The notes beneath the pieces were generated by a model that had not been told where the DNA came from, ran no database searches, and worked only from the letters and a program-made list of their open reading frames with translations. From Verrucomicrobiota bacterium (GTDB lineage: Bacteria > Verrucomicrobiota > Verrucomicrobiia > Palsa-1439), in assembly GCA_003152315.1 (NCBI GenBank), contig PLZV01000025.1, positions 62,001 to 126,000 of the forward strand: a DNA stretch of 64,000 bases, given 5' to 3'. Shown piece after piece: positions 1-64,000 of this stretch (positions are counted from its first letter, which is position 1; every line of letters starts with the position of its first letter). Position numbers and translations under genes: made by a program.

Positions 1-474
1 GAGAACGAAATCGAGGTAGTGCACCGGCGCGGGATTCCCGAGGTCGCGTTTGTTATATTGGACCACGTAGGGGATTTGGTCGAGGCTCGTGCCCTGGCGC
101 ACGAGGTTCTCTTCAAGGTTCTTGAAGCTTTCGATGTTCTCTTCCATCTTGTCCCACTGTGAATCCGCGACGAACACAACGCCATCGACACTCCGCAGGA
201 CAAGCTGGCGCGTGGCGTTATAGATGACCTGGCCTGGCACCGTGTACAGCTGGAACTTGGTCTTGAAGCCCTTGACGACCACGGCGTTCAGCGGCAGGAA
301 GTCGAAGAACAGCGTGCGGTCCGCGGCGGTCGCCAGCGAGACGAGCTCACCCTTGTGCGCTTCGGCCACCTGGCTGTGGATATAGGTCAGGTTGGTCGTC
401 TTGCCGCACAGCGCGGGCCCGTAGTAGACGATCTTGAATTGTATTTCTTTGTTGACGTAGTTGATGATCGACAT
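1..474 (-). CDS. mglA: MglA-like Ras-family GTPase, 3' end cut by window edge
   Basis: A small cytoplasmic GTPase of the MglA family, which controls cell polarity and directs gliding or type IV pili in bacteria such as Myxococcus. The first 158 codons are present and the frame is still open at base 1. The N-terminus carries a P-loop (GPALCGKTTN, near residues 20-29), followed by the switch region (LATAADRTLFFDFLP) and an NKRD-type base-recognition motif near the edge (QYNKRDLG). The ATG lies 12 bases after the stop of the roadblock-domain gene and has a good AAGGAG ribosome site about 8 bases upstream, so the two are co-transcribed. MglB-type roadblock proteins are the known GTPase-activating partners of MglA, which fits this pairing. 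The family call is firm; the cellular output (gliding or pilus polarity) is inferred. Confidence 0.93.
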   Translation of the reverse strand, partial: MSIINYVNKEIQFKIVYYGPALCGKTTNLTYIHSQVAEAHKGELVSLATAADRTLFFDFLPLNAVVVKGFKTKFQLYTVPGQVIYNATRQLVLRSVDGVVFVADSQWDKMEENIESFKNLEENLVRQGTSLDQIPYVVQYNKRDLGNPAPVHYLDFVL

Positions 475-486
475 GACTGGGGCTCC

Positions 487-2787
487 TTACACAACGGCCC
501 GCTGACGACACAGCGGGGCAAGTTCCTGGCTGATGCGCTCGCAACGGCGCAACAGCGCTTTGCTGAAGTGACGGTTATCGTGGATGACTACGAGGAAAAT
601 ATCGCCTGCGCGGAAAATGCTGAGTGGTTGCTGATCGGTGAACACTGACAGACGAGTGACCTCTCCCACGCGCAACTCCTTCGTGTAGGTACCCACTTTG
701 TTGAACAATTCCGGAGCGAACACACTGATGGTTTCCTGGTCCAGGTGCGGCGGCAATTGGCCTGTCACAAACACGCCGTCCGACATCGCGAGAATGCAGC
801 CCGCGACTCCCTCGAGTTGGCTCGTGAGTCGCACTACGTCCTGCAGTGTGAGTTCTTCGTTGTGCTCGACTCCGAGCAGGCGGTTGAGTCCACGTCTCGC
901 CGGGCCGGCCAACGCGCGAAACGCCTTGCGGCTGATGCCGGGAATTCCGTGCAAGACTTCCAACGATTGGAATCCGCCGCGGGCATTGCGGGATTCGATG
1001 ATTCGCTGAGCGGCGACAGGACCAACGCCTTCGATACTGGCCAATTCTTCCACCGTGCAGGAATTGAGACGTGCCAGGAGTGAATTCGGAGTCAGAGCCG
1101 AGCTCGATACGGGTGCTGTCGGGGGTGCCACCTGTACCTCGTGTACGACTTCGTCGGCCGGTGCTTCCACCACAGGTGCTGGTGTCTCGGCAACAGGCAC
1201 CGGCGTCTCAACAAAAGTGGGGGTAGGACTGATTACCGGTGTAACTGTCTCCACGATCGGAGCAATGTTCACCGGTTCGGCGGATGCGGTAATCGGCTCG
1301 GGTGTTTGGACGAACACCGATGGTTGTTGCGTCCCTGCCGGCGCGGTTTCCGCGATCGGCGCGTTGGACTGTTGTTCCGCAGGCGCGGACACTTCGGCCA
1401 CGGGTTCTACCTGCGCAACCACTGACTCAATGTCTGGTTCCGACTGGGGTGCGGGTTCAGCGGCTATTGGCTCTACGACGGCGGATTTCTCCGCGAAGAT
1501 GGACAGGCCCTCGTCTTCAAGCGTGCTGGACGTGAACTCGATTGGTGCGGGCGTGGTTTCCGCCGCGATCGACGCGGGCACGAACTCGGGTTGCACCGGC
1601 TCGGGAGCGCGGACTTCGACGGGAGCGGGCGTGGAAGATTTTTCTGTGAACGGAGTAGGGATCTCGCTGTCGCTGAAATCGATCTCCTGCAATTCCGAGG
1701 AGTTCGACTGACTGACGAAGAGATTGGGCGGCAGTTGTGTGACGATCTCCTGCAACGCAATCGGTATGGTCTCATCGGAAATTTGGGGCAGCGGCGAAGC
1801 CAGGATACCGCGCGGCATCAGGCCCACAGCAACGCCCAAGGGCAGGCGGACCCGCGCGATCTTCAATTGCGGCAACACCAGGTCGGACGGCAACGCGATG
1901 CGCGAATCCAGATCGATGCGCCGCCACAGGTCGGTGCGCGGGCAGACGAAATACTGATCCGGCATGACAGCGACGAGGCTCCGTAGACTGACGGTAATCT
2001 GATTATCATTGGACGGAGCCAAGGGTGCGGCAATCTCGGGCAAAGGTTCATCCATCGCGGGAATGGGTTTGGCCATGACCACCGCCAGGGGGCGCGGGGG
2101 TGGCGCGTATTCTCTGATCGGCTCGGGGGACTTGTTTTCGGATGACCTCGCCAAGACGACTGGTTCCGGTGCTTTCGGCGCGAGAATCGCAACAGTTTCT
2201 TCCATCCCGGCAGTCTCTCGGGGAATGATGTCCTTATCGGAATCGTCAAAGAGCTTCGGGAATTGCGTGAACTCCGGCGTATCGATATCGAGCGCTGTCT
2301 GGTCCTGGTGCTGTAGCAAGTCGGCAGGCAACGCGCTCACCACTTCCGCGAGTGGCAACACGACCGCATATTGACTGTTCCCGTTGGACAACGGACGGCG
2401 CACGGCGTTATCCGGCAACAGGGTCATCAAGTCGGCCAGTGCAATAGTGACCCGGCCAGTGGCCAGTTGCGGAAGCACCCAGTCTACGGGAATGTTGATC
2501 GTGATGCGTGCCTGTGTTTCTGCCGTCGCCGGGGAGAGGAAACCTGTGGGCAACTGTTGAGAAATCGCACCCAGGGCAATCGGGATCGTCTGCCCGTTTG
2601 ACGATGGCGTACGTGACTCGCGGCCCAGACGATTACCCGCCGACGAGCCGGGCGATGGCTCGACATCGGCGGAAGTGATTAACTGCGTCTCAGCCAAGTG
2701 CAGGTTTGGAGGTGCCGTGGGGCATGGCGCAGCGGCGACAACCTTGGTTGGCTCGACCCTAGAACTGCGAAAAAACGGCAATCTCAT
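487..2787 (-). CDS. Repeat-rich scaffold with ComEA-type HhH and C-terminal roadblock (MglB-like) domain
   Basis: A 766-residue protein with three visible parts. Residues 1 to about 350 contain several copies of a loose motif of the form I-x-I-x-L-x-x-[LIV]-x-x-x-LP-x-x-[LF], for example TIPIALGAISQQLPTGF and TIPIALQEIVTQLPPNLF. Next comes a long Pro/Ala/Glu/Val-rich low-complexity stretch to about residue 590. Then follows a helix-hairpin-helix segment (LNSCTVEELASIEGVGPVAA) and a roadblock/LC7 domain over the last 110 residues. Roadblock domains are found in MglB, the GAP of MglA, and mglA follows directly. I chose the ATG at 2787 because it has a purine-rich AAGAAG stretch just upstream; an in-frame TTG at 2859 would add 24 residues but lacks a ribosome site. 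HhH motifs usually bind DNA, so one fused to a polarity domain is unusual. The scaffold role is inferred. Confidence 0.85.
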   Translation of the reverse strand: MRLPFFRSSRVEPTKVVAAAPCPTAPPNLHLAETQLITSADVEPSPGSSAGNRLGRESRTPSSNGQTIPIALGAISQQLPTGFLSPATAETQARITINIPVDWVLPQLATGRVTIALADLMTLLPDNAVRRPLSNGNSQYAVVLPLAEVVSALPADLLQHQDQTALDIDTPEFTQFPKLFDDSDKDIIPRETAGMEETVAILAPKAPEPVVLARSSENKSPEPIREYAPPPRPLAVVMAKPIPAMDEPLPEIAAPLAPSNDNQITVSLRSLVAVMPDQYFVCPRTDLWRRIDLDSRIALPSDLVLPQLKIARVRLPLGVAVGLMPRGILASPLPQISDETIPIALQEIVTQLPPNLFVSQSNSSELQEIDFSDSEIPTPFTEKSSTPAPVEVRAPEPVQPEFVPASIAAETTPAPIEFTSSTLEDEGLSIFAEKSAVVEPIAAEPAPQSEPDIESVVAQVEPVAEVSAPAEQQSNAPIAETAPAGTQQPSVFVQTPEPITASAEPVNIAPIVETVTPVISPTPTFVETPVPVAETPAPVVEAPADEVVHEVQVAPPTAPVSSSALTPNSLLARLNSCTVEELASIEGVGPVAAQRIIESRNARGGFQSLEVLHGIPGISRKAFRALAGPARRGLNRLLGVEHNEELTLQDVVRLTSQLEGVAGCILAMSDGVFVTGQLPPHLDQETISVFAPELFNKVGTYTKELRVGEVTRLSVFTDQQPLSIFRAGDIFLVVIHDNRHFSKALLRRCERISQELAPLCRQRAVV

Positions 2788-2954
2788 GTTTCTTCTTAAC
2801 TCGGTAATTTCCCGAATGATTTGCGAGGAGTTATTGAGCAGCCGGTATGCCACGACCAAGTCCGTACGGCAGAATATGACAAACCTGTTATCACAAGCGC
2901 CAAAATCTCAGGTTTGCGAGCTGAAAGGAGCCAACTGGAGGCTCGCCAGGTGGT

Positions 2955-4667
2955 TTAGAGTTCGCTGCCCGAGACTCGTAGAACTTCGTCGAGAGAGGTG
3001 AGGCCGGCCTTGGCCTTTTCGAGGCCCGACATCCGTAGCGTTTTCAGGCCTTCCTTTAACGCCAGGTCTTTGAGGCCTTTGGTGCTGGTGTCGTGCAGGA
3101 TTAGCTCGCGAAGTGCGTTCGTGACGCCCAGCACTTCCAGGATCGCCATGCGCCCGAGAAAGCCCGAGTCCTTGCAGCGCGAGCAACCCCGGCCGCGATA
3201 GTAGGTGTTGGCCGCGGCTTCTTCCTGGCTCAGGCTGAGTCGCGTGATTACATCCGCCGGGACCTTGAAGGCTTCCTTGCAGTGCGGGCAGATCTTGCGG
3301 ACGAGACGTTGTGCGCAGACCATCAACACGGATGAACTCACGAGGAAGGGCTCGATGCCCATGTCCACCATGCGAGCGATGGCACCGGGCGCGTCGTTGG
3401 TGTGCAGCGTGGAGAGCACCAAGTGACCCGTCAAGGCGGCTTTCACCGCGATGTCGGCGGTTTCAGAGTCGCGAATTTCGCCGACCATAACAATGTCAGG
3501 GTCCTGACGCAGGATCGAACGCAAACCCCCGGCAAATGTCAGCCCGACCTCGGGTTTCACCTGCACCTGGTTGACGCCGAGCATCTGGTATTCGACAGGG
3601 TCCTCAACGGTCACGATATTCACGTCGCTCGTGTTCAACTGCGTGAGCACGGCGTAGAGTGTGGACGTTTTGCCTGAGCCCGTCGGACCCGTCATCAAGA
3701 TCATTCCGTGCGGCGCGTCAATGGCGTTTTTGAACTTCTGCAATTCGTCAGGTGCAAGCCCCAAACTTTCGAGGTTCATGTTGAGATTGCCCTTGTCGAG
3801 CACACGCATGACGATTTTTTCGCCGTGAATGGTCGGCAGGATCGAAACGCGCAAATCGACTTCGCGGCCGGCGAGTTTGATGCGAAAGCGACCGTCTTGT
3901 GGCAGGCGGCGTTCGGCGATGTCGAGGTTCGCCATGATCTTGATGCGCGAGGCGATGGCCGGCTGCAGGCCCTTGGGCGGCGCGGCCGAGTCGTAGAGCA
4001 TGCCGTCCACGCGGTAGCGGAGACGCAGTTGTTTCTCGAACGGCTCGATGTGAATGTCACTGGCGCGGTCTTTGATGGCCTGGACGAGCATGAGATTGAC
4101 CAGCTTGATAACCGGGCCTTCCTCGCTGCTTTCCACGAGCTGGTCGAGGTTGATTTCCTCCTGGCCTTCCTTGGCCAGCTCGACATCGGAAACGTCGACG
4201 TCCTTCAGAATCGCGTCAATACCGCCGCTGACCTGCGTCTGGGCGTTGTTGAGGAAATCGACAACAGCCTTCTCGGTGCTGATTAACGGGATAATCTGCA
4301 GATTGGCGCGCATGCGGCGCAAATCATCAAGCGCCAGGACGTTCAGCGGATCCGCCATCGCCACAAACAGCCTTTTGCCGAGGCGGGCGACCGCGACCAT
4401 CTTGTAGGTCTGTGCAAGGTCCTTCGGGATGAGATCGATAACATCCTGCGGGACGCGCATCTTTGCCAACGTGATGGGCGACGCGCCGAGGCAGCGGCCC
4501 ATGCTGACCATCATGTCTTGATCGGTTACGAGTTGCTTCTCGATGAGCAACTTCAGCAGACGGCCGCCTTGCTTCTTTTGCAGCTCAAGTGCCTCGGTGA
4601 GTTGCTCTTGCGTCAGCAACCCATCAGCGAGCAGGGTGTCGGCTATTCTTTCCCCGAATGATTTCAT
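2955..4667 (-). CDS. pilB: PilB/GspE-family assembly ATPase
   Basis: The hexameric ATPase that powers extension of type IV pili or type II secretion pseudopili at the inner membrane. The 570-residue length is normal for PilB. It has an N-terminal MshEN-like domain (about residues 1-150), a Walker A motif GPTGSGKT at 327-334, an Asp box and Walker B around DPDIVMVGEIRD at 390-400, and a tetracysteine zinc site at C460, C463, C495 and C498. The ATG overlaps the stop of the preceding TPR-MshEN gene by four bases (ATGA), so translation is probably coupled. Downstream are the roadblock scaffold and mglA, which suggests polarity control of the same machine. No pilin or PilC gene is visible here, so PilB and GspE/MshE assignments cannot be separated with certainty. 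Confidence 0.93.
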   Translation of the reverse strand: MKSFGERIADTLLADGLLTQEQLTEALELQKKQGGRLLKLLIEKQLVTDQDMMVSMGRCLGASPITLAKMRVPQDVIDLIPKDLAQTYKMVAVARLGKRLFVAMADPLNVLALDDLRRMRANLQIIPLISTEKAVVDFLNNAQTQVSGGIDAILKDVDVSDVELAKEGQEEINLDQLVESSEEGPVIKLVNLMLVQAIKDRASDIHIEPFEKQLRLRYRVDGMLYDSAAPPKGLQPAIASRIKIMANLDIAERRLPQDGRFRIKLAGREVDLRVSILPTIHGEKIVMRVLDKGNLNMNLESLGLAPDELQKFKNAIDAPHGMILMTGPTGSGKTSTLYAVLTQLNTSDVNIVTVEDPVEYQMLGVNQVQVKPEVGLTFAGGLRSILRQDPDIVMVGEIRDSETADIAVKAALTGHLVLSTLHTNDAPGAIARMVDMGIEPFLVSSSVLMVCAQRLVRKICPHCKEAFKVPADVITRLSLSQEEAAANTYYRGRGCSRCKDSGFLGRMAILEVLGVTNALRELILHDTSTKGLKDLALKEGLKTLRMSGLEKAKAGLTSLDEVLRVSGSEL

Positions 4668-5590
4668 GGCATACCGGAAATGCGAGTGCCTTGTGGGTGT
4701 TTCGTGTCGAGTCCATGCGCTCGCCGCAGCGCGGTGTGGATTTCCTCGGGTGAAGTTACATACCAGAAGACGTTGTAAGCCAGCATGACTTCGGCCTGGC
4801 TGCGCAATTGCAGGTCGAACGGATTAGCGGTTGCGATCAACACGGAGCGGCTAATCAGGTCAAATGGGACAATGCAATTCTCAAAGCAGATTTCCCGTGG
4901 CAGCAGGCAGACCGCATCGCGGTCCACGTCGTAGGTCGAAAGTGGCAGATAGGGCAGGCCACTGCGGTCGACAAGTAAGGAGAGGAAGTCTTCCAACTTG
5001 ATAAGTTGTTCGTCGATGAGCAACTGCGGGAGAGTGAGGGACTGCGCGCTTTCACCGTTGCCCGCTGGACTCGACGCAAGGCGCTTGAGCAGTGGTTCGA
5101 CAGCCTGCGCTGTGATCACTTTCTCGGCGAGGAGCACGTCGACCAACGCCTTGTTACCGTTTTCGGGTGCCTGTTTCGCTGGAGAAGAAGAGGGGGGCGC
5201 CGCTGCCCCGGCGACCAGCGTCGGGGCAGATGGTGTCGGCTTGGAGTCCTCACGCAACGACGGCGCCCCAGAGGGTTGACGGGCAGTGGAAAGCTGAGAG
5301 GTTTTTGCCTCGATTTCCGAAAGAGCAGCCAGCACTTCGGGGTCATCGGGGTATTCCTGCAGGATTCCTTCGAACTCGAGGATCGCTTGCGAAATTTGAC
5401 CGAGAGAAATGTGGGCTTTTGCCAGTTTCTTCGAGGCGCGCAAACTCTCCGGACGCCGGCCCAGTTTGCTGTAGGCCTCCTTGAGGATTTCCCAGGACTG
5501 GTAATCTTCCGGCTGGGACTCCGTAATCGCTTCGAACATCTCGACGGTTCGAAGCAGTTGCTGGGTTTCGTCTTCTGAAATGCTGGCCAT
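4664..5590 (-). CDS. TPR protein with degenerate GspE/MshEN N-terminal-type domain
   Basis: A 308-residue cytoplasmic protein with no ATPase core. The first 110 residues are TPR-like helices (SWEILKEAYSKLGRRPE, ILEFEGILQEYPDDPEVLAA). A Pro/Ala/Ser linker follows. The C-terminal half resembles the N-terminal domain of PilB/GspE ATPases (LLAEKVITAQAVEPLLKRL, LLIDEQLIKLEDFLSLLVDR, SVLIATANPFDLQLRSQAEV), a fold that binds c-di-GMP in MshE. I chose the ATG at 5590 because it has a GGAG site about 10 bases upstream; a start at 5626 would add 12 residues with no ribosome site. It overlaps pilB by four bases, so it is probably a dedicated partner or regulator of that ATPase. Whether it binds c-di-GMP cannot be read from the sequence. 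Confidence 0.8.
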   Translation of the reverse strand: MASISEDETQQLLRTVEMFEAITESQPEDYQSWEILKEAYSKLGRRPESLRASKKLAKAHISLGQISQAILEFEGILQEYPDDPEVLAALSEIEAKTSQLSTARQPSGAPSLREDSKPTPSAPTLVAGAAAPPSSSPAKQAPENGNKALVDVLLAEKVITAQAVEPLLKRLASSPAGNGESAQSLTLPQLLIDEQLIKLEDFLSLLVDRSGLPYLPLSTYDVDRDAVCLLPREICFENCIVPFDLISRSVLIATANPFDLQLRSQAEVMLAYNVFWYVTSPEEIHTALRRAHGLDTKHPQGTRISGMP

Positions 5591-5909
5591 GTTCGAGCAC
5601 TCCAAGCTCGGCCCTTGATAAAGCACCCGACATGCCAGCGCCGGAGAGGGATAGGATGAAAAATCGGCTACCCGGCTGGTCTCGAATCAGGAAAACCGCC
5701 GACATGCTTTCTCTCCAACGAGCTTAGAGACAATTCAGGCAGTCCTGACGGGACTGTGACCGGTGTTCGCGGTCTTTCGCTGCCAATGAGACTTGGGCGC
5801 TTTGTCAGCGCAGATTAGCGAGTCTTAGTAACGCCTCTTTGACAGTTTTGTTTAGACGAGAACGAGAATCCGGGCACGAATTCCTTCCCCGTCACACCTA
5901 TGTACGCTC
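5591..5909. other. Intergenic region containing a tRNA-Gln 3'-end remnant
   Basis: No convincing gene lies in these 319 bases between the membrane-TPR gene and the TPR-MshEN gene. The notable content is a degenerate copy of the 3' end of tRNA-Gln at 5664-5700. The rest shows no clear terminator or promoter. Confidence 0.6.
5664..5700 (-). repeat. Degenerate tRNA-Gln 3'-end fragment, possible att scar
   Basis: On the plus strand this segment reads ggctacccggctggtctcga and continues with atcaggaaa. The real tRNA-Gln reads ggctgcccggcctggactcg and continues aaccaggaaa. Roughly 27 of 32 positions match with one gap, covering the acceptor 3' strand and the T arm. Both copies face the same way and flank the membrane-TPR gene. 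That is the arrangement left when an element integrates into the 3' end of a tRNA gene. No integrase remains. A decayed independent tRNA gene is the main alternative. Confidence 0.5.
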
Positions 5910-7667
5910 CTAGCGATTGCCAGCGTCTTTGGGATTCCCGGTTTGCCCCAAGGCGATCTCCAGGTTGCGACGCGCATCGGCGTAACCAGGATTGATCCGC
6001 AAGGCTTGTCTCCAATTCTCAATCGCCTCCTGTACGCGGCCCAGATGTGCCAAGGCGACCCCTAAGTTGTTGTATGCTTCGGGGCTACCAGGATGAATTC
6101 GCACCGCTTGCTCGTACCGCGCGATCGCTTCTTGCACTTGGCCCATTTGCAGCAACGTGCTGCCCAAATTGATGAGAGCCTCGTTGTAATCGGGGTCGAT
6201 TCGTAGTGCCTGCTCGAACTGACTGACTGCCTCTCGCACGTGCCCCTTTCGCAGCAAGATGGTACCCAGATTACTATGCGCCTCGGCGTAATGCTCAACG
6301 CTTGCCAACAAGTTAAATGCCACCGAAAAGCCAAGCATCAAACCCCAACCCCACCGCGCCGCGCGCCGCCAGACAAGTCGGCCAGCCAGTGCGTGCTCTA
6401 ATCCGAGGATGCCAACGACAGCCAGCAAAATCAGGGCGGGTAGGAAGTCCACCTCATAGCGGAAGCTCGCGCTCCAGAAGAGGCCAATGGTCAACGCGCA
6501 AGCCCCGAAAAGCAGGGCCACCGCCGTGACAAACCAGCGCAGGATCAAGGCGGCCTGCCCCGGCTGACTTCGCCACGCTAACGGCACGGCCAGCGCCATC
6601 CACACCAGCGGAATATTGGTCAGGATACCGTAGGGATTGCGAACCTGCGCATAGCCCGCCGGCAGGAGTGGCACAGCCGCTTCACGGATGTAGGGGGAAA
6701 GAGTGCTCCAGCGCGCCGGCTCCAGGAAAAAGACCCGGAAATTGAACCAAAGATAATGCAGACTGAAGAGTTGCCGCGTAACCTGCCGCTCCCCGGCCAA
6801 CGCATAGTGCATTCCGAATTCGAACGGATTGTCGAATCGCAGGGCGTTGTAGAGCAGCAATCCCAACCCTATGAGTACTATTGGGCCTGTCGCCGCGATT
6901 AGCAGAGCCCCAATCTGCCGCCGCTCGTGCCACGCTTGGGCCACTGGCACCAGCAGGATGACCGCACCAAACAGCAAATTCGGCCGTGCCCCCACTGCCA
7001 ACCCGTAAACAACACTTGCCAACGCCAGCCACCGACAACTCCGCTCCGGCTCATGTAATGCACACCAAATTGCCACCAGTGCCAACATCGTCAGCATGTA
7101 CCCACAACTGATCGGTACCTGGTAAACATCGGCCTCCGACAATAGTGCCGGCACGCCTGTCGCCAAGCCGAGTGCAAGCATGCCGGCGGTTAGCACGCCG
7201 ACCCTGATTTCTGCAAAGTAGCGCCGCCAAATCGCCCGCAGCAGCCCCGCGCTGGCCAGGAAGCCCAAGCTACAGAAGATTGCCACAGCCTGCCTCTGAA
7301 ACAGGTAGTGGCCGGTTAGTGCGACGAACGGCCAGAATAAGATCAACGCAGGAGTAATCCCAAAGTAAAGGTAGAGCCGGCCTTTGTAGTAGCTCAGGTC
7401 GAGCATCCGATGAGGTGGCACTCGGTAGAGATCATTCGCAGTGGGATCATATGGATCTGCCAGATGTATGAACTCGGCAGGAACCTCTTTTGCCAGGCTA
7501 AGATGACCCTCACGGAAACCCTGCACGAGCAAATTGTAGGGCGTCTCAGCGGCACTGGGGCTCAGTAATTCCAGCAAGCCAGACTGGGTCATGTATGCGT
7601 AAATGCCGATGACGAGGGAGCACGCCAGGGCCAGTGGTTTCCAGGCGCATTTCATCACCCCACGCAT
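5910..7667 (-). CDS. Multi-pass membrane protein with C-terminal TPR repeats
   Basis: A 585-residue inner-membrane protein. About ten hydrophobic segments run from residue 10 to about 440, in the style of lipid-linked sugar glycosyltransferases (GT-C/PMT-like). A soluble tail from about 460 carries three or more TPR units (SNLGTILLRKGHVREAVSQF, EALINLGSTLLQMGQVQEAI, AYNNLGVALAHLGRVQEAIE). A periplasmic loop after the first helix contains acidic residues (HLADPYDPTANDL), but I cannot identify a definite catalytic motif. The ATG at 7667 has GGGAGG only 2-3 bases upstream, so the ATG at 7655 may be the real start. The gene stands alone between tRNA-Gln and a tRNA fragment, so it may be laterally acquired. 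The glycosyltransferase role is a guess from topology. Confidence 0.75.
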   Translation of the reverse strand: MRGVMKCAWKPLALACSLVIGIYAYMTQSGLLELLSPSAAETPYNLLVQGFREGHLSLAKEVPAEFIHLADPYDPTANDLYRVPPHRMLDLSYYKGRLYLYFGITPALILFWPFVALTGHYLFQRQAVAIFCSLGFLASAGLLRAIWRRYFAEIRVGVLTAGMLALGLATGVPALLSEADVYQVPISCGYMLTMLALVAIWCALHEPERSCRWLALASVVYGLAVGARPNLLFGAVILLVPVAQAWHERRQIGALLIAATGPIVLIGLGLLLYNALRFDNPFEFGMHYALAGERQVTRQLFSLHYLWFNFRVFFLEPARWSTLSPYIREAAVPLLPAGYAQVRNPYGILTNIPLVWMALAVPLAWRSQPGQAALILRWFVTAVALLFGACALTIGLFWSASFRYEVDFLPALILLAVVGILGLEHALAGRLVWRRAARWGWGLMLGFSVAFNLLASVEHYAEAHSNLGTILLRKGHVREAVSQFEQALRIDPDYNEALINLGSTLLQMGQVQEAIARYEQAVRIHPGSPEAYNNLGVALAHLGRVQEAIENWRQALRINPGYADARRNLEIALGQTGNPKDAGNR

Positions 7668-7822
7668 TCCCTCCCGTGAATGGATCGTCGACGCATGCTT
7701 TCAATGGTCATGCGCAGTCTAGCGAGAGAGAGATACCTCCACAAGCTCGGTGTATGTCAGAGCGCTTAATTTGGAGAGCTTCAGACGGTCAGAGATGGTG
7801 AAGAGACACGGCAGGCGAAAAG

Positions 7823-7897
7823 TGGCTGCCCGGCCTGGACTCGAACCAGGAAATACGGCTCCAAAGGCCGCTGTGTTACCAATTACACTACCGGGCA
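7823..7897 (-). tRNA. tRNA-Gln(TTG), CCA encoded
   Basis: Read on the minus strand, this folds into a complete cloverleaf: acceptor TGCCCGG/CCGGGCA, D arm GTGTAATTGGTAACAC, anticodon stem GCGGC/GCCGT around loop CTTTGGA (anticodon TTG, glutamine), T arm CCTGG-TTCGAGT-CCAGG, discriminator G and an encoded CCA. The length is 75 bases including CCA. Confidence 0.97.
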
Positions 7898-7927
7898 AGC
7901 TGTCCCGCATTCGTCGGGATCACATCG

Positions 7928-8809
7928 TCACGCAGGACGCGCGGGAGCGAATTGCGTCACCTGCGTCCACATACTCGGCCCAAATTGTTCACGAACCTTC
8001 CGCGCGGACGTTTTCGCAAGTTTCGCATCCGGAAACAGTCCGAACACCGTGGCACCACTGCCGCTCATCAGAGCGCCTACTGCGCCGTCGTCACGCATGG
8101 CCCTCTTGATCAATTCCAGCACGGGAAACTTGCGAATCGACGGCGCTTCCAGCGAGTTGAACAGGCATCGCGAAACACCTGTCAGGTCGTCCTCGGCCAG
8201 CGCGCGCAGCAGGAGACTAACTTCTGGCGGAGGCCCTGTCAACCGCGACTCGGGCGCGGCCTTGGCCCAGCTTTCATAGGCCCATTTCGTCGAGATGCCG
8301 AAACCGGGGTTTACCAGCAGGATCGCTCCCGAGAGCTTACACGGGACCGGCTCGATTTTCTCGCCGCGCCCACGGCAGAGGGCCGCGCCGCCGGCCATGA
8401 AGAAATTGATGTCCGAACCCAGGCTCGCGGCGAGCGTGTGCAGTTTCTCGCTCGGGGTATTCAGCTTCCACAGTCGATCCAGTCCGAGCAGCGTCGCCGC
8501 CGCGTTGCTGCTGCCGCCGCCAAGACCTGCCGCGAGTGGCGTGCGTTTCTTTAGGCCGATTTTTGCGCCCCTGTCCGTGCCGAACGCTTCTGCCATCACC
8601 TTGGCTGCCCGTACCGCCAGGTTCGAATCATCCGTTGGCAGGCGGGGATCGTCACACGCCAGTGTGATGCCGGTTTTGCGGGACTGCAGTGCGATCTGAT
8701 CGCCGAAATCAAGCGGGAGCATCACCGTTTCCAGTTCGTGATAGCCGTCCGGCCGCTTCCCGACGATGCGTAAGTACAGATTGATCTTCGCGGGCGAAAA
8801 GATGGTCAA
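7928..8809 (-). CDS. ispE: 4-diphosphocytidyl-2-C-methyl-D-erythritol kinase
   Basis: Phosphorylates CDP-methylerythritol in the MEP pathway of isoprenoid synthesis, in the cytoplasm. The 293-residue length is typical. The GHMP-kinase features are clear: an N-terminal FSPAKINLYLRI, the glycine/serine-rich ATP loop PLAAGLGGGSSNAAA, and a C-terminal MSGSGATVFGLF. The apparent start is TTG at 8809, with no in-frame ATG or GTG upstream that keeps the conserved N-terminus, so this is a rare-start gene. It is divergent from pyrF, with 64 bases between the two starts. The tRNA-Gln lies just downstream. Confidence 0.96.
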   Translation of the reverse strand: MTIFSPAKINLYLRIVGKRPDGYHELETVMLPLDFGDQIALQSRKTGITLACDDPRLPTDDSNLAVRAAKVMAEAFGTDRGAKIGLKKRTPLAAGLGGGSSNAAATLLGLDRLWKLNTPSEKLHTLAASLGSDINFFMAGGAALCRGRGEKIEPVPCKLSGAILLVNPGFGISTKWAYESWAKAAPESRLTGPPPEVSLLLRALAEDDLTGVSRCLFNSLEAPSIRKFPVLELIKRAMRDDGAVGALMSGSGATVFGLFPDAKLAKTSARKVREQFGPSMWTQVTQFAPARPA

Positions 8810-8873
8810 CGTCTGGCCCGTCCCCGCTGTTGCGCTTGTGTCGTCACGAAGTTTTCCCTACCATGCGCCTTGG

Positions 8874-9542
8874 ATGAAATCAAAGCTTATCGTGGCCCTG
8901 GACGTGGAGAGTTACCAGGATGCCGCAGCCCTGATCCAGGCTACGCGCGATGTGGTGGATATTTTCAAGGTCGGCAGCCAACTATTTACCCGAGTCGGTC
9001 CCCGTATTATCGAGTTTCTCCACGAGCATGGCAAGGAATGCTTCCTGGATTTGAAGTTTCACGATATTCCCCACACGGTTGCCAGGGCCGTTGAATCCGC
9101 CGCGGCGCTGCGGGTCCGCATGTTGACCTTGCACACATCCGGTGGCGCGGAGATGCTCGAGGCCGCGGCAGCCATTCCCAATCATCCGCTGCTACTGGGC
9201 GTGACCGTGCTGACCAGTGTGGGAGGCGACGTGCAGGCGGAGGTGCTGCGTTTGGCGAAGCTCGCGAAAGCGTCTGGGTTGAACGGAGTCATCGCTTCAC
9301 CGCATGAAATTCGTTTGTTACGCGAGTTTTTGGGGAATGATTTTCTTATCGTAACGCCCGGAATCCGTTCCTCGTCGGGCGAGGCCGCCGACCAGAAACG
9401 TGTGATGACCCCCGCAGATGCGGTTGCTGCCGGCGCCAGTTATATCATCGTCGGGCGACCCATCATCGCGGCGAAGGACCCGGCGCTCGCTGCGGCGCGC
9501 ATCATCAAGGAAATGGCGTCGGCCCCCGTCACGTCAGCTTGA
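8874..9542 (+). CDS. pyrF: Orotidine 5'-phosphate decarboxylase
   Basis: Decarboxylates OMP to UMP, the last step of pyrimidine synthesis. The 222-residue length fits the short bacterial group. The Lys/Asp catalytic array is visible: D10 in IVALD, K32 in IFKVG, and D59, K61 and D64 in LDLKFHDIP. The phosphate-binding TPGIR and IVGRPI motifs are near the C-terminus. I chose the ATG at 8874 because homology begins at MKSKLIVALD; an upstream in-frame extension to 8766 overlaps ispE and looks unlike the family. The 3' end overlaps the convergent small gene by nine bases. Confidence 0.96.
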   Translation: MKSKLIVALDVESYQDAAALIQATRDVVDIFKVGSQLFTRVGPRIIEFLHEHGKECFLDLKFHDIPHTVARAVESAAALRVRMLTLHTSGGAEMLEAAAAIPNHPLLLGVTVLTSVGGDVQAEVLRLAKLAKASGLNGVIASPHEIRLLREFLGNDFLIVTPGIRSSSGEAADQKRVMTPADAVAAGASYIIVGRPIIAAKDPALAAARIIKEMASAPVTSA

Positions 9543-9758
9543 GCGACGACGCGCCTGCAGGACGCCTTCCTTGATCTCCCCGAGTTCCTTCAAAATATCG
9601 TCCTGATTTTTCAGGATCTTGTCGTTTTGCTCTATAAGCTTGTCGATGCGAGAGTCGGGCGCCGACGGCTTGACGTCACTCTGCGCCTGGGCGATGAAAA
9701 GACTCCCTGCGACAAGACCGACCGCGAGAGCAAAGACGGCGGCATATTTGATGTTCAT
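9534..9758 (-). CDS. Small exported protein with helical C-terminus
   Basis: A 74-residue protein with a signal peptide (hydrophobic core AAVFALAVGLVAGSLF, likely cut after AQA). A charged helical segment follows (RIDKLIEQNDKILKNQDDIL) that could form a coiled coil. The ATG at 9758 has a good GGAGG site nine bases upstream; a longer in-frame reading would run into the glutaredoxin gene. It is the last gene of the ahcY-glutaredoxin run, and its stop overlaps the end of pyrF. I do not recognise a family. A periplasmic accessory role is plausible but unsupported. Confidence 0.7.
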   Translation of the reverse strand: MNIKYAAVFALAVGLVAGSLFIAQAQSDVKPSAPDSRIDKLIEQNDKILKNQDDILKELGEIKEGVLQARRRSS

Positions 9759-9786
9759 TCCAGCATTCCTCCGCTTGTTGTATCGA

Positions 9787-10020
9787 TTACTGTAACAGTT
9801 CCAGCAACTTGCGTTCCCGCACAAAGTGGCGGCCAATTTCATTGCCGTCAAGCAGGATGACCGGGATATCGTCGCGGTAGCGTTCGAGAAGCTCTGAATT
9901 CTGCGAAATGTCGATGATCTCCACTGAGAAATCGACTTTTTGGCGGCAGCGCTCGACGACCTCCTTCGCCCGATCACACAGGTGACAATCCGGCTTGGAG
10001 TAGATCGTAATCAGGGCCAC
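9787..10020 (-). CDS. Glutaredoxin-like thiol-disulfide protein
   Basis: A 77-residue thioredoxin-fold protein of the short glutaredoxin/NrdH-like (DUF836) type. The redox motif CHLC sits at residues 12-15, and the cis-proline IPVILLDG is near residue 53. The start is GTG at 10020, only three bases after the ahcY stop, with no separate ribosome site, so it is probably translated by coupling to ahcY. Its reductant and target are unknown. Link with sulfur-amino-acid metabolism is suggested only by the neighbour. Confidence 0.85.
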   Translation of the reverse strand: MALITIYSKPDCHLCDRAKEVVERCRQKVDFSVEIIDISQNSELLERYRDDIPVILLDGNEIGRHFVRERKLLELLQ

Positions 10021-10023
10021 AGG

Positions 10024-11490
10024 TTAGTAGCGATAATGGTCCGGCTTGTAAGGGCCGTCGATGGGGACACCGAGGTAGTCAGCTTGTTTCGCGGAGAGCC
10101 TGGTGAGCTTCACGCCGATTTTTTCGAGGTGCAAGCGGGCCACCTCTTCGTCCAGCTTCTTGGGCAGACGATAGACGCCGATCTTGTTCGTGTCTTTCTT
10201 CAGCCACAAATCCAGTTGCGCGAGGCATTGGTTGGTGAAGCTGTTGGACATGACGAAGCTCGGATGACCGGTGGCGCAACCGAGGTTCACGAGGCGGCCT
10301 TCGGCGAGCAGGTAGATGCAGTGGCCGTCGGCGAAGGTGTATTTATCCACCTGTGGCTTGATATTGAGCCGGGTGACGCCTTTCGCGTTATTGAGGCGGT
10401 CTACTTGAATCTCGTTGTCGAAGTGGCCGATGTTACAAACGATGGCCTGGTCTTTCATCTTCGCCATGTGTTCGAGCGTGAGGATGTCGCAGTTGCCAGT
10501 CGTCGTGACGTAGATGTCGGCCTTGCCGAGCGTGTCTTCGACGGTCGTGACCTGGAAACCTTCCATCGCAGCTTGCAGGGCATTGATGGGGTCAATTTCG
10601 GTGACAATCACGCGCGCCCCGAAACCGCGCAGCGAATGTGAACTGCCTTTGCCCACGTCGCCGTAACCGCAAACTACCGCGACCTTGCCGGCCACCATCA
10701 CGTCCGTCGCGCGCTTGATGCCGTCGGCAAGTGATTCGCGGCAGCCGTAAAGATTATCGAACTTCGACTTGGTGACGGAATCGTTGACGTTGATGGCGGG
10801 CACGAGCAACTTGCCCGCTTCGAGCATCTGATAGAGGCGGTGCACGCCGGTCGTCGTCTCTTCGGAAACGCCCTTCCAATCCTTCACGACCTGATGCCAG
10901 AAACGGGGGCGCTGCTTAAGCACACGCTTAAGGAGGTCTTTGATGACCTGCTCTTCGTGGCTTGCGCTCTTGCCGTTGACCCAATCGCTGCCGTTTTCGA
11001 GTTCGTAGCCTTTGTGGATGAGCAGGGTGGCATCGCCGCCGTCGTCCACGATGAGCTGTGGGCCTTTGTTGTCGGGGTGTGTGAGCGCGTCGAGCGTGCA
11101 GTCCCAATATTCCTCCAGCGTCTCACCCTTCCACGCGAAAACCGGAATGCCCGCTTGCGCAATCGCGGCGGCAGCGTGGTCCTGCGTTGAAAAAATGTTG
11201 CAGCTCGCCCAGCGCACGGACGCGCCGAGTTCGAGGAGGGTTTCGATGAGAATCGCCGTCTCGATGGTCATATGCAACGAGCCGGTAATGCGCACACCTT
11301 GGAGCGGCTTCAACGGGCCGTACTTCTTGCGGATGGCCATGAGGCCGGGCATTTCGTGCTCGGAGACGTGAATGGTCTTGCGACCCCATTCCGCGAGCGA
11401 GAGGTCGCGCACTTTGAAGTCGCCTTTCGCGCCGTTGCCGGTGGGTTTGGTGAGTTTCGCCCGCGCAGGAGGAAGTTTAATTGTAGCCAT
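10024..11490 (-). CDS. ahcY: Adenosylhomocysteinase
   Basis: Hydrolyses S-adenosylhomocysteine to adenosine and homocysteine, completing the methylation cycle started by MetK, which is also in this window. The 488-residue length suits the bacterial form with the extra loop. The NAD-binding segment [18 protein letters not shown] and the C-terminal PYKPDHYRY typical of the family are clear. Catalytic residues around [13 protein letters not shown] are intact. A glutaredoxin gene follows by three bases. I looked upstream (11491-11640) for a SAH riboswitch and saw none. Confidence 0.97.
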
Positions 11491-11640
11491 AACCGGTAAA
11501 TATTACTGCGTTCCTAAATACCACTGATCGCGACGGTTCGAAAACCGCTTGATTAGTTTCTGCCGTGTTGTGAAGCGCGTGAAGATACTCGTCAAGAGGA
11601 CGCAAATCAACGATATTTCCGCTCCGCACGGTAATAGAGT

Positions 11641-12945
11641 CTACGCAGCTGGTGTGCCAAAATAGCCCACCCACGCGAGGCCCAGAGTTTCATCGGTCAA
11701 CCTAAACTCTTGCTTCTCAAAGCGGCACAAATCCACCGCGCGCAGGATCAAGTCACGCGGGTCACAGGCGTTTGGCAGGCGACCCTCGACCTTGTAGCGT
11801 TCCAAGAGTCGCTTGATCAACGCGTTGTCCAAAGTCAGCCCGAAGTCGGCCGCTGTACGCTGGAAGATTTCCGTGTAGGTTTCCGACGAGGGCCGTGAAA
11901 CCGCGAGTCGATAACCCATGCGCCGCATGAACGCCTCATCTACGAGATCGGCATCGGTCAGGTTTGTTGCGAACACGATAGTCTGTTCAAAGGGAATTTC
12001 GAGCTTCTTCCCCGTGCTCAGCGTGAGCGAATCGACGCGGTTCTCCAACGGGATGATCCAACGATTCAACAGCTGGCGCGCCGAGCAACGCTGGCGCCCA
12101 AAATCATCCACCAACAGCACGCCGCCGTTCGCCTTGAGTTGGAACGGCGCTTCATAGTAGCGCGGGCTGCCCGTCGCCGTCAGGTCGAGGCTCTCAATCG
12201 TCAACTCGCCGCCGACCACCACCAACGGCGGACGAATCTTCACCCAACGGCGGTCGAAATCGGTTTCCTTGGGCTCGACAGTGTGGTGCACGTGCTTGTC
12301 GAATACGCGGATGACCTGGCCGTCCAACTCGATGGCGTACGGTATCCACAACGGTTCCGCAACCGCGTTGACCAGTGCTCGCGCCATCGCCGTTTTCCCG
12401 TTGCCGGACGGCCCGCTCAGGAACAGGCTGCGCCCCGAGCTGACCACCACGCCGAGGATCCGTTTGACCGCATCGGGCAACACCAAATGCGACAACGTTT
12501 GCTCCAGAGCCTCCCGGGTCGCGGGTGCGCGGCTGCGCACCTGGCTGACCAGCATCACTGTGTAAAGCTCCAGCGTAACCGGCGCCGGCCCGACGTAGCT
12601 GCAGATACTCATCAATTGGGAAACCCGGCTCCAACCGCGTTCCAGCATCGCATAGCGATGATTGTGCATCGCGATGCTGCCCTTCATCTCGATGAGATTC
12701 TCGCGATAGAGGCGCTGCAGTACCGTGTCCGTGATCACCAGCCCGAGTTTCATCCGCTCACTGACGCTGGACGTCGTCCCGTTCGCGTCAGTGGACAACG
12801 TCTTCAGCGCCAAATCGGTCAGGAAATTGAGATTAATATCCAACTGCTCCGGCGTTTCAGGAAAACGCGGACAGAGCTGGCTTGACACCGCTTCCGCCGC
12901 GACGTCTAACAGTTCGATATTTGTCGATTCTTGCATAAATGCCAC
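11641..12945 (-). CDS. AAA-type ATPase of unknown function
   Basis: A 434-residue cytoplasmic ATPase. The Walker A motif GPSGNGKT is at residues 178-185 and the Walker B motif LLVDDF at 276-281. An arginine-rich sensor region is further on (EAFMRRMGYRLAV). The first 160 residues are helical and resemble no catalytic domain I know. The C-terminal lid (NACDPRDLILRAVDL) is typical of AAA proteins. It resembles proteins annotated as predicted ATPase with chaperone activity in Verrucomicrobiota and Planctomycetota. The start used is GTG at 12945 with AAGGA four bases upstream; an ATG at 12936 is also possible. It is monocistronic, so context gives no function. It terminates with TAG. Confidence 0.8.
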   Translation of the reverse strand: MAFMQESTNIELLDVAAEAVSSQLCPRFPETPEQLDINLNFLTDLALKTLSTDANGTTSSVSERMKLGLVITDTVLQRLYRENLIEMKGSIAMHNHRYAMLERGWSRVSQLMSICSYVGPAPVTLELYTVMLVSQVRSRAPATREALEQTLSHLVLPDAVKRILGVVVSSGRSLFLSGPSGNGKTAMARALVNAVAEPLWIPYAIELDGQVIRVFDKHVHHTVEPKETDFDRRWVKIRPPLVVVGGELTIESLDLTATGSPRYYEAPFQLKANGGVLLVDDFGRQRCSARQLLNRWIIPLENRVDSLTLSTGKKLEIPFEQTIVFATNLTDADLVDEAFMRRMGYRLAVSRPSSETYTEIFQRTAADFGLTLDNALIKRLLERYKVEGRLPNACDPRDLILRAVDLCRFEKQEFRLTDETLGLAWVGYFGTPAA

Positions 12946-13073
12946 CGGTTCCTTCTACCATAAGCCTCACGAGAGAGCGAGTGGTTTTAATAACACGGCC
13001 ACTTCAAGGGAGTAATCTGCCTCGTTGCCTGGCCGCCCTTATGGGACGTGTAATCTAATCCGCGGTGTTTTTG

Positions 13074-16000
13074 CTAGGGCATCTGGCGTACGCGGTAGAA
13101 GGCGGGCGGGTTGGTGGCGGCTCCGAAATCGGTTTGGGTGACGGGCGAGCCGGCGCCGATGGTGAGGGGGCCGACACTAAACCAGGAAGCATTGGTGCCC
13201 AGTACGCTGCTGCGTTCGAGTTGATTGGTCTTGTTGGGTTGCGTGGTCCACGTGACGCCAATATCGTCGCCGACGATGCTGATGTTGGTGATGCGGAAGG
13301 CGGAGTTTGGATCAGTCGGGTCGGTGCCGGCAAGGAATTCCTGGAGATTGCTCATGCCGTCGCCGTCAGCGTCCTGATTGGCCATCGAATTATCGCCACT
13401 TTGGCCGGTTGGGTGATTGAAGTACGCGAGCATCCACCAATCGGGAATCCCGTCGCTGTCGCTGTCGAGGTCGGCAATCTTGCGGACCTGGATGCCGGAG
13501 GCGCGGGCGTTGTCCGTAATGGGGACGAAATCGATTTTCAGTTGCGCGTCGGCGACGGCATTTGTGAAGACGCGCGTGAGGGGAACGAACTTCGCGCCGG
13601 TGGCGGCGAAAATATCAAAATTGGTCAGCACTTCCTGGCCCTCGATGAAAACATTGAACACACGCTGGTTGGTGGCGCTCCAGAACGTTTCCGCTTCGAG
13701 CAACGTGGTCTCATAGACACCCGCAGGGCAGTCAAAGAGGTAGCTATAGCCGCCCGCTGTCTGGCTGTAGCGTTCCCATTGATAAAGGCGCCACGCGTTT
13801 GTACAGATCCCCACGATCGCATTGTTGACGAAGCCGGTGGCCGTGGTGCCGGAAAAGCCAAACGACCCAAGCGCATAGGCTTGATCCTTGATCCAGACGA
13901 TGCTGTCACAGTTGGTGGCGTTGACAGGATCCCCAGCGCTGATGCGCGCGAGATAACTGCCGGGCACATTGAAGACGCGGACAGTGACGGACGGGACGCT
14001 GGAGAGATTGCCGGAGGGATCGGTCGCGCGCGCGAAAATGGTGTGCTGGCCATTGAGCAGGTTTTGCGTGTTGAGCGAGAAAGACCAGCTCGTGGTGCCC
14101 GAGGCGATGCTCCAGGTGCCGCTGTCGACGTTCACTTCGACTTTCGCGACGGCGACGTTGTCCGAGGCCGTACCCGAGACCAACGTGGAGCCTGACACGG
14201 TTGAACTGTTGATGGGGAAATTGAGGACCACGCCCGGTGGGGTCAGGTCGGCGACGATGTTGGTGGAGGTGACGAAGTACGTGTCGAACGGCGCATAGAC
14301 TGTGTTGCCGGAGACGGAATCCGTCGCGTTGGTGCCGAGGTGAACCAGATTGGTCGTGAACGTGGGCCAGGCGGCGCCCGGAGTGAACGTCATGGTGTCG
14401 TGTAGCGCGGACCAGGTGAAAGCGCCCGGCGTCGCCGGCGTCAGGGAAAGTGCTGCCTGCACGGAGTTGGTGTCCATTGGCTTGCTGAATGTCAAGACCA
14501 GACGGGCTGCAGTCGAAATATTGGTCGCCGCATGCGCCGGGCTTTGGCTGATGACAACGGGATCCAGCGGCTGCACCAGCGATTGCGCGATGAAGATCTT
14601 CGCGGTCATGCTGGGCACCGAAATTTGCGGCGTGTTCGTGGAGACAACGACGATGGTTTCGTTGGTGTTGAGCAGATTAACAAGCACCGTACCGGCCGGA
14701 TAGGTAATTGGGCGGTTGGTCAGCGTCTGCGTGGAACTGGCGGTGTTGAAGACGACAAACACCTCTTCGTTGCTGAAGACGCGGGAGTAGGCAAACAGTC
14801 CCGGGCCGCCGGAGGTGTTCCAGCGATTGTTGTGCACACCGCGGCGCAGCGATTGGTAGAGGCGGCGGTAGTTATTGAGCTTGGCGACGAGTTGAAACAA
14901 CGGATGGGATTCGTTGAAATTGTCTCCAAGCGACGGGCCCTGTTCGAATTGGCCGTCAAACATATCTTCACGATTGTTCGGATCGGTAGTGCCGTCGAAC
15001 GCCTGTTCCGTTCCATAGTAGAGGCAGGGAATGCCCCGCGAGGTGTACAGAAACTCCAGCGCGACAGTGAGGCGGTTGGTGTTATCGTTGGCCTCGCTCG
15101 AACTCAGGAAACGCGGGTTGTCGTGATTATCCAGGAAGGTGACGAGTCGGTACCAGGAGTTGGTGTCGTAATTGGGGGCGATTTGATTGTAATGGGTCTC
15201 GATCCCCTGCGTATTGCCCGAAGCGGTGCCGAACACCGAGCCGATCTGGCCATACAACACGTAATCCAGTGTTGCGTCGAGTTTGAACGGGCCGCCCCCT
15301 TCCGTACCGGTGTAAGAGCCGACGAAGGGGTCGTCGCTGAGGTTGCCATTAAAAACTTCGCCGAACATGAAGAAATTCGATTTACCGATAGAGGTGGCAT
15401 ATTGGTGGATCTGCGGGCACCAGTACTGCCAGAAGCCATAGTCCACGTGCTTTACCGTATCGATGCGGAAGCCATCAAAGTCGCCCGCACCGATCCAGTA
15501 CTCGTAGATGTTGGCCATGTTGGTGCGGACATAGGTCGTCTCGGTGGCAAAATCGTCCAGGCTGGACAATTCTCCCAGCACGACCTGCTGAGTGATGCCG
15601 AAGTTCTGTATCGCACCGTTGTTATGGAAAATGGACGTGAAGGTTGGTGGCGTGGCGTTGGTAATATTGAATGGCGGCGCGTGCTGATTGATGTTGGTTT
15701 TATATTCCATGTTATAGCCTGCGGGAGGCGCCAGAAAGTTCGGGTAGCCGGCGTCCTTACTGTCAATGAGATCGCCGCTGTGGTTGCAGACGATATCCAG
15801 GATGACCTTGATCCCGCGAGAATGCGCCGCGCTGACCATGTTCGACAGGTCGGTCATCGTACCCCAGTGCGGCGCCAGCTGGTAAAAATCCTGCGCCCCG
15901 TAACCATGGAACGCGGAATTGCCGACGTTGTACACAATCGGGGTGACCCAGATGGCGGTCGCGCCGAGCGACTTGATGTAGTCGAGCTTTTGCTGGACGC

Positions 16001-16214
16001 CTCTTAGGTCGCCGCCGTGGATGGCGTGGGCGTCACTCGGCGAATAGGGGGCTCCGTGCGCGCTTTCGACATTGTTGTTGGACGGATCGCCGTCGCAGAA
16101 CCGATCCAGGAAAATAAAATAGATGTTCTCGTCGCGCCAGTCCGCCGGCGACGGAAACGCAGCCTGGGCCGCGGTAGCGAGTGAAAACACGAGGGCAAAG
16201 TAGAGGGTTTTCAT
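13074..16214 (-). CDS. Secreted GH13 alpha-amylase-family enzyme with Ig-like, malectin-like and tail domains
   Basis: A 1046-residue exported glycoside hydrolase acting on alpha-glucans. A signal peptide (residues 1-18) precedes a GH13 barrel to about 540. Catalytic residues are D252 (FRIDTVKH, nucleophile), E286 (MFGEVF, acid/base) and D365 (LDNHDN); the region I motif is DIVCNH at 140-145. Two Ig-like segments follow (about 545-650 and 655-750). A malectin-like carbohydrate-binding domain runs to about 905 (LYQWERY, PAGVYETTLLEAETFW). Then come thrombospondin-type-3 acidic repeats (DLDSDSDGIPDWW, NQDADGDGMSNLQEF). The last 70 residues form a tail ending FYRVRQMP, shared with the giant repeat protein at 38-43 kb. 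It overlaps the small upstream ORF by four bases and ends with TAG. The exact substrate is unknown. Confidence 0.93.
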   Translation of the reverse strand: MKTLYFALVFSLATAAQAAFPSPADWRDENIYFIFLDRFCDGDPSNNNVESAHGAPYSPSDAHAIHGGDLRGVQQKLDYIKSLGATAIWVTPIVYNVGNSAFHGYGAQDFYQLAPHWGTMTDLSNMVSAAHSRGIKVILDIVCNHSGDLIDSKDAGYPNFLAPPAGYNMEYKTNINQHAPPFNITNATPPTFTSIFHNNGAIQNFGITQQVVLGELSSLDDFATETTYVRTNMANIYEYWIGAGDFDGFRIDTVKHVDYGFWQYWCPQIHQYATSIGKSNFFMFGEVFNGNLSDDPFVGSYTGTEGGGPFKLDATLDYVLYGQIGSVFGTASGNTQGIETHYNQIAPNYDTNSWYRLVTFLDNHDNPRFLSSSEANDNTNRLTVALEFLYTSRGIPCLYYGTEQAFDGTTDPNNREDMFDGQFEQGPSLGDNFNESHPLFQLVAKLNNYRRLYQSLRRGVHNNRWNTSGGPGLFAYSRVFSNEEVFVVFNTASSTQTLTNRPITYPAGTVLVNLLNTNETIVVVSTNTPQISVPSMTAKIFIAQSLVQPLDPVVISQSPAHAATNISTAARLVLTFSKPMDTNSVQAALSLTPATPGAFTWSALHDTMTFTPGAAWPTFTTNLVHLGTNATDSVSGNTVYAPFDTYFVTSTNIVADLTPPGVVLNFPINSSTVSGSTLVSGTASDNVAVAKVEVNVDSGTWSIASGTTSWSFSLNTQNLLNGQHTIFARATDPSGNLSSVPSVTVRVFNVPGSYLARISAGDPVNATNCDSIVWIKDQAYALGSFGFSGTTATGFVNNAIVGICTNAWRLYQWERYSQTAGGYSYLFDCPAGVYETTLLEAETFWSATNQRVFNVFIEGQEVLTNFDIFAATGAKFVPLTRVFTNAVADAQLKIDFVPITDNARASGIQVRKIADLDSDSDGIPDWWMLAYFNHPTGQSGDNSMANQDADGDGMSNLQEFLAGTDPTDPNSAFRITNISIVGDDIGVTWTTQPNKTNQLERSSVLGTNASWFSVGPLTIGAGSPVTQTDFGAATNPPAFYRVRQMP

Positions 16215-16390
16215 GGTAGCAGTCGGACACGATGAAACTGAGAAGTGCTACTTGTCGCGCCGACCATCTCGGCCTGGGTCACAACGCCGCCGCCATTCTC
16301 CGTGAACAGCTCAATGGCGCATCCTGCGATTGACGCAAACCCACGCGCCAGTCCAGTTGCGAACAAGACAACTCGGACAAACCCTTTCAT
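16211..16390 (-). CDS. Mini-ORF: signal peptide joined to remnant of the secreted-protein tail
   Basis: A 59-codon frame starting at the ATG at 16390 and ending in a TGA that overlaps the ATG of the amylase gene (ATGA at 16211-16214). The first 24 residues look like a lipoprotein signal, with hydrophobic VVLFATGLA and a lipobox-like SIAGC. The last 30 residues (GGVVTQAE, then SQFHRVRLLP) resemble the end of the C-terminal tail seen in the amylase (FYRVRQMP) and in the giant repeat protein (FYRVRVTAP). I read it as a gene collapsed by internal deletion or a recombination scar, possibly still translated to couple the amylase start. The ribosome site is weak (GGGA). Expression is not shown. Confidence 0.5.
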   Translation of the reverse strand: MKGFVRVVLFATGLARGFASIAGCAIELFTENGGGVVTQAEMVGATSSTSQFHRVRLLP

Positions 16391-16496
16391 TGATTCCCAA
16401 CATCCTAACTTGCTGGCAGTAACATCGTCTATACAACACGCAGGTCAAACGCTTTACAAATTCGGCCAGCCGCGACCTCACGTCGTCAGTCAGGAA

Positions 16497-17681
16497 TTAG
16501 TGAACAGCCTTCTTAAGCGCTTCTGCCTTGTCCGTCCGCTCCCACGTAAGTGCTTCCAGGTCATCGGTTTTTCCGAAGTGACCGTAGTTGGTCGTCTTGC
16601 CGTAGATCGGGCGCAGGAGGTTCAACTGCTTGATGATGTTGGCGGGCTTGAAGCTGAACACTTCGAGCACGGCCTTCTCGATCTTCTCGCGCGGCACCTC
16701 GCTCGTGCCGAATGTCTCAACCAGCACGCTGACAGGCTCAGGGAAACCGATGGCGTAGGCGAACTGGATTTCGCACCGCTCGGCCAAACCCGCCGCCACA
16801 ATATTCTTCGCGACGTAACGGCCCATGTACGCGGCGCTGCGATCAACCTTGCTCGGGTCCTTGCCGCTGAACGCCCCGCCGCCATGCCGGCCCATGCCGC
16901 CGTAAGTGTCCACGATGATCTTGCGGCCCGTCAGACCGCTGTCGCCTTCCGGCCCGCCGATGACAAACCGGCCCGTGGGATTAATGAGATAGCGCGTGCT
17001 CTTGTCGAGCAGGTTCTTCGGAATGACCTTCTTGATGATTTCTTCGATGAGCATTTCTGCAATCTCAGAGTGCTTCACGTTGTCCGCATGCTGGTTGGAA
17101 ATCACAACGGTATGGACGCGTACCGGCTTGTGGTTCTCGTACTCGATAGTGACCTGCGTCTTGCCGTCGGGACGCAGCCATTTGATCTGGCCGCTCTTGC
17201 GCGCCTTGGAAAGTTTCAACCCGAGCTTGTGCGCATACATGATTGGCGCCGGCATCAGTTCCGGCGTCTCCGTGCAGGCAAACCCGAACATCAATCCCTG
17301 GTCGCCCGCGCCCTGCTCGGCGCCTTCCTTGCCGTCCGCCGCCTTGTCATCCACGCCCTGCGCGATGTCCGGGCTTTGCTTCACCAGCGCGCACAGCACC
17401 TGGCAATCCTCGTCATTGAACACCGTGCTGACATCCTTCGTGTAACCGATCCCGCGCACCGCCTCGCGCACGATCTGGCAATAATCCAGGTGCGCCTTGG
17501 TCGTGATCTCGCCGGCCAATACCACGAGATTCGATTTGGCCAGCGTCTCGCACGCCACGCGGCTCTTCGGATCATGCTTCAAGCACGCATCCAACACCGC
17601 ATCCGAAATTGTGTCACAAACCTTGTCTGGATGACCCTCTGTCACCGATTCCGACGAAAACAAATAATGTTTCTTATCCAT
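16497..17681 (-). CDS. metK: S-adenosylmethionine synthetase
   Basis: Makes S-adenosylmethionine from methionine and ATP. The 394-residue length is standard. The N-terminal [20 protein letters not shown], the central [10 protein letters not shown]-like ATP motif and the glycine-rich [16 protein letters not shown] loop are all present. The ATG at 17681 has AGAAGGA about six bases upstream. It stands alone on the minus strand, divergent from the aldo/keto reductase. I saw no SAM riboswitch in the 460-base leader region, which instead holds a hairpin repeat. It supplies the substrate whose by-product is recycled by ahcY. Confidence 0.97.
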
Positions 17682-18143
17682 AAATTCCTTCTATTGTCAG
17701 GGAGAGGTGCTTCTCTGGGCAAACTGTCGATTACCTCGCCGAATTCCGCGCGGGAATGTACTGGAAAGAGGTCCAACTCACAAGAAATTTCCCAAAGCGA
17801 TCGAGCACCAAGATTGTCATTTCCGTTCCAAACGAACCGGATTCAAAAATTGTGGCCAATCGTCATAAGATGCTATGCGCGTGAATGATGCAACCGATTT
17901 ACCGCGAAAACCAATCCGGTTCGTTTCGCAGAATACATGTTTTTCACGCCCCTATCTCTCCCTGTCAAAGAACGGCGCGATTGTACCCACTTTTCCGCAC
18001 CGCGTCGAGAAGAAACCATATCGACCGGCTTGTCGCCGCGAATCGCATTCACGGCATTTTCCTGCCCCGAAACAGAGCGGAGCCTTACGGGGATCGCCGA
18101 GGAAGTGGTATAATGGCAATACAACATCGGAAAGGATCAGGCT
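17682..18143. other. Divergent metK / aldo-keto reductase intergenic region
   Basis: These 462 bases hold no convincing gene. They contain the metK ribosome site, a hairpin repeat at 17827-17933, and an AAGGA ribosome site for the aldo/keto reductase at about 18131-18135. I did not find a SAM-riboswitch pattern. Confidence 0.6.
17827..17933. repeat. MITE/REP-like hairpin repeat, copy 1
   Basis: A 14-base perfect inverted repeat, aaacgaaccggatt (17830-17843) and aatccggttcgttt (17913-17926), surrounds about 69 bases. A second element with nearly the same ends (aaacgaacccgaat / attcgggttcgttt) lies at 50119-50225. The two also share the outer flank ttctgcgaaacgaacc. The interior differs, so the ends are conserved rather than the loop. 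This looks like a small dispersed non-coding repeat. Confidence 0.6.
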
Positions 18144-19175
18144 ATGGAATACAGACAACTCGGCGGCTCGGGCCTCAGGGTGTCTGCGCTGGCTTTTGGA
18201 ACCGCCACCTTTGGCGGTGGGAACGAATTCTTTCGCGCTTGGGGCAGCACCCAACTTGCGGAGGCCACCCGGCTCATCGACATTTCGTTGGAGGCGGGTT
18301 TGAATCTGTTCGATACGGCTGACATGTATTCGGATGGTTTGGCCGAAGATATCCTGGGACAGGCAATCGGTGGTCGGCGCGATCAGGTGTTGATCTCCAC
18401 CAAGACCAGCTTTCGCACCGAACCGGGGCCGAACGGGCAGGGATCGTCGCGGCATCACCTGATCCGTGCCTGCGAGGCGAGCCTGCGCCGGTTGCGCACC
18501 GACCATATTGATCTTTATCAATTGCACGCATTCGACGCACTGACGCCGATCGAAGAAGTCTTGCGGGCATTGGATGATCTCGTTCGTAGCGGCAAGGTGC
18601 GTTATATCGGCTGCTCGAATTTTTCCGGCTGGCACTTGATGAAGTCGCTGGCTATCGCGGAAAAATACGGTTGGCCTCGTCATGTGGCGCATCAGGCGTA
18701 TTATTCGCTGATTGGCCGTGAATACGAATGGGAGTTGATGCCTCTGGCGTCGGATCAAAAAGTCGGCACACTGGTCTGGAGTGGACTGGCCGGCGGCAGG
18801 TTGACTGGCAAGGTGCGCCGGAATCAACCTGTTCCCGCCGCGAGCCGGGCCGGCTCCGGTGCGGCGGGCGCTGCTCCAGTCGATGAGGCGCTGTTGTACC
18901 GGATGGTGGATGCCTTGGATGCCATCTCCAAAGAGACTGGCAAGACTATCTCCCAGGTCGCCCTCAACTGGCTTTTGCACCGGCCCACGATCTCGTCTGT
19001 CATTACCGGGGCGCGCAATGAAGTGCAATTGCGCGAAAATCTCGGCGCGGTGGGTTGGAATTTGACCGCCGAACAAATTGCCATGCTCGACGCGGCCAGC
19101 GCCAGGACTCCGGTTTATCCGTATTGGCATCAACGGGAGACCTTCGCCGAACGTAACCCCTGGCCCACGTCATGA
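18144..19175 (+). CDS. Aldo/keto reductase
   Basis: A 343-residue NADP-dependent aldo/keto reductase of the TIM-barrel family. The catalytic tetrad is visible: Asp and Tyr in FDTADMYSDG, Lys in LISTKTSF and His in LYQLHAFD. The C-terminal cofactor-binding segment SSVITGARNEVQL is typical. The ATG has AAGGA seven bases upstream. Its TGA overlaps the ATG of the following SDR gene (ATGA), so the two form a pair. Substrate is unknown. Confidence 0.93.
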   Translation: MEYRQLGGSGLRVSALAFGTATFGGGNEFFRAWGSTQLAEATRLIDISLEAGLNLFDTADMYSDGLAEDILGQAIGGRRDQVLISTKTSFRTEPGPNGQGSSRHHLIRACEASLRRLRTDHIDLYQLHAFDALTPIEEVLRALDDLVRSGKVRYIGCSNFSGWHLMKSLAIAEKYGWPRHVAHQAYYSLIGREYEWELMPLASDQKVGTLVWSGLAGGRLTGKVRRNQPVPAASRAGSGAAGAAPVDEALLYRMVDALDAISKETGKTISQVALNWLLHRPTISSVITGARNEVQLRENLGAVGWNLTAEQIAMLDAASARTPVYPYWHQRETFAERNPWPTS

Positions 19176-19903
19176 ACGAACTAAAAGGGAAAGTCGCACT
19201 TGTCACCGGAGCGTCCCGGGGCATTGGCGCGTAGATCGCCCGGGTACTTGCTGAGGCGGGTTGTGATGTGGCCGTGAATTATCTCAAGTCGGCGACGCAG
19301 GCCAACGACGTGGCGGCGCGGATTCGAGTTCTATCGCGCCGCGCGATCTCAGTTCAAGCGGACGTCACGCAGGTTGAACAGATCAAACGCATGGTTGCCC
19401 GGATTGAAGCGGAACTGGGCGCGGTGGACATCCTCGTCAACAATGCCGGGATCAATTCATCCCAATCTTTTGAGACCATCACCGAGGCGGAGTGGACCCG
19501 GGTGATTACGATGAACCTGACCTCGGCGTTTCTGGTTTCCCACACGGTACTGCCCGGCATGCGGGCGCGGCGCTGGGGCCGGATCATCATGCTTTCCTCG
19601 ATTGCGGCACAAACTGGCGGCGTGATTGGTCCCCATTACGCCGCCAGCAAGGCTGGACTGCATGGATTGGTTCACAGCTACGCCAATTTGTTGGCCAGGG
19701 ATGGGATCACCGTCAACGCCATTGCGCCGGCTCTGATCGAAACGGACTTGATCCGAGGCAATCCCCGGATCAACCCCGGACTGCTTCCAGTAGGACGCTT
19801 TGGAACTGCGGAGGAAGCCGCACAAGCCGCCGTCCTGCTCGCCTGCAATGGTTACATCACCGGACAAACGATCAATGTCAACGGCGGCTGGTATATGAGT
19901 TAG
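19172..19903 (+). pseudogene. SDR-family oxidoreductase with in-frame amber at codon 21
   Basis: A FabG-like short-chain dehydrogenase of 243 codons, interrupted by TAG at 19232-19234. The N-terminus before it is normal (GKVALVTGASRGIGA), and the rest continues in the same frame with VNNAGIN, a serine in MLSSIAAQTGG, and the YxxxK pair in YAASKAGLHG. The amber sits inside the Rossmann turn, just after GASRGIGA, where family members usually have A, Q, E or K. Translation from a GTG at 19268 would lack the NAD(P) loop. Either the gene is inactive, the TAG is read through, or the base is a sequence error. It overlaps the aldo/keto reductase by four bases and itself ends in TAG. Confidence 0.8.
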
Positions 19904-19924
19904 AGAATAAGGTCAGTACGCTTT

Positions 19925-20003
19925 ATATAACGTGAAGGCTCAACCACGCCGCGATAGCGAAACGGCAGGCGTAACCGGCGTTGGTGCCAGCGCGGCGTTA
20001 GGC
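19925..20003 (-). repeat. attC-like site 1 of an integron-like cassette
   Basis: On the minus strand this site begins GCCTAAC (20003-19997), has inverted arms (GGCACCAACGCC and GGCGTGGTTGAGCC) and ends GTTATAT (19931-19925). The consensus for attC ends is RYYYAAC and GTTRRRY, so the last core has one mismatch. The 5' core GCCTAAC is exactly complementary to the TTAGGC that begins the cassette at site 2, as expected for one excised cassette. Confidence 0.6.
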
Positions 20004-20004
20004 A

Positions 20005-20415
20005 TCATTTCCCGGCAAGAATCTCAACCTCTCCGCCTTCGATGCCGCCATTCGCGTTACGATTCTCACACAAGGACTGCTCCTACTCCCAAAGTTTCTT
20101 TACCGTGTCCGGAGCATGCTCGGGCGCAGCGTGGCTCACCCACGTAAGAATCTCGACGAAGCGAGTCTTGTCTCCTCCCTCCGTGTCCCGAACGATGATG
20201 TGCGGCCCGGCAACTACCAAATACTCTGTCCGATAAATCTACCAAATCCGCGAAAGCAGCGCTTGAAACTCCGCCTCCTTGCCCGACTTGACGTGGTACG
20301 TAACCATCACTGTCTCCGGGTCAGCCTTTGCCGAACCCAGATGTTCGCCGCTCGTGGTGGAACACGCGGTCAACGAGAGGACCGCCAGCGCCAACAGAAA
20401 ATGTGTGATTTTCAT
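20005..20415 (-). pseudogene. Cassette-borne lipoprotein gene with two in-frame amber codons
   Basis: A 136-codon frame on the minus strand, ending in TGA two bases before the attC-like site. It starts at the ATG at 20415, which overlaps the stop of the upstream cassette gene by four bases. Residues 1-18 are a lipoprotein signal (FLLALAVLSLTAC, lipobox LTAC). The body (VMVTYHVKSGKEAEFQALL) resembles small alpha+beta monooxygenase-like (ABM/dimeric barrel) proteins. TAG occurs at codon 59 (20239-20241, after SRIW) and at codon 111 (20083-20085, after KKLWE). The reading frame stays coding-like after both. Gln or Glu would fit both places. Decay, sequence error or suppression are all possible. 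Confidence 0.7.
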
Positions 20416-20624
20416 CGGCGTGTATCTGAATCATCCTTGCTCTTCTTGTGCGCGAACGCAAAACCGAAGGCAACACTGAAAGCCATCCCAAGGGCAATCC
20501 CTATGGCGACGTTGTGCAGAGCGGCGCCTATTCCGGCTCCGAAGGCAAGGCCCACGCAGATGCCCATGGCCATTGCCTGTCCCGAACAACATTTTGTATT
20601 TTTGTTAGTTGGTTCTGGTTCCAT
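20412..20624 (-). CDS. Small glycine-zipper membrane protein in cassette
   Basis: A 70-residue protein. A cysteine pair near the start (NTKCCSGQAMAMG) is followed by two Gly/Ala-rich hydrophobic stretches (GLAFGAGIGAALH, GIALGMAFSVAFGFAFA) with glycine-zipper spacing, then a charged tail (HKKSKDDSD). It is probably a membrane-inserting protein. It is the first gene after the cassette boundary, 23 bases from the attC core of site 2, and overlaps the lipoprotein gene by four bases. Short leaders and genes pointing toward the cassette's own attC are typical of integron cassettes. Function unknown. Confidence 0.75.
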   Translation of the reverse strand: MEPEPTNKNTKCCSGQAMAMGICVGLAFGAGIGAALHNVAIGIALGMAFSVAFGFAFAHKKSKDDSDTRR

Positions 20625-20646
20625 AGACTGATGATCCCTTGATACC

Positions 20647-20743
20647 GCCTAACGCTCCGAAGTTGAACCACGCCGAATCAAAACGCAAGCTCGCGCACGC
20701 GATACCGGGGGCGTAATCGGTGTTGATCTCAGCGGCGTTAGTA
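20647..20743 (-). repeat. attC-like site 2 bounding the cassette
   Basis: On the minus strand the site runs from TACTAAC (20743-20737) to a classic attC end, GTTCAACTTCGGAGC followed by GTTAGGC (20653-20647). Imperfect inverted arms lie between (ATCAACACCG and CGGCGTGGTT). The segment shares strong similarity with site 1, including ggcgtaa-cgg-gttg and cagcg-ggcgttag on the plus strand. Its terminal GTTAGGC fits the GTTRRRY core exactly. Confidence 0.65.
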
Positions 20744-20849
20744 GTGCGCTGCGGGACATCGAATCTCAATCATTCCCGACGGTTACCAACACTCGACGTC
20801 CACTCACTCAAATCAAGCCACCCAGCATCGTCCTTGCCTGCTTGCCTCA

Positions 20850-20874
20850 ATTCAGAAAATATGAAATACTGAAT
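20850..20874 (+). promoter_or_regulatory. Palindrome before the AbrB gene, candidate autoregulatory operator
   Basis: The inverted repeat ATTCAG (20850-20855) and CTGAAT (20869-20874) ends three bases before the ATG of the AbrB-type gene. Antitoxins and regulators with this fold often bind palindromes at their own promoters. Binding is inferred only from position. Confidence 0.35.
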
Positions 20875-20877
20875 TTA

Positions 20878-21113
20878 TGACCAAAGTCATTAACATGAAC
20901 GCGCGGGGGACGTTGATGCTGCCCAAGGCAATGCGGCAGCGGCTGGGGCTGAAAGTGGGGTGCCAGGTTATCGCCGAGGAGACGGCTCGGGGTGTCTTGA
21001 TTCGCCCTTGCGTCGCGCTCCCCGTCAAGAGTTATGCGGACAAGCGCCCCGCGAAGTTCGAAGACACCAACGTCCAGACCTTCCGCCGCCATTTTCCCAA
21101 GAAAGAACGCTGA
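20878..21113 (+). CDS. AbrB/SpoVT-type DNA-binding protein (orphan antitoxin-like)
   Basis: A 78-residue protein with an N-terminal swapped-hairpin AbrB domain (VINMNARGTLMLPKAMRQRL, GLKVGCQVIAEET). The C-terminal tail is basic (FRRHFPKKER). Proteins of this size are usually antitoxins, with a PIN- or MazF-type toxin adjacent; none is visible within the next 300 bases. It lies next to the attC-like site 2, so it may belong to the neighbouring cassette, although in the opposite orientation. No clear ribosome site is seen. Confidence 0.75.
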
Positions 21114-21226
21114 GCGCGTTTCTTGGCGTCAAGGAGCTCAAGTGTTGCGTCGCGGTTCATTTAAAGGGTAGAGCGCGCGCCGGGCGTGCCGCGTCGTTCA
21201 AGCACGGGCAGCCCGGCGGTCTGCCC

Positions 21227-21388
21227 CTACCAACGACCTGGCAAATGAGGAGTATCATTGTAGTAGGCAAACTCGCGGTTGGCCTGTTCCAGCGTCTCGA
21301 AACTGCCGCCGTCGAGCCATCGATAGACGATATGGAGGGCTAAACGCGTTGCGTAATCCGTGGCGAGGATGAGGAGTTTCCTGCGGGC
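21227..21388 (-). pseudogene. Start-less ORF fragment of unknown origin
   Basis: A 53-codon open frame on the minus strand that contains no ATG, GTG or TTG, bounded by TAA above and ending in TAG. The peptide looks protein-like (YATRLALHIVYRWLDGGS, ETLEQANREFAYYNDTPH) and is probably the 3' end of a truncated gene. The rest of 21114-21407 holds a GC-rich stretch with an inverted repeat (gggcagcccggcggtctgcc) and nothing else I can identify. Confidence 0.35.
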
Positions 21389-21407
21389 TTATCCCAAGAG
21401 ATCGGGA

Positions 21408-22010
21408 TCAATATGTGGCGGGAGGATGCTTCCTTGGACCGCCAAGCAAGGCTGCCACTTCCGCTGCGTCAGGCAAAGTGCTTCCCTCACTTCTGAGGAG
21501 ATCAAGAGCCGTGTGGCCGTCGCGGTTGCGGACCGCCGTTCGCGCGCCTTTCGCTACCAGGAGTTTAACAAGATCAAGCTGGGCTCGTCTGGCCGCGCAC
21601 ATCAGCGCGGTGTAACCGTAGTTGTCCTGGGCGTTCGGATTCGCTCCGAGATCCAGCAAGTAACTGGCAAGATGATACTGTCCCCCTGCGCAAGCAGTTT
21701 GGAGCGCCGTGCTGCCATAGCGACCGTGTCCGTCCGGTTTGGCTTTGTAGGCAACCAGCAGCTTCATGATCTCGATATTCCCCTCGAACGCCGCCACTTC
21801 CAAAGGGGGGCGACCGTATTCATCCTGAGCCGCGAGACCGTCGACACCGGCGCCGCCTTTTAAGAGCGCCGCAACCGCGTCGTAGTCGTTGCTCTTGATG
21901 GCGCTGATCAGTCGATTGCCCTGAAGGGTGACGGGCGCGCCTCGGGCTAGGGGAGCCAGCGCGGTGAAGATTGCGGCAGCTGCCAGAACAATCAGGGATG
22001 ATTGCTTCAT
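21408..22010 (-). CDS. Exported ankyrin-repeat protein
   Basis: A 200-residue protein. A signal peptide (SLIVLAAAAIFTALAPLARG) is followed by five ankyrin-type repeats (RLISAIKSNDYDAVAALLKG, PPLEVAAFEGNIEIMKLLVA, ALQTACAGGQYHLASYLLDL, ALMCAARRAQLDLVKLLVAK, TALDLLRSEG). It is probably periplasmic and binds another protein. The ATG at 22010 has AGGAG about 11 bases upstream; a GTG at 22037 would precede the ribosome site. It lies 66 bases after ptsI on the same strand. Its partner is unknown. Confidence 0.87.
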   Translation of the reverse strand: MKQSSLIVLAAAAIFTALAPLARGAPVTLQGNRLISAIKSNDYDAVAALLKGGAGVDGLAAQDEYGRPPLEVAAFEGNIEIMKLLVAYKAKPDGHGRYGSTALQTACAGGQYHLASYLLDLGANPNAQDNYGYTALMCAARRAQLDLVKLLVAKGARTAVRNRDGHTALDLLRSEGSTLPDAAEVAALLGGPRKHPPATY

Positions 22011-22076
22011 TGCTTTCGATCTCCTATCGAAACTCACATTCTACCAATACTAAATTCAACGCTGTCGATGTCAAAT

Positions 22077-23843
22077 CTAGCCGAGGAGATCGGGATCGAC
22101 CCGCTGCAACAGGGCGTTGAGCATCGCCAGCACTTCGCGGCCGGAATTCGTATGCAACGACGCGGCGGCTAGTTCCTGCGCCTCGCGGAGCGTGAGGCGG
22201 CGGATGACTTCCTTGACGCGCGGCAGGCTCGACGACGCGGCGCTCAGCTCGTCGATGCCCATGCCGAGGAGCAGGGGGGTGAAGAGCGGTTCGCCCGCCA
22301 TCTCGCCGCAAACGCCCACCCAGATGTTGTTGTTGTGCGCCGCTTCGACGACGCCGCGGATCAACCGCAGGATGGCGGGGTGCGTCGGCTCGTAGAGGCC
22401 GGCGACCTTTTCATTCACGCGGTCCACCGCCATGGTGTACTGGATCAGGTCGTTGGAACCGATGCTGAAGAAGTCCACTTCCGGCGCAATCATCTCGGCG
22501 GTGAGCGCCGCGGAGGGGATCTCGATCATCGCGCCGACGTGAATATTCTCGTCGAACGGAATGCCCTCTTTTTTCAGGTCGCCCATCACCTGCCGCAGGA
22601 TGTCGTTGGCCTGCATCACTTCCGCCACGCCGCTGATCATCGGGTACATGATCCGCACATTCCCCTCGGCGCTGGCCCGCAGGATGGCGCGCAACTGGGC
22701 CTCAAAGATGTCGACATTCGCGAGGCAAAAGCGGATCGCGCGGAAACCCAGGAACGGGTTGACCTCGGGCGGTGTCGTGTCTTCGCTGCGGAACTTGTCG
22801 CCACCGATGTCGAGCGTGCGGATGATGACCGAGTGCGGTTTCACGGCGCGCGCGATCTCGACGTACTTTTCGTATTGTTCCTCTTCGGTGGGATAATCCT
22901 TGCGGTTGAGATAGAGGAACTCCGTGCGGAAAAGCCCGATGCCCTCCGCGCCAACGGCCATCACGCCGTGCACGTCTTGCGGCAGTTCGATGTTGCCGGA
23001 AAGAATGACGCGGTGGCCGTCGAGTGTTTGGGCCGGCAAATCATGCAACGCGTCCAGGCGCTCCTGGACCGAATGACGTTTGACCTGAAGCTGGCCGTAA
23101 ACGAAAAGCGTTTGCTCGGTCGGCTCGACGATCAGCGTGCCGCTGTAGCCATCAAGAATCGCGGCCTGGCCGTCGTGGACGAATTGGCTGAGATTGCGCA
23201 GGCCAACGACGGCCGGCAGGCCCATCGAACGCGCGACGATCGCCGTGTGCGACGTGTGGCTGCCAACATCCGTGGCAAAGCCGGTGACGTGCTGGCGGTC
23301 AAGCGAGGTGGTGTCCGAGGGCGACAGGTCGTGGGCGATGACAATGGTGTCGGGCGGTAGCTCCGTCAGCACGCGATGATCGTGCCCGAGGAGGTTGCGC
23401 AGGATGCGGCGCGTGACGTCATGCACGTCCGCCGCGCGTTCGCGAAAAAATTCATCAGACAACTCGGCGAGCGTGGTGATGTACTTGCGGGAAACGTCGT
23501 TGAAGACGAACTCCACATTCTTGCGGTCGAGTTCGAGGCGTTGGACGACCTGCTCGATGAGCGCGGGGTCTTCGGTGATGGAAAGATGCACTTCGAGGAT
23601 GGTGGAGGACGCAGAGGAACCGATGCCCGTGGCGATGCGCCCCTGGAGTTCGTGCAACTGCTCGCGGGTCTTGATCAGCGCCTGCTCGAAGCGCGCGATC
23701 TCGTGCGCCACATTCTCGGGCGCGACGTCATATTCCGGGACGACCTCGTCGGCAATGCCATAGACATAGATCTTGCCTCGGGCCACGCCCGGCGATACGC
23801 CAATTCCCTGGAAGGTGCGTTCTGCCATAATCCTGGCGATCAT
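22077..23843 (-). CDS. ptsI: Phosphoenolpyruvate-protein phosphotransferase (Enzyme I)
   Basis: Transfers phosphate from PEP to HPr at the head of the phosphotransferase relay. The 588-residue length is full. The active-site histidine is in GSHTSHTAIVARSMGLPAVV (about residue 190-195). The PEP-binding barrel motifs LFRTEFLYLNR and GSNDLIQYTMAVDR are intact. The ATG at 23843 overlaps the ptsH stop (ATGA); an ATG at 23828 is an alternative start. It is the last gene of the run lptB-hpf-hprK-ptsH-ptsI. No EIIA, EIIB or EIIC genes are visible. Confidence 0.96.
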   Translation of the reverse strand: MIARIMAERTFQGIGVSPGVARGKIYVYGIADEVVPEYDVAPENVAHEIARFEQALIKTREQLHELQGRIATGIGSSASSTILEVHLSITEDPALIEQVVQRLELDRKNVEFVFNDVSRKYITTLAELSDEFFRERAADVHDVTRRILRNLLGHDHRVLTELPPDTIVIAHDLSPSDTTSLDRQHVTGFATDVGSHTSHTAIVARSMGLPAVVGLRNLSQFVHDGQAAILDGYSGTLIVEPTEQTLFVYGQLQVKRHSVQERLDALHDLPAQTLDGHRVILSGNIELPQDVHGVMAVGAEGIGLFRTEFLYLNRKDYPTEEEQYEKYVEIARAVKPHSVIIRTLDIGGDKFRSEDTTPPEVNPFLGFRAIRFCLANVDIFEAQLRAILRASAEGNVRIMYPMISGVAEVMQANDILRQVMGDLKKEGIPFDENIHVGAMIEIPSAALTAEMIAPEVDFFSIGSNDLIQYTMAVDRVNEKVAGLYEPTHPAILRLIRGVVEAAHNNNIWVGVCGEMAGEPLFTPLLLGMGIDELSAASSSLPRVKEVIRRLTLREAQELAAASLHTNSGREVLAMLNALLQRVDPDLLG

Positions 23844-24148
23844 TCTTCGTCGAACTTGCGCAGGAACAATGACTCCAACTCGCGCACCGCCGCTTCGGCG
23901 TCCGGTCCCTCGGCGGCGATGAGCAGTTTGGAGCCCTGGCCCGCGGCCAGCATCATCAATCCCATAATGCTCTTGCCGTTGACCTGCTCGCCATCTTTTT
24001 CGACGGTGATGTGACTGGCGAATTTATGGGCGGTTTTGACGAACAGCGCGGCGGGGCGCGCGTGAACGCCGAGCTTGTTGATCACGGTGACCTCTTTGCT
24101 CACCGTTTTGGCTTCCGAACCGCTGCTGCTCTTGCGTGAAAGATTCAT
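23840..24148 (-). CDS. ptsH: HPr phosphocarrier protein
   Basis: A 102-residue HPr with an extra 15-residue N-terminal extension. The phospho-accepting histidine is in KLGVHARPAA and the regulatory serine in NGKSIMGLMMLAA. The presence of that serine together with hprK nearby means HPr can be phosphorylated at two sites, by Enzyme I on histidine and by HprK on serine. It starts 24 bases after hprK and overlaps ptsI by four bases. Confidence 0.96.
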   Translation of the reverse strand: MNLSRKSSSGSEAKTVSKEVTVINKLGVHARPAALFVKTAHKFASHITVEKDGEQVNGKSIMGLMMLAAGQGSKLLIAAEGPDAEAAVRELESLFLRKFDEE

Positions 24149-24172
24149 GGACGGTTGTATTCCCGGTCAACT

Positions 24173-25123
24173 CTAGCGCGCGGTATGCATTCGCTCGATG
24201 AGCCGTTCGTTGAATTCGCGGGCCGCATTGTGGCCCAGGCTTTTCAGCTTTTGGTCCAGGGCCGCGACCTGAATCAACCGCGCGATGTCGCGCCCCGGAC
24301 GGACCGGGATGATCACGTGCGGCAGATCGATCCCCAGAACGGTGTACGACTGTCGCTCCAGGCCGGTGCGATCGACCTCTTCCATTTTGCTCCAATCCAT
24401 CAGCGTGACCACCAGGTTCAGGTTTTTCTCGGGACGCACGCTCGCAACGCCGAAGACCGCCGGCACATTGATGATGCCCAGCCCGCGGATTTCCATGTGG
24501 TAGCGCGTCGTCTCCGACGAGGTGCCCACCAACTCGCGGCCTTCAAACAGCCGAATGCGGGTGATGTCGTCGCTGACAAGGCTGTAGCCGCGCTCCAGCA
24601 ATGCCAGGACCGTCTCGCTCTTGCCGATGCCGCTCTCGCCACGAATCAGCACGCCAATGCCCAGAATGTCCACCATCGAACCGTGTTCGCTCACCTGCGG
24701 CGCAAACTCCATCTCCAGCGCAATGGTCGCCGCATTGATGAATTTCATCGTGACCATCTTGGTCTTGAACAGCGGCACCTGGTACTTGTCGCACTTCTCC
24801 TGCACGGGCAGGGGAGGGTTCACGTTGCGCGCGAAAACCAGGCAGGGGATCTTTGCCCGCAACATCCGCTCGATGCGCCTGGCGGCTTCCTCGTCGCCGA
24901 GGGATTTCAGGAACACCCATTCCGCGCCGCCAATCACCTGCACGCGTTTCATCGCGAAATAGCGGAAAAATTTCGCCAGCGCGAGACCGGGACGGTTCAC
25001 CGACCCTTCCTGGATTTTGCGGGAGAGCCCCGCGCCGCCCGCGATGAGCTTGAGCTGAAGCTTCTCCGCGTGATTCAGGTAGAAGCGCTCGACCGTGACG
25101 GTGGGGATGGAGGGTGTTGGCAT
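24173..25123 (-). CDS. hprK: HPr kinase/phosphorylase
   Basis: A bifunctional enzyme that phosphorylates and dephosphorylates the regulatory serine of HPr. The 316-residue length is typical. The P-loop GESGIGKS is at residues 162-169, and the HprK signature region GLGIINVPAVFGV is intact. It starts two bases after the hpf stop, so translation is probably coupled. In Gram-negatives with LPS, HprK often accompanies an incomplete phosphotransferase system used for regulation. It terminates in TAG. Confidence 0.96.
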   Translation of the reverse strand: MPTPSIPTVTVERFYLNHAEKLQLKLIAGGAGLSRKIQEGSVNRPGLALAKFFRYFAMKRVQVIGGAEWVFLKSLGDEEAARRIERMLRAKIPCLVFARNVNPPLPVQEKCDKYQVPLFKTKMVTMKFINAATIALEMEFAPQVSEHGSMVDILGIGVLIRGESGIGKSETVLALLERGYSLVSDDITRIRLFEGRELVGTSSETTRYHMEIRGLGIINVPAVFGVASVRPEKNLNLVVTLMDWSKMEEVDRTGLERQSYTVLGIDLPHVIIPVRPGRDIARLIQVAALDQKLKSLGHNAAREFNERLIERMHTAR

Positions 25124-25125
25124 GT

Positions 25126-25671
25126 TCAGGTCAGGGTGGGTTCGATGAGGCCGAAGTCGCCCTTCTTGCGGCGGTAGACCACGTTCACTTTTTCGGACTC
25201 GGCGTTCAGGAACACGAGGAACTGGGTCTCCGAAAGCTCCAGTTGCAGCACCGCTTCGTCCACGAACATCGGTTTGACCGCAAATTTCTCCGTGTGCACG
25301 AGTTGCGTGCGGCCTTCATCGTCGTGAAGATCGTAGGTCAACACTTGCTCATCGACGTGGTAAAGCGCGGCCTTGCGCGGGCGATGCCGCTGCATCTTCG
25401 TCTTGTACTTGCGCATCTGGCGCGTGGCCTTGTCCACCACGCGGTCGATGGAAGCGTACAAGTCCTCGCTCACCTCGCGTGCCTCAATAGTCAGATGGTT
25501 GCCGCACTGGAGCACGATTTCCGCGATATGGCGGAACTTGTCGACCTCCAGGATGTAGTGCGCGCTCAGGATCCGCGGGAAATCGATCCCGATATGGTCC
25601 AGTTTCTTCGCCGAGTACTCGCGTATCGACGGCGTGATGTCTATATGTCGCCCAGTCACTGTCACTTCCAT
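25126..25671 (-). CDS. hpf: Long-form ribosome hibernation promoting factor
   Basis: A 181-residue ribosome-binding protein. The N-terminal S30AE domain (VTVTGRHIDITPSIREYSAK) is followed by a linker and the C-terminal dimerisation domain (EKFAVKPMFVDEAVLQLELS, FLVFLNAESEKVNVVYRRKK). Long-form HPF drives 100S ribosome dimers without RMF. It lies between lptB (33 bases upstream) and hprK (two bases downstream). In Proteobacteria the equivalent cluster also has rpoN, which is absent here. Confidence 0.95.
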   Translation of the reverse strand: MEVTVTGRHIDITPSIREYSAKKLDHIGIDFPRILSAHYILEVDKFRHIAEIVLQCGNHLTIEAREVSEDLYASIDRVVDKATRQMRKYKTKMQRHRPRKAALYHVDEQVLTYDLHDDEGRTQLVHTEKFAVKPMFVDEAVLQLELSETQFLVFLNAESEKVNVVYRRKKGDFGLIEPTLT

Positions 25672-25704
25672 GGAACGTCCTCCGGTTTGCGCGGCCTGCC
25701 CAGC

Positions 25705-26448
25705 CTACATGCTGAAATCAGGCCCCAAGTAAATCTCCCGACTATGCGGGTCGTTAATTAAAAAATCGCTGGTGCCCTCGCGCACCACCTTGCCGTGAAC
25801 GATCAGGTACGCGCGATCCACAATCCGCAACGTCTCGCGAACGTTGTGATCGGTCAGCAGGATGCCCAGCCCCTTGCCCTTCAACCCGGCGATGATTTGC
25901 TGCACCTCGTGCACCGCTATCGGGTCCACGCCGCTGAACGGTTCGTCCAGCAGCATCAGCTTCGGCCCCGTGACCAACGCACGCGTGATCTCCAGCCGCC
26001 GCCGTTCGCCCCCGCTCAAGGTGTACGCCTTGTTCTTCGCCAGTGATTGAATATCCAATTCCTCCAGCAAATAATCCAGACGAAACTTCCGTTCCTCCAC
26101 GGTCAACGGCAGCGTCTCCAAAATCGCCAGGATGTTTTCCTCCACCGTCAACTTGCGGAAGACGCTCGCCTCCTGCGACAAATAGCCGATGCCGCGCCGC
26201 GCCCGTTTGTGCATCGGCATGCGCGTGACGTCCTTGCCGTCGAAGAACACCTTGCCCCCGTTCGGCTTGACCAGCCCGACCGTCATGTAAAACGACGTCG
26301 TCTTCCCCGCGCCGTTCGGCCCGAGCAGCCCGACAATCTCGCCGCTCTTGACGTTGATGTCGATGCCATCGACCACGCGCCGCCCGCCATAAATCTTGAC
26401 CAACCCCTGCGTGCGCAACAGGACGTTGTTGTCCGAAGCGTCACTCAT
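25705..26448 (-). CDS. lptB: LPS export ABC transporter ATPase
   Basis: The cytoplasmic ATPase that powers extraction of lipopolysaccharide from the inner membrane through LptFGC. The 247-residue length is standard. It has Walker A GPNGAGKT, Q-loop LSQEASVF, signature LSGGERRRLE and Walker B LMLLDEPFSGVDP. The ATG at 26448 has no ribosome site, and the promoter-like element at 26474-26501 would give a leader of only about 18 bases. It precedes hpf, hprK, ptsH and ptsI on the same strand. Confidence 0.96.
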   Translation of the reverse strand: MSDASDNNVLLRTQGLVKIYGGRRVVDGIDINVKSGEIVGLLGPNGAGKTTSFYMTVGLVKPNGGKVFFDGKDVTRMPMHKRARRGIGYLSQEASVFRKLTVEENILAILETLPLTVEERKFRLDYLLEELDIQSLAKNKAYTLSGGERRRLEITRALVTGPKLMLLDEPFSGVDPIAVHEVQQIIAGLKGKGLGILLTDHNVRETLRIVDRAYLIVHGKVVREGTSDFLINDPHSREIYLGPDFSM

Positions 26449-26473
26449 GAAATCGCCACCATCATTGTGACGC

Positions 26474-26501
26474 AGTGTAACAGAATCGCCCCCACTGACA
26501 A
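26474..26501 (-). promoter_or_regulatory. Promoter for lptB (TTGTCA-N16-TACACT)
   Basis: On the minus strand, TTGTCA (26501-26496), a 16-base spacer and TACACT (26479-26474) form a sigma70-type promoter 25 bases before the lptB ATG. The same boxes with the same spacing and spacer end (ATTCTGT) occur before kdsC-lptC at 28286-28313. That recurrence is the main evidence. Confidence 0.65.
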
Positions 26502-26667
26502 GTGCGGCAGAAGTATTTCCCGAAATCCGGTCGACCGGGCTCTACACCAGCCCGGCTCTGCATGTGCGTGGATAAGCTCTGGCCGAGAGCGTGCTACCGA
26601 AAAGACAAGAGATTTGATGGCTTGGCGGCTTGGGAAAGAGAACTTCGAAACGTTACGGGTCGAATCT

Positions 26668-27285
26668 TTACTCTTTCCCGTCCCCGCCGCCATTCTGCTT
26701 CCGTTGCTCTTCGGGGTAGATGAGCAGCTTGGTGCGGTTCGTTTCTCCCGGGTCGGCGACGACGTCCATCCGCTGTGAATCGCGCCAGAAGGTGATCTTT
26801 TTGCCGGTGACGACGCCGTCGGCAGATTCGGCGCGCGGGTGCCCGGTGAGCACGACCCGGCCGTCTTCTGCCGTGTATTCCGCGTGGTCGCTGTTGGACT
26901 TCTTGTTGTCCGGGGTGTTAATGACCACGCCGCCCTCGGCGATGATTTTCTGGATCGAGCGGGTCGTGTTCGTTCCGGTGCTCGTCACGACGTTCGTGCC
27001 GCCGAAGAAGACCGTCATCTTGTCGGCGCGCACCGTCATGCGCGGGTCAACCGCCAACACGTTCCCCTCGAACGTGCCGACGTTGTGCGCGTAGTCCCCA
27101 TGCAACTGCTCGCTGGTGATGATTGTCGGCTCATTCGTCGAACCCGCCGGGAGAGGGGATTTGGCTATTACCGGTGGCGGCGAAGTCGCCTCCGCCGCGG
27201 GTGTATCTCCCGCCGCAACGACCGACAGGGCACTCAGACCCGCCGTGATAACGACGGCCAGCAATGTAACAAGGAATCTTTTCAT
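26668..27285 (-). CDS. lptA: LptA/OstA-like periplasmic LPS transport protein
   Basis: A 205-residue periplasmic protein predicted to bridge LPS between membranes. A signal peptide (residues 1-25) is followed by a beta-jellyroll OstA-like domain (IITSEQLHGDYAHNVGTFEG, DPRMTVRADKMTVFFGG, IIAEGGVVINTPDNKKSNSD, GRVVLTGHPRAESADG). It overlaps the kdsC-lptC gene by four bases (ATGA), so translation is coupled. The C-terminus ends in a glutamine/glycine-rich tail (EEQRKQNGGGDGKE). A gap of 219 bases separates it from lptB. Confidence 0.9.
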   Translation of the reverse strand: MKRFLVTLLAVVITAGLSALSVVAAGDTPAAEATSPPPVIAKSPLPAGSTNEPTIITSEQLHGDYAHNVGTFEGNVLAVDPRMTVRADKMTVFFGGTNVVTSTGTNTTRSIQKIIAEGGVVINTPDNKKSNSDHAEYTAEDGRVVLTGHPRAESADGVVTGKKITFWRDSQRMDVVADPGETNRTKLLIYPEEQRKQNGGGDGKE

Positions 27286-28277
27286 GGCTGTTTCGGTGGC
27301 TCCCCAAAAATCTGTTGTCCGGTTGTAATAATGACACAGACGTTACTGCGAATCACCATCGAGGACGTGTCGCCGTTCCATTCCCCGCCGATGCCCGTCA
27401 ACACCATGTTCTCGCGGTCGATGCGCACATGGTCCTGCGTCGTGGCGTGGTTGTTGGCCCGGTCGAGCCGGCACGTCGGCGAACTGAAGACCATGTCCAA
27501 CTTGTTGGTCGTGTAGAACTCCGCGCGCGCGTTTTGAATGTCCATCATCCCATCCGGGCGAATCACCGCGCGCTCGCCGATGAGTTTCCACTTCAAATTA
27601 CCGTCTTCGTCGCGCTGCGGTACCTCGAATTTCTCGATGTAGCCCGAGTTGTCGGCCGGCTTCTTCACGGTCTCCGAGGACCGCTCCGCGCCGCTGTCCG
27701 CGAACATGCGCGTGCTAGCGAGAGTGAGTACGACCGCGAGCACCGCGACGTACTTGGCGATCGCCCGCTCCCATGAACCTTGCGCTTTCAAAATCATCTC
27801 AATCACTTCACGCACCGCGCCGTCGCCGCCCTGCCGTCGCGTTTGATAATGCGCCACGCGTTTGACCTCATCGGTTGCATTCGGCACCGCCACGGCCAGG
27901 CCCACGCGCCGGAGCACCGGCAAATCCACCAGCTCATCGCCGACGAACGCGATCTCGTCATTCGCAAATCCGTGCTGGCGCTTGACCTTCTCGACCATAT
28001 CCATCTTGTTTGACGGTTTTTGCAGCACAATGTTCACACGCAAATCCGCCGCGCGCCGCGCTGTTGCTTTCGAGGGCCTACCCGAGATGAAGCCAACGGT
28101 CAACCCGGCGCGCTGCGCCATGGCGATTCCGTGGCCATCCTGCACGTCGAATGTCTTGAACTCCTCCCCGTCACTCGTGAAATGCAATTTGCCATCCGTC
28201 AGCACACCGTCCACGTCCAGTAACAAGCAACGGATTTTTCGCAGCCGGCGCGTCAGCGCCCCTTTCGCGACTTTCAT
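27282..28277 (-). CDS. KdsC phosphatase fused to an LptC-like domain
   Basis: A 331-residue protein joining two LPS functions. Residues 1-170 are a HAD phosphatase of the KdsC type (LLLDVDGVLTDGKLHF, ISGRPS, VGDELVDLPVL), which makes free KDO from KDO-8-phosphate. A hydrophobic helix follows (AIAKYVAVLAVVLTLASTRM). The last 130 residues are a periplasmic LptC-like beta domain (FEVPQRDEDGNLKWKLIGER, AEFYTTNKLDMVFSSPTCRL). KdsC is normally soluble; here it would be anchored by the LptC helix. The ATG at 28277 (or the GTG before it) begins only 8 bases after a -10 box, so the mRNA may be leaderless. It is coupled to lptA. Confidence 0.85.
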   Translation of the reverse strand: MKVAKGALTRRLRKIRCLLLDVDGVLTDGKLHFTSDGEEFKTFDVQDGHGIAMAQRAGLTVGFISGRPSKATARRAADLRVNIVLQKPSNKMDMVEKVKRQHGFANDEIAFVGDELVDLPVLRRVGLAVAVPNATDEVKRVAHYQTRRQGGDGAVREVIEMILKAQGSWERAIAKYVAVLAVVLTLASTRMFADSGAERSSETVKKPADNSGYIEKFEVPQRDEDGNLKWKLIGERAVIRPDGMMDIQNARAEFYTTNKLDMVFSSPTCRLDRANNHATTQDHVRIDRENMVLTGIGGEWNGDTSSMVIRSNVCVIITTGQQIFGEPPKQP

Positions 28278-28285
28278 CACGCGCC

Positions 28286-28313
28286 AGTGTAACAGAATGC
28301 CCTCATCTGACAA
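28286..28313 (-). promoter_or_regulatory. Promoter for kdsC-lptC, probably giving a leaderless mRNA
   Basis: On the minus strand, TTGTCA (28313-28308), 16 bases, and TACACT (28291-28286) repeat the lptB promoter. Only eight bases separate the -10 box from the ATG at 28277, so transcription would start at or next to the start codon. No ribosome site can fit. Confidence 0.65.
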
Positions 28314-28445
28314 GCTCACCGCCAATGGCGCCACGCGTGGCGTGAATGCGGCCTATTGCAATTGCCTTGCGGTTTTTCTGTTTGTTGGCATGATAGCGTC
28401 GATCTGCTGAACGCAACCGAATCACATGACGGGAGGTACGGTTCG

Positions 28446-30158
28446 ATGAAAGCAACTTCACTCAGTAGTCTGCGGGTGCGTCTGGTTCTCCTGGTTCTTT
28501 TGGCGGTGATTCCCTCTCTGGGGTTGATTCTGTACACAGCCAGAGTGCAGCGCCAGGTCGCAACGGAAGCGGCTCATGACAACCTGTTGCGGGTCGCCAG
28601 CCTTACCGCCGCCGATGTCTCGCGAATGATCGAAGGCGCCAAGCAGCTTCTGGGCGGGTTGGCGCAGACGCGTGAGATCCGCAACGGCGAGCCCGCCGCC
28701 TGCGACACGGTCATGGCGAAGTTGCTGACGATCTACACATTCTATACGACGCTGGGCGTGGCATCACCCGAGGGCAAAGTCATTTGCAGTGCCGTGCCCC
28801 TGACCAATTCGGTCACGGTTACGGATCAAAGCTGGTTTCAGCAGGCGCTGCAAACCCGTGACTTCACCGTGGGCGAGAGTCAAATCGACCGGGTCACCGG
28901 CAAAGCCTCCATCGATTTCGCCTATCCGATCGAGGAATCCGGTCGCATCCAGTCGGTCGTGTTCGCGGCACTGAATCCGAAATTTCTGAGCGGCGTTAGC
29001 CTCGTGGTACTGCCCGAAGGCGCGTCACTGGTGGTTGTGGATCGGCAGGGGACCGTTCTGGCCTCTTCTCCTCCCACGCCGGCAATTCTCGGGCGGCCCG
29101 CGCCCGAATCTTCTCTGCTCAAGTCCGTCGCGACCTATCGCGGACGGGGAACCGGGGAGATTGCCGACGCCGACGGTATCAAGCGTATCTACGCGTTCTC
29201 CCCGATTGGCGGAAAACGGGGAAAGGCGGATGCTTACGTCAGCGTCAGCATCCCCACGGCCATCGCGCTGGCCGACGCAAACCGCCAACTGGTGGATAAT
29301 TTTCTCGGGCTGACCATCGTGTCACTGTTGGCTTTGGCCGCCGCGTGGTTTGGCGGTCATATGATCGTTCTGGGCAAGGCGAACGATGAACTCGAACAAC
29401 GCGTGCAGGAGCGCACCAAGGAACTGGCCCACGAGCAGTTGTTGCTGCGAATGCTCATGGACAACATCCCCGACACGATTTACTTCAAAGATACGCAGTC
29501 GCGGTTCATCCGTATCAATCGCGCCCAGGCCACGGTGCTGGGCGTGCCATCCCCCGAGCAGGCCATCGGCAAGAGCGACGCCGACTTTTTCACCGCGGAA
29601 CACGCCCAGGCAGCTCTCGCCGACGAGCGGCGGATCCTCGAATCGGGGCAGGGTTTGATCAGCAAGACGGAACGCATTCGCCACGCCGACGGGCAGTCCC
29701 GCTGGGTGACGGCGACCAAGGTGCCGGTGCGTGACGCACGTGACACGGTGGTCGGACTGGTCGGCATCAGCCGCGATGTGACCGAGCGCATGATGGCCGA
29801 TCATCTGTTGCCCATCCTGGTCGACAGCCTGCCCGATCTGGTCTACGTCATCGATACGCAGGGCCATTACGTGGTGGACAACGCGGCCCATCGCAACTTC
29901 CTCGGGGTGCGCACCATCGAGCAAATTGCCGGTAAGACCGCCTTCGATTTCTATCCACGTGAACTTGCGGAGCAGATTCGCACCGATGACCAGGCGGTCC
30001 TGGAGGCCAAAGTTCCCGTTCGGGACCGTAAAGAGCAGTTCACGAATCATCGCGGTGAAACAACCCCGGTCTCGACGAGCAAAGTTCCCTATCGAGACGA
30101 GCAAGGCAAGATCGCCGGCCTGGTCTGCGTCAGCCGCATCCTTGGCGACCGGAAATAG
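28446..30158 (+). CDS. Membrane sensor: extracytoplasmic Cache domain plus two PAS domains, no output domain
   Basis: A 570-residue inner-membrane sensor. Helix 1 (about residues 10-30) and helix 2 (about 290-310) flank a dCache-like periplasmic domain. A helical linker (NDELEQRVQERTKELAHEQ) leads to PAS 1 (NIPDTIYFKDTQSRFIRIN) and PAS 2 (SLPDLVYVIDTQGHYVVDNA). The protein stops right after PAS 2, with no kinase, GGDEF or other output. A close paralog at 59463-61201 has the same layout. The ATG at 28446 has GGGAGG about 10 bases upstream. It probably acts by pairing with another signalling protein. It ends in TAG. Confidence 0.9.
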   Translation: MKATSLSSLRVRLVLLVLLAVIPSLGLILYTARVQRQVATEAAHDNLLRVASLTAADVSRMIEGAKQLLGGLAQTREIRNGEPAACDTVMAKLLTIYTFYTTLGVASPEGKVICSAVPLTNSVTVTDQSWFQQALQTRDFTVGESQIDRVTGKASIDFAYPIEESGRIQSVVFAALNPKFLSGVSLVVLPEGASLVVVDRQGTVLASSPPTPAILGRPAPESSLLKSVATYRGRGTGEIADADGIKRIYAFSPIGGKRGKADAYVSVSIPTAIALADANRQLVDNFLGLTIVSLLALAAAWFGGHMIVLGKANDELEQRVQERTKELAHEQLLLRMLMDNIPDTIYFKDTQSRFIRINRAQATVLGVPSPEQAIGKSDADFFTAEHAQAALADERRILESGQGLISKTERIRHADGQSRWVTATKVPVRDARDTVVGLVGISRDVTERMMADHLLPILVDSLPDLVYVIDTQGHYVVDNAAHRNFLGVRTIEQIAGKTAFDFYPRELAEQIRTDDQAVLEAKVPVRDRKEQFTNHRGETTPVSTSKVPYRDEQGKIAGLVCVSRILGDRK

Positions 30159-30244
30159 CGGTAGTGAATGCGGCCAACGCTCGCGCGTTGCGTTGCAACG
30201 CCCGCCGGGTTGTTGTTGTGCCATCCGTGTTTCCAAAAAGAAAA

Positions 30245-30272
30245 ACCTCCCCCGTGGCTAGCCGGGGGAGGT
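30245..30272 (-). terminator. Rho-independent terminator downstream of the DegP gene
   Basis: A perfect 10-base stem (ACCTCCCCCG / CGGGGGAGGT) around an eight-base loop. On the minus strand it is followed by TTTTTCTTTTTG, a good U-tract. It lies 25 bases after the end of the protease gene. Confidence 0.85.
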
Positions 30273-30296
30273 CTTGCGACTGGAGAACAGCAAACT

Positions 30297-31796
30297 TTAT
30301 TTGGAGTCCTTCAGCACAACGAAAGTCGAAGTGCCGCCGCGCTGTACGTAAAGGAGTACGCCTTTTTCCGGGTCGATCTTGTCGATGGCGGCCTTGAAAT
30401 CTTCCGCCGAATGGACGGGCGCCCGGTCCATCTCGGTGATCACATCGCCACGTTGCAGGCCCCTCTGCTGCGCGGCGCTGCCGTCGGCGACATTGACCAC
30501 GACGACGCCTTCCGCATTTTCCAACTTCAACTGCTCGCCGAGTTCCTTGGTCAGGGTCTGCACGGTCAGGCCAAACACGCTTTCGGTTTTCGGTTTGTGC
30601 GGGTGTTCACGCGCCGCGTATTGGACCGCGTCGGGCATCTCGCCGGTCTGCAGGGCGACCTGAATGGTTTTACCACCGCGCACGACGTCGAGCATGACTT
30701 TCTGGCCGACTTCCTTGTGGAGAATTTGTCGCTGCAAGTCCCGTGGCGCCTTCACGGGCACGCCGTCGACGGCCACGATGATATCCGCCGGCTTGAGATT
30801 GCTCTTGGCGGCGGGTGTACCGGCGTGGATATCTCTCACGACCACGCCGTCCTTCACGGGCTTCGCCAATTCCGCCAGTTCCTTGTTATCGGAAAGCGCC
30901 TCAATGCCAATGCCGATCCACGGGCGCGTGACCTTGCCGTCCTTGATAAGTTTCTCGGCCGAATCCATCGCCACATTGATCGGGACGGCGAAGCCGATGC
31001 CGCGACTCAGGCCGCGGATCAGTGTATTGATGCCGATGACGCGGCCTTCAATATCGCAGAGTGGGCCGCCGGAATTACCGGGATTAATCGCCGCGTCCGT
31101 CTGGATGTAGTCGATGGTCGCCACAATCCCCGGATCTCCCATCGGTGGACGCCCCTTCGCGCTGACGAATCCGACCGTGAAGCTGTAGTCCAGTTCATAT
31201 GGCGCGCCGATCGCGATGGCCCATTGGCCAACCTTCACCTCATCGCTGTTGGCGAATTTGGCGACCGGCAAATCCTTCGCGTCCACCTTGATGACGGCGA
31301 TGTCGGTGTGATCGTCGGTGCCGATGACCTTGGCGTCCTTGTACTCGGTGCCGTCCTTGAGGTGGACGGTGATCGAGTCGGCGCCGTCAACGACGTGCTG
31401 GTTGGTGAGGATATAACCATCCTTGCGCAGGATGATACCGGAACCCTCTTTGTCAATGTTGCGCGGATGGCCCTGCGGCAGGTGCCGGAAGAAGAACTCG
31501 AACGGCGTGCCCTCGAACTGCGGGTTGTTTTCGCCGTCGTCACCCTCCGTCGATTCCACCGCGCCACCGATACTGCTGTGGCTCGTAATGACGACGACCG
31601 ATGGGCTCGCCTGGTCCGCGACCCGCTCGAACGCATTCTCCAAATGTCGCGCGAGATCGATATCACTGTTGGCCGTTGACGCTGGAGTGGCGGCCGCGTA
31701 GAGGGCAGGGCACGCAGCCGTCAGGAATACGGCCAGCCCGATGGTGAACCAGCGGTTCGTTTGCGATTTAGTAAAGTGAGTTGCCAATTTGTTCAT
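30297..31796 (-). CDS. degP: DegP/HtrA-like periplasmic serine protease
   Basis: A 499-residue envelope protease/chaperone. A signal peptide (residues 1-35, TIGLAVFLTAACPALYAAA) is followed by a trypsin-like domain with the triad H134 (TNQHVVDG), D165 (HTDIAVIK) and S242 (GNSGGPL), then two PDZ domains (about 290-380 and 405-495). The chosen ATG at 31796 begins the signal peptide, with GAAGAG upstream; longer readings to 32036 would run into the upstream intergenic DNA. It probably degrades misfolded envelope proteins. It ends at a strong terminator. Confidence 0.95.
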   Translation of the reverse strand: MNKLATHFTKSQTNRWFTIGLAVFLTAACPALYAAATPASTANSDIDLARHLENAFERVADQASPSVVVITSHSSIGGAVESTEGDDGENNPQFEGTPFEFFFRHLPQGHPRNIDKEGSGIILRKDGYILTNQHVVDGADSITVHLKDGTEYKDAKVIGTDDHTDIAVIKVDAKDLPVAKFANSDEVKVGQWAIAIGAPYELDYSFTVGFVSAKGRPPMGDPGIVATIDYIQTDAAINPGNSGGPLCDIEGRVIGINTLIRGLSRGIGFAVPINVAMDSAEKLIKDGKVTRPWIGIGIEALSDNKELAELAKPVKDGVVVRDIHAGTPAAKSNLKPADIIVAVDGVPVKAPRDLQRQILHKEVGQKVMLDVVRGGKTIQVALQTGEMPDAVQYAAREHPHKPKTESVFGLTVQTLTKELGEQLKLENAEGVVVVNVADGSAAQQRGLQRGDVITEMDRAPVHSAEDFKAAIDKIDPEKGVLLYVQRGGTSTFVVLKDSK

Positions 31797-31920
31797 AACG
31801 TTCTCTTCGACCCCCATCATCCGGGCTTGTTCAAATATCATCCGAGCATCAGTAGCTGTTACCGTGCCGTGACCGACGCGAATATCGCCGAAGTTCAGCC
31901 AATCGGCAAGTGCGGAGCGC

Positions 31921-32397
31921 CTATTGTTCCGGAGATTGGGGGAGTGGGGATGGGCCTTCTTGACCGGGTTGTTCGGGCTGAATGGGTTGACGCAGATTTC
32001 TGAAGAACAAGTACCAGTAGATCGGAGCGAACACAAAATACTCCGTCGTTGAAAAGAACAGATAGCCCATCACGGTCAGAAAATTCTGCGGGTGATGGTT
32101 TCGCAGGCCATTTCGCAGTACTTCGCCTTCAGAGAAAATATGAATGTAAGGCAAACAATTGTTGTAGGGACCGACCGCCGCGCCGCACTCGGGGCAGAAC
32201 CATTTATCGTGTAACTGAGGAGTAAAGCAGTGATGGCAAACCGGCACACAATCCGGCTGCTCCAATTTCTCAGCAGTCTCGGCGTCCCAAGGATCGGGGG
32301 TGATGGGGAGGCTACGGCTCCAATCTCGGAGAGCCAGGCCCAATCGAAAGATGCACAGCAGACCAATGGCCGCGAATATAAAGGACTCGATATGCAT
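31921..32397 (-). CDS. Membrane protein with zinc-ribbon-like cysteines
   Basis: A 158-residue protein with an N-terminal hydrophobic helix (FIFAAIGLLCIFRLGLAL), a CxxC...CxxC module (VCHHCFTPQLHDKWFCPECG) and a C-terminal hydrophobic hairpin (FLTVMGYLFFSTTEYFVFAP, IYWYLFF), ending in a Pro/Gln-rich tail. I do not recognise the family. The ATG at 32397 begins a membrane helix; a longer start at 32469 is possible. It is divergent from nadA and lies upstream of degP on the same strand. Confidence 0.75.
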   Translation of the reverse strand: MHIESFIFAAIGLLCIFRLGLALRDWSRSLPITPDPWDAETAEKLEQPDCVPVCHHCFTPQLHDKWFCPECGAAVGPYNNCLPYIHIFSEGEVLRNGLRNHHPQNFLTVMGYLFFSTTEYFVFAPIYWYLFFRNLRQPIQPEQPGQEGPSPLPQSPEQ

Positions 32398-32484
32398 AAG
32401 ATCGAGCTTCTTGTGCTTCGGATGAATAGCATACCAAGTCTCGTTCTGGGAGTAAACCGAGTTCTGCACAAGGCCGCGTTGACA

Positions 32485-33465
32485 ATGGGGGTGAATCCGC
32501 TAACCTTGAAGCAGGCGCTGGTTTCCATGATTGCCACGGCTGACACCACCGAACTTCAGGAACGCGTTCGTGAGTTGAAGAAGCTCAAGAACGCCGTCAT
32601 CCTTGCGCACAACTACCAGGTGCCCGAACTGCAGGACGTGGCAGATTTTGTGGGCGACTCGCTGGGGTTGTCCTTCAAGGCGAAAGAGACTGCGGCGGAT
32701 GTGATTCTTTTTTGCGGCGTTCATTTCATGGCCGAGACGGCGAAAATCGTCAACCCCGGCAAGACCGTCATTTTGCCGGATCTCGAAGCGGGTTGCTCGC
32801 TGGCCGATTCCTGCGACGCGAAGCAGTTGGCGAAATGGAAAGAGGCGCATCCCGACGTCGCTATCGTGGCCTACATCAATTGCACCGCCGCCGTTAAAGC
32901 CCTCGTGGACATCATTTGCACGTCAGGTAATGCCGTCAGGGTTGTTAATTCGATTCCACCCGACAAAAAGATTCTCTTCGTCCCGGACCAGAATCTTGGT
33001 CAATGGGTGATGACGCAAACGGGCCGCCAAATGATCTTGTGGCCGGGCGCGTGCTCGACGCATGTGTTGTTCACCCACAAAGCCATCTTCCGGTTAAAAC
33101 AGGAGTATCCTGACGCGGAGATCGTCGCGCACCCCGAATGCCTGCCGGCCGTCCGCATGATGGCCGACGAAGTGTGCTCGACCGAGAAAATGGTCGCCTA
33201 CTGCAAGAATTCGCCCGCGCGCGAATTCATCATCGTCACCGAAGCCGGTATGTTGCACCGTCTCCAGAAGGAGTTGCCGAATAAAGTTTTCATCCCCGGC
33301 CCCACCGACTCCTGCCACTGCAATGAATGCAGCTTCATGAAGAAGAACACCCTGGAGAAAGCCGTCGCCGCGTTGGAAACTCTCTCGCCGGAAATCATCC
33401 TCGACGAAGACATCCGCAACCGCGCTCTCGCCCCCATTGAACGGATGTTGGCGTTGGGACGGTAA
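32485..33465 (+). CDS. nadA: Quinolinate synthase A
   Basis: A 4Fe-4S enzyme that condenses iminoaspartate with dihydroxyacetone phosphate to quinolinate in NAD synthesis. It is 326 residues long. Family features include AHNYQVPELQDVADFVGDSL, the HF-type turn in CGVHFMAETAKI, GACSTHVLFT, and the C-terminal CHCNECSFMKKNTLEK. Cysteines in the VILFCG, INCT and CNEC segments are candidate cluster ligands. The ATG at 32485 is the best start, with a possible GTG at 32491. It converges on the RlmI-like gene with 11 bases between them. Confidence 0.95.
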   Translation: MGVNPLTLKQALVSMIATADTTELQERVRELKKLKNAVILAHNYQVPELQDVADFVGDSLGLSFKAKETAADVILFCGVHFMAETAKIVNPGKTVILPDLEAGCSLADSCDAKQLAKWKEAHPDVAIVAYINCTAAVKALVDIICTSGNAVRVVNSIPPDKKILFVPDQNLGQWVMTQTGRQMILWPGACSTHVLFTHKAIFRLKQEYPDAEIVAHPECLPAVRMMADEVCSTEKMVAYCKNSPAREFIIVTEAGMLHRLQKELPNKVFIPGPTDSCHCNECSFMKKNTLEKAVAALETLSPEIILDEDIRNRALAPIERMLALGR

Positions 33466-33476
33466 GGACGCGCAAA

Positions 33477-34682
33477 TCAAAAGCCCAGGTAAATTGCCTT
33501 GAGATAATGTGCTTCGGGGAAGGTGGCCGGGTGGTCGGCGGGATGGGCGGTGGTTTGGAGTTCCGTAAAGAGGCGGCCGGATTGGGTGGCGGCTTCTCGG
33601 ACTGATCCCAGAAATTCCTCGGTCGAAACGTGTGCTGAACAGGAACAAGCCACCAGAATTCCACCGGGTTGCAAAAGTTTGATGGCGCTTCGTGTCAACC
33701 TGCCGTAGGCGCCGATGGCTTGCTCGCGTTCGGATTCCCGTTTTGCCAGTGACGGCGGGTCGAGAATGATCAGATCGAATGATGCTGGTGGGGCTGAGTC
33801 CAGCCAGTCGAAGGCGTCGGCTTTCACAATCTCATGGTGACAGTGGCTGACGGCTGGTTGGTCGAGGTTTAGGGCAAAGTTGCGGTTCGCGGCTGCCAGC
33901 GCGTGCGGGCTGATATCCAGGTCGGTGACGGAAACGGCACCGCCGCGCGCGGCATACAGGGAAAAGCCCCCGGAAAAACTGAAGGCATTCAACACCCGGC
34001 GACCGTGGGACAACGATTCGACGAGGCGACGGTTGTCACGTTGATCGAGAAAGAACCCCGTCTTCTGTCCGCGGACGACATCGATTTCAAAACGAAGTCC
34101 CGATTCCAGGAAAGTGACCGGATCGAGCAGGGGCTTTCCGCGAACAATCTGACCCTCGATGAACGGCTGCGATTTGTCCTGAATATTTCGGCTCAACCGG
34201 AGAATGATGCGCTCGCAGGGGACTTGTTCACCGATAATTCCCACAATTTCTTCGAGGCGCGGAATCCAAGCTGCTGTGTAGATTTTGAGGACGAGAGTCG
34301 AGTCATATCGGTCCAACACGAGGCCCGGCCAGCCATCGTTTTCACCGTTACAGAGCCGATACCCATTCGTTTGAGGATCAAAAAGGTTGCGCCGTCGATC
34401 CAGTGTCGTGGTCAGGTGCTGTTGCCACCAGGCGTGATCCAGCTTTTGCGGTTTACCGACATGCAACATGCGGACGCGAATCGGTCCCTCGGGATCAAAC
34501 AGGCCCATCCCCAGGAAACGATCCTCCCGATCATAAATGACCGCGAGATCACCCGTTCTGCCGGTGCGGTTTTGTTCGCGAATGCTGTCAGAAAAAAGCC
34601 ATGGATGACCGGAGCGCAGAATCGATTCCGCCTTCTGTGAGACACGAAGCCTGAGGTTCGGAGTCGATTCAAGGTCCATCAT
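33477..34682 (-). CDS. rlmI: RlmI-like 23S rRNA m5C methyltransferase with PUA domain
   Basis: A 401-residue SAM-dependent methyltransferase of the RlmI type. The N-terminal PUA domain includes SGHPWLFSDSIREQ, followed by the RlmI central domain (GYRLCNGENDGWPGLVLDRY). The Rossmann domain has GFFLDQRDNR, the SAM motif LNAFSFSGGFSLYAARGG, and DLIILDPPSLAKR with the catalytic VACSCSAHVS near the C-terminus. Those motifs fit m5C methylation of 23S rRNA position 1962, although the exact site is inferred from the family. Confidence 0.88.
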   Translation of the reverse strand: MMDLESTPNLRLRVSQKAESILRSGHPWLFSDSIREQNRTGRTGDLAVIYDREDRFLGMGLFDPEGPIRVRMLHVGKPQKLDHAWWQQHLTTTLDRRRNLFDPQTNGYRLCNGENDGWPGLVLDRYDSTLVLKIYTAAWIPRLEEIVGIIGEQVPCERIILRLSRNIQDKSQPFIEGQIVRGKPLLDPVTFLESGLRFEIDVVRGQKTGFFLDQRDNRRLVESLSHGRRVLNAFSFSGGFSLYAARGGAVSVTDLDISPHALAAANRNFALNLDQPAVSHCHHEIVKADAFDWLDSAPPASFDLIILDPPSLAKRESEREQAIGAYGRLTRSAIKLLQPGGILVACSCSAHVSTEEFLGSVREAATQSGRLFTELQTTAHPADHPATFPEAHYLKAIYLGF

Positions 34683-34840
34683 GTTGAGAAGGTCATTTGC
34701 AATTCAAAACACCAAGCGTTATTATCGCATACCATTCGGGTTTGCGCAGGATGTAGAACAGAATGGCCACCCTGGCAGGCTACTAAAGAAGTCTGCTGGT
34801 GGGCTCTGGGGAAACAGAACGCGGGTGTTTTTTTCTGATA

Positions 34841-34858
34841 ATTGGCCTGTAAGCCAAT
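34841..34858 (+). promoter_or_regulatory. Hairpin upstream of the methyltransferase operon
   Basis: A six-base inverted repeat (ATTGGC at 34841-34846, GCCAAT at 34853-34858) lies about 60 bases before the first methyltransferase ATG. It could be an operator or a weak terminator; position is the only evidence. Confidence 0.3.
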
Positions 34859-34918
34859 AAATTACTGTCTTGCGTGTCGAAGCAGTTAGTGCATAATGGC
34901 CAGCTTGATGAGAGCGAT

Positions 34919-35863
34919 ATGAAGGTGAACTACGCATCCGATGGACGGGCCAACCTGCACGTTTGGCGTGAGGGCCGGGAATACTGGTGCCAGAAGAGCC
35001 CCGTGTTCCTGAGGGAATGGACGAATGTCCAGTTCTCCCTGTTGCCACGTCTCCCAGACGGCAAGGTGAACTACCACGATTTGCGCCGGCCTTTGTGGTT
35101 TGCCGACAACACCTTTGATGCCGCCGATGCCGCTCATGTACTTGAGCACTTGACTCCGGAGGAGGGGAGGCGTTTTGCCGGTGAGCTTTACCGCGTGCTA
35201 AAACCAGGCGCCGTGTGTCGGGTTTCGACGCCGGACCTGGAGAGGATCTGCCGGGATTACCTCCACTGGTTGAAGCAGTGCTTGAAAGAGCCGTCGACGA
35301 AGAACTTCTACCGATATCAATGGTCGGTCTGGGAGATCTTTGACCAGATTGTTCGGGAGAAGGCCGGGGGACGGATGCTCGAAGCGCTGCAGAGCGAGGA
35401 CCTCGATATCGAATTCATCGAGGAGCGGTATGGCGACGTGTTTCGGGAATTCTACGGAAGAGCGACGGCGGAACCCGAAAACGGAGCGGGAGATGTCGCC
35501 CAGAGAAGCGCGCTCCGGAGATTGTTGGCGGTGCCACCGGTGGAAATTCCGGCGGTGATTGTTCGGAAGGTGAAAACGGTTGTTTCCTCGCGGCTGCGGC
35601 CCCGCCAGTCTGCCGCCGTCCGAGACCACCCGCGGCAGACGGGAGAACGCGTGAAATGGATGTATGACCGGGTCTCGCTGCGATTGCTCCTGGAAGGCCG
35701 GGGTTTCGAGAAAGTTTCCGTCAAAAACTGCGCTGAATCGGACATCGTCGGCTGGGAACGGTACAACCTCAGCCGATCCAACTACGGTGATTATGCAATC
35801 GATCCTTCCGTTTTTGTAGAAGCAAAGAAGCCTCGTGCTGCGGCGATGGGAACGGCGTCATGA
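34919..35863 (+). CDS. SAM-dependent methyltransferase 1 of a tandem pair
   Basis: A 314-residue methyltransferase-like protein. It starts with a conserved stretch (YASDGRANLHVWREG) and has a Methyltransf_11-type core (FDAADAAHVLEHLTPEEGRR, LYRVLKPGAVCRVSTPDLER). The end is shared with its neighbour (VKNCAESDIVGWERYNL). Such proteins usually sit in surface-polysaccharide clusters and modify sugars or lipids. The canonical glycine-rich SAM loop is weak, so the cofactor role needs testing. It overlaps the next gene by four bases. The ATG at 34919 follows a GAGAG site. Confidence 0.8.
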   Translation: MKVNYASDGRANLHVWREGREYWCQKSPVFLREWTNVQFSLLPRLPDGKVNYHDLRRPLWFADNTFDAADAAHVLEHLTPEEGRRFAGELYRVLKPGAVCRVSTPDLERICRDYLHWLKQCLKEPSTKNFYRYQWSVWEIFDQIVREKAGGRMLEALQSEDLDIEFIEERYGDVFREFYGRATAEPENGAGDVAQRSALRRLLAVPPVEIPAVIVRKVKTVVSSRLRPRQSAAVRDHPRQTGERVKWMYDRVSLRLLLEGRGFEKVSVKNCAESDIVGWERYNLSRSNYGDYAIDPSVFVEAKKPRAAAMGTAS

Positions 35864-36798
35864 ATGTCACGCGAGCCACCGACGGCAGGGCGAACCTCCA
35901 CATCTGGCGCACGGGTGAGGCCTATTTTCAGCAGAAGAGCGCGGCGTTCCTCAAGGAATGGACCAATCTGAAATTTAGCGTGCTCCCGCAACCGGCAGGC
36001 GGCAGGATCCGCCATTATGATGTTTGCCGACCGCTGCCCTTTTCCGAGGACACGTTTGATTCGGTCTACGCGCTGCATATCATCGAGCATCTGACTCCCG
36101 AGGAGGGTAGGGAGTTTGTGGCGGAGGTTTTCCGGGTGCTTCGACCCGGCGGCATCTTTCGGGTGTCGACCCCCGATTTGGAAGGGATTGTCCGGGCTTA
36201 CCTGGAACGGTTGGAGGAATGCGCCCGGCAGCCCACGAAACAGACGATCGTCAGGTACAATTGGTCGGTGTTGGAATTACTGGATCAAATGGTGAGGGAC
36301 CGGAGCGGCGGACTCATGAGAGAAATGGTCAAGCAAGGGCATTACGACGCCGACTACAGCCAGGAGAGATACGGCGATGTCTTCGACGAATTCTATCGAC
36401 CGCCGTCGACCGGGTGCGGCGAAGCGGCTCGCAAGACTTTGATGGAAAGAGTCAGCTCCAAATCGCCCGCGGATCTTTTGCGCGCGTTCTGTGGGAGGCT
36501 GAGCGGGATTGTTTTCGGGTGGCTTCCGAGCGGGAAATCCCATCCGATTGATGAAGATCCGCGAAAGACGAGGGAGTCGAACCTCTGGACCTACGACCAA
36601 CTCTCGTTGCGGTTGCTTCTGGAAGGGCAACGTTTCAAGAGGTTTTCGGTGAAGAGCTACACGGAGTCGGACATCGGCGGGTGGGAGCGGTACGACCTTG
36701 ATCGTTCGAATCATGGCGACCATTCGATCGAACCCTCCCTCTATGTCGAGGCGAGCGCGGACAAAGAAGCCGCTGCGCAGCCCAAGGGACGCCTGTGA
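35860..36798 (+). CDS. SAM-dependent methyltransferase 2, paralog of the preceding gene
   Basis: A 312-residue paralog of the upstream protein, with the same N-terminal block (ATDGRANLHIWRTG), core (FDSVYALHIIEHLTPEEGRE, VFRVLRPGGIFRVSTPDLEG) and C-terminal block (VKSYTESDIGGWERYDL). The pair arose by tandem duplication. It overlaps the gene before it (ATGA) and the glycosyltransferase after it (GTGA), so all three genes are coupled. It probably modifies the same surface glycan at another position. Confidence 0.82.
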   Translation: MNVTRATDGRANLHIWRTGEAYFQQKSAAFLKEWTNLKFSVLPQPAGGRIRHYDVCRPLPFSEDTFDSVYALHIIEHLTPEEGREFVAEVFRVLRPGGIFRVSTPDLEGIVRAYLERLEECARQPTKQTIVRYNWSVLELLDQMVRDRSGGLMREMVKQGHYDADYSQERYGDVFDEFYRPPSTGCGEAARKTLMERVSSKSPADLLRAFCGRLSGIVFGWLPSGKSHPIDEDPRKTRESNLWTYDQLSLRLLLEGQRFKRFSVKSYTESDIGGWERYDLDRSNHGDHSIEPSLYVEASADKEAAAQPKGRL

Positions 36799-38039
36799 AG
36801 GAGCAGACCATCCATCGTTTGAGGAAACCGGGCGCTAGACGGTTGCGCGTCGCGGTGCTCGGGCACGGTGGACCGGAATGGATCGCCGGCAGGGTTTACG
36901 TCTGTAATCTATTACGCGCGATCGAGCTGCTTCCCGAGGAGGAACGCTTCGCGTTTTGCCTGGTGCTGCCGCCCGCCTCCCACGCGGCGGACCTGAGCGA
37001 ATGGGGAGCCGGTCATTTGCCGGTCCGTCGCTTTGCTTTTCATGCAACGGACTCCCCCCTCAACAAGCTGCGCGGAGCGAAACGAAGCCTCGCGCGGAGA
37101 AAGTGGCCGCGCAGCCTGGAAGGAGTTGTGGCACGGGCGAAAGCCGGCATCGTTTTCCCGGCTCTGGCATCGCTGGGGAGGGAATTTCCAGTGCCCTGGA
37201 TCGGATGGATTCCCGATTTTCAGCACAAGCGGCTGCCGCAATTTTTTTCCGACGAGGAATTGCGCGTCCGAGACGAGCGCTTTCAGGGAGTTGTGGACGA
37301 TGCCCGCCACGTCGTTGTCAGCAGCGAGGATGCCCGCCACGATTTGATCCGCTGGTTCCCAACCGGGTCAACGCGGACCAGCGTGCTTTCCTTCGTGTCG
37401 GTTTCAAGCAGGGAGTGGTACGAAGATGAGCCCGGCCGAGTGGCGGCGCAGTTCCAGTTGCCGGAGAAGTTCCTGATCTTTCCCTGTCAGTTTTGGATTC
37501 ATAAGAACCACCGCGTGTTGTTTGAAGCGATACGGATCCTGCGCGACAGGGGGATCGCCGACATTTGTCTGGTCAGCACCGGTCAAACCCATGATAACCG
37601 GCATCCACAATACTTCGCCGGCTTGCAGAATCACCTCGAGCAACACGGGCTCAACCCCCACATTCGAATCCTCGGATTACTCCCGCGCCAGATCCAGGTA
37701 CAACTGGTACGACGCGCGGCGGCCGTGATCCAGCCGTCCCTTTTTGAAGGCTGGAGCGCCTTGGTGGAAGATGCCCGGACTCTCGGCAAGCGGATTTACG
37801 TGTCGGACATTCCGGTGCATCGGGAACAACAGCCGACCGATGCAACCTTTTTTCATCCCGACCGCCCGGACGAACTCGCCGAGTTGGTGGCGAGGGATTG
37901 GCCCGATCTGAAACCCGGACCGGATCTCATCCGCGAGAGCGAGGCCCGTGTGCAGGAGCGTAATCGAGCCCTCGCCTTTGCGAGGGCCTTTCATCAGGTC
38001 CTTAAGCGGACCACGGCAAAGGCGAACGAGCGCGTCTGA
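36795..38039 (+). CDS. GT4-like glycosyltransferase
   Basis: A 414-residue GT-B glycosyltransferase. The N-terminal domain has LRVAVLGHGGPEWIAGR; the C-terminal domain has FPCQFWIHKNHRVLFEAIRI, LLPRQIQVQLVRRA and the sugar-nucleotide-binding PSLFEGWSALVEDA. It starts at GTG 36795, overlapping the methyltransferase stop. The end of the gene contains a perfect 8-base hairpin (GCCCTCGC-CTTT-GCGAGGGC) inside the coding sequence. With the two methyltransferases it probably makes a methylated surface glycan; donor and acceptor are unknown. Confidence 0.87.
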   Translation: MKEQTIHRLRKPGARRLRVAVLGHGGPEWIAGRVYVCNLLRAIELLPEEERFAFCLVLPPASHAADLSEWGAGHLPVRRFAFHATDSPLNKLRGAKRSLARRKWPRSLEGVVARAKAGIVFPALASLGREFPVPWIGWIPDFQHKRLPQFFSDEELRVRDERFQGVVDDARHVVVSSEDARHDLIRWFPTGSTRTSVLSFVSVSSREWYEDEPGRVAAQFQLPEKFLIFPCQFWIHKNHRVLFEAIRILRDRGIADICLVSTGQTHDNRHPQYFAGLQNHLEQHGLNPHIRILGLLPRQIQVQLVRRAAAVIQPSLFEGWSALVEDARTLGKRIYVSDIPVHREQQPTDATFFHPDRPDELAELVARDWPDLKPGPDLIRESEARVQERNRALAFARAFHQVLKRTTAKANERV

Positions 38040-38225
38040 GTCGACGACCGCATCGAAGTCCCCGCACCCAGGACACCCGACGCGGGCGGGCACGTCCCTC
38101 TGGCCAATCCTTTAATAAATCCTCGACAGCATTCCAAGCCAATGTTTTACTAGCACGTGAAGAAGACAGGGTCGCAGCCCGTCAGATGGCATTGGATTCA
38201 CATGAGAACTGGTTTTAAGGGCCAC

Positions 38226-41200
38226 ATGGGAAGCCGACGAATCATTGGGTCGATACGTGGCGGGTACGTGACCGTCGCCTGGTTGCTGACTCTTGCCCTC
38301 TGGGTGCCCGCCGCCCGCGCGCAATTCACCGCGAACTCCCAGACAATCATCATCAGTGGGGTGACGAGCAATTGGTTGGGCGCTGTTTACATCGTTGGCA
38401 GCAACACATTCCTGGACACCCTGCAAATCATCAATAACGGGGTACTGTCCGACGGTACAGGGGCTCTCGGGTACGCCACCGGCAGCAGCAATAACACCGC
38501 TCTGGTTAGTGGCAGCAGTTCACTTTGGAAGAACGCCACCAATCTTTTCGTTGGCTTTCTCGGAACCGGCAACCAACTCCTGGTCACGAATGGAGGACGC
38601 GTGTTTGATCAAGCGGGCACGCTCGGCTACACCAATGCTAGCGCAAGCGTGGCGTTGATCTCGGGCGCCAGTTCGGTCTGGAGCAATACCCAGTTTCTGT
38701 ACGTTGGCTACAGCGGATCAGCCAATCAACTGATCGTAACCAACGGCGGCTCGGTCTGGAGCGGCGCCGGCTACGTGGGTGCCAACAGTTTCGGCAGCAA
38801 CAACGTCGCCTCCATCATCGGCACCGGCTCCGTCTGGACGGCGACGAACGCGCTGTACGTCGGTGACATCGGCTCGTCCAACACGCTTGCCATTAGTGGT
38901 GGCGGCAAGGCAAGTGCGCCGGGCGCGTATCTGGGAGTCGATGTATCCAGCAGCAACAACCTCATATCGGTTATCGGCGCGGGGTCGACCTTCAGCAATA
39001 CCTTCGACTTCTTTCTGGGCCTCGACGGTTCCAATAACCAACTCATCGTCTCGAACGGGGCGTACGCGGGTAACAACTCGGGCTTTATCGGCTTCACCAA
39101 CTCAAGTGCCGGGAATACTGCGCTAATCGGCGGCTCAGGCTCCCCCTGGACCAATAAGACCGACCTGTATGTCGGTTACCTCGGCAGCTTCAATCAGATG
39201 GTCGTGACCAATGGCGGGCATGTCTTCAGCGGGGTGGGTTACATCGGCTGGTTCAACACGGCCAGCAACAATACCGCCTCCATCACGGGCAGCGGGTCGC
39301 TCTGGTCGGCCACAAACGATATCTACGTCGGGTATGTCGGCTCGTTTGACGAACTGGTCATAGCCAATGGCGGCGCCGTGTCGGCCCTCGAATCGCGAAT
39401 CGGGTTCAACCCCGTCAGCACCAATAGCACTGCCCTCGTCACCGGCAGCGGCTCGACGTGGAGCAACCAAGTTGGCACCATCGTCGGCTTTGGGGCGGTT
39501 GGTAGTCAGTTGATCATCTCCAACGGCGCCACGGTATTCGATACCGTCGGCATCGTGGGTGAAACGAACCAGAGTTCGCGGAATACCGCCACTGTCACCG
39601 GCAGCGGCTCGGTGTGGATCAACACCAACGCGCTCTACGTCGGTTTCCTGGCTTCATCCAACGAACTCGTGCTGGCCAACGGCGGCGCGGCGAATGCCCC
39701 GAGCACTTATCTGGCCTTTGCTTCGGCGAGCAGTAATAATCTCCTCGCGGTCACCGGCAACGGGACCACCCTCAGCAACACATTCAACACGTACGTTGGC
39801 TTCGGCGGATCCAGTAACGAATTGTTCATCGCCAACGGCGCGACGGCGTGGGACCAGGTCGGCATCGTCGGCTACACCAATTCGAGCATCCGGAACGTCG
39901 CCTGGGTGCAGGGCCCTGGAGCGGTCTGGAGCAACGGCCAGTTCCTCGCCGTCGGCTACAATGGGACGCTGAACCAACTCGTCGTGTCGAACGGTGGCGC
40001 GGTGTTTAGCGGGGACGGGTATCTGGCTTCCTTCACATCCAGCAGCGCGAGCAACACCGCCACAATCACCGGCAGCGGCTCGGCCTGGTCGACCACGAAC
40101 GCCCTGTACATCGGCTACCTCGGCTCGTCGAACCAGGTGTCTATTGACAATGGTGGCGCCACGTACGCGTTCAGCACCTATCTGGGGTTCTCCGCTACCA
40201 GCAGCAACAACATCGTCATCGTCAGCGGCAGCGGCTCGCTGTTCAGCAACACCTTCAACATCTACCTTGGCCTGGAGGGACCCGCCAACCGGTTGGTCGT
40301 TTCCAACGGCGCCGCGGCTCTCACCGAAGACGGCATTCTCGGCTATACCAATTCGAGTTCCGGGAATACTGCGCTGGTGGATGGCGCGGGCTCGGTGTGG
40401 AGCAATACCTTGAACCTGTTCGTTGGGTACGTCGGCGCAAGGAACCAGTTGATCGTGACCAACGGCGGCACGGTGTACAGCGCCAACGCTTATCTGGGCA
40501 CATACGCATTCAGCAGCAATAACACCGTCATAGTCACGGGCCCTGGCTCGGTCTGGATAACGGAAACCAATTTCGATATCGGTGATGAGGGTTCGGGCAA
40601 CTCCTTCACGATCAAAGATGGCGGCGTCGTGATTAGCGCCGCCGGCGGGCTGAGTGACTTGCCGAGCAGCAGCAATAACACCGCCCTTGTCACTGATATC
40701 GGTTCGGTCTGGAGCAACACGATCGGGGGCGTTGGTATCGGGGCTTATGGCTCCGGTAATTCGCTGACGATCAGCAACGGCGGTGTCGTCTTTGGTCTGG
40801 GCGAGGTCGGAGACAGCCCGTCGAGCAGCAACAACTCGGCCTTCGTTACCGGCACCGGCTCGAGCTGGACAAATACCACCTCGTACGGATTCTACGTCGG
40901 TTTCCAGAGCCGCAGTAACACGATGCAGATCACCAGCGGCGGCACGGTATTTGACAGCCTCGGCGTGGTGGGCTACCAGAACGGCAGCAACAATTTCGTC
41001 GTGGTGGCGGGTGCGGGTTCCGCCTGGAACAACACGAACCAATTCCTCATTGGCTCCGACAGTTTCGGGAACCGCCTGGTCGTGAGCAACAGCGGCATTG
41101 TCTTTGGCGGCGCCAAGGACACCTATCTGGGACAGCTCACGTCTACCGGCGCCAACAGCAACTCCGCTTCGGTGAGTGGCAGCGGATCGATTTGGAGCAA

Positions 41201-43484
41201 CAGGGCCAATCTCTTCATCGGCTACGGCGGCTACGGCAACAGTCTGGTCATCAGCAATGGCGGCGTGGTCTTCAACAATGCCGGCTGGCTGGGGTATCAC
41301 GACCTGCCAAACGACGGCAGCAACAACACCGCTGTGGTGACCGGCACCGGCTCGATCTGGAACAACGCGGGCACGCTGACGATTGGCCAGGGCGGACCGA
41401 GCAACCAGTTGTTCGTGACGTTGGGCGGACGCGTGATCGCGCCGTCTGTCGCGATTGGTTCGGGGACCATCGGCAACCTGCTGCGGCTGTCCAACGGCGT
41501 CCTCCAAGCCACATCCGTCAACGTGGGGACAGGAAATTTCCTCTCGGGGTCCGGGACAATCACCGGCAGCACTCTGAATTTTGGCACCATCAATGCCAAC
41601 GTTAGTGGCGGCACACTCACGTTCGCAAACGGCGTTAAGAACCAGGGATTCATTGGTACCAGTGGCGGGGGGATTTTTGAGGTGTTCGGTACTTTCTTCA
41701 ACCTCGGCAGCACCAGCTTCACTGTCGGCTCGGCGATTTTCCATGGCCCAGTCCTGTCGGCGCAGGGCACGACCAATAGTTGGAACGTGACCAGCAGCGG
41801 CTCATGGGAACAGGGCGTGGACTGGTCGCTCGGCGTTCCGTCGACAACCAACGCCGCCGTGTTGATTACCAACGCCATCTCCAAAACCGTCACCGTCTCT
41901 TCCAACACGTTCGCCGTTGCACCGGGCAGCGTGACGAACTTCGGCATCCAATTCTCCGGGCCGTCGGGATCGACCAACACGCTTCTGGTCGAAAACACCC
42001 CCGTCGGCAACCCGTTCGTGGTGGTCAATTTGAACATCGGCGCGAACGCCCTCGCGATCATCACCAACGCGACCTTGCAGGTCGGAGTACAGGGCTCCGG
42101 GACCCTGACCATCGACGGCCATGTGCAGGTGGGGCCGGGCGGTCTGCTCGACACTTCGAACGTCGGCACGATGAACATCGGCGCTGCAGGTAGCGGGGCA
42201 TTCTCGATTCTGGGAGGTACCTCATTGTCGTCCGCGGTGATCATGGGTGCGGATTTTCTCAATAGCACCGCCATCGTGAGCGGCGCCAGCTCCGTCTGGA
42301 GCAACGGCCTCTTTCAGGTTGATAGTGGCACGCTGATCATCTCGAATGGAGCCACGGTGCTCAGTCTTGGCGGTACAGTGGGAGGCTTTAACGCCACGGG
42401 GATCGTGACGGACACCAGCTCGGTCTGGATCACCGACGATTTGACCGTCGGCCCTTTGGATGGCGTGAACAACCAGTTGATCATTACCAACGGCGGTGCG
42501 GTGTACGTGCGTGGCAGCTCCGCCGTCGTCGACCAGTTTAGCGGTGCGAACAATCAGGTGATCGTCAGCGGCAACGGAGCCCTGTTGGACGCCTCCCCGG
42601 CAAACCTGTACGTTGGACTGTTCAGTTTCCTCAGTGACAGAGTCGACATTGGTCCGGGCGGCACGGTACTCGCAGGCTACATGGATCTTGGGCAGGGATC
42701 CACCGCCACGAATTTCATCAACGTGACCGGCGGCAGCCTGTTCGTCACCAATGCGTTCGGCAGCACGATGCAGCTCTACGGTGGGGAGCTGGTACTCAAT
42801 GGCGGGACCGTCACGGTGGACAATCTCATATTGATGACCAACCTCGGGGTGGTGGCTTTCAGCGCCGGCACGTTGTACTCGCGAAGCACGCAGGCAACCA
42901 ACGGCGTGCCCTTCGTGGTCGGCGATGGCGTGGACGCGGCGAACTTCCATCTGCTGGGCGGTGTGCATGCCTTCAACAGCCTGCGCATTCGCAACGCCGC
43001 CATGCTCTCGGGTTGTGGCACCGTCACCGGCAGCGTACTCATCGATGCGGGCGGCACGGTCCTGGCCGATTGCGGTGGGACGCTGACCTTCACCGGCGTC
43101 GTCACGAACAACGGCATCATGCGTGCCATCAATGGCAGCGTGCTTGAGACCCATAGCAACCTTGTCAACAATGGCACCATCGACATCATCAACGGTGGCG
43201 GAACGAATTTCCATGGGGCGTTCGTCAATCACGGCACGGTGTTGGATGCCAGCAGCGTGAAGATTTCAGAGGCGACCACGTCGGGTCAGGATTTCGACGT
43301 GCAAGTGCCCTCCGTCATCGGCCACACGTATCAACTGCAGTTCACCCCATCGCTCACACCCACGAACTGGACGAACATCGGCACTACACAGTCCGGCACC
43401 GGCGGCCTCCTCGTGTTCACCGACCCTGGCGGCGCAACCAATTCGCCTGGGCAGTTTTATCGAGTTCGCGTCACAGCCCCGTGA
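38226..43484 (+). CDS. Giant T5SS/PEP-CTERM-associated repeat protein, surface adhesin-like
   Basis: A protein of about 1752 residues with a signal peptide (WLLTLALWVPAARAQF). From about residue 80 to 1090 it consists of roughly 20 or more tandem repeats of about 51 residues, of the form GSGSxW-SN-xxLyVGyxGSxNxLxVsNGGxV. This matches the T5SS/PEP-CTERM-associated repeat family and predicts a long beta-helix. Further similar repeats continue past 1250. The C-terminus (YQLQFTPSLTPTNWTNIG, then FYRVRVTAP) is the tail also found in the GH13 enzyme; there is no PEP-CTERM motif or autotransporter barrel. The ATG at 38226 has AAGGG four bases upstream; ATG 38202 and GTG 38157 are alternatives. It is probably a secreted or surface-bound adhesin. 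Confidence 0.88.
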   Translation: MGSRRIIGSIRGGYVTVAWLLTLALWVPAARAQFTANSQTIIISGVTSNWLGAVYIVGSNTFLDTLQIINNGVLSDGTGALGYATGSSNNTALVSGSSSLWKNATNLFVGFLGTGNQLLVTNGGRVFDQAGTLGYTNASASVALISGASSVWSNTQFLYVGYSGSANQLIVTNGGSVWSGAGYVGANSFGSNNVASIIGTGSVWTATNALYVGDIGSSNTLAISGGGKASAPGAYLGVDVSSSNNLISVIGAGSTFSNTFDFFLGLDGSNNQLIVSNGAYAGNNSGFIGFTNSSAGNTALIGGSGSPWTNKTDLYVGYLGSFNQMVVTNGGHVFSGVGYIGWFNTASNNTASITGSGSLWSATNDIYVGYVGSFDELVIANGGAVSALESRIGFNPVSTNSTALVTGSGSTWSNQVGTIVGFGAVGSQLIISNGATVFDTVGIVGETNQSSRNTATVTGSGSVWINTNALYVGFLASSNELVLANGGAANAPSTYLAFASASSNNLLAVTGNGTTLSNTFNTYVGFGGSSNELFIANGATAWDQVGIVGYTNSSIRNVAWVQGPGAVWSNGQFLAVGYNGTLNQLVVSNGGAVFSGDGYLASFTSSSASNTATITGSGSAWSTTNALYIGYLGSSNQVSIDNGGATYAFSTYLGFSATSSNNIVIVSGSGSLFSNTFNIYLGLEGPANRLVVSNGAAALTEDGILGYTNSSSGNTALVDGAGSVWSNTLNLFVGYVGARNQLIVTNGGTVYSANAYLGTYAFSSNNTVIVTGPGSVWITETNFDIGDEGSGNSFTIKDGGVVISAAGGLSDLPSSSNNTALVTDIGSVWSNTIGGVGIGAYGSGNSLTISNGGVVFGLGEVGDSPSSSNNSAFVTGTGSSWTNTTSYGFYVGFQSRSNTMQITSGGTVFDSLGVVGYQNGSNNFVVVAGAGSAWNNTNQFLIGSDSFGNRLVVSNSGIVFGGAKDTYLGQLTSTGANSNSASVSGSGSIWSNRANLFIGYGGYGNSLVISNGGVVFNNAGWLGYHDLPNDGSNNTAVVTGTGSIWNNAGTLTIGQGGPSNQLFVTLGGRVIAPSVAIGSGTIGNLLRLSNGVLQATSVNVGTGNFLSGSGTITGSTLNFGTINANVSGGTLTFANGVKNQGFIGTSGGGIFEVFGTFFNLGSTSFTVGSAIFHGPVLSAQGTTNSWNVTSSGSWEQGVDWSLGVPSTTNAAVLITNAISKTVTVSSNTFAVAPGSVTNFGIQFSGPSGSTNTLLVENTPVGNPFVVVNLNIGANALAIITNATLQVGVQGSGTLTIDGHVQVGPGGLLDTSNVGTMNIGAAGSGAFSILGGTSLSSAVIMGADFLNSTAIVSGASSVWSNGLFQVDSGTLIISNGATVLSLGGTVGGFNATGIVTDTSSVWITDDLTVGPLDGVNNQLIITNGGAVYVRGSSAVVDQFSGANNQVIVSGNGALLDASPANLYVGLFSFLSDRVDIGPGGTVLAGYMDLGQGSTATNFINVTGGSLFVTNAFGSTMQLYGGELVLNGGTVTVDNLILMTNLGVVAFSAGTLYSRSTQATNGVPFVVGDGVDAANFHLLGGVHAFNSLRIRNAAMLSGCGTVTGSVLIDAGGTVLADCGGTLTFTGVVTNNGIMRAINGSVLETHSNLVNNGTIDIINGGGTNFHGAFVNHGTVLDASSVKISEATTSGQDFDVQVPSVIGHTYQLQFTPSLTPTNWTNIGTTQSGTGGLLVFTDPGGATNSPGQFYRVRVTAP

Positions 43485-43513
43485 GCCCTCAGGCTCACTA
43501 CTTGCGCCCATTG
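43481..43513 (+). terminator. Double hairpin at the end of the repeat-protein gene
   Basis: GTGAGCC-ctca-GGCTCAC (43481-43498) overlaps the stop codon, and a second short palindrome, CGCCCA-t-TGGGCG, follows. There is no U-tract, so it may be a rho-independent-like or mRNA-stabilising structure rather than a strong terminator. Confidence 0.4.
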
Positions 43514-43607
43514 GGCGAATGCTGGCACTGGGCCGGTACGCGTGTTGGCCATTCGTAGTTTTTCCTACGCTTGTGTCGGGTCTAAGTGTCTGGTATTTGT
43601 GCGCGCG

Positions 43608-44501
43608 ATGAAAACGGCGACGATCTCCGAACGAGCCTACGGCAACACGGGTTTGAACGTCTCTCTGCTTGGGCTTGGGGCCGGGCAGGTGGGAGACGAG
43701 CGGCTGGACGAGGCGCAGGCGGGGCGGTTGCTCAACGAAGTGCTCGATCTGGGTATCACGCTGATCGATACGGCGCGTGGCTATGGATTGTCGGAGGAAC
43801 GTATCGGGCGACATATCGCGCAGCGGCGTGGCGAGTTTGTGTTGTCGACCAAGGTTGGGTATGGCATCGACGGCGTACCGGATTGGACGTCCGACTGCAT
43901 CCTGGCGGGCGTGGACCGCGCGCTGAAGTTGATGCGGACGGACCATATTGACATCGCGCACCTGCATTCCTGTCCGCAAGAAACGCTGGAACGCGGTGAC
44001 GTCATCGATGCGCTGGATCGGTGTGTGAGCGACGGCAAGATTCGTGTCGCGGCGTATTCGGGCGACAACGAGCCGCTGGAATGGGCGTTCGCGTCGGGCC
44101 GGTTTCGTGGGCTGATGTGTTCGGTGAATCTGTTCGATCAGCGCGCGATTGATCGCGTCGTGACGCCGGCGGGTAAGGGCCGCATTGGGTTCATCGCCAA
44201 ACGGCCCATCGGCAACGCGCCGTGGCTACATGCGGAGCGACCCAGCGGCAATTACTGCGAACAATACTGGTTGCGGATGAAGGCCATGGGGCTCGATTTC
44301 GGCGCGGACTGGGCGGACATCGCGCTGCGCTTCACGGCATTCACGGACGGTGTGACCAGTTGCATCGTCGGCGGGAAGAATATCGACCACGTTCGGTCCA
44401 ATGCCGCGTCAATCGCGCGCGGGCCGTTGGCGCCGGAGGTTGTGGCCAAAATACGCGCGGCGTTTGCACAACACGATGACAACTGGTGCGGGCAGGTGTA
44501 G
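43608..44501 (+). CDS. Aldo/keto reductase
   Basis: A 297-residue aldo/keto reductase. The catalytic residues are present (Asp and Tyr in LIDTARGYGLSEERIG, Lys in VLSTKVGYG, His in IAHLHSC). It is shorter and different from the reductase at 18 kb. The ATG at 43608 begins the conserved MKTATISERAYGNTGL; earlier starts add an unrelated leader. It ends in TAG eight bases before the M16 protease gene, so the two may be co-transcribed. Substrate unknown. Confidence 0.9.
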   Translation: MKTATISERAYGNTGLNVSLLGLGAGQVGDERLDEAQAGRLLNEVLDLGITLIDTARGYGLSEERIGRHIAQRRGEFVLSTKVGYGIDGVPDWTSDCILAGVDRALKLMRTDHIDIAHLHSCPQETLERGDVIDALDRCVSDGKIRVAAYSGDNEPLEWAFASGRFRGLMCSVNLFDQRAIDRVVTPAGKGRIGFIAKRPIGNAPWLHAERPSGNYCEQYWLRMKAMGLDFGADWADIALRFTAFTDGVTSCIVGGKNIDHVRSNAASIARGPLAPEVVAKIRAAFAQHDDNWCGQV

Positions 44502-44509
44502 CGGGAAAA

Positions 44510-47185
44510 ATGAAACATAGAATATCAGCGTATCTGTTCATAACGGCGCTCCTGGTCGGGTTTGACGCTCGCGTGTCCCACGCCCAATTCACGCCCGACA
44601 AAGACATCCTTCGCGCCACGCTCAAGAATGGGTTGCGGGTGGTGATCGTGCGCAATCCGCTGGCGCCGGTGGTGACGACGGTGGTGAATTATGAGGTCGG
44701 GTCGGATGAAGCGCCGGAGGGATTTCCGGGGATGGCGCATGCGCTGGAGCACATGATGTTTCGCGGCAATCCGGATCTTACGGCGGACCAACTGGCGCAT
44801 ATCTCCGCGGCGATGGGTGGGAACTTTGACGCCAACACGCAGCAGACCGTTACCCAATACAATTTTACGGTGCCAGCCGACGACCTGGAGTTGGCGCTGC
44901 ATGTCGAAGCGTTGCGGATGCGGGGCATCCTTGGCACGGACGAGTTGTGGGACAAGGAGCGGGGAGCGATCGAACAGGAAGTGGCACAGGACCTCTCGAA
45001 TCCTGAATACCTGCTTTACGTGAAGCTACTGGAAGCGGTTTTTAGGGGAACACCTTACGCGCATGATGCGTTGGGGACGCGACCGTCATTCGACAAGACG
45101 ACGGGTGCGATGTTGCAAAGTTTTTACCGCAACTGGTACGCGCCTAATAATGCCATTTTCGTAATTGTTGGCGACGTGGAACCGGCGGCGACGCTGGCCG
45201 CCGTGAAACGTCTGTTTGAAGGTATTCCGTCCAAGAAACTGCCGCGTCGTCCCGAGGTCCATTTGCAGACGGTCAAGCCCGCGACGCTGCAGATGACCAG
45301 CGATTTGTCGTACGGGCTGGCGGTGATCACATTTCGACTGCCCGGCACGGACAGTGACGACTCCGCCGCGGCGCAGGTGCTGGGCGACGTATTGTCGAGC
45401 CATCGCGGCGACTTGTATGCGCTGGTGCCGGCCGGGAAGGCGATGTCGGTGGAATTCGCGCTGGGTTCGTTGCCGAAAGCGAGTCTGGCTTATGCGATGG
45501 GGGCGTTCCCGAAGGGAGGAGATGGCGCGGCGTTGATCAAAGAGATGCAGGCGGTGCTCGCGCAATACGTGAAGCATGGGTTTCCGCGAGATTTGGTCGA
45601 GGCGGAGAAACGTCACGAAGTTTCTGATGCGGAGTTTCAGAAGAACTCGGTGGAAGGGCTGGCGATGTCGTGGTCGTCGGCCCTGGCTTTGGAACATCAC
45701 CGCTCGCCCGACGAAGACATTCAGGAGATCAAGCGCGTTACGGTGTCCGATGTTAATCGCGTTGCGCGCAAGTATTTGGATCTCGATCACACCATTGTGA
45801 CCATCATGACGCCCGAGGCTTCGGGTAAGGCGATTTCCTCGTCAAGCTACGGCGGACACGAATCGTTTGCGTCGAAGGATGCTGCCACGGTGCCGCTGCC
45901 CGACTGGGCGGCCACGAAATTATCGCGCATTCCTGGTGTCCCGGTGTCCACGGTGCATCCGGTGGTGACGACGTTCACGAACGGGCTGCAACTCATCGTA
46001 CAGCCGGAGACCATCAGCGATACGGTCAACGTTTATGGTCGGGTGCGGAATTATGCAGGACTGGAGATGCCCGAGGGACAGGAGGGTGTGGACCAAGTGC
46101 TCGGCGGCCTCTTCTCTTTCGGCACCGAGTCGCTGGACCGCGTGGCTTTCCAGAAGGCGCTGGACGACATCGGCGCGAACGAATCGGCCGGCACAGGCTT
46201 TGAGGTTGACGTTCTGACCAAGTACCTCGATAGGGGCGTGCAACTGCTGGCGGACAACCTCTTGCATCCGGCCCTGCCGGAAGAGGCGTTCAAGACCGTT
46301 CGCAGACAGGTCGCGGACTCGGTAGCGGGGTCATTGGAGAGCCCGGATTATTTGAGCCAGCGTGCGTTGCTGGGTGCATTGTTCCCGAAAGGCGACCCGG
46401 TGCTGCGGCAGGCGACGACATCCAGCGTGAGCGCGCTGACGTTGGACAATGTGCGCGCCTATCATCAACACGTTTTCCGACCCGACCTGACGACTATTGT
46501 GGTTATTGGGAATGTCACTCCCGACCAGGCGAAAGCGGTCATCGGAAAATGGTTTGGAGATTGGACGGCGACCGGGCCGAAGCCGGAGACGGTTCCGCCA
46601 CCAGTTTCCAACAATGTGGCGTCGGTCATTGTCGTCCCGGACAAGAGCCGGGTGCAGGACAAGGCGGTGCTGGCAGAGACGCTCGGCTTGAACCGTTACG
46701 ATCCCGATTACTATCCGCTGCAACTCGGCAACCTCGTGCTCGGCGGCGCTTTCTACGCGACCCGGCTGTACCGTGACCTGCGCAAGGACAGCGGGCTGGT
46801 GTACGCCGTGCAGTCGGCGTTCGACGTGGGCAAGACGCGGGCGATTTACGAAGTGGAGTTTGGCTGCGATCCGCCCAACGTCTCGAAAGCGCGCGCCATC
46901 ATCGAGCGCAACTTGAAGGACATGCAGACCAAGCCGGTAACCGCGGACGAATTGCAGCAGGCCAAGGCGCAATGGCTCCGGGAGATTCCACTATCCGAGT
47001 CCAGCGTGGGCAGCATCGCATCCACGCTGCTCTCGCTCGCCACGCGCGACCTTCCGCTCGACGAACAAACGCGCGCCGCGCAACGCTGCAGCACAATGAC
47101 CGCCGAAGAAGTGCAAGCGGCGTACGCCAAGTGGTTGCATCCGGCGGACCTGGTGCAGTCTGTGCAGGGGCCGGAGCCGAAATAA
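44510..47185 (+). CDS. M16-family zinc metalloprotease, two-domain
   Basis: An 891-residue exported peptidase. A signal peptide (AYLFITALLVGFDARVSHA) is followed by an active M16 domain with the HxxEH zinc motif at H77, E80 and H81 (AHALEHMMF) and the downstream glutamate in ERGAIEQEV. A second, inactive M16 domain starts about residue 480 and lacks HxxEH. It is the usual processing-peptidase/pitrilysin-like tandem. The ATG at 44510 follows a short gap after the aldo/keto reductase. It probably degrades peptides in the periplasm. Confidence 0.93.
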   Translation: MKHRISAYLFITALLVGFDARVSHAQFTPDKDILRATLKNGLRVVIVRNPLAPVVTTVVNYEVGSDEAPEGFPGMAHALEHMMFRGNPDLTADQLAHISAAMGGNFDANTQQTVTQYNFTVPADDLELALHVEALRMRGILGTDELWDKERGAIEQEVAQDLSNPEYLLYVKLLEAVFRGTPYAHDALGTRPSFDKTTGAMLQSFYRNWYAPNNAIFVIVGDVEPAATLAAVKRLFEGIPSKKLPRRPEVHLQTVKPATLQMTSDLSYGLAVITFRLPGTDSDDSAAAQVLGDVLSSHRGDLYALVPAGKAMSVEFALGSLPKASLAYAMGAFPKGGDGAALIKEMQAVLAQYVKHGFPRDLVEAEKRHEVSDAEFQKNSVEGLAMSWSSALALEHHRSPDEDIQEIKRVTVSDVNRVARKYLDLDHTIVTIMTPEASGKAISSSSYGGHESFASKDAATVPLPDWAATKLSRIPGVPVSTVHPVVTTFTNGLQLIVQPETISDTVNVYGRVRNYAGLEMPEGQEGVDQVLGGLFSFGTESLDRVAFQKALDDIGANESAGTGFEVDVLTKYLDRGVQLLADNLLHPALPEEAFKTVRRQVADSVAGSLESPDYLSQRALLGALFPKGDPVLRQATTSSVSALTLDNVRAYHQHVFRPDLTTIVVIGNVTPDQAKAVIGKWFGDWTATGPKPETVPPPVSNNVASVIVVPDKSRVQDKAVLAETLGLNRYDPDYYPLQLGNLVLGGAFYATRLYRDLRKDSGLVYAVQSAFDVGKTRAIYEVEFGCDPPNVSKARAIIERNLKDMQTKPVTADELQQAKAQWLREIPLSESSVGSIASTLLSLATRDLPLDEQTRAAQRCSTMTAEEVQAAYAKWLHPADLVQSVQGPEPK

Positions 47186-47284
47186 ACGAATTCAACACTC
47201 AACATCCAACGTTAAACTTTCAACGTTCAAGGGAGAGGGGGAGACAACAAGCAACAGTTTATGAAGTGGCTCGCTCTCTCTTTG

Positions 47285-47312
47285 AATTGTCTGATGTTAA
47301 GGTCTTGACCCC
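47285..47312 (+). repeat. Dispersed GTCTGATGTT motif, copy A
   Basis: The first of three copies of a 27-28-base motif (GTCTGATGTTAAGGTC, then TTGACCCC). The other copies are at 48261-48287 and 48457-48483. It may be the edge of a small mobile or REP-like element. Confidence 0.5.
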
Positions 47313-47414
47313 GTTTCAAACGCCGAGTTGCCGTGCTGCCCAACCTTCGTTCGGCGAACATCAAAGCTCAACCACCGCGGGTCTCGTGATGGGTGTGGTT
47401 GGTTCGATAATCTC

Positions 47415-47765
47415 TCATTTCATCGGAAACCAATCCATCCCGAAAAAAGGGTTCACGACCCCTCGTACAAACAGATACAACGCCGCACCTTCGATGATGC
47501 AAAGGGAAATCAACGCGTGAACTAAGACGGTGCTGGACACTCTCCTCCAGAACGCTGCAACGAAAATGATTATGGACAACACCGTAAAAATAAGAAACCA
47601 CGGAGGGAGGGCCAAAGCCACATGCGTAATCGGCCAGTAGTGGTCTTCAACCATGTGGTGGAAAACGCGCTTCATTAGATACCCGAGGACATACAGCGAC
47701 CACGGGAGGTAACAATTGACGGCAACCAGCAACACGCAGTACGGCAAGAGGTGAGTCTTCTTCAT
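47415..47765 (-). CDS. Small three-helix membrane protein
   Basis: A 116-residue hydrophobic protein with three likely membrane helices (LPYCVLLVAVNCYLPWSLYV, WFLIFTVLSIIIFVAAF, LISLCIIEGAALYLFV). I do not recognise the family. No ribosome site is evident upstream of the ATG at 47765. It lies in the accessory stretch rich in dispersed repeats. Confidence 0.6.
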   Translation of the reverse strand: MKKTHLLPYCVLLVAVNCYLPWSLYVLGYLMKRVFHHMVEDHYWPITHVALALPPWFLIFTVLSIIIFVAAFWRRVSSTVLVHALISLCIIEGAALYLFVRGVVNPFFGMDWFPMK

Positions 47766-48037
47766 ACCGTCAAATTAGACCTCTGATAGAACCGCGAGGA
47801 AAGCTTAAAAGGGAGTCCCCGCTAAGGACTCGAATCTGTGCGATCACCCCTGGGGTATTCTGCTGAGACTCTTGATTGAGGAAGGGGCGCGTTTTTGGTG
47901 TCCGTGGACTTGGAGGGGTAGGGCGAGTTAGTAGCGGGCATCGGTCATTTGACCTATGTGAGATTCAGCCAGCCACCCAATATACGGCCGACGGCGTTTC
48001 CTTTAGTATCGTTTCTATCGGACAAAAGGAGTCGCGG

Positions 48038-48190
48038 ATGAAAAAGATAAAACTTGGCGCGAGATTGATGGGGCGGATTGAGTACTGCTGGTTGCTGTTG
48101 ACCAACCCGACCTTCCATGCGGCGCGGGACAAACGCCTGGCTTTCTACCAGTACCAAATGGGGAAGTACTACAGCAGTCTCTGCCCCTGA
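48038..48190 (+). CDS. Small basic protein, 50 residues
   Basis: A 50-residue frame beginning MKKIKLGARLMGRIEYCWLL, with a strong AAAGGAG site six bases before the ATG. It continues with a basic, tyrosine-rich end (KRLAFYQYQMGKYYSS). The good ribosome site and lysine-rich N-terminus argue for a real gene. The family is unknown. A longer in-frame start at 47876 is unlikely. Confidence 0.55.
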   Translation: MKKIKLGARLMGRIEYCWLLLTNPTFHAARDKRLAFYQYQMGKYYSSLCP

Positions 48191-48260
48191 TCGCGCAGTA
48201 GGTATTTCGGTTAGTCCCAACACGCGCAAACCTCGTGGGAATTGCGTCCCTCTTCGTCTC

Positions 48261-48287
48261 AAATGTCTGATGTTGAGATCTGACCCC
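48261..48287 (+). repeat. Dispersed GTCTGATGTT motif, copy B
   Basis: The second copy of the motif, reading TGTCTGATGTTGAGATC then TGACCCC. It lies 71 bases after the small basic gene. Confidence 0.5.
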
Positions 48288-48340
48288 CTCTCACGCATTT
48301 TCTGACGGGCCAATGCTCACACAACTCGCTGCGCATTTCG

Positions 48341-48427
48341 TCACGGCTCCGGCTGGATCGGCTGGAATTGCTGGGTGGCGAGGTCGTAGGCAAAGAGTTT
48401 GGCGGTGGCGATTTGGAAGAACCAGCC
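48341..48427 (-). pseudogene. Truncated 3' end of a second carbonic anhydrase gene
   Basis: Encodes on the minus strand the last 28 residues of the neighbouring carbonic anhydrase (WFFQIATAKLFAYDLATQQF, then QPIQPEP and TGA), differing from the intact copy at only two residues. The homology stops at a nine-G run (48430-48438) close to motif copy C. It looks like the remnant of a duplicated gene. Confidence 0.75.
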
Positions 48428-48454
48428 GCGGGGGGGGGCTGAATCGAAGTGCCG

Positions 48455-49138
48455 TCAATTGTCTGATGTTGAGACGTAACCCTGCTTCCACCTGCCCGCA
48501 GATTTCTTTCTGAGGTCGGCCAGACAGGCGAGAGCGCCGCTTAAAATCAATAGCGCGCTGGTGCTGGGCTCGGGGACATCAACCGTAAGGTTGTCCACCA
48601 CGAATACCGTGCCGGTGCCGGAATAATCACTATTGTGTATGCCACCGGTAGCGATAAAGGCAACTCTGGTTACTCCCAGATAATCAAAGTTGATTAGCGA
48701 AGAGTTTGTCGTGTTCAAGGTATACGTGTTGTCGTAGATCAAATTGGTACTGACAAATCCGCGTACTTCCAGTTGTAGGCCATCATTCCATGCAGCCGTT
48801 AAATAGGCTGAGTCGAAATTAAATGTATTCGTGGCAAAGAAGCTCGCGGAACTTCCAAATGGATTGAACGCCACATTTTTGGGAGATATCGTCCCATTCT
48901 GACCGCCGCTAGGAGCAGAATCCAATGCGTCTATAACAGAGAAATTAGACCAAAAAAATCCGTCATAGCCACTCGGAACCACTGGAAAGCTGACTGCTGC
49001 GCCACTCGTAACAGACGAAAGATCGTCGAATGTAATTGTAATCGGGCTGGCAACAGCGGCCATCCCTCCAACCAGGAGATAGGCAAATACTAATCTGAGG
49101 AGTGCCCTAAATGCTTTCACGGGTTTGTGCATAGCCAT
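48455..49138 (-). CDS. PEP-CTERM sorted exported protein
   Basis: A 227-residue protein. A signal peptide (LLRLVFAYLLVGGMAAVASP) precedes a beta-rich domain (ITITFDDLSSVTSGAAVSF, NTYTLNTTNSSLINFDYLG). The C-terminus carries the PEP-CTERM signal: VPEPSTSALLILSGALACL followed by basic RKK. Such proteins are recognised by an exosortase and linked to exopolysaccharide. The ATG at 49138 begins the signal peptide; a start at 49132 is also possible. It lies between the intact and truncated carbonic anhydrase sequences. The exosortase is not in the window. Confidence 0.9.
   Translation of the reverse strand: MAMHKPVKAFRALLRLVFAYLLVGGMAAVASPITITFDDLSSVTSGAAVSFPVVPSGYDGFFWSNFSVIDALDSAPSGGQNGTISPKNVAFNPFGSSASFFATNTFNFDSAYLTAAWNDGLQLEVRGFVSTNLIYDNTYTLNTTNSSLINFDYLGVTRVAFIATGGIHNSDYSGTGTVFVVDNLTVDVPEPSTSALLILSGALACLADLRKKSAGRWKQGYVSTSDN
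48457..48483 (+). repeat. Dispersed GTCTGATGTT motif, copy C
   Basis: The third copy (TTGTCTGATGTTGAGAC then GTAACCC), overlapping the last codons of the PEP-CTERM gene and adjoining the truncated carbonic anhydrase sequence. Confidence 0.5.
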
Positions 49139-49226
49139 GGCTTTCTGTGGATACTTGTTGATGCTGATCGAACCTCTTACGAAGCCAAATGTAAAGCATA
49201 AAGGCATCCCCGAAAGGCACATTTTA

Positions 49227-49862
49227 TCACGGCTCCGGCTCGATGGGTTGGAATTGTTGGGTGGAGAGGTCGTAGGCGAAGAGTTTGGCGGTGGCGATTT
49301 GGAAGAACCAGCCGTGGAGGCGCAGGGTGCCGTCGGCAATGCGCGTGGCGACGGCGGGGTAGGTGTGGAGATTTTCCAGCGCGAACAGGACGTTCTCCCC
49401 GGCGGCGGCGGTGATGCGGGCGTCGCGATCGGTGAGATGCTGGTAATGGCGGTCCATCAATTCGCGGACGGGAGAGGCCGTGGCGATCCAATCGCGCAAA
49501 TGCGGTATCTCTGCTGATTCCGGCAGGCCATTGAGCAACGCCGTCATCGCGCCGCACTGTGAATGACCGCAGACCACGACGTCGCTCACGCCAAGTATTT
49601 TTACGGCAAACTCGATGGCCGCGGCGGTTGAATTCCGGCCGGGGACGTCCGCACGGGGGACCATGTTGCCGACATTTTTTACCACAAAAAGATCGCCGGG
49701 CTGGCTCTGGGTGATCAACTCCGCCAGAACACGCGAGTCCGAGCAGGTGATGAACAGCGTATGCGGGTTCTGTTCCTGCCGCGAGAGACGGTGAAAGAGT
49801 TTCTTGTACCGCCCGAGTTCGTCCTGCTGGAATTTGTGAACGCCCGCGATGAGTTGTTGCAT
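49227..49862 (-). CDS. can: Beta-class carbonic anhydrase
   Basis: A 211-residue zinc enzyme interconverting CO2 and bicarbonate. Zinc ligands are the Cys of TCSDSRV and the His and Cys of CGHSQCGA, with the usual Asp-Arg pair. The start chosen is ATG 49862; a GTG at 49889 would add nine residues. Its 3' end is duplicated at 48341-48427. No transporter or carboxysome gene is nearby, so it probably supplies bicarbonate generally. Confidence 0.94.
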   Translation of the reverse strand: MQQLIAGVHKFQQDELGRYKKLFHRLSRQEQNPHTLFITCSDSRVLAELITQSQPGDLFVVKNVGNMVPRADVPGRNSTAAAIEFAVKILGVSDVVVCGHSQCGAMTALLNGLPESAEIPHLRDWIATASPVRELMDRHYQHLTDRDARITAAAGENVLFALENLHTYPAVATRIADGTLRLHGWFFQIATAKLFAYDLSTQQFQPIEPEP

Positions 49863-50375
49863 GATCGTATTGAGGCGTGCTTGTAGCACTGGCGGGGGTT
49901 CAATTCAAGCGGACTCGGGAGGCAATTAATAACGGCTGATCCGCGCTTGGCAAGCGCGGTTACAGCAGACAGTAAAGTTCTTCTGGACATCGTATTCCGA
50001 TAGTGGTATGGTGGGGGTATGTCAGTTGCGATGAGAGAAGGATGCACGATCAGCCTTCGCGAGACCGCTACGGCGGACTCACTGCTATGCGCAGCTCGGG
50101 AGACCGTAAAAACATGCGTTTCTGCGAAACGAACCCGAATTGCGATGCTGCTTTTTGTGGTATAACCACCTTTAAATATGATACTTACAACGGAGGTCTG
50201 TAAAAACTGATTCGGGTTCGTTTGGCGAGAATGGACCTGTTCTTGGAGTGAGGAATAGATCGGAGATTGTCGTGACAACTACACTCGTTCAACGCACGAT
50301 TTCGCAGGCTAAAGCCTGCGGCTACGGAAGACGCGACGGTGACAGGTTGACATTGCGGGGCGGCGGTGGCATTCA
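49863..50375. other. Intergenic region with a hairpin repeat
   Basis: About 500 bases between the divergent carbonic anhydrase and TlpA-like genes. It contains the repeat at 50119-50225 but no convincing gene; a 66-residue frame at 50003-50203 runs through the repeat and looks spurious. Confidence 0.6.
50119..50225. repeat. MITE/REP-like hairpin repeat, copy 2
   Basis: A 14-base perfect inverted repeat, aaacgaacccgaat (50127-50140) and attcgggttcgttt (50210-50223), about 69 bases apart, with the same outer flank (ttctgcgaaacgaacc) as copy 1 at 17827-17933. The interior sequences differ. This argues for a family of small dispersed elements. Confidence 0.65.
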
Positions 50376-51470
50376 GTGTCAGGGCTGCGGCCATTGGACA
50401 CCTTGAAGAACATCCTCTCACTTTGCTTGGCGTTGACAGTGCTGGCGCAGTCGGTGCGGGGCGCGGATGCGCCTGTCGCGAAGACCGCGGACGAGCTTTG
50501 GCAATCGATCCAGAAGAAGGAACAGAAACAACTGCCCAGCGATCGCGCCCAGATTGGTGAGCGGTTGGAACAACTGCGCGATGCGTTGCTGGGGTTTGAG
50601 CAGCAATACCCGGCCGATCCGCGACGCTGGGACTCCAAACTGCTACGCGGCGAACTGGAATACGGATTGGCGCGGGCGGACAACCATTCGACGGACGATG
50701 CCGCGTTCTTCGCATTGACGAAAGAGGTTCTCGCGGCCCCCGATGCTTCCGCGGAGACGAAGGCGGACGCGAGATACCTGGCGGCCGAGAGGCGGATGGC
50801 GATCTTGCGAACATCGGAATCTGTCACGAATGGGCCGGCACGCGCGGCGGCGGACGCGGCGATCCAGGAGGTTCGGGAGAAATATCCGGATGACCCGCGC
50901 ACGTTCCGGATGCAATTCGACGTGGCGGAGTTTTTCAAGACGCGTGATCCGCAAGCGGCCGAATTGATTTTCCGCGAGTTGGAAACCAATAAGTTTCCGC
51001 AGGTCGCGGCCGTGGCCTATCAGGATTTGCTGGTGATGAAGAAGCAGCAGAATTTTGGCAAAGCGCCGCTCGACCTGAAATTCCGGGCGGTTGACGGCAC
51101 GACGGTCGATCTGGCGAAGTTGCGCGGGAAGGTGGTGCTGCTGGACTTTTGGGCGACGTGGTGCGGGCCGTGCCGGATTGAGATTCCCAATGTCGTGGCG
51201 ACGTATAACGCACTGCACAGCCAGGGGTTTGAGATCATCGGCATCTCGCTCGATCAAGACAAGGAGCAGATGGTAAAATTTACGAAGGCGGCGGGCATGG
51301 CGTGGCCGCAGTATTTCGACGGCAAGACCTGGGGGAACGAAATCAGCACCCGGTTCGGCATCGACTCGATTCCCGCGGCGTGGTTGCTGGACAAGAAAGG
51401 GGTCTTGCGCTTCACCGAAGCGCGCGGCGGCAGCCTTGGGGAACAGGTCAAGCGGTTGCTGGCGGAGTAG
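50376..51470 (+). CDS. TlpA-like thioredoxin-fold protein with helical N-terminal domain
   Basis: A 364-residue exported protein. An N-terminal hydrophobic segment (ILSLCLALTVLAQSVRG) suggests export. A helical region rich in Ala, Glu and Arg (about 35-220) is followed by a TlpA-type thioredoxin domain (KAPLDLKFRAVDGTTVDLAK) with the active site WCGPC and a cis-Pro at IDSIPAAWLLD. It probably reduces or transfers disulfides in the periplasm. The GTG at 50376 is only one option; a TTG near 50400 would give a better signal peptide. Precise partners are unknown. Confidence 0.85.
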   Translation: MSGLRPLDTLKNILSLCLALTVLAQSVRGADAPVAKTADELWQSIQKKEQKQLPSDRAQIGERLEQLRDALLGFEQQYPADPRRWDSKLLRGELEYGLARADNHSTDDAAFFALTKEVLAAPDASAETKADARYLAAERRMAILRTSESVTNGPARAAADAAIQEVREKYPDDPRTFRMQFDVAEFFKTRDPQAAELIFRELETNKFPQVAAVAYQDLLVMKKQQNFGKAPLDLKFRAVDGTTVDLAKLRGKVVLLDFWATWCGPCRIEIPNVVATYNALHSQGFEIIGISLDQDKEQMVKFTKAAGMAWPQYFDGKTWGNEISTRFGIDSIPAAWLLDKKGVLRFTEARGGSLGEQVKRLLAE

Positions 51471-51529
51471 ACGATGGCGGCCCGCAAGTTTCTTGACAGG
51501 CCGATGGCATGACAAATAGAGTGAACGGC

Positions 51530-52114
51530 ATGAAGACGATATCGCGTACCCTTTGGATTTCGGCGGTTTTGCTCCTGTTCACCGGCATGGGCGCCCAGGC
51601 CCACGTATTGCCCAATGACGTGCATGGATTTGGCAGCGGCTTCGCGCATCCGTTGCACGGGCTCGATCATATATTGGTGATGGTGGCGGTCGGCTTGTGG
51701 GCGGCGCAACTTGGCGGACGGGCCCGCTGGCTGGTGCCGGCGAGTTTCGTCGGCGTGATGGTGCTCGGCGGAACGTTGGCGATGGCCGGGCTGCGCGTGC
51801 CGTTTACGGAAGAGGGGATTTTGCTTTCGGTGTTGGTGCTCGGAGTTTTGGTTGCCGTGGCCGCGCGATTTCCGTTAACGGCGAGCATGGCGATTGTGGG
51901 CATCTTTGCGTTTTTCCACGGACACTCACACGGCACCGAGATGCCGGCCAACGCGGTTGGCTACGCGTATGGCGCGGGTTTCGCGTTGGCGACCGCGCTC
52001 CTGCACGCGAGCGGTATCGGCATGGCATACGTCACGCATTCCGTGAGATTGCCGGTGGTGCGCTGGGCCGGCGCGGCGATTGCGTTGGCGGGAGTTTGTC
52101 TTTGGGCGTTCTAA
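51530..52114 (+). CDS. hupE: HupE/UreJ-family membrane protein
   Basis: A 194-residue protein. A signal peptide (LWISAVLLLFTGMGAQA) is followed by the family signature HPLHGLDHILVMVAVGLWA, several further helices, and a histidine-rich FFHGHSHGTEMP. HupE/UreJ proteins are thought to transport nickel or a related metal. The ATG at 51530 begins the signal peptide; one at 51509 adds seven residues. No hydrogenase or urease genes are seen nearby. Confidence 0.9.
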   Translation: MKTISRTLWISAVLLLFTGMGAQAHVLPNDVHGFGSGFAHPLHGLDHILVMVAVGLWAAQLGGRARWLVPASFVGVMVLGGTLAMAGLRVPFTEEGILLSVLVLGVLVAVAARFPLTASMAIVGIFAFFHGHSHGTEMPANAVGYAYGAGFALATALLHASGIGMAYVTHSVRLPVVRWAGAAIALAGVCLWAF

Positions 52115-52161
52115 TTGACGGGCGGGACGCAAGCAACTGATTACCTTTTAAGGAAACTACC

Positions 52162-53175
52162 ATGCAAACATTGTTACGAGGCAAGGATTACATTGAGACG
52201 CCGGATTGGACGAAGGAAGAACTGGAGACGGTGCTCAATGTTGCGGACGATCTGAAAAAGCGGTTTGCGCTGGGTGAAGCGCATCGGCTGCTGCAGGACA
52301 AGACGTTGTTCATGATGTTTTTCGAGCAGAGCACGCGCACGCGTAATTCGACCGAAGCCGCCATGACGCAACTCGGTGGTCACGCGCACGATCTGACGCC
52401 CGACAAGATGCAGATTTCACACGGCGAAACGCCGAAGGACACGGGCAAGGTTTTATCGCGTTATGGTCACGGTATTGCGATCCGTAACTGTTTCTACGGC
52501 GTCGGCAACAAGTACCTGCGCGAAGTGGCCGAGCACGCCACCATTCCGATTGTTAGCTTGCAGGACGACGTCGATCATCCGCTGCAGGCGATTGCCGACC
52601 TGATGACGATGCGCGAGAAGTATGGCAACAACCTGCGTGGGGTGAAATGCCTCGTCTCGTGGACGTACGCGCCAGCCTACGCGCGTCCGCTCAGCGTACC
52701 GCAGGGATTGATCTGGTTGCTGCCGCGTTTTGGCATGGACGTGACGCTGTCGCATCCGAAGGAATTTAATTTGATGCCGCGGACGGTTGAAGCGGCGAAG
52801 AAATTCGCCAAGGAAAACAAGACCAAGTTCGAGATCATCCACGACATGGACCACGGCTTCAAGGACGCCATCGTCTGTTATCCGAAGTCGTGGGGCTGTC
52901 ACCAATATCTCTCCGATCAGGGCGTGCCCGAAGCCGAGCGCAAGGAAGCGGGCATGAAGATTCTCAACAAGTACAAGAGCTGGGTCTGTACCGAGAAGCG
53001 GATGAAGATGGCGAAGAAGGAAGCCTGTTACATGCACCCGCTACCCGCCGACCGCGGCGCGGAAGTCGAGGACGCCGTCATCGACGGCCCGCAATCCATC
53101 GTGTTCGACCAGGCCGAAAACCGCCTCCATACGGTGAAGGCAATCCTATCGCTGGTGATGGGCGGAAGACCCTGA
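52162..53175 (+). CDS. Carbamoyltransferase of the YgeW/N-acetylornithine carbamoyltransferase clade
   Basis: A 337-residue transferase. The carbamoyl-phosphate loop is FFEQSTRTRNS (about residues 53-63), followed by DHPLQAIADL. The middle (SWTYAPAYARPLSVPQG, RFGMDVTLSHP, FKDAIVCYPKSW) is like YgeW of the purine-catabolic operon, and the C-terminus (DAVIDGPQSIVFDQAENRLH) is like N-acetylornithine carbamoyltransferase. The classical ornithine transferase motif HCLP is replaced by HPLPADRG. It could act in arginine synthesis or, with the carbamate kinase at 58.4 kb and the xanthine dehydrogenase at 61.4 kb, in purine fermentation. Confidence 0.88.
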   Translation: MQTLLRGKDYIETPDWTKEELETVLNVADDLKKRFALGEAHRLLQDKTLFMMFFEQSTRTRNSTEAAMTQLGGHAHDLTPDKMQISHGETPKDTGKVLSRYGHGIAIRNCFYGVGNKYLREVAEHATIPIVSLQDDVDHPLQAIADLMTMREKYGNNLRGVKCLVSWTYAPAYARPLSVPQGLIWLLPRFGMDVTLSHPKEFNLMPRTVEAAKKFAKENKTKFEIIHDMDHGFKDAIVCYPKSWGCHQYLSDQGVPEAERKEAGMKILNKYKSWVCTEKRMKMAKKEACYMHPLPADRGAEVEDAVIDGPQSIVFDQAENRLHTVKAILSLVMGGRP

Positions 53176-53219
53176 AGTGATTTTGGATCGAGTGAAGGCG
53201 AACTAGCGGCAAAGACCGT

Positions 53220-53264
53220 GCTGCCGCCGGTGATGATCGCCGTCTTGCCTTGGAGTGTTTCCAT
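53220..53264 (-). pseudogene. 15-residue SDR N-terminal stub
   Basis: A short minus-strand frame starts METLQGKTAIITGGS, an unmistakable short-chain dehydrogenase N-terminus. It then runs into sequence with no SDR features. It is probably a decayed gene start. The downstream residues to about 53028 are in antisense to the carbamoyltransferase and are not counted. Confidence 0.4.
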
Positions 53265-53330
53265 ACGAATTGCGAACGTGGTCATCTGGCTCGACGTTCA
53301 CAACGATTATTGCGATAGTCACAGCTTCCC

Positions 53331-53813
53331 ATGGGTACGCGAAAACATCACGATGTCGGATTTATCATTATTGGAGTTTTCAAACTGGTGAAGGGGGGGT
53401 TGTTGCTCGCCTTCGGCCTGGGGGCGCTGTCGCTGATTCACAGAGACGCGGCGGAGGTCATCCGTCACTGGGCCCACGTGTTCCAGGTCGATACGGACAG
53501 CAAGTTTGTCCAATACTGGCTGATAGAAGTAGGCTTGGTACAACAGCGCGATCTGGCGCTGGTCGTTACGACCTCGCTTTTCTATTCGGCGCTCCTATCA
53601 ACGGAAGGGGTCGGTTTGCTGATGGAAAAAGTCTGGGCGGAATACCTCACCTCGATCATCACCACGTCCTTCATACCGATCGAGATCTACGCCCTGACAA
53701 GGCATACGACCGTCTTGCGCGTCTGCCTGCTGCTGGCCAATGTCCTCGTCGTGGCTTATCTGGTGTTTCGGTTGGGGCAGCGAAAACATCCCGGCGCGTC
53801 ACCCACGAGCTGA
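53331..53813 (+). CDS. DUF2127-family membrane protein
   Basis: A 160-residue protein of the DUF2127 type (VGFIIIGVFKLVKGGLLLAFG at the N-terminus, TEGVGLLMEKVWAEYLT in the middle). Four membrane helices are likely. Function is unknown in this family. It is convergent with the sigma-factor operon downstream. Confidence 0.82.
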   Translation: MGTRKHHDVGFIIIGVFKLVKGGLLLAFGLGALSLIHRDAAEVIRHWAHVFQVDTDSKFVQYWLIEVGLVQQRDLALVVTTSLFYSALLSTEGVGLLMEKVWAEYLTSIITTSFIPIEIYALTRHTTVLRVCLLLANVLVVAYLVFRLGQRKHPGASPTS

Positions 53814-53825
53814 TTCCCGTCGTTC

Positions 53826-54197
53826 TTATTTCGAACTCGCTTCGAGATGGAATTTGTGCAGGAACCGGTGCACCACCGGCGCGAACATCACGCCCACGCT
53901 GGTAATGAATGCCACACCGCTGAACAATGCGTAGAACGAGGCGAACCATTTGCCGGCATCATGATGCAGTTCGTTGACGGGACCCATGCCGGATAAAATC
54001 ATGGAGGCGTTGACCAACGCATCCAGCCAGCCGAGTCCTTCGCTGAGATGATACCCGAGGATTCCTATTCCAAGGCTCACGCCGACCAGCCCGATTCCGA
54101 TTCCCAGGTGACGCAGCAGGCGGCGGTGGTATCGTGGCCGCGACGCCAGCGGTTCTTGTCGATGTTCGAACATCCGCCGAGCTATACCGCTTTCCAT
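53826..54197 (-). CDS. Small membrane protein after the anti-sigma gene
   Basis: A 123-residue protein with two or three hydrophobic segments (LRHLGIGIGLVGVSLGIGIL, FASFYALFSGVAFITSVGVM) and a middle region WLDALVNASMILSGMGPVNEL. I do not recognise a function. It begins nine bases after the anti-sigma gene's stop, so it is the last gene of the sigma operon. An ATG at 54173 is an alternative start. Confidence 0.7.
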   Translation of the reverse strand: MESGIARRMFEHRQEPLASRPRYHRRLLRHLGIGIGLVGVSLGIGILGYHLSEGLGWLDALVNASMILSGMGPVNELHHDAGKWFASFYALFSGVAFITSVGVMFAPVVHRFLHKFHLEASSK

Positions 54198-54206
54198 CGT
54201 TCGCGG

Positions 54207-54941
54207 CTAGAGGAATTTCCGGAGGTCCTCTTCGCTGGCTTTGGAGGCGAGGACGTAGGTTTTGTCACCGACAGTCCAACTGGCGGTGGTCATGTTGTTG
54301 ACGCGGGCGAATTCGGCTGACTGACCAAGGGGCGGGTCGGGTAACGCCGTGCGGTCGACGATGAATAGGAACAAATCGTCGTCATGGCCGCGGTCGAGGC
54401 AGACGAGCGAGACCCGCTGGCCGTGCCACTTGATCAGGGCGCAGCCCTCGCCGGGCAACTTCTCGAGCTCTTTCGTCAGGATATAGTCAGAGGCGCCGTG
54501 GTTCTTGCCGAGGAATTGGCGGATGACAATCAGGTCGTTCGTTTCGAGCATCATTTTGTATTCACCCGAAACAAGATTGGCCATGTTCTTGCGGTAGGCC
54601 TGGAAGGTCGGCGTCTCCGTTTGCCGGAGCAGGTAGCCGGCGAGCACAGCCAGCACGATGGCGGCGGCCGCCGCAGCCCACAGGGCGGGGCGCTCCCACC
54701 AAACTGCCGGTCGGACGATCTTGCGCTCCGCGAGAATCTGTCGTGCCAAATCTGCCGGCGCCGTAATCTGTTGAAATTTCTCGCGCATCGCGGCGTCGAT
54801 GGCGCACTGTTTCTCGAACCAGCGGCCCAGTTCCGGATCGCGCTGGGCCTGGGCGAGCGCCTCGGAAAAGAATGGATCGCCGGCTTCGTCGAGGCCCGCT
54901 CGATACAGCGCCAGGATCTCTTTGGCTTGCTGGTTATCCAC
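54207..54941 (-). CDS. Putative membrane-anchored anti-sigma factor
   Basis: A 244-residue protein. A cytoplasmic helical domain (about 1-85, QRDPELGRWFEKQCAIDAAM) is followed by a single membrane helix (ALWAAAAAAIVLAVLAGYLL) and a periplasmic domain (NLVSGEYKMMLETNDLIVI). It starts at GTG 54941, just after the sigma gene, which is the usual place for an anti-sigma factor. It lacks an obvious zinc motif. It terminates in TAG. Confidence 0.75.
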   Translation of the reverse strand: MDNQQAKEILALYRAGLDEAGDPFFSEALAQAQRDPELGRWFEKQCAIDAAMREKFQQITAPADLARQILAERKIVRPAVWWERPALWAAAAAAIVLAVLAGYLLRQTETPTFQAYRKNMANLVSGEYKMMLETNDLIVIRQFLGKNHGASDYILTKELEKLPGEGCALIKWHGQRVSLVCLDRGHDDDLFLFIVDRTALPDPPLGQSAEFARVNNMTTASWTVGDKTYVLASKASEEDLRKFL

Positions 54942-54947
54942 GGCGTT

Positions 54948-55484
54948 TCACTTCCTGATCCTTGGGGGCTTGGCGGCTCGGTCCACCATGATCTTCTGGA
55001 GTTGGCTCTTGCCGCGAGCGATGCGCGATTGGACGGTGCCGATGGGCACTTCGAGAATCTCCGCAATCTCCTTGTACGAGTGTTCTTCCAGGTAAAACAA
55101 CACAAGCGGCGCCTGATAGAGTTCATCGACCTGCCCCAGCGCCTCGACTGCCACGCCGGCGTCCAACTGACTCACCGTCGCCGGTGAGATCGTCGGCAAC
55201 TCGTCCTCTACTTGCTCGAGTTCGTAGTGCGGGAAACGGGTCTGTCGTCGGCGCGCCTTGAGGAACTCGTGGTGCAGCGTGGTGAACAACCACGTTTTGA
55301 CCTTCGCGGCGTCACGGAGTTGGTGGCCCTTGGTCGCCCACACGTAGAAGGTATGTTGCGTGAGGTCGCACGCCTCAGCTTCATTGCGGGCGAGGCCGAA
55401 GGCAAACTGGTAGAGCGGACGATAGTATCGGCCCACCAGACTTTCAAAGTCCGTAGTGGCGGTCATCTCCGCGTCATTCGACAT
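54948..55484 (-). CDS. ECF-type RNA polymerase sigma factor
   Basis: A 178-residue sigma70-family factor of the ECF type. The region 2 helices (LVGRYYRPLYQFAFGLARNE, KTWLFTTLHHEFLKARRRQT) are followed by a region 4 helix-turn-helix (YKEIAEILEVPIGTVQSRIA). The ATG at 55484 is chosen because upstream in-frame sequence looks non-coding; an ATG at 55466 is possible. It is the first gene of the three-gene operon with the anti-sigma and membrane proteins. The target regulon is unknown; the Tat phosphoesterase is divergent and close. Confidence 0.92.
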   Translation of the reverse strand: MSNDAEMTATTDFESLVGRYYRPLYQFAFGLARNEAEACDLTQHTFYVWATKGHQLRDAAKVKTWLFTTLHHEFLKARRRQTRFPHYELEQVEDELPTISPATVSQLDAGVAVEALGQVDELYQAPLVLFYLEEHSYKEIAEILEVPIGTVQSRIARGKSQLQKIMVDRAAKPPRIRK

Positions 55485-55748
55485 AAGAAGAGTTGTCAGT
55501 GTCGGGCTCGATCCCACCGCTGTGTGACAGCGGGAACGCGCCTGGCGTTCAAATTGCCGCATCCTCGCCAGCGTGGCAAGTGGAATTGCGGAGGTTGTGT
55601 TCGCGGTCAATCCCGGCGTCTCCATTCCGGGTAAGAACCACGGGAGGATTTTTTATTCCCGGCAATTGTTGCTGGGAATAACCGCTACCGGTGGTGGTCT
55701 TACGTGATGAAAGGCAAACAACGCACGGAGTCAGGAGTGAACGAACCA

Positions 55749-56708
55749 ATGCAAGATGAAATCATTCACGATCACCACCATGACGGCATCGACCGTCGCG
55801 GTTTCTTGAAATGCATGGCCTAGGCCGGCACAGGCGTGTTGTGGACCTTCTGCGGCGGTGTGTTGAAGTCGTATGGCATGGACAAGGTCATCAGCGGCCA
55901 GGTTACGCCGGTGAAAGGCGAACTCAGCTTTGTGCAGATCAGCGACAGCCCTATTGGCATCAGCAAGGAAGCGAACAAGGACGTGGTCGGCACCCTGCAG
56001 ATTGCCATCGACCGAATCAACGGGTTGGCGCCGCCGCCCGCGTTTCTCCTGCACACCGGCGACCTCAGCCACTTGTCAAAGGCGGCTGAATTCGACACGC
56101 TCGACCAAGTCCTTAAGAGTTGCCGGGCGAAGGACGTTCACTATGTTCCCGGCGAGCACGACGTGCTCAACGATAACGGCAAGCAGTACCTCGAACGCTA
56201 CGGCAAACAGGCGCGGGGCGACGGCTGGTATGGTTTCGACTACAAGGGGCTCCACTTCGTGGGGTTGGTTAATGTCCTGAACCCCAAGGCCGGCGGACTC
56301 GGCGCCCTCGACCACGAGCAACTCGAATGGCTCGAAGATGATGTGAAAAGACTCGGGAGCGACATACCGATGGTCGTCTTTGCGCATATCCCGTTATGGG
56401 CGGTTTACCCGGATTGGGGTTGGGGAACCGACGACAGCGCGCAGGCGCTTTCGTATCTCAAACGCTTCGGGTCCGTCACGGTGCTCAACAGTCACATCGA
56501 CCAGACGATGCAGAAGGTTGAGGGCAACATCACGTTTCACACCGCCATGTCCACCGCCTTTCCGCAGCCCGCACCGGGTGCCGCAGCCTCACCGGGGCCG
56601 ATGAAAGTGTCTGCGGAAAAGTTGCGCAGTGTGTTGGGAATCACCGACGTGAACTATGTCCAGGGAAGGAGTGCGCTGGCGATTGTCGATTCACCGCTCG
56701 GCAGTTAG
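55749..56708 (+). pseudogene. Tat-exported metallophosphoesterase with in-frame amber at codon 25
   Basis: A 319-codon frame. The twin-arginine signal is DRRGFLKCMA, and TAG follows at 55821-55823, then AGTGVLWTF. Homologous Tat signals of this type usually have tryptophan at that spot (TGG, one base from TAG). The rest is an intact calcineurin-like phosphoesterase with QISDSPIG, LLHTGDLSHL, PGEHDVL, VVFAHIPLWAVYPDWGWG and VLNSHID. The ATG has AGGAG nine bases upstream. Internal initiation after the amber would lose the Tat motif. A cupredoxin gene follows by 34 bases. Confidence 0.8.
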
Positions 56709-56742
56709 TAGCGGAAGAAGCAACGTAGGGAGGGAGCTTGTC

Positions 56743-57078
56743 ATGAAACGAATGTTCTTCGGTTACAGCGTCGTCGTCCTGCTGATTATCCTGGCGATCC
56801 ATGGATCCGTCGCCAACGACAAGGTGATGTCGAATGAGGTTGCAATTGATAACTTCAGCTTCCGCCCGGACAAACTGACGGTGCCCGTGGGCGCGACGGT
56901 GACCTGGATCAACCGGGACGACGTCCCGCACACCGTTGTCAGCACAGACAAGAAGACAATCGTCTCACCGGCGTTGAACACAGACGAGAAGTTCTCGTAC
57001 ACCTTCACCACCGCAGGGACGAACGATTACTTCTGCTCGGTACATCCGCACATGAAGGGCACGATTATTGTGCAATAA
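56743..57078 (+). CDS. Periplasmic cupredoxin (plastocyanin/amicyanin-like)
   Basis: A 111-residue blue-copper-type protein. A signal anchor (SVVVLLIILAIHGSVA) is followed by a cupredoxin fold (FSFRPDKLTVPVGATVTWIN). The copper ligands His, Cys, His and Met are in VPHTVV and YFCSVHPHMKG. The ribosome site is GGGAGG about 10 bases upstream. It probably works as an electron carrier with the neighbouring Tat phosphoesterase gene, a common pairing, although the functional link is inferred. Confidence 0.92.
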   Translation: MKRMFFGYSVVVLLIILAIHGSVANDKVMSNEVAIDNFSFRPDKLTVPVGATVTWINRDDVPHTVVSTDKKTIVSPALNTDEKFSYTFTTAGTNDYFCSVHPHMKGTIIVQ

Positions 57079-57227
57079 CGGGACCTTCATGAAGATCAAT
57101 TACAGTTTCTCCGTCAGAATGTACGAGGTCACCGTGCGAATTGGTCGCATGCCAGGCAGTTGTAATCGTATTCACAGGTCCGGAAAAGCGGCGCCGGCAA
57201 TGGAGATCGGATCGCCAGCGCGCCCGG

Positions 57228-58278
57228 TCAGAACCGAAACATTGCCTTCGTGGTCAGCGAGCCGAAGATATCGGCGTTCTTCTGGCCGACGAATTCGTGG
57301 GTACGTACCACTCGCGTGTAACTCAACTCGATGTGGCGGAACAAGCTCAAGGCGACACCGCAACTGAAGTCAGCCACCCATGGGATACGCTCGACACTCG
57401 GCCCGTTGTGGAGCGTGTTGCCGTCGAGAAACAGATTCTGACCCACCGCGCGCCCGTCCACGCCGCCGAAAGCGCAGCAGGAGAACGGTGATGAATTGGG
57501 TGTGGTTCCTCCGTCCAACGTCGCTGGCGCGTCGATGATCTGCACGCCAAAGTCCCTCGGGCAGATTCACGCCGACTCGCAGGGTGGCGCCCAGGTCCCC
57601 AAATATCATGACGTTGCCGACTTCCGCACCGAGGTGTGGGATCAGGTCGACGTAGCGAGCGGTCTGCTCGTTGGGCGACAGCCGCCACAAGCGCTCGTAT
57701 TTCAGCAGCAGGCCCGGCTCGTTATCCAGTTGGTTGTGCCAACCTCTCGGGACGTCACTGGCGAGAAACCAATGATGAAAGTTCACTTGCGTTACCCCGG
57801 CCAGCGAGGCGGGGCCGGTCAAGCCGACGTCAACTTCAAAACTCTCCAGCACCGGTATTTTGGCCTCGCTCGTGTCGCCGCGCCGCTGGAGAAACATGCC
57901 GCCATAGAGCCAGCCGCCATAGGGGCGGTCCGTTTTGATCGGCGCAGTCATTAGTATATCCTGAGGCGTATAGATGTTCTGTCCGAAGACGTAGCCGATG
58001 TTTTGTGAGCAGGTGTTCATCCACAAGGGCGGCAGCGCACTGCTCGCCTTGACGACCCACTGCGGCAACTCGTCATCACCGTCCCGGTAGGTCAACTTCA
58101 AGCCTTGCGTGTAATGCCGGTCCGTATGATCCGCGGTCAACGGATTTGAAAAAAGGTCATTTTCCTCAGTGATGGCAAAGATGGGCCCCTGGCTCTCGTC
58201 CGCGGCCCACCCGTTAATTGAAAGCGCTGCCGAAGCTGTGACCCAGAAAATTAATATGAAGACTATGCGCCAATTCAT
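57228..58278 (-). pseudogene. LpxR-type lipid A deacylase (DUF2219) with a frameshift
   Basis: An outer-membrane beta-barrel predicted to remove an acyl chain from lipid A. A signal peptide (FILIFWVTASAALSINGWAA) leads to the conserved HTDRHYTQGLKLTYRDG region and NYxxG-like strands (YGGWLYGGMFL). After NLPEGL near 57550 the frame changes; the rest of the barrel continues in another frame (AVGQNLFLDGNTLHNG, IELSYTRVVRTHEF, TTKAMFRF). One extra base between 57545 and 57560 explains it. The total of 1051 bases is one more than a multiple of three. It is divergent from the carbamate kinase gene. Confidence 0.8.
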
Positions 58279-58424
58279 TTCAGGGAATACCCTTGAGCGG
58301 CCAAACTACAAGGGATGCACTCTAGTCAACATCCCGCGTCTTGCAACAGTTTTTGCGGTGCAACATACAATTCACTGGGCAAACTTTATGTCAAGGGATA
58401 GTCTAGCCACTCGAATCCCGGACT

Positions 58425-59363
58425 ATGAAAACCATCGTCATCGCCATTGGCGGCAATTCCCTCATCAAAGACGACAAGCACATGAGCGTACCCGACCAAT
58501 ACGCGGCCGTAGTGGAGACTGCCGGCCACATCACCGATCTGGTGGAAGGCGGTTTCCGTGTGGTCATCACTCATGGGAACGGCCCGCAAGTCGGGTTCAT
58601 CCTCCTGCGTAGCGAACATTCACGCGGGATCCTGCATGAAGTGCCGCTGGATTCCATCGGAGCGGACACGCAGGGTGCCATTGGTTACCAAGTCCAGCAA
58701 GCACTGCAGAACGAATTCCGCCGGCGCAACCGGAAACAGTCGGTCGCAACGATCGTGACGCAGACGCTGGTGGACAAGAATGACCCCGCCTTCCAAAAAC
58801 CGAGCAAGCCGATCGGCCAGTTCTACAAGAAGGAAGAGGCCGAAGACCGCATGCGTGTCGAGAAATGGACAATGGTCGAGGACGCCGGTCGCGGCTGGCG
58901 GCGCGTCGTGCCGTCCCCAAAACCCGTCAGAATCGTCGAGGCGGAAGTCATACGACACCTGGTCAACGAAGGCTATGTCATTATAGCAGCGGGCGGGGGT
59001 GGGATTCCCGTAGTGCAGGATGAACAAGGGAATTTGCGGGGTATCGCCGCCGTCATTGACAAGGATCTCGCGTCCGCCGTGCTTGCGAAAGAAATCGGCG
59101 CCGACCTGCTCGTGATTTCGACAGCGGTCGAGAAGGTCTGTCTCAACTTCGGCAAACCCGACCAGAAGACGCTCGACAGACTGACAATCGCGGAAGCCAA
59201 ACAGTATATTACCGAGGGTCATTTCAAACCCGGCTCGATGTTGCCGAAAGTCCAGGCCTGTATCCGGTTCATCGAGGAAGGCGGCATGGAAGCGCTCATC
59301 ACCTGTCCCGAAGCTCTCCCGGCTGCCCTCGCCGGCAGGACCGGTACGCGTGTCGTGCGCTGA
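58425..59363 (+). CDS. arcC: Carbamate kinase
   Basis: A 312-residue amino-acid-kinase-family enzyme that makes ATP from carbamoyl phosphate and ADP, or carbamoyl phosphate in reverse. The start MKTIVIAIGGNSLI and the motifs THGNGPQVG, AAGGGGIPV and IDKDLASAVLA are typical. The carbamoyltransferase is at 52.2 kb and the xanthine dehydrogenase at 61.4 kb, which suggests purine fermentation, although they are not adjacent. No ribosome site is obvious. Confidence 0.95.
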   Translation: MKTIVIAIGGNSLIKDDKHMSVPDQYAAVVETAGHITDLVEGGFRVVITHGNGPQVGFILLRSEHSRGILHEVPLDSIGADTQGAIGYQVQQALQNEFRRRNRKQSVATIVTQTLVDKNDPAFQKPSKPIGQFYKKEEAEDRMRVEKWTMVEDAGRGWRRVVPSPKPVRIVEAEVIRHLVNEGYVIIAAGGGGIPVVQDEQGNLRGIAAVIDKDLASAVLAKEIGADLLVISTAVEKVCLNFGKPDQKTLDRLTIAEAKQYITEGHFKPGSMLPKVQACIRFIEEGGMEALITCPEALPAALAGRTGTRVVR

Positions 59364-59462
59364 TTTCTTACAGTCCCCAAGAGGATTGCATTTTCCCGGG
59401 TGGCTTGCTAGCATGGAAGTTGACAGGTCGGCGGGGGTGAGATGTGTGATAAGGAGATTGCC

Positions 59463-61201
59463 ATGAAACGTTCTTCTCGTGGTAGTTCGCGTGTGCGACT
59501 CGTGTTGGTGGTTCTGCTTGCCGTGATTCCGTCCCTTGTGTTGATCTACTACAACAGCCGTGAGCAGCGTGACGCCGCCATCGTGCAGGCCCACGAGGAT
59601 GTCGCGCGCATTGCGCGCTTGGCTGCGGCGGAGGACGCAGGTGTCTTCGAAGGCGTGCATCAGTTGCTCGTCGCACTCGCGCAGTTTCCCGAGGTTCGGG
59701 GCGGCGACCCGTCGCGCGGCAGCGCGGTGTTGGAGAAGCTAATTGGGGAATATCGATTTTACTCCAACCTCGGCGTGGTGACCGCCGACGGCCACGTGGT
59801 CTGCAGCGCGATGCCATTAAATGAACAAGTATCTGTCGCCAATCGCCAGTGGTTTCAGCAGGCGATGAAAACGGGCGATTTCACTGTTGGTGAATATCAG
59901 GCAGGTGGATCGAGCGATCGCCTGTCGCTGAACTTCGGTTACCCGATCATTGGCTCCGGCAATCAGGTGCAGGGCATCGTGTTTGCTTCGCTGGAGCTCA
60001 GCTACCTCACCCGGCAGATTAGTCTCGCCTTGCCACCCGAAGGTGTCGAACTGGCGCTGGTAGACCGCGGCGGCGTTATCCTCGCGCAGACTGGTGCCTT
60101 GGAGAATCGTGTCGGACGCACCGCTCTCGAGGCTGCCCAGATCAAAGAGGTCTCGGCGTATCGCGGACGAGGAACAGAACAGCGACCCGACTCCGCGGGC
60201 ATCGAGCATATCTATGCCTTTTACCCAATTGGCGGCAAGCATGCGGGCGCCGACGCCTACGTGATAGCGAGTATGCCCACACCATCGCTTTTACCGCGGC
60301 GGACCGCGGCTTAAAGAAAAATCTGATCGGGTTGGCGCTGGTGACGTTGCTGGCGTTGGTGGCGGCGTGGTATGGCGGTGAGGCAATCGTCTTGCGCCAG
60401 ACGAACGACGAGCTTGAGCAGCGCGTGCAGGAGCGCACCCGGGAACTGGCGCACGAGCAATTCCTATTGCGGACGCTGCTGGACAACGTCCCGGACAGTA
60501 TTTATTTCAAAGACTCAAAGGGGCGCTTCCTGCGGTCCAGTAGCGCGCAGGCCAAGCGATTCGGTCTCAGCGATCCCGCGCAAGCCATCGGTAAGACAGA
60601 CTTCGATTTCTTCGCCAAGGCGCACGCCGAAGAGGCGTTCGCTGACGAGCAACAGATCATTCAGACGGGCCAACCGCTTATCGGCATGGAGGAAAGCTCT
60701 CCGCTGGCCGATGGCACGGAAAGATGGGTCTCCACCTCCAAGCTGCCACTGCGAGACAAAGAGGGAAACACCGTCGGCACTTTCGGCATTTCACGTGAGA
60801 TCACCGATCGCAAGCGGGCCGAGCAAGCGCTGGCCAAAGAGCACAATGTGCTGCACACGCTCGTCGACAACCTTCCCGACCTCGTGTTCATCAAGGACTT
60901 GAAAGGTCGCTACGTGTTCGACAACGCGGCCCATCGGGCCTTTCTGGGCGTCAGCACTCTCGACGAGGTTGCGGGCAAGACGGTGTTCGATTTCTACCCG
61001 CGGGAGCTGGCCTCGCCGCTGCATGCCGATGATGAGGCCGTGCTGGCAGCCGGAGTGCCGCTACTCCACCGTGAAGAGGACTTGACCGATCGCAAGGGAC
61101 GTAAGACACGGGCCGTGACCAGCAAGATCCCGTATCGCGACGCGCAACACATGGTTGTCGGCCTGGTCTGCATCTCCCGGCTGCTCAGCGAACCGAAATA
61201 A
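59463..61201 (+). pseudogene. Cache-PAS-PAS sensor, paralog of the 28.4-kb gene, split by a frameshift
   Basis: The first part (59463-60314, SRVRLVLVVLLAVIPSLVLI, then a Cache-like domain) stops at VIASMPTPSLLPRRTAA. The second part (60332-61201) has the TM helix LVTLLALVAAWYGG, the coiled linker NDELEQRVQERTRELAHEQ and two PAS domains. By comparison with the paralog at 28446-30158, one base is missing near 60280-60310; in the shifted frame, TIAFTAADRGLKKNLIG joins the halves. The ATG has AAGGAG seven bases upstream. It, too, ends right after PAS 2. It may be an error or a recent loss. Confidence 0.85.
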
Positions 61202-61385
61202 CGTTTTGACTGCACGGGGGTCCGTCTGTTGATTTTGGCCGGCGGGTCGTAGTCGACGAAATCGAGGTTCTCCTGCCAGGGCATCCGCAAAGCGCAATCC
61301 AGTGACGCCCGTTTCCCTCAGATAACCAAGCAGCGCGGCGGTGAAATATCCTTTGATTCATCCCTTGCTTGACCTAAGTTAAGGT

Positions 61386-64000
61386 ATGTCAACGGTCGCA
61401 GTGCAGGGCGCGCGAATCACTTTCACCCTCAACGGCAAGCTTGTTTCGTCGGAGATCGACGACGAATTGATGTTGCTGGATCTTCTGCGCGACAAGTTCG
61501 ACATCGTTTCCCCCAAAAACGGCTGTCAGCCAATGGGCCAATGCGGTTGTTGCGCGGTGATGGTTGACAGCAAAGTGGTGCTCTCGTGTGTCGTCAAAGC
61601 CAAAACCACTGCGGGAAAGAAAGTCACCACGCTCGAGGGTCTGGCACCCGAGGAGCGTGAGTTGCTCGCCCGCGCTTTTGTCACGACGGGTGGCCTGCAA
61701 TGCGGTTTCTGTATCCCCGGCATTGCCATGCGTGCCAAATGGATGCTGGATCAGAATCCCGCAATGCCACGTGAAGAAATCGCCCGTTGGCTTGGCCCGC
61801 ACCTTTGTCGTTGCACGGGCTACACGAAGATTTTGGACGCGGTCGAACTCGCGGGAAGGGTTCGCCGGGGCGAGGCATTCCCGGAACTTGATCAATCGGG
61901 CCGCGTAGGCACGTCCTTTGCCATGTTCGAAGGTGCGGACAAAGCCCTCGGTGACAAGAACTACGTTGACGACCTGAAGGTGCCGGGCCTGTGGCACGGC
62001 GCATTCGTCTTCACAGCGCATCCGCGCGCAAAAATCTTGAAGATCGACACGAGCGAGGCTGCGAGTTTACCGGGCGTCACGAAGATCATCACCGCGAAAG
62101 ATGTGCCGGGTGCAAAGTGCGTCGGCCTCATATATAAAGACTGGCCCGTGTTCATCGGCGAAGGCGAAGTGACACATTGCGTTGGCGACATCCTCGCGAT
62201 GGTCGCCGCTATGGATGAGCGCACCGCTCGCAAGGCGGCAAAGCTTGTCAAAGTCGATTACGAAGTCCTCAGGCCCGTCCTCACGCCTGAGGACGCGATG
62301 GCGCCGGATGCGCCGCTGGTGCATCCGCCGAAACCGAACAAGCTCTGCCAGACCGGCATCACCCGCGGCGACTTCGAGAGTGCGTGGCAGGCGTCGGCGC
62401 ATCGGGTCAACACCAAGGTGCAGACGCAGCACATCGAACATGCCTTCCTCGAGCCGGAGTCTTGCCTAGCAATCCCGTTGACCAACGGAGCTACCAGCGC
62501 GCGGCTGGGCAATCTCTCGAAAGACCAGCAGGCAGCGGCCCTCACGGCGCTTGCCAATGGCGCGGAAATCATCGTGTATTCGCAAGGGCAGGGAGTGTAC
62601 GACGACCGCGACCAGATTGCGGACGTCCTCGGTCTCCCGCACGGAAAAGTTTACGTCGAACTCGTCAGCAATGGCGGGGCGTTCGGCGGTAAAGAAGATC
62701 TGGCGATGCAGCAGCATGTCGCGCTCATGGCGTGGCTCACGAAGCAGCCGGTCAAGGCGACGTTTACGCGCACGGAGAGCATGCGCTTCCACCCGAAGCG
62801 GCATCCGATCAAGTTCGAGTACTGGGCGGGCTGCGACAAGGATGGACATCTCACCTGCGTGAAGGTCCGCGCCATCGGCGACAAGGGGGCGTACGCCTCC
62901 GTCGGCACCAAGGTTCTCGAGCGCGCGGGCGGTCATGCGTGCGGCCCCTACAAAGTTCCGGTCGTCGATATCCAATCTGTCGGCGCCTATACCAACAATC
63001 CCCCCTGCGGTGCCATGCGCGGGTTTGGCGCGAACCAGGCCGCGTTCGCCATCGAGACGGTCATCGACATGCTGGCCGAGAAAGTCGGTATCGATGGCTG
63101 GGAAATCCGCTGGCGCAACGCGCTCGAGGTCGGAGACATGTTCGCCACGGGCCAGGTGCTCCAACACAGCGTGGGGCTGAAAAAGACGTTGCTCGCGGTC
63201 AAGGACGCCTACCGCAACGCCAGGTATGCGGGCATTGGCTGCGGCATCAAGAATGTCGGTATCGGCAACGGCGCCGAGGATGGCGGTCGCGCCATGATTA
63301 GCATTGAGGACGATGGCACGGTCGTCGTGCGCACGGGATTCACCGAGATGGGGCAGGGGCTCTTTACTGTGCAACTCCAGACGGTCTGCGAAGAAACGGG
63401 CCTCGACCCGCGTCTCATCCGTGTCGTCACCGACACGCGTTACGCTCTCGACTGCGCCCAGACCACCGGCTCACGTGGGACACTGCTTGGTTGCCAGGCA
63501 GTGCGCGCGGCGTGCGCGAAATTCAAGCCGGATCTGGCGGCGCTGATGAAGGGCGAAGGGCGCGCGGCGAAGAGCGTTACGAAAGACGACCTGAAGAAAC
63601 TCGCGGGCAAGGAATGGTACGGCGAATTCATTGTGAAGGACACGCATCCGCTTGGCTACACCGGGCCAAACGTCAAGACGCACATCACCTACGGGTTCGC
63701 CACCCAGGTCGTCATCCTCGACGACGACGGCAGGTTGAAAAAAGTCGTGGCCGCGCATGATGTCGGCAAGGTGATGAACCCCGTGCTCCTCGCGGGCCAG
63801 ATCGAAGGCTCGATCCACATGGGTCTCGGCTACGCGTTGACCGAGGAACTGCTGCTCAAGGACGGCCATATCGTGAGCAAAGACCTGCGGTCGCTCGGCA
63901 TCCTCCGCGCGAAGGATGTGCCGGAAATCGAGTGCATCTTCATCGAAGAGAACGAACCCGCCGGCCCGTACGGCGCCAAGGGTGTCGGCGAAATAGGTCT
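61386..64000 (+). CDS. Selenium-dependent-type xanthine dehydrogenase, 2Fe-2S and molybdenum domains fused; cut by window edge
   Basis: A molybdopterin hydroxylase open to the last base (over 870 codons). The N-terminal ferredoxin domain binds 2Fe-2S with NGCQPMGQCGCCAVMVD, and a second cluster with GLQCGFCIPG and LCRCTGYTKI. The large molybdenum subunit follows (TAHPRAKILKIDTSEAASLP, AIGDKGAYASVG, PPCGAMRGFGANQAAFAIET, QTTGSRGTLLG). The fused form is characteristic of selenium-dependent xanthine dehydrogenases of purine-degrading anaerobes; no in-frame TGA is present. The ATG has AAGG two bases upstream, so an alternative start may be used. It oxidises purines such as hypoxanthine or xanthine, by family. 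Confidence 0.9.
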   Translation, partial: MSTVAVQGARITFTLNGKLVSSEIDDELMLLDLLRDKFDIVSPKNGCQPMGQCGCCAVMVDSKVVLSCVVKAKTTAGKKVTTLEGLAPEERELLARAFVTTGGLQCGFCIPGIAMRAKWMLDQNPAMPREEIARWLGPHLCRCTGYTKILDAVELAGRVRRGEAFPELDQSGRVGTSFAMFEGADKALGDKNYVDDLKVPGLWHGAFVFTAHPRAKILKIDTSEAASLPGVTKIITAKDVPGAKCVGLIYKDWPVFIGEGEVTHCVGDILAMVAAMDERTARKAAKLVKVDYEVLRPVLTPEDAMAPDAPLVHPPKPNKLCQTGITRGDFESAWQASAHRVNTKVQTQHIEHAFLEPESCLAIPLTNGATSARLGNLSKDQQAAALTALANGAEIIVYSQGQGVYDDRDQIADVLGLPHGKVYVELVSNGGAFGGKEDLAMQQHVALMAWLTKQPVKATFTRTESMRFHPKRHPIKFEYWAGCDKDGHLTCVKVRAIGDKGAYASVGTKVLERAGGHACGPYKVPVVDIQSVGAYTNNPPCGAMRGFGANQAAFAIETVIDMLAEKVGIDGWEIRWRNALEVGDMFATGQVLQHSVGLKKTLLAVKDAYRNARYAGIGCGIKNVGIGNGAEDGGRAMISIEDDGTVVVRTGFTEMGQGLFTVQLQTVCEETGLDPRLIRVVTDTRYALDCAQTTGSRGTLLGCQAVRAACAKFKPDLAALMKGEGRAAKSVTKDDLKKLAGKEWYGEFIVKDTHPLGYTGPNVKTHITYGFATQVVILDDDGRLKKVVAAHDVGKVMNPVLLAGQIEGSIHMGLGYALTEELLLKDGHIVSKDLRSLGILRAKDVPEIECIFIEENEPAGPYGAKGVGEIG

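Follow-up and report, generated by a model that had tools for sequence, protein, structure and literature searches.

The kdsC-lptC Locus

The window (the whole analyzed stretch of 64,000 nucleotides, from a genome of Verrucomicrobiota) contains on its reverse strand a gene encoding both a KdsC phosphatase and LptC, followed by the genes lptA, lptB, hpf, hprK, ptsH, and ptsI. The main features are:

27282–28277, reverse strand: KdsC-LptC fusion gene, 331 aa in a single frame with no internal stop; scores above the thresholds of TIGR01670 and PF06835; likewise fused in 8 other genomes
27774–28277, reverse strand: KdsC (HAD phosphatase) part, aa 1–168, with the motifs DxDGVLTDG (D21/D23), SGR (65–67), K91, and GDxxxD (D114/D118)
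27711–27752, reverse strand: hydrophobic segment, aa 176–189 (YVAVLAVVLTLAST), 14 uncharged residues within the predicted helix 169–193; putative former LptC signal sequence, now an internal signal or an anchor
27645–27698, reverse strand: linker, aa 194–211, predicted to be disordered (low pLDDT); variable in the alignment, with raised dN/dS for aa 169–211
27285–27644, reverse strand: LptC beta-jellyroll, aa 212–331, recognized by PF06835 and by its predicted fold; best PDB matches LptC 6mit, 4b54, and 3my2
26668–27285, reverse strand: lptA; PF03968, 49.9 bits; TIGR03002, 64.1 bits, slightly under the cut-off of 71.7
25705–26448, reverse strand: lptB; TIGR04406, 348.5 bits, cut-off 240
28286–28313, reverse strand: promoter-like element TTGTCA-N16-TACACT, its -10 ending 8 nt ahead of the fusion ATG

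The fusion stop and the lptA start share four bases (27282–27285), which bears out the coupling to lptA proposed in the initial annotation. Where the contig is long enough, the operon surroundings are identical for family members with fused and with split genes. The fusion mRNA is predicted to be leaderless or nearly so, and an Rfam search of positions 24000–30500 gave no match.

A second, near-identical TTGTCA-N16-TACACT element (TGTTACACTG) is located ahead of lptB (26474–26501, reverse strand); the 10-mer of the promoter-like elements occurs in the window only at these two sites, against 0.02 expected. Most of the 11 family genomes, whether their genes are fused or split, have a related element at about this distance ahead of kdsC, but G391 and G392 do not. 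The gap between lptA and lptB (26449–26667) is 219 bp long in the window and about 750 bp in G397 (L122, 4366–5112); most of the family's other genera have no such gap, as the two genes touch or overlap. This added stretch varies among the genomes of the window's genus, save for the promoter region ahead of lptB. The divergent upstream gene (28446–30158, forward strand), PAS-like by eye, is a single open frame in the window. Its counterpart in G397 (L122, 7199–8719) matches as four separate frames, which suggests that the gene is broken there.

Two Domains in One Chain

The KdsC family is assigned by TIGR01670 (aa 15–167, 163.3 bits against an NCBIfam cut-off of 106.95), and the Pfam search places a HAD hydrolase and LptC within one chain. 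KdsC, also named YrbI, is the 3-deoxy-D-manno-octulosonate 8-phosphate phosphatase, and hydrolysis of KDO-8-phosphate takes place in the cytoplasm. In the alignment of the nine fused proteins the catalytic residues D21, D23, S65–R67, K91, D114, and D118 are invariant. The nearest solved structures to the N-terminal half by sequence are KdsC/YrbI phosphatases. Position 115 reads GDEL in all fused and in the two split members of the family, vs. GDDL in E. coli KdsC; judged from these sequences, GDEL is a trait of the family, independent of the fusion.

The LptC domain is recognized by PF06835 with 35.4 bits (gathering score 21), a score threshold also passed by six of seven other fused proteins. 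With the NCBIfam model TIGR04409 (LptC_YrbK) it reaches 31.7 bits, below the cut-off of 38. By TIGR04409 the window protein therefore falls short of an equivalog and counts as a divergent LptC; its identity as LptC comes from Pfam, fold and gene context. LptC passes LPS from LptB2FG on to LptA.

The whole chain, modeled by AlphaFold2 on a 60-row alignment, has a mean pLDDT of 91, and both the KdsC and the LptC folds are recognized in it. The HAD domain is followed by a single helix (aa 169–193), which runs unbroken from the KdsC tail through the hydrophobic segment, then by a region of low confidence (about 194–211) and by seven long strands (213–317). Foldseek comparison of the model with solved KdsC chains gives TM-scores by target of 0.86–0.96. 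The C-terminal half modeled alone (pLDDT 90) has LptC of E. cloacae and E. coli as its top matches, with a TM-score of 0.73 to LptC 3my2. Structure prediction of both halves, suggested in the initial annotation, therefore yields the two expected folds with high confidence and upholds its assignment of an LptC-like beta domain; that KdsC and LptC lie in one chain follows from the open frame and the two family scores. We infer the activity of either half.

Beyond the fusion, no other kdsC or lptC over the family cut-off or the gathering score was found in the draft genome (4.89 Mb, 96% complete, 62 contigs), which answers the question of separate copies raised in the initial annotation. The evidence that this genome lacks any further kdsC or lptC is strong, although not absolute in a draft of 62 contigs. 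Genes for KdsA and two LptF/LptG proteins are present, so that a KDO phosphatase and LptC should both be needed.

Distribution and Origin of the Fusion

The window's family, which makes up its whole order within the genome collection, comprises 11 genomes. The fused frame is present in nine of them, eight with a complete LptC part and one (G392) ended by the contig edge inside LptC; the fused relatives are 54–91% identical to the window protein. Only in G394 and G395 are kdsC and lptC separate; there the stop of kdsC shares four bases with the start of lptC (ATGA in G394, GTGA in G395).

Outside the family, the survey covered 388 sampled genomes from the phylum, 384 from the class, and some further loci. 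In the class sample every over-cut-off KdsC match with a frame of at least 300 aa was read, and for the phylum sample the long-frame matches listed were read as well. No LptC fusion occurs among the about 90 outside KdsC loci read, mostly of Verrucomicrobiota, so that the survey called for in the initial annotation found the same fusion within the family and in none of the loci read beyond it. In most of these loci lptC is recognized just downstream on the same strand, and in most KdsC ends about 11 aa past its last conserved stretch. Independent fusions elsewhere in the phylum or class were rejected as candidates: in the long-frame matches read, KdsC is C-terminal and no in-frame LptC comes after it.

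Other frames containing KdsC were met in the survey. One of a Desulfomonile MAG (L015, 4095–5525) joins a DAHP/KDO8P-synthase domain to KdsC, and another (L045, 1468–2769) a cytidylyltransferase to a KdsC-like phosphatase. In L067–L070, KdsC lies in frames of 409–476 aa whose N-terminal residues, about 250–320 in number, have no Pfam match; the real start may lie further downstream, in which case these extensions would be a fortuitous open frame.

Could the single frame be an error of assembly or sequencing that joined two genes? The separate genes in two of the 11 genomes might be taken to favor such an artifact. However, nine genomes carry the fused frame, eight of them complete, in relatives as distant as 54–91% identity, and both halves are under purifying selection, which makes an artifact exceedingly improbable. 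A base error or frameshift, named in the initial annotation as what would undo the fusion if relatives had separate genes, is rejected by the nine fused genomes; only G394 and G395 are split.

Selection was estimated by the Nei-Gojobori method for four pairs. The dN/dS values, approximate because some pairs are far apart at synonymous sites, are 0.06–0.13 for KdsC, 0.05–0.22 for LptC and 0.26–0.53 for the joint (aa 169–211). They point to purifying selection on both halves, with a joint that is far less constrained; in the alignment of fused relatives the linker (aa 194–211) also varies more than any other part of the chain.

In the fused genes the kdsC stop is gone, no internal start is conserved, and AIAKYL at the end of KdsC runs straight into the hydrophobic stretch. 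The ancestor would have had kdsC and lptC head to tail with a four-base overlap. A small change at the overlap would then have removed the kdsC stop together with the lptC start and joined ...AIAKY to the hydrophobic core of the LptC export signal. With an AU p of 0.118, the data do not reject one origin for the fusion; in the best tree, with the base of the group unresolved, two changes are required. Single origin is therefore compatible with the data, but not proven. Taken together, the KdsC-LptC fusion is genuine and specific to this lineage, two neighboring genes of an operon having become one read-through frame.

A separate LptC might still be made by translation initiation inside the fused frame, and the junction in G397 has a Met codon (KYMALL). 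A junction start codon is, however, not conserved, the window having no ATG there (TAC GTC GCG GTG), and an LptC started at this point would lack the positively charged n-region. We regard internal initiation as improbable.

The Joining Segment: Signal or Anchor

The order of the chain suits both functions, with KdsC inside and LptC outside, and the fate of the protein depends on the segment between them. The membrane helix described in the initial annotation corresponds to a hydrophobic stretch that is indeed present, but short, and that could be an anchor or a signal peptide. In all fused members the uncharged run is 12–17 residues long (median 14). Its hydropathy over 19 residues is 1.35–2.18 in the fused proteins and 1.57 in the window, compared to 2.53 for the E. 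coli LptC helix and 1.91 for the E. coli LptA signal.

Signs of processing differ among the relatives. In genus g200 a lipobox closes the 12-residue run (LLGC in G388, MVGC in G389), suggesting that these two proteins are processed as lipoproteins. In G390–G393 a V-x-A or A-x-A motif occupies the usual place. In the window's genus cleavage is doubtful because Met or Leu stands at -3 of the likeliest cleavage site and Arg follows the hydrophobic core. A small-x-Ala motif is found in all nine fused members, but 67% would have it by chance, and four control membrane spans gave two; the motif is thus too common by chance to decide on cleavage. The unfused LptCs of the phylum mostly open with sequences resembling cleavable signal peptides.

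These features allow the following scheme. The KdsC part would fold in the cytoplasm as the KDO-8-phosphate phosphatase of the cell. The internal signal, its positive n-region now provided by the KdsC tail, would insert with N-in/C-out topology, and the jellyroll would thereby reach the periplasm and act as LptC between LptB2FG and LptA. Signal peptidase I, or the lipoprotein signal peptidase in g200, would then cut the internal signal. The chain would thus be a precursor for two compartments, from which KdsC and LptC arise in fixed 1:1 synthesis, a reading to which we give about even chances. It is favored because the unfused LptCs of the phylum mostly have a signal-like beginning, the segment is short and less hydrophobic than the E. 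coli LptC helix, and a lipobox or V-x-A/A-x-A occurs in relatives. Against cutting, signal peptides behind a folded cytoplasmic domain of 170 residues are unusual, and helix 169–193 fits an uncut anchor.

The same continuous predicted helix argues for a permanent tether, in which the uncut N-in/C-out anchor would hold KdsC on the cytoplasmic face of LptB2FG-LptC and KDO would be made at the export site. The unusual residues at the likeliest cleavage site of the window's genus also fit it, as does the bitopic nature of E. coli LptC, whose helix packs between LptF and LptG (PMC9972910). The shortness and weak hydrophobicity of the segment and the lipobox in two members speak against a tether, and where LptC is unfused in the phylum, it has the look of a protein secreted by means of a cleavable signal, not of an anchored one. 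The stoichiometry would be awkward as well: KdsC forms tetramers but each exporter takes a single LptC, and a tethered KdsC oligomer would hold several LptC copies. Nor is a gain from channeling obvious, KDO-8-phosphate hydrolysis being several steps ahead of export-ready LPS. We consider a tether somewhat short of an even bet, and cutting is held to be slightly likelier. That an uncut chain links the KDO enzyme with the exporter's periplasmic arm, uniting synthesis and export in one trans-membrane assembly, is a tentative proposal, rated lower again. Of the suggestion in the initial annotation that the fusion places KDO production at the site of LPS export, the fusion, both folds and the lptA coupling stand, whereas KdsC and LptC would come apart if the chain were cut at its internal signal.

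If the precursor is cut, the gain is a fixed co-production of KdsC and LptC; if it is uncut, KdsC is kept at the exporter. The fusion is a natural experiment on whether LptC can accommodate a large domain on the cytoplasmic side, and it bears on the need for the LptC membrane helix outside Proteobacteria and on folded N-terminal domains preceding a cut signal peptide. The 9:2 division into fused and unfused genes inside one family offers matched orthologues.

Comparison With Known Systems

No description of a KdsC-LptC fusion was found in the literature searched, whose coverage was partial. The architecture is new, while both components, the gene order and the overlap are already well known. 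E. coli K-12 has the order kdsC-lptC-lptA-lptB and the four-base kdsC/lptC overlap of the split relatives, but its genes are separate.

The KdsC/YrbI phosphatases of E. coli (2r8e) and P. syringae (3mn1) have the whole HAD domain, the motifs and the C-terminal AQG... tail in common with the fusion, with roughly 32–45% identity for such KdsC structures and an rmsd to the model of mostly 1.2–1.6 Å. Known KdsC ends shortly past this tail, which in the fusion continues into the LptC signal. LptC/YrbK of E. coli (3my2, 4b54) and LptC of the E. cloacae LptB2FGC complex (6mit) share the beta-jellyroll and a gene near lptA/lptB with the fusion; identity to the solved LptC is, however, only 12%. E. coli LptC begins with a strong N-terminal membrane helix, in place of which the fusion has a hydrophobic segment that is shorter and follows a complete KdsC.

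The fbcH gene of Bradyrhizobium japonicum encodes a cytochrome b/c1 precursor, two envelope proteins in one gene, with an internal signal that is cut. The KdsC-LptC fusion resembles it as one gene for two proteins joined at an internal signal, but the proteins are different, and in the fusion the cutting is inferred.
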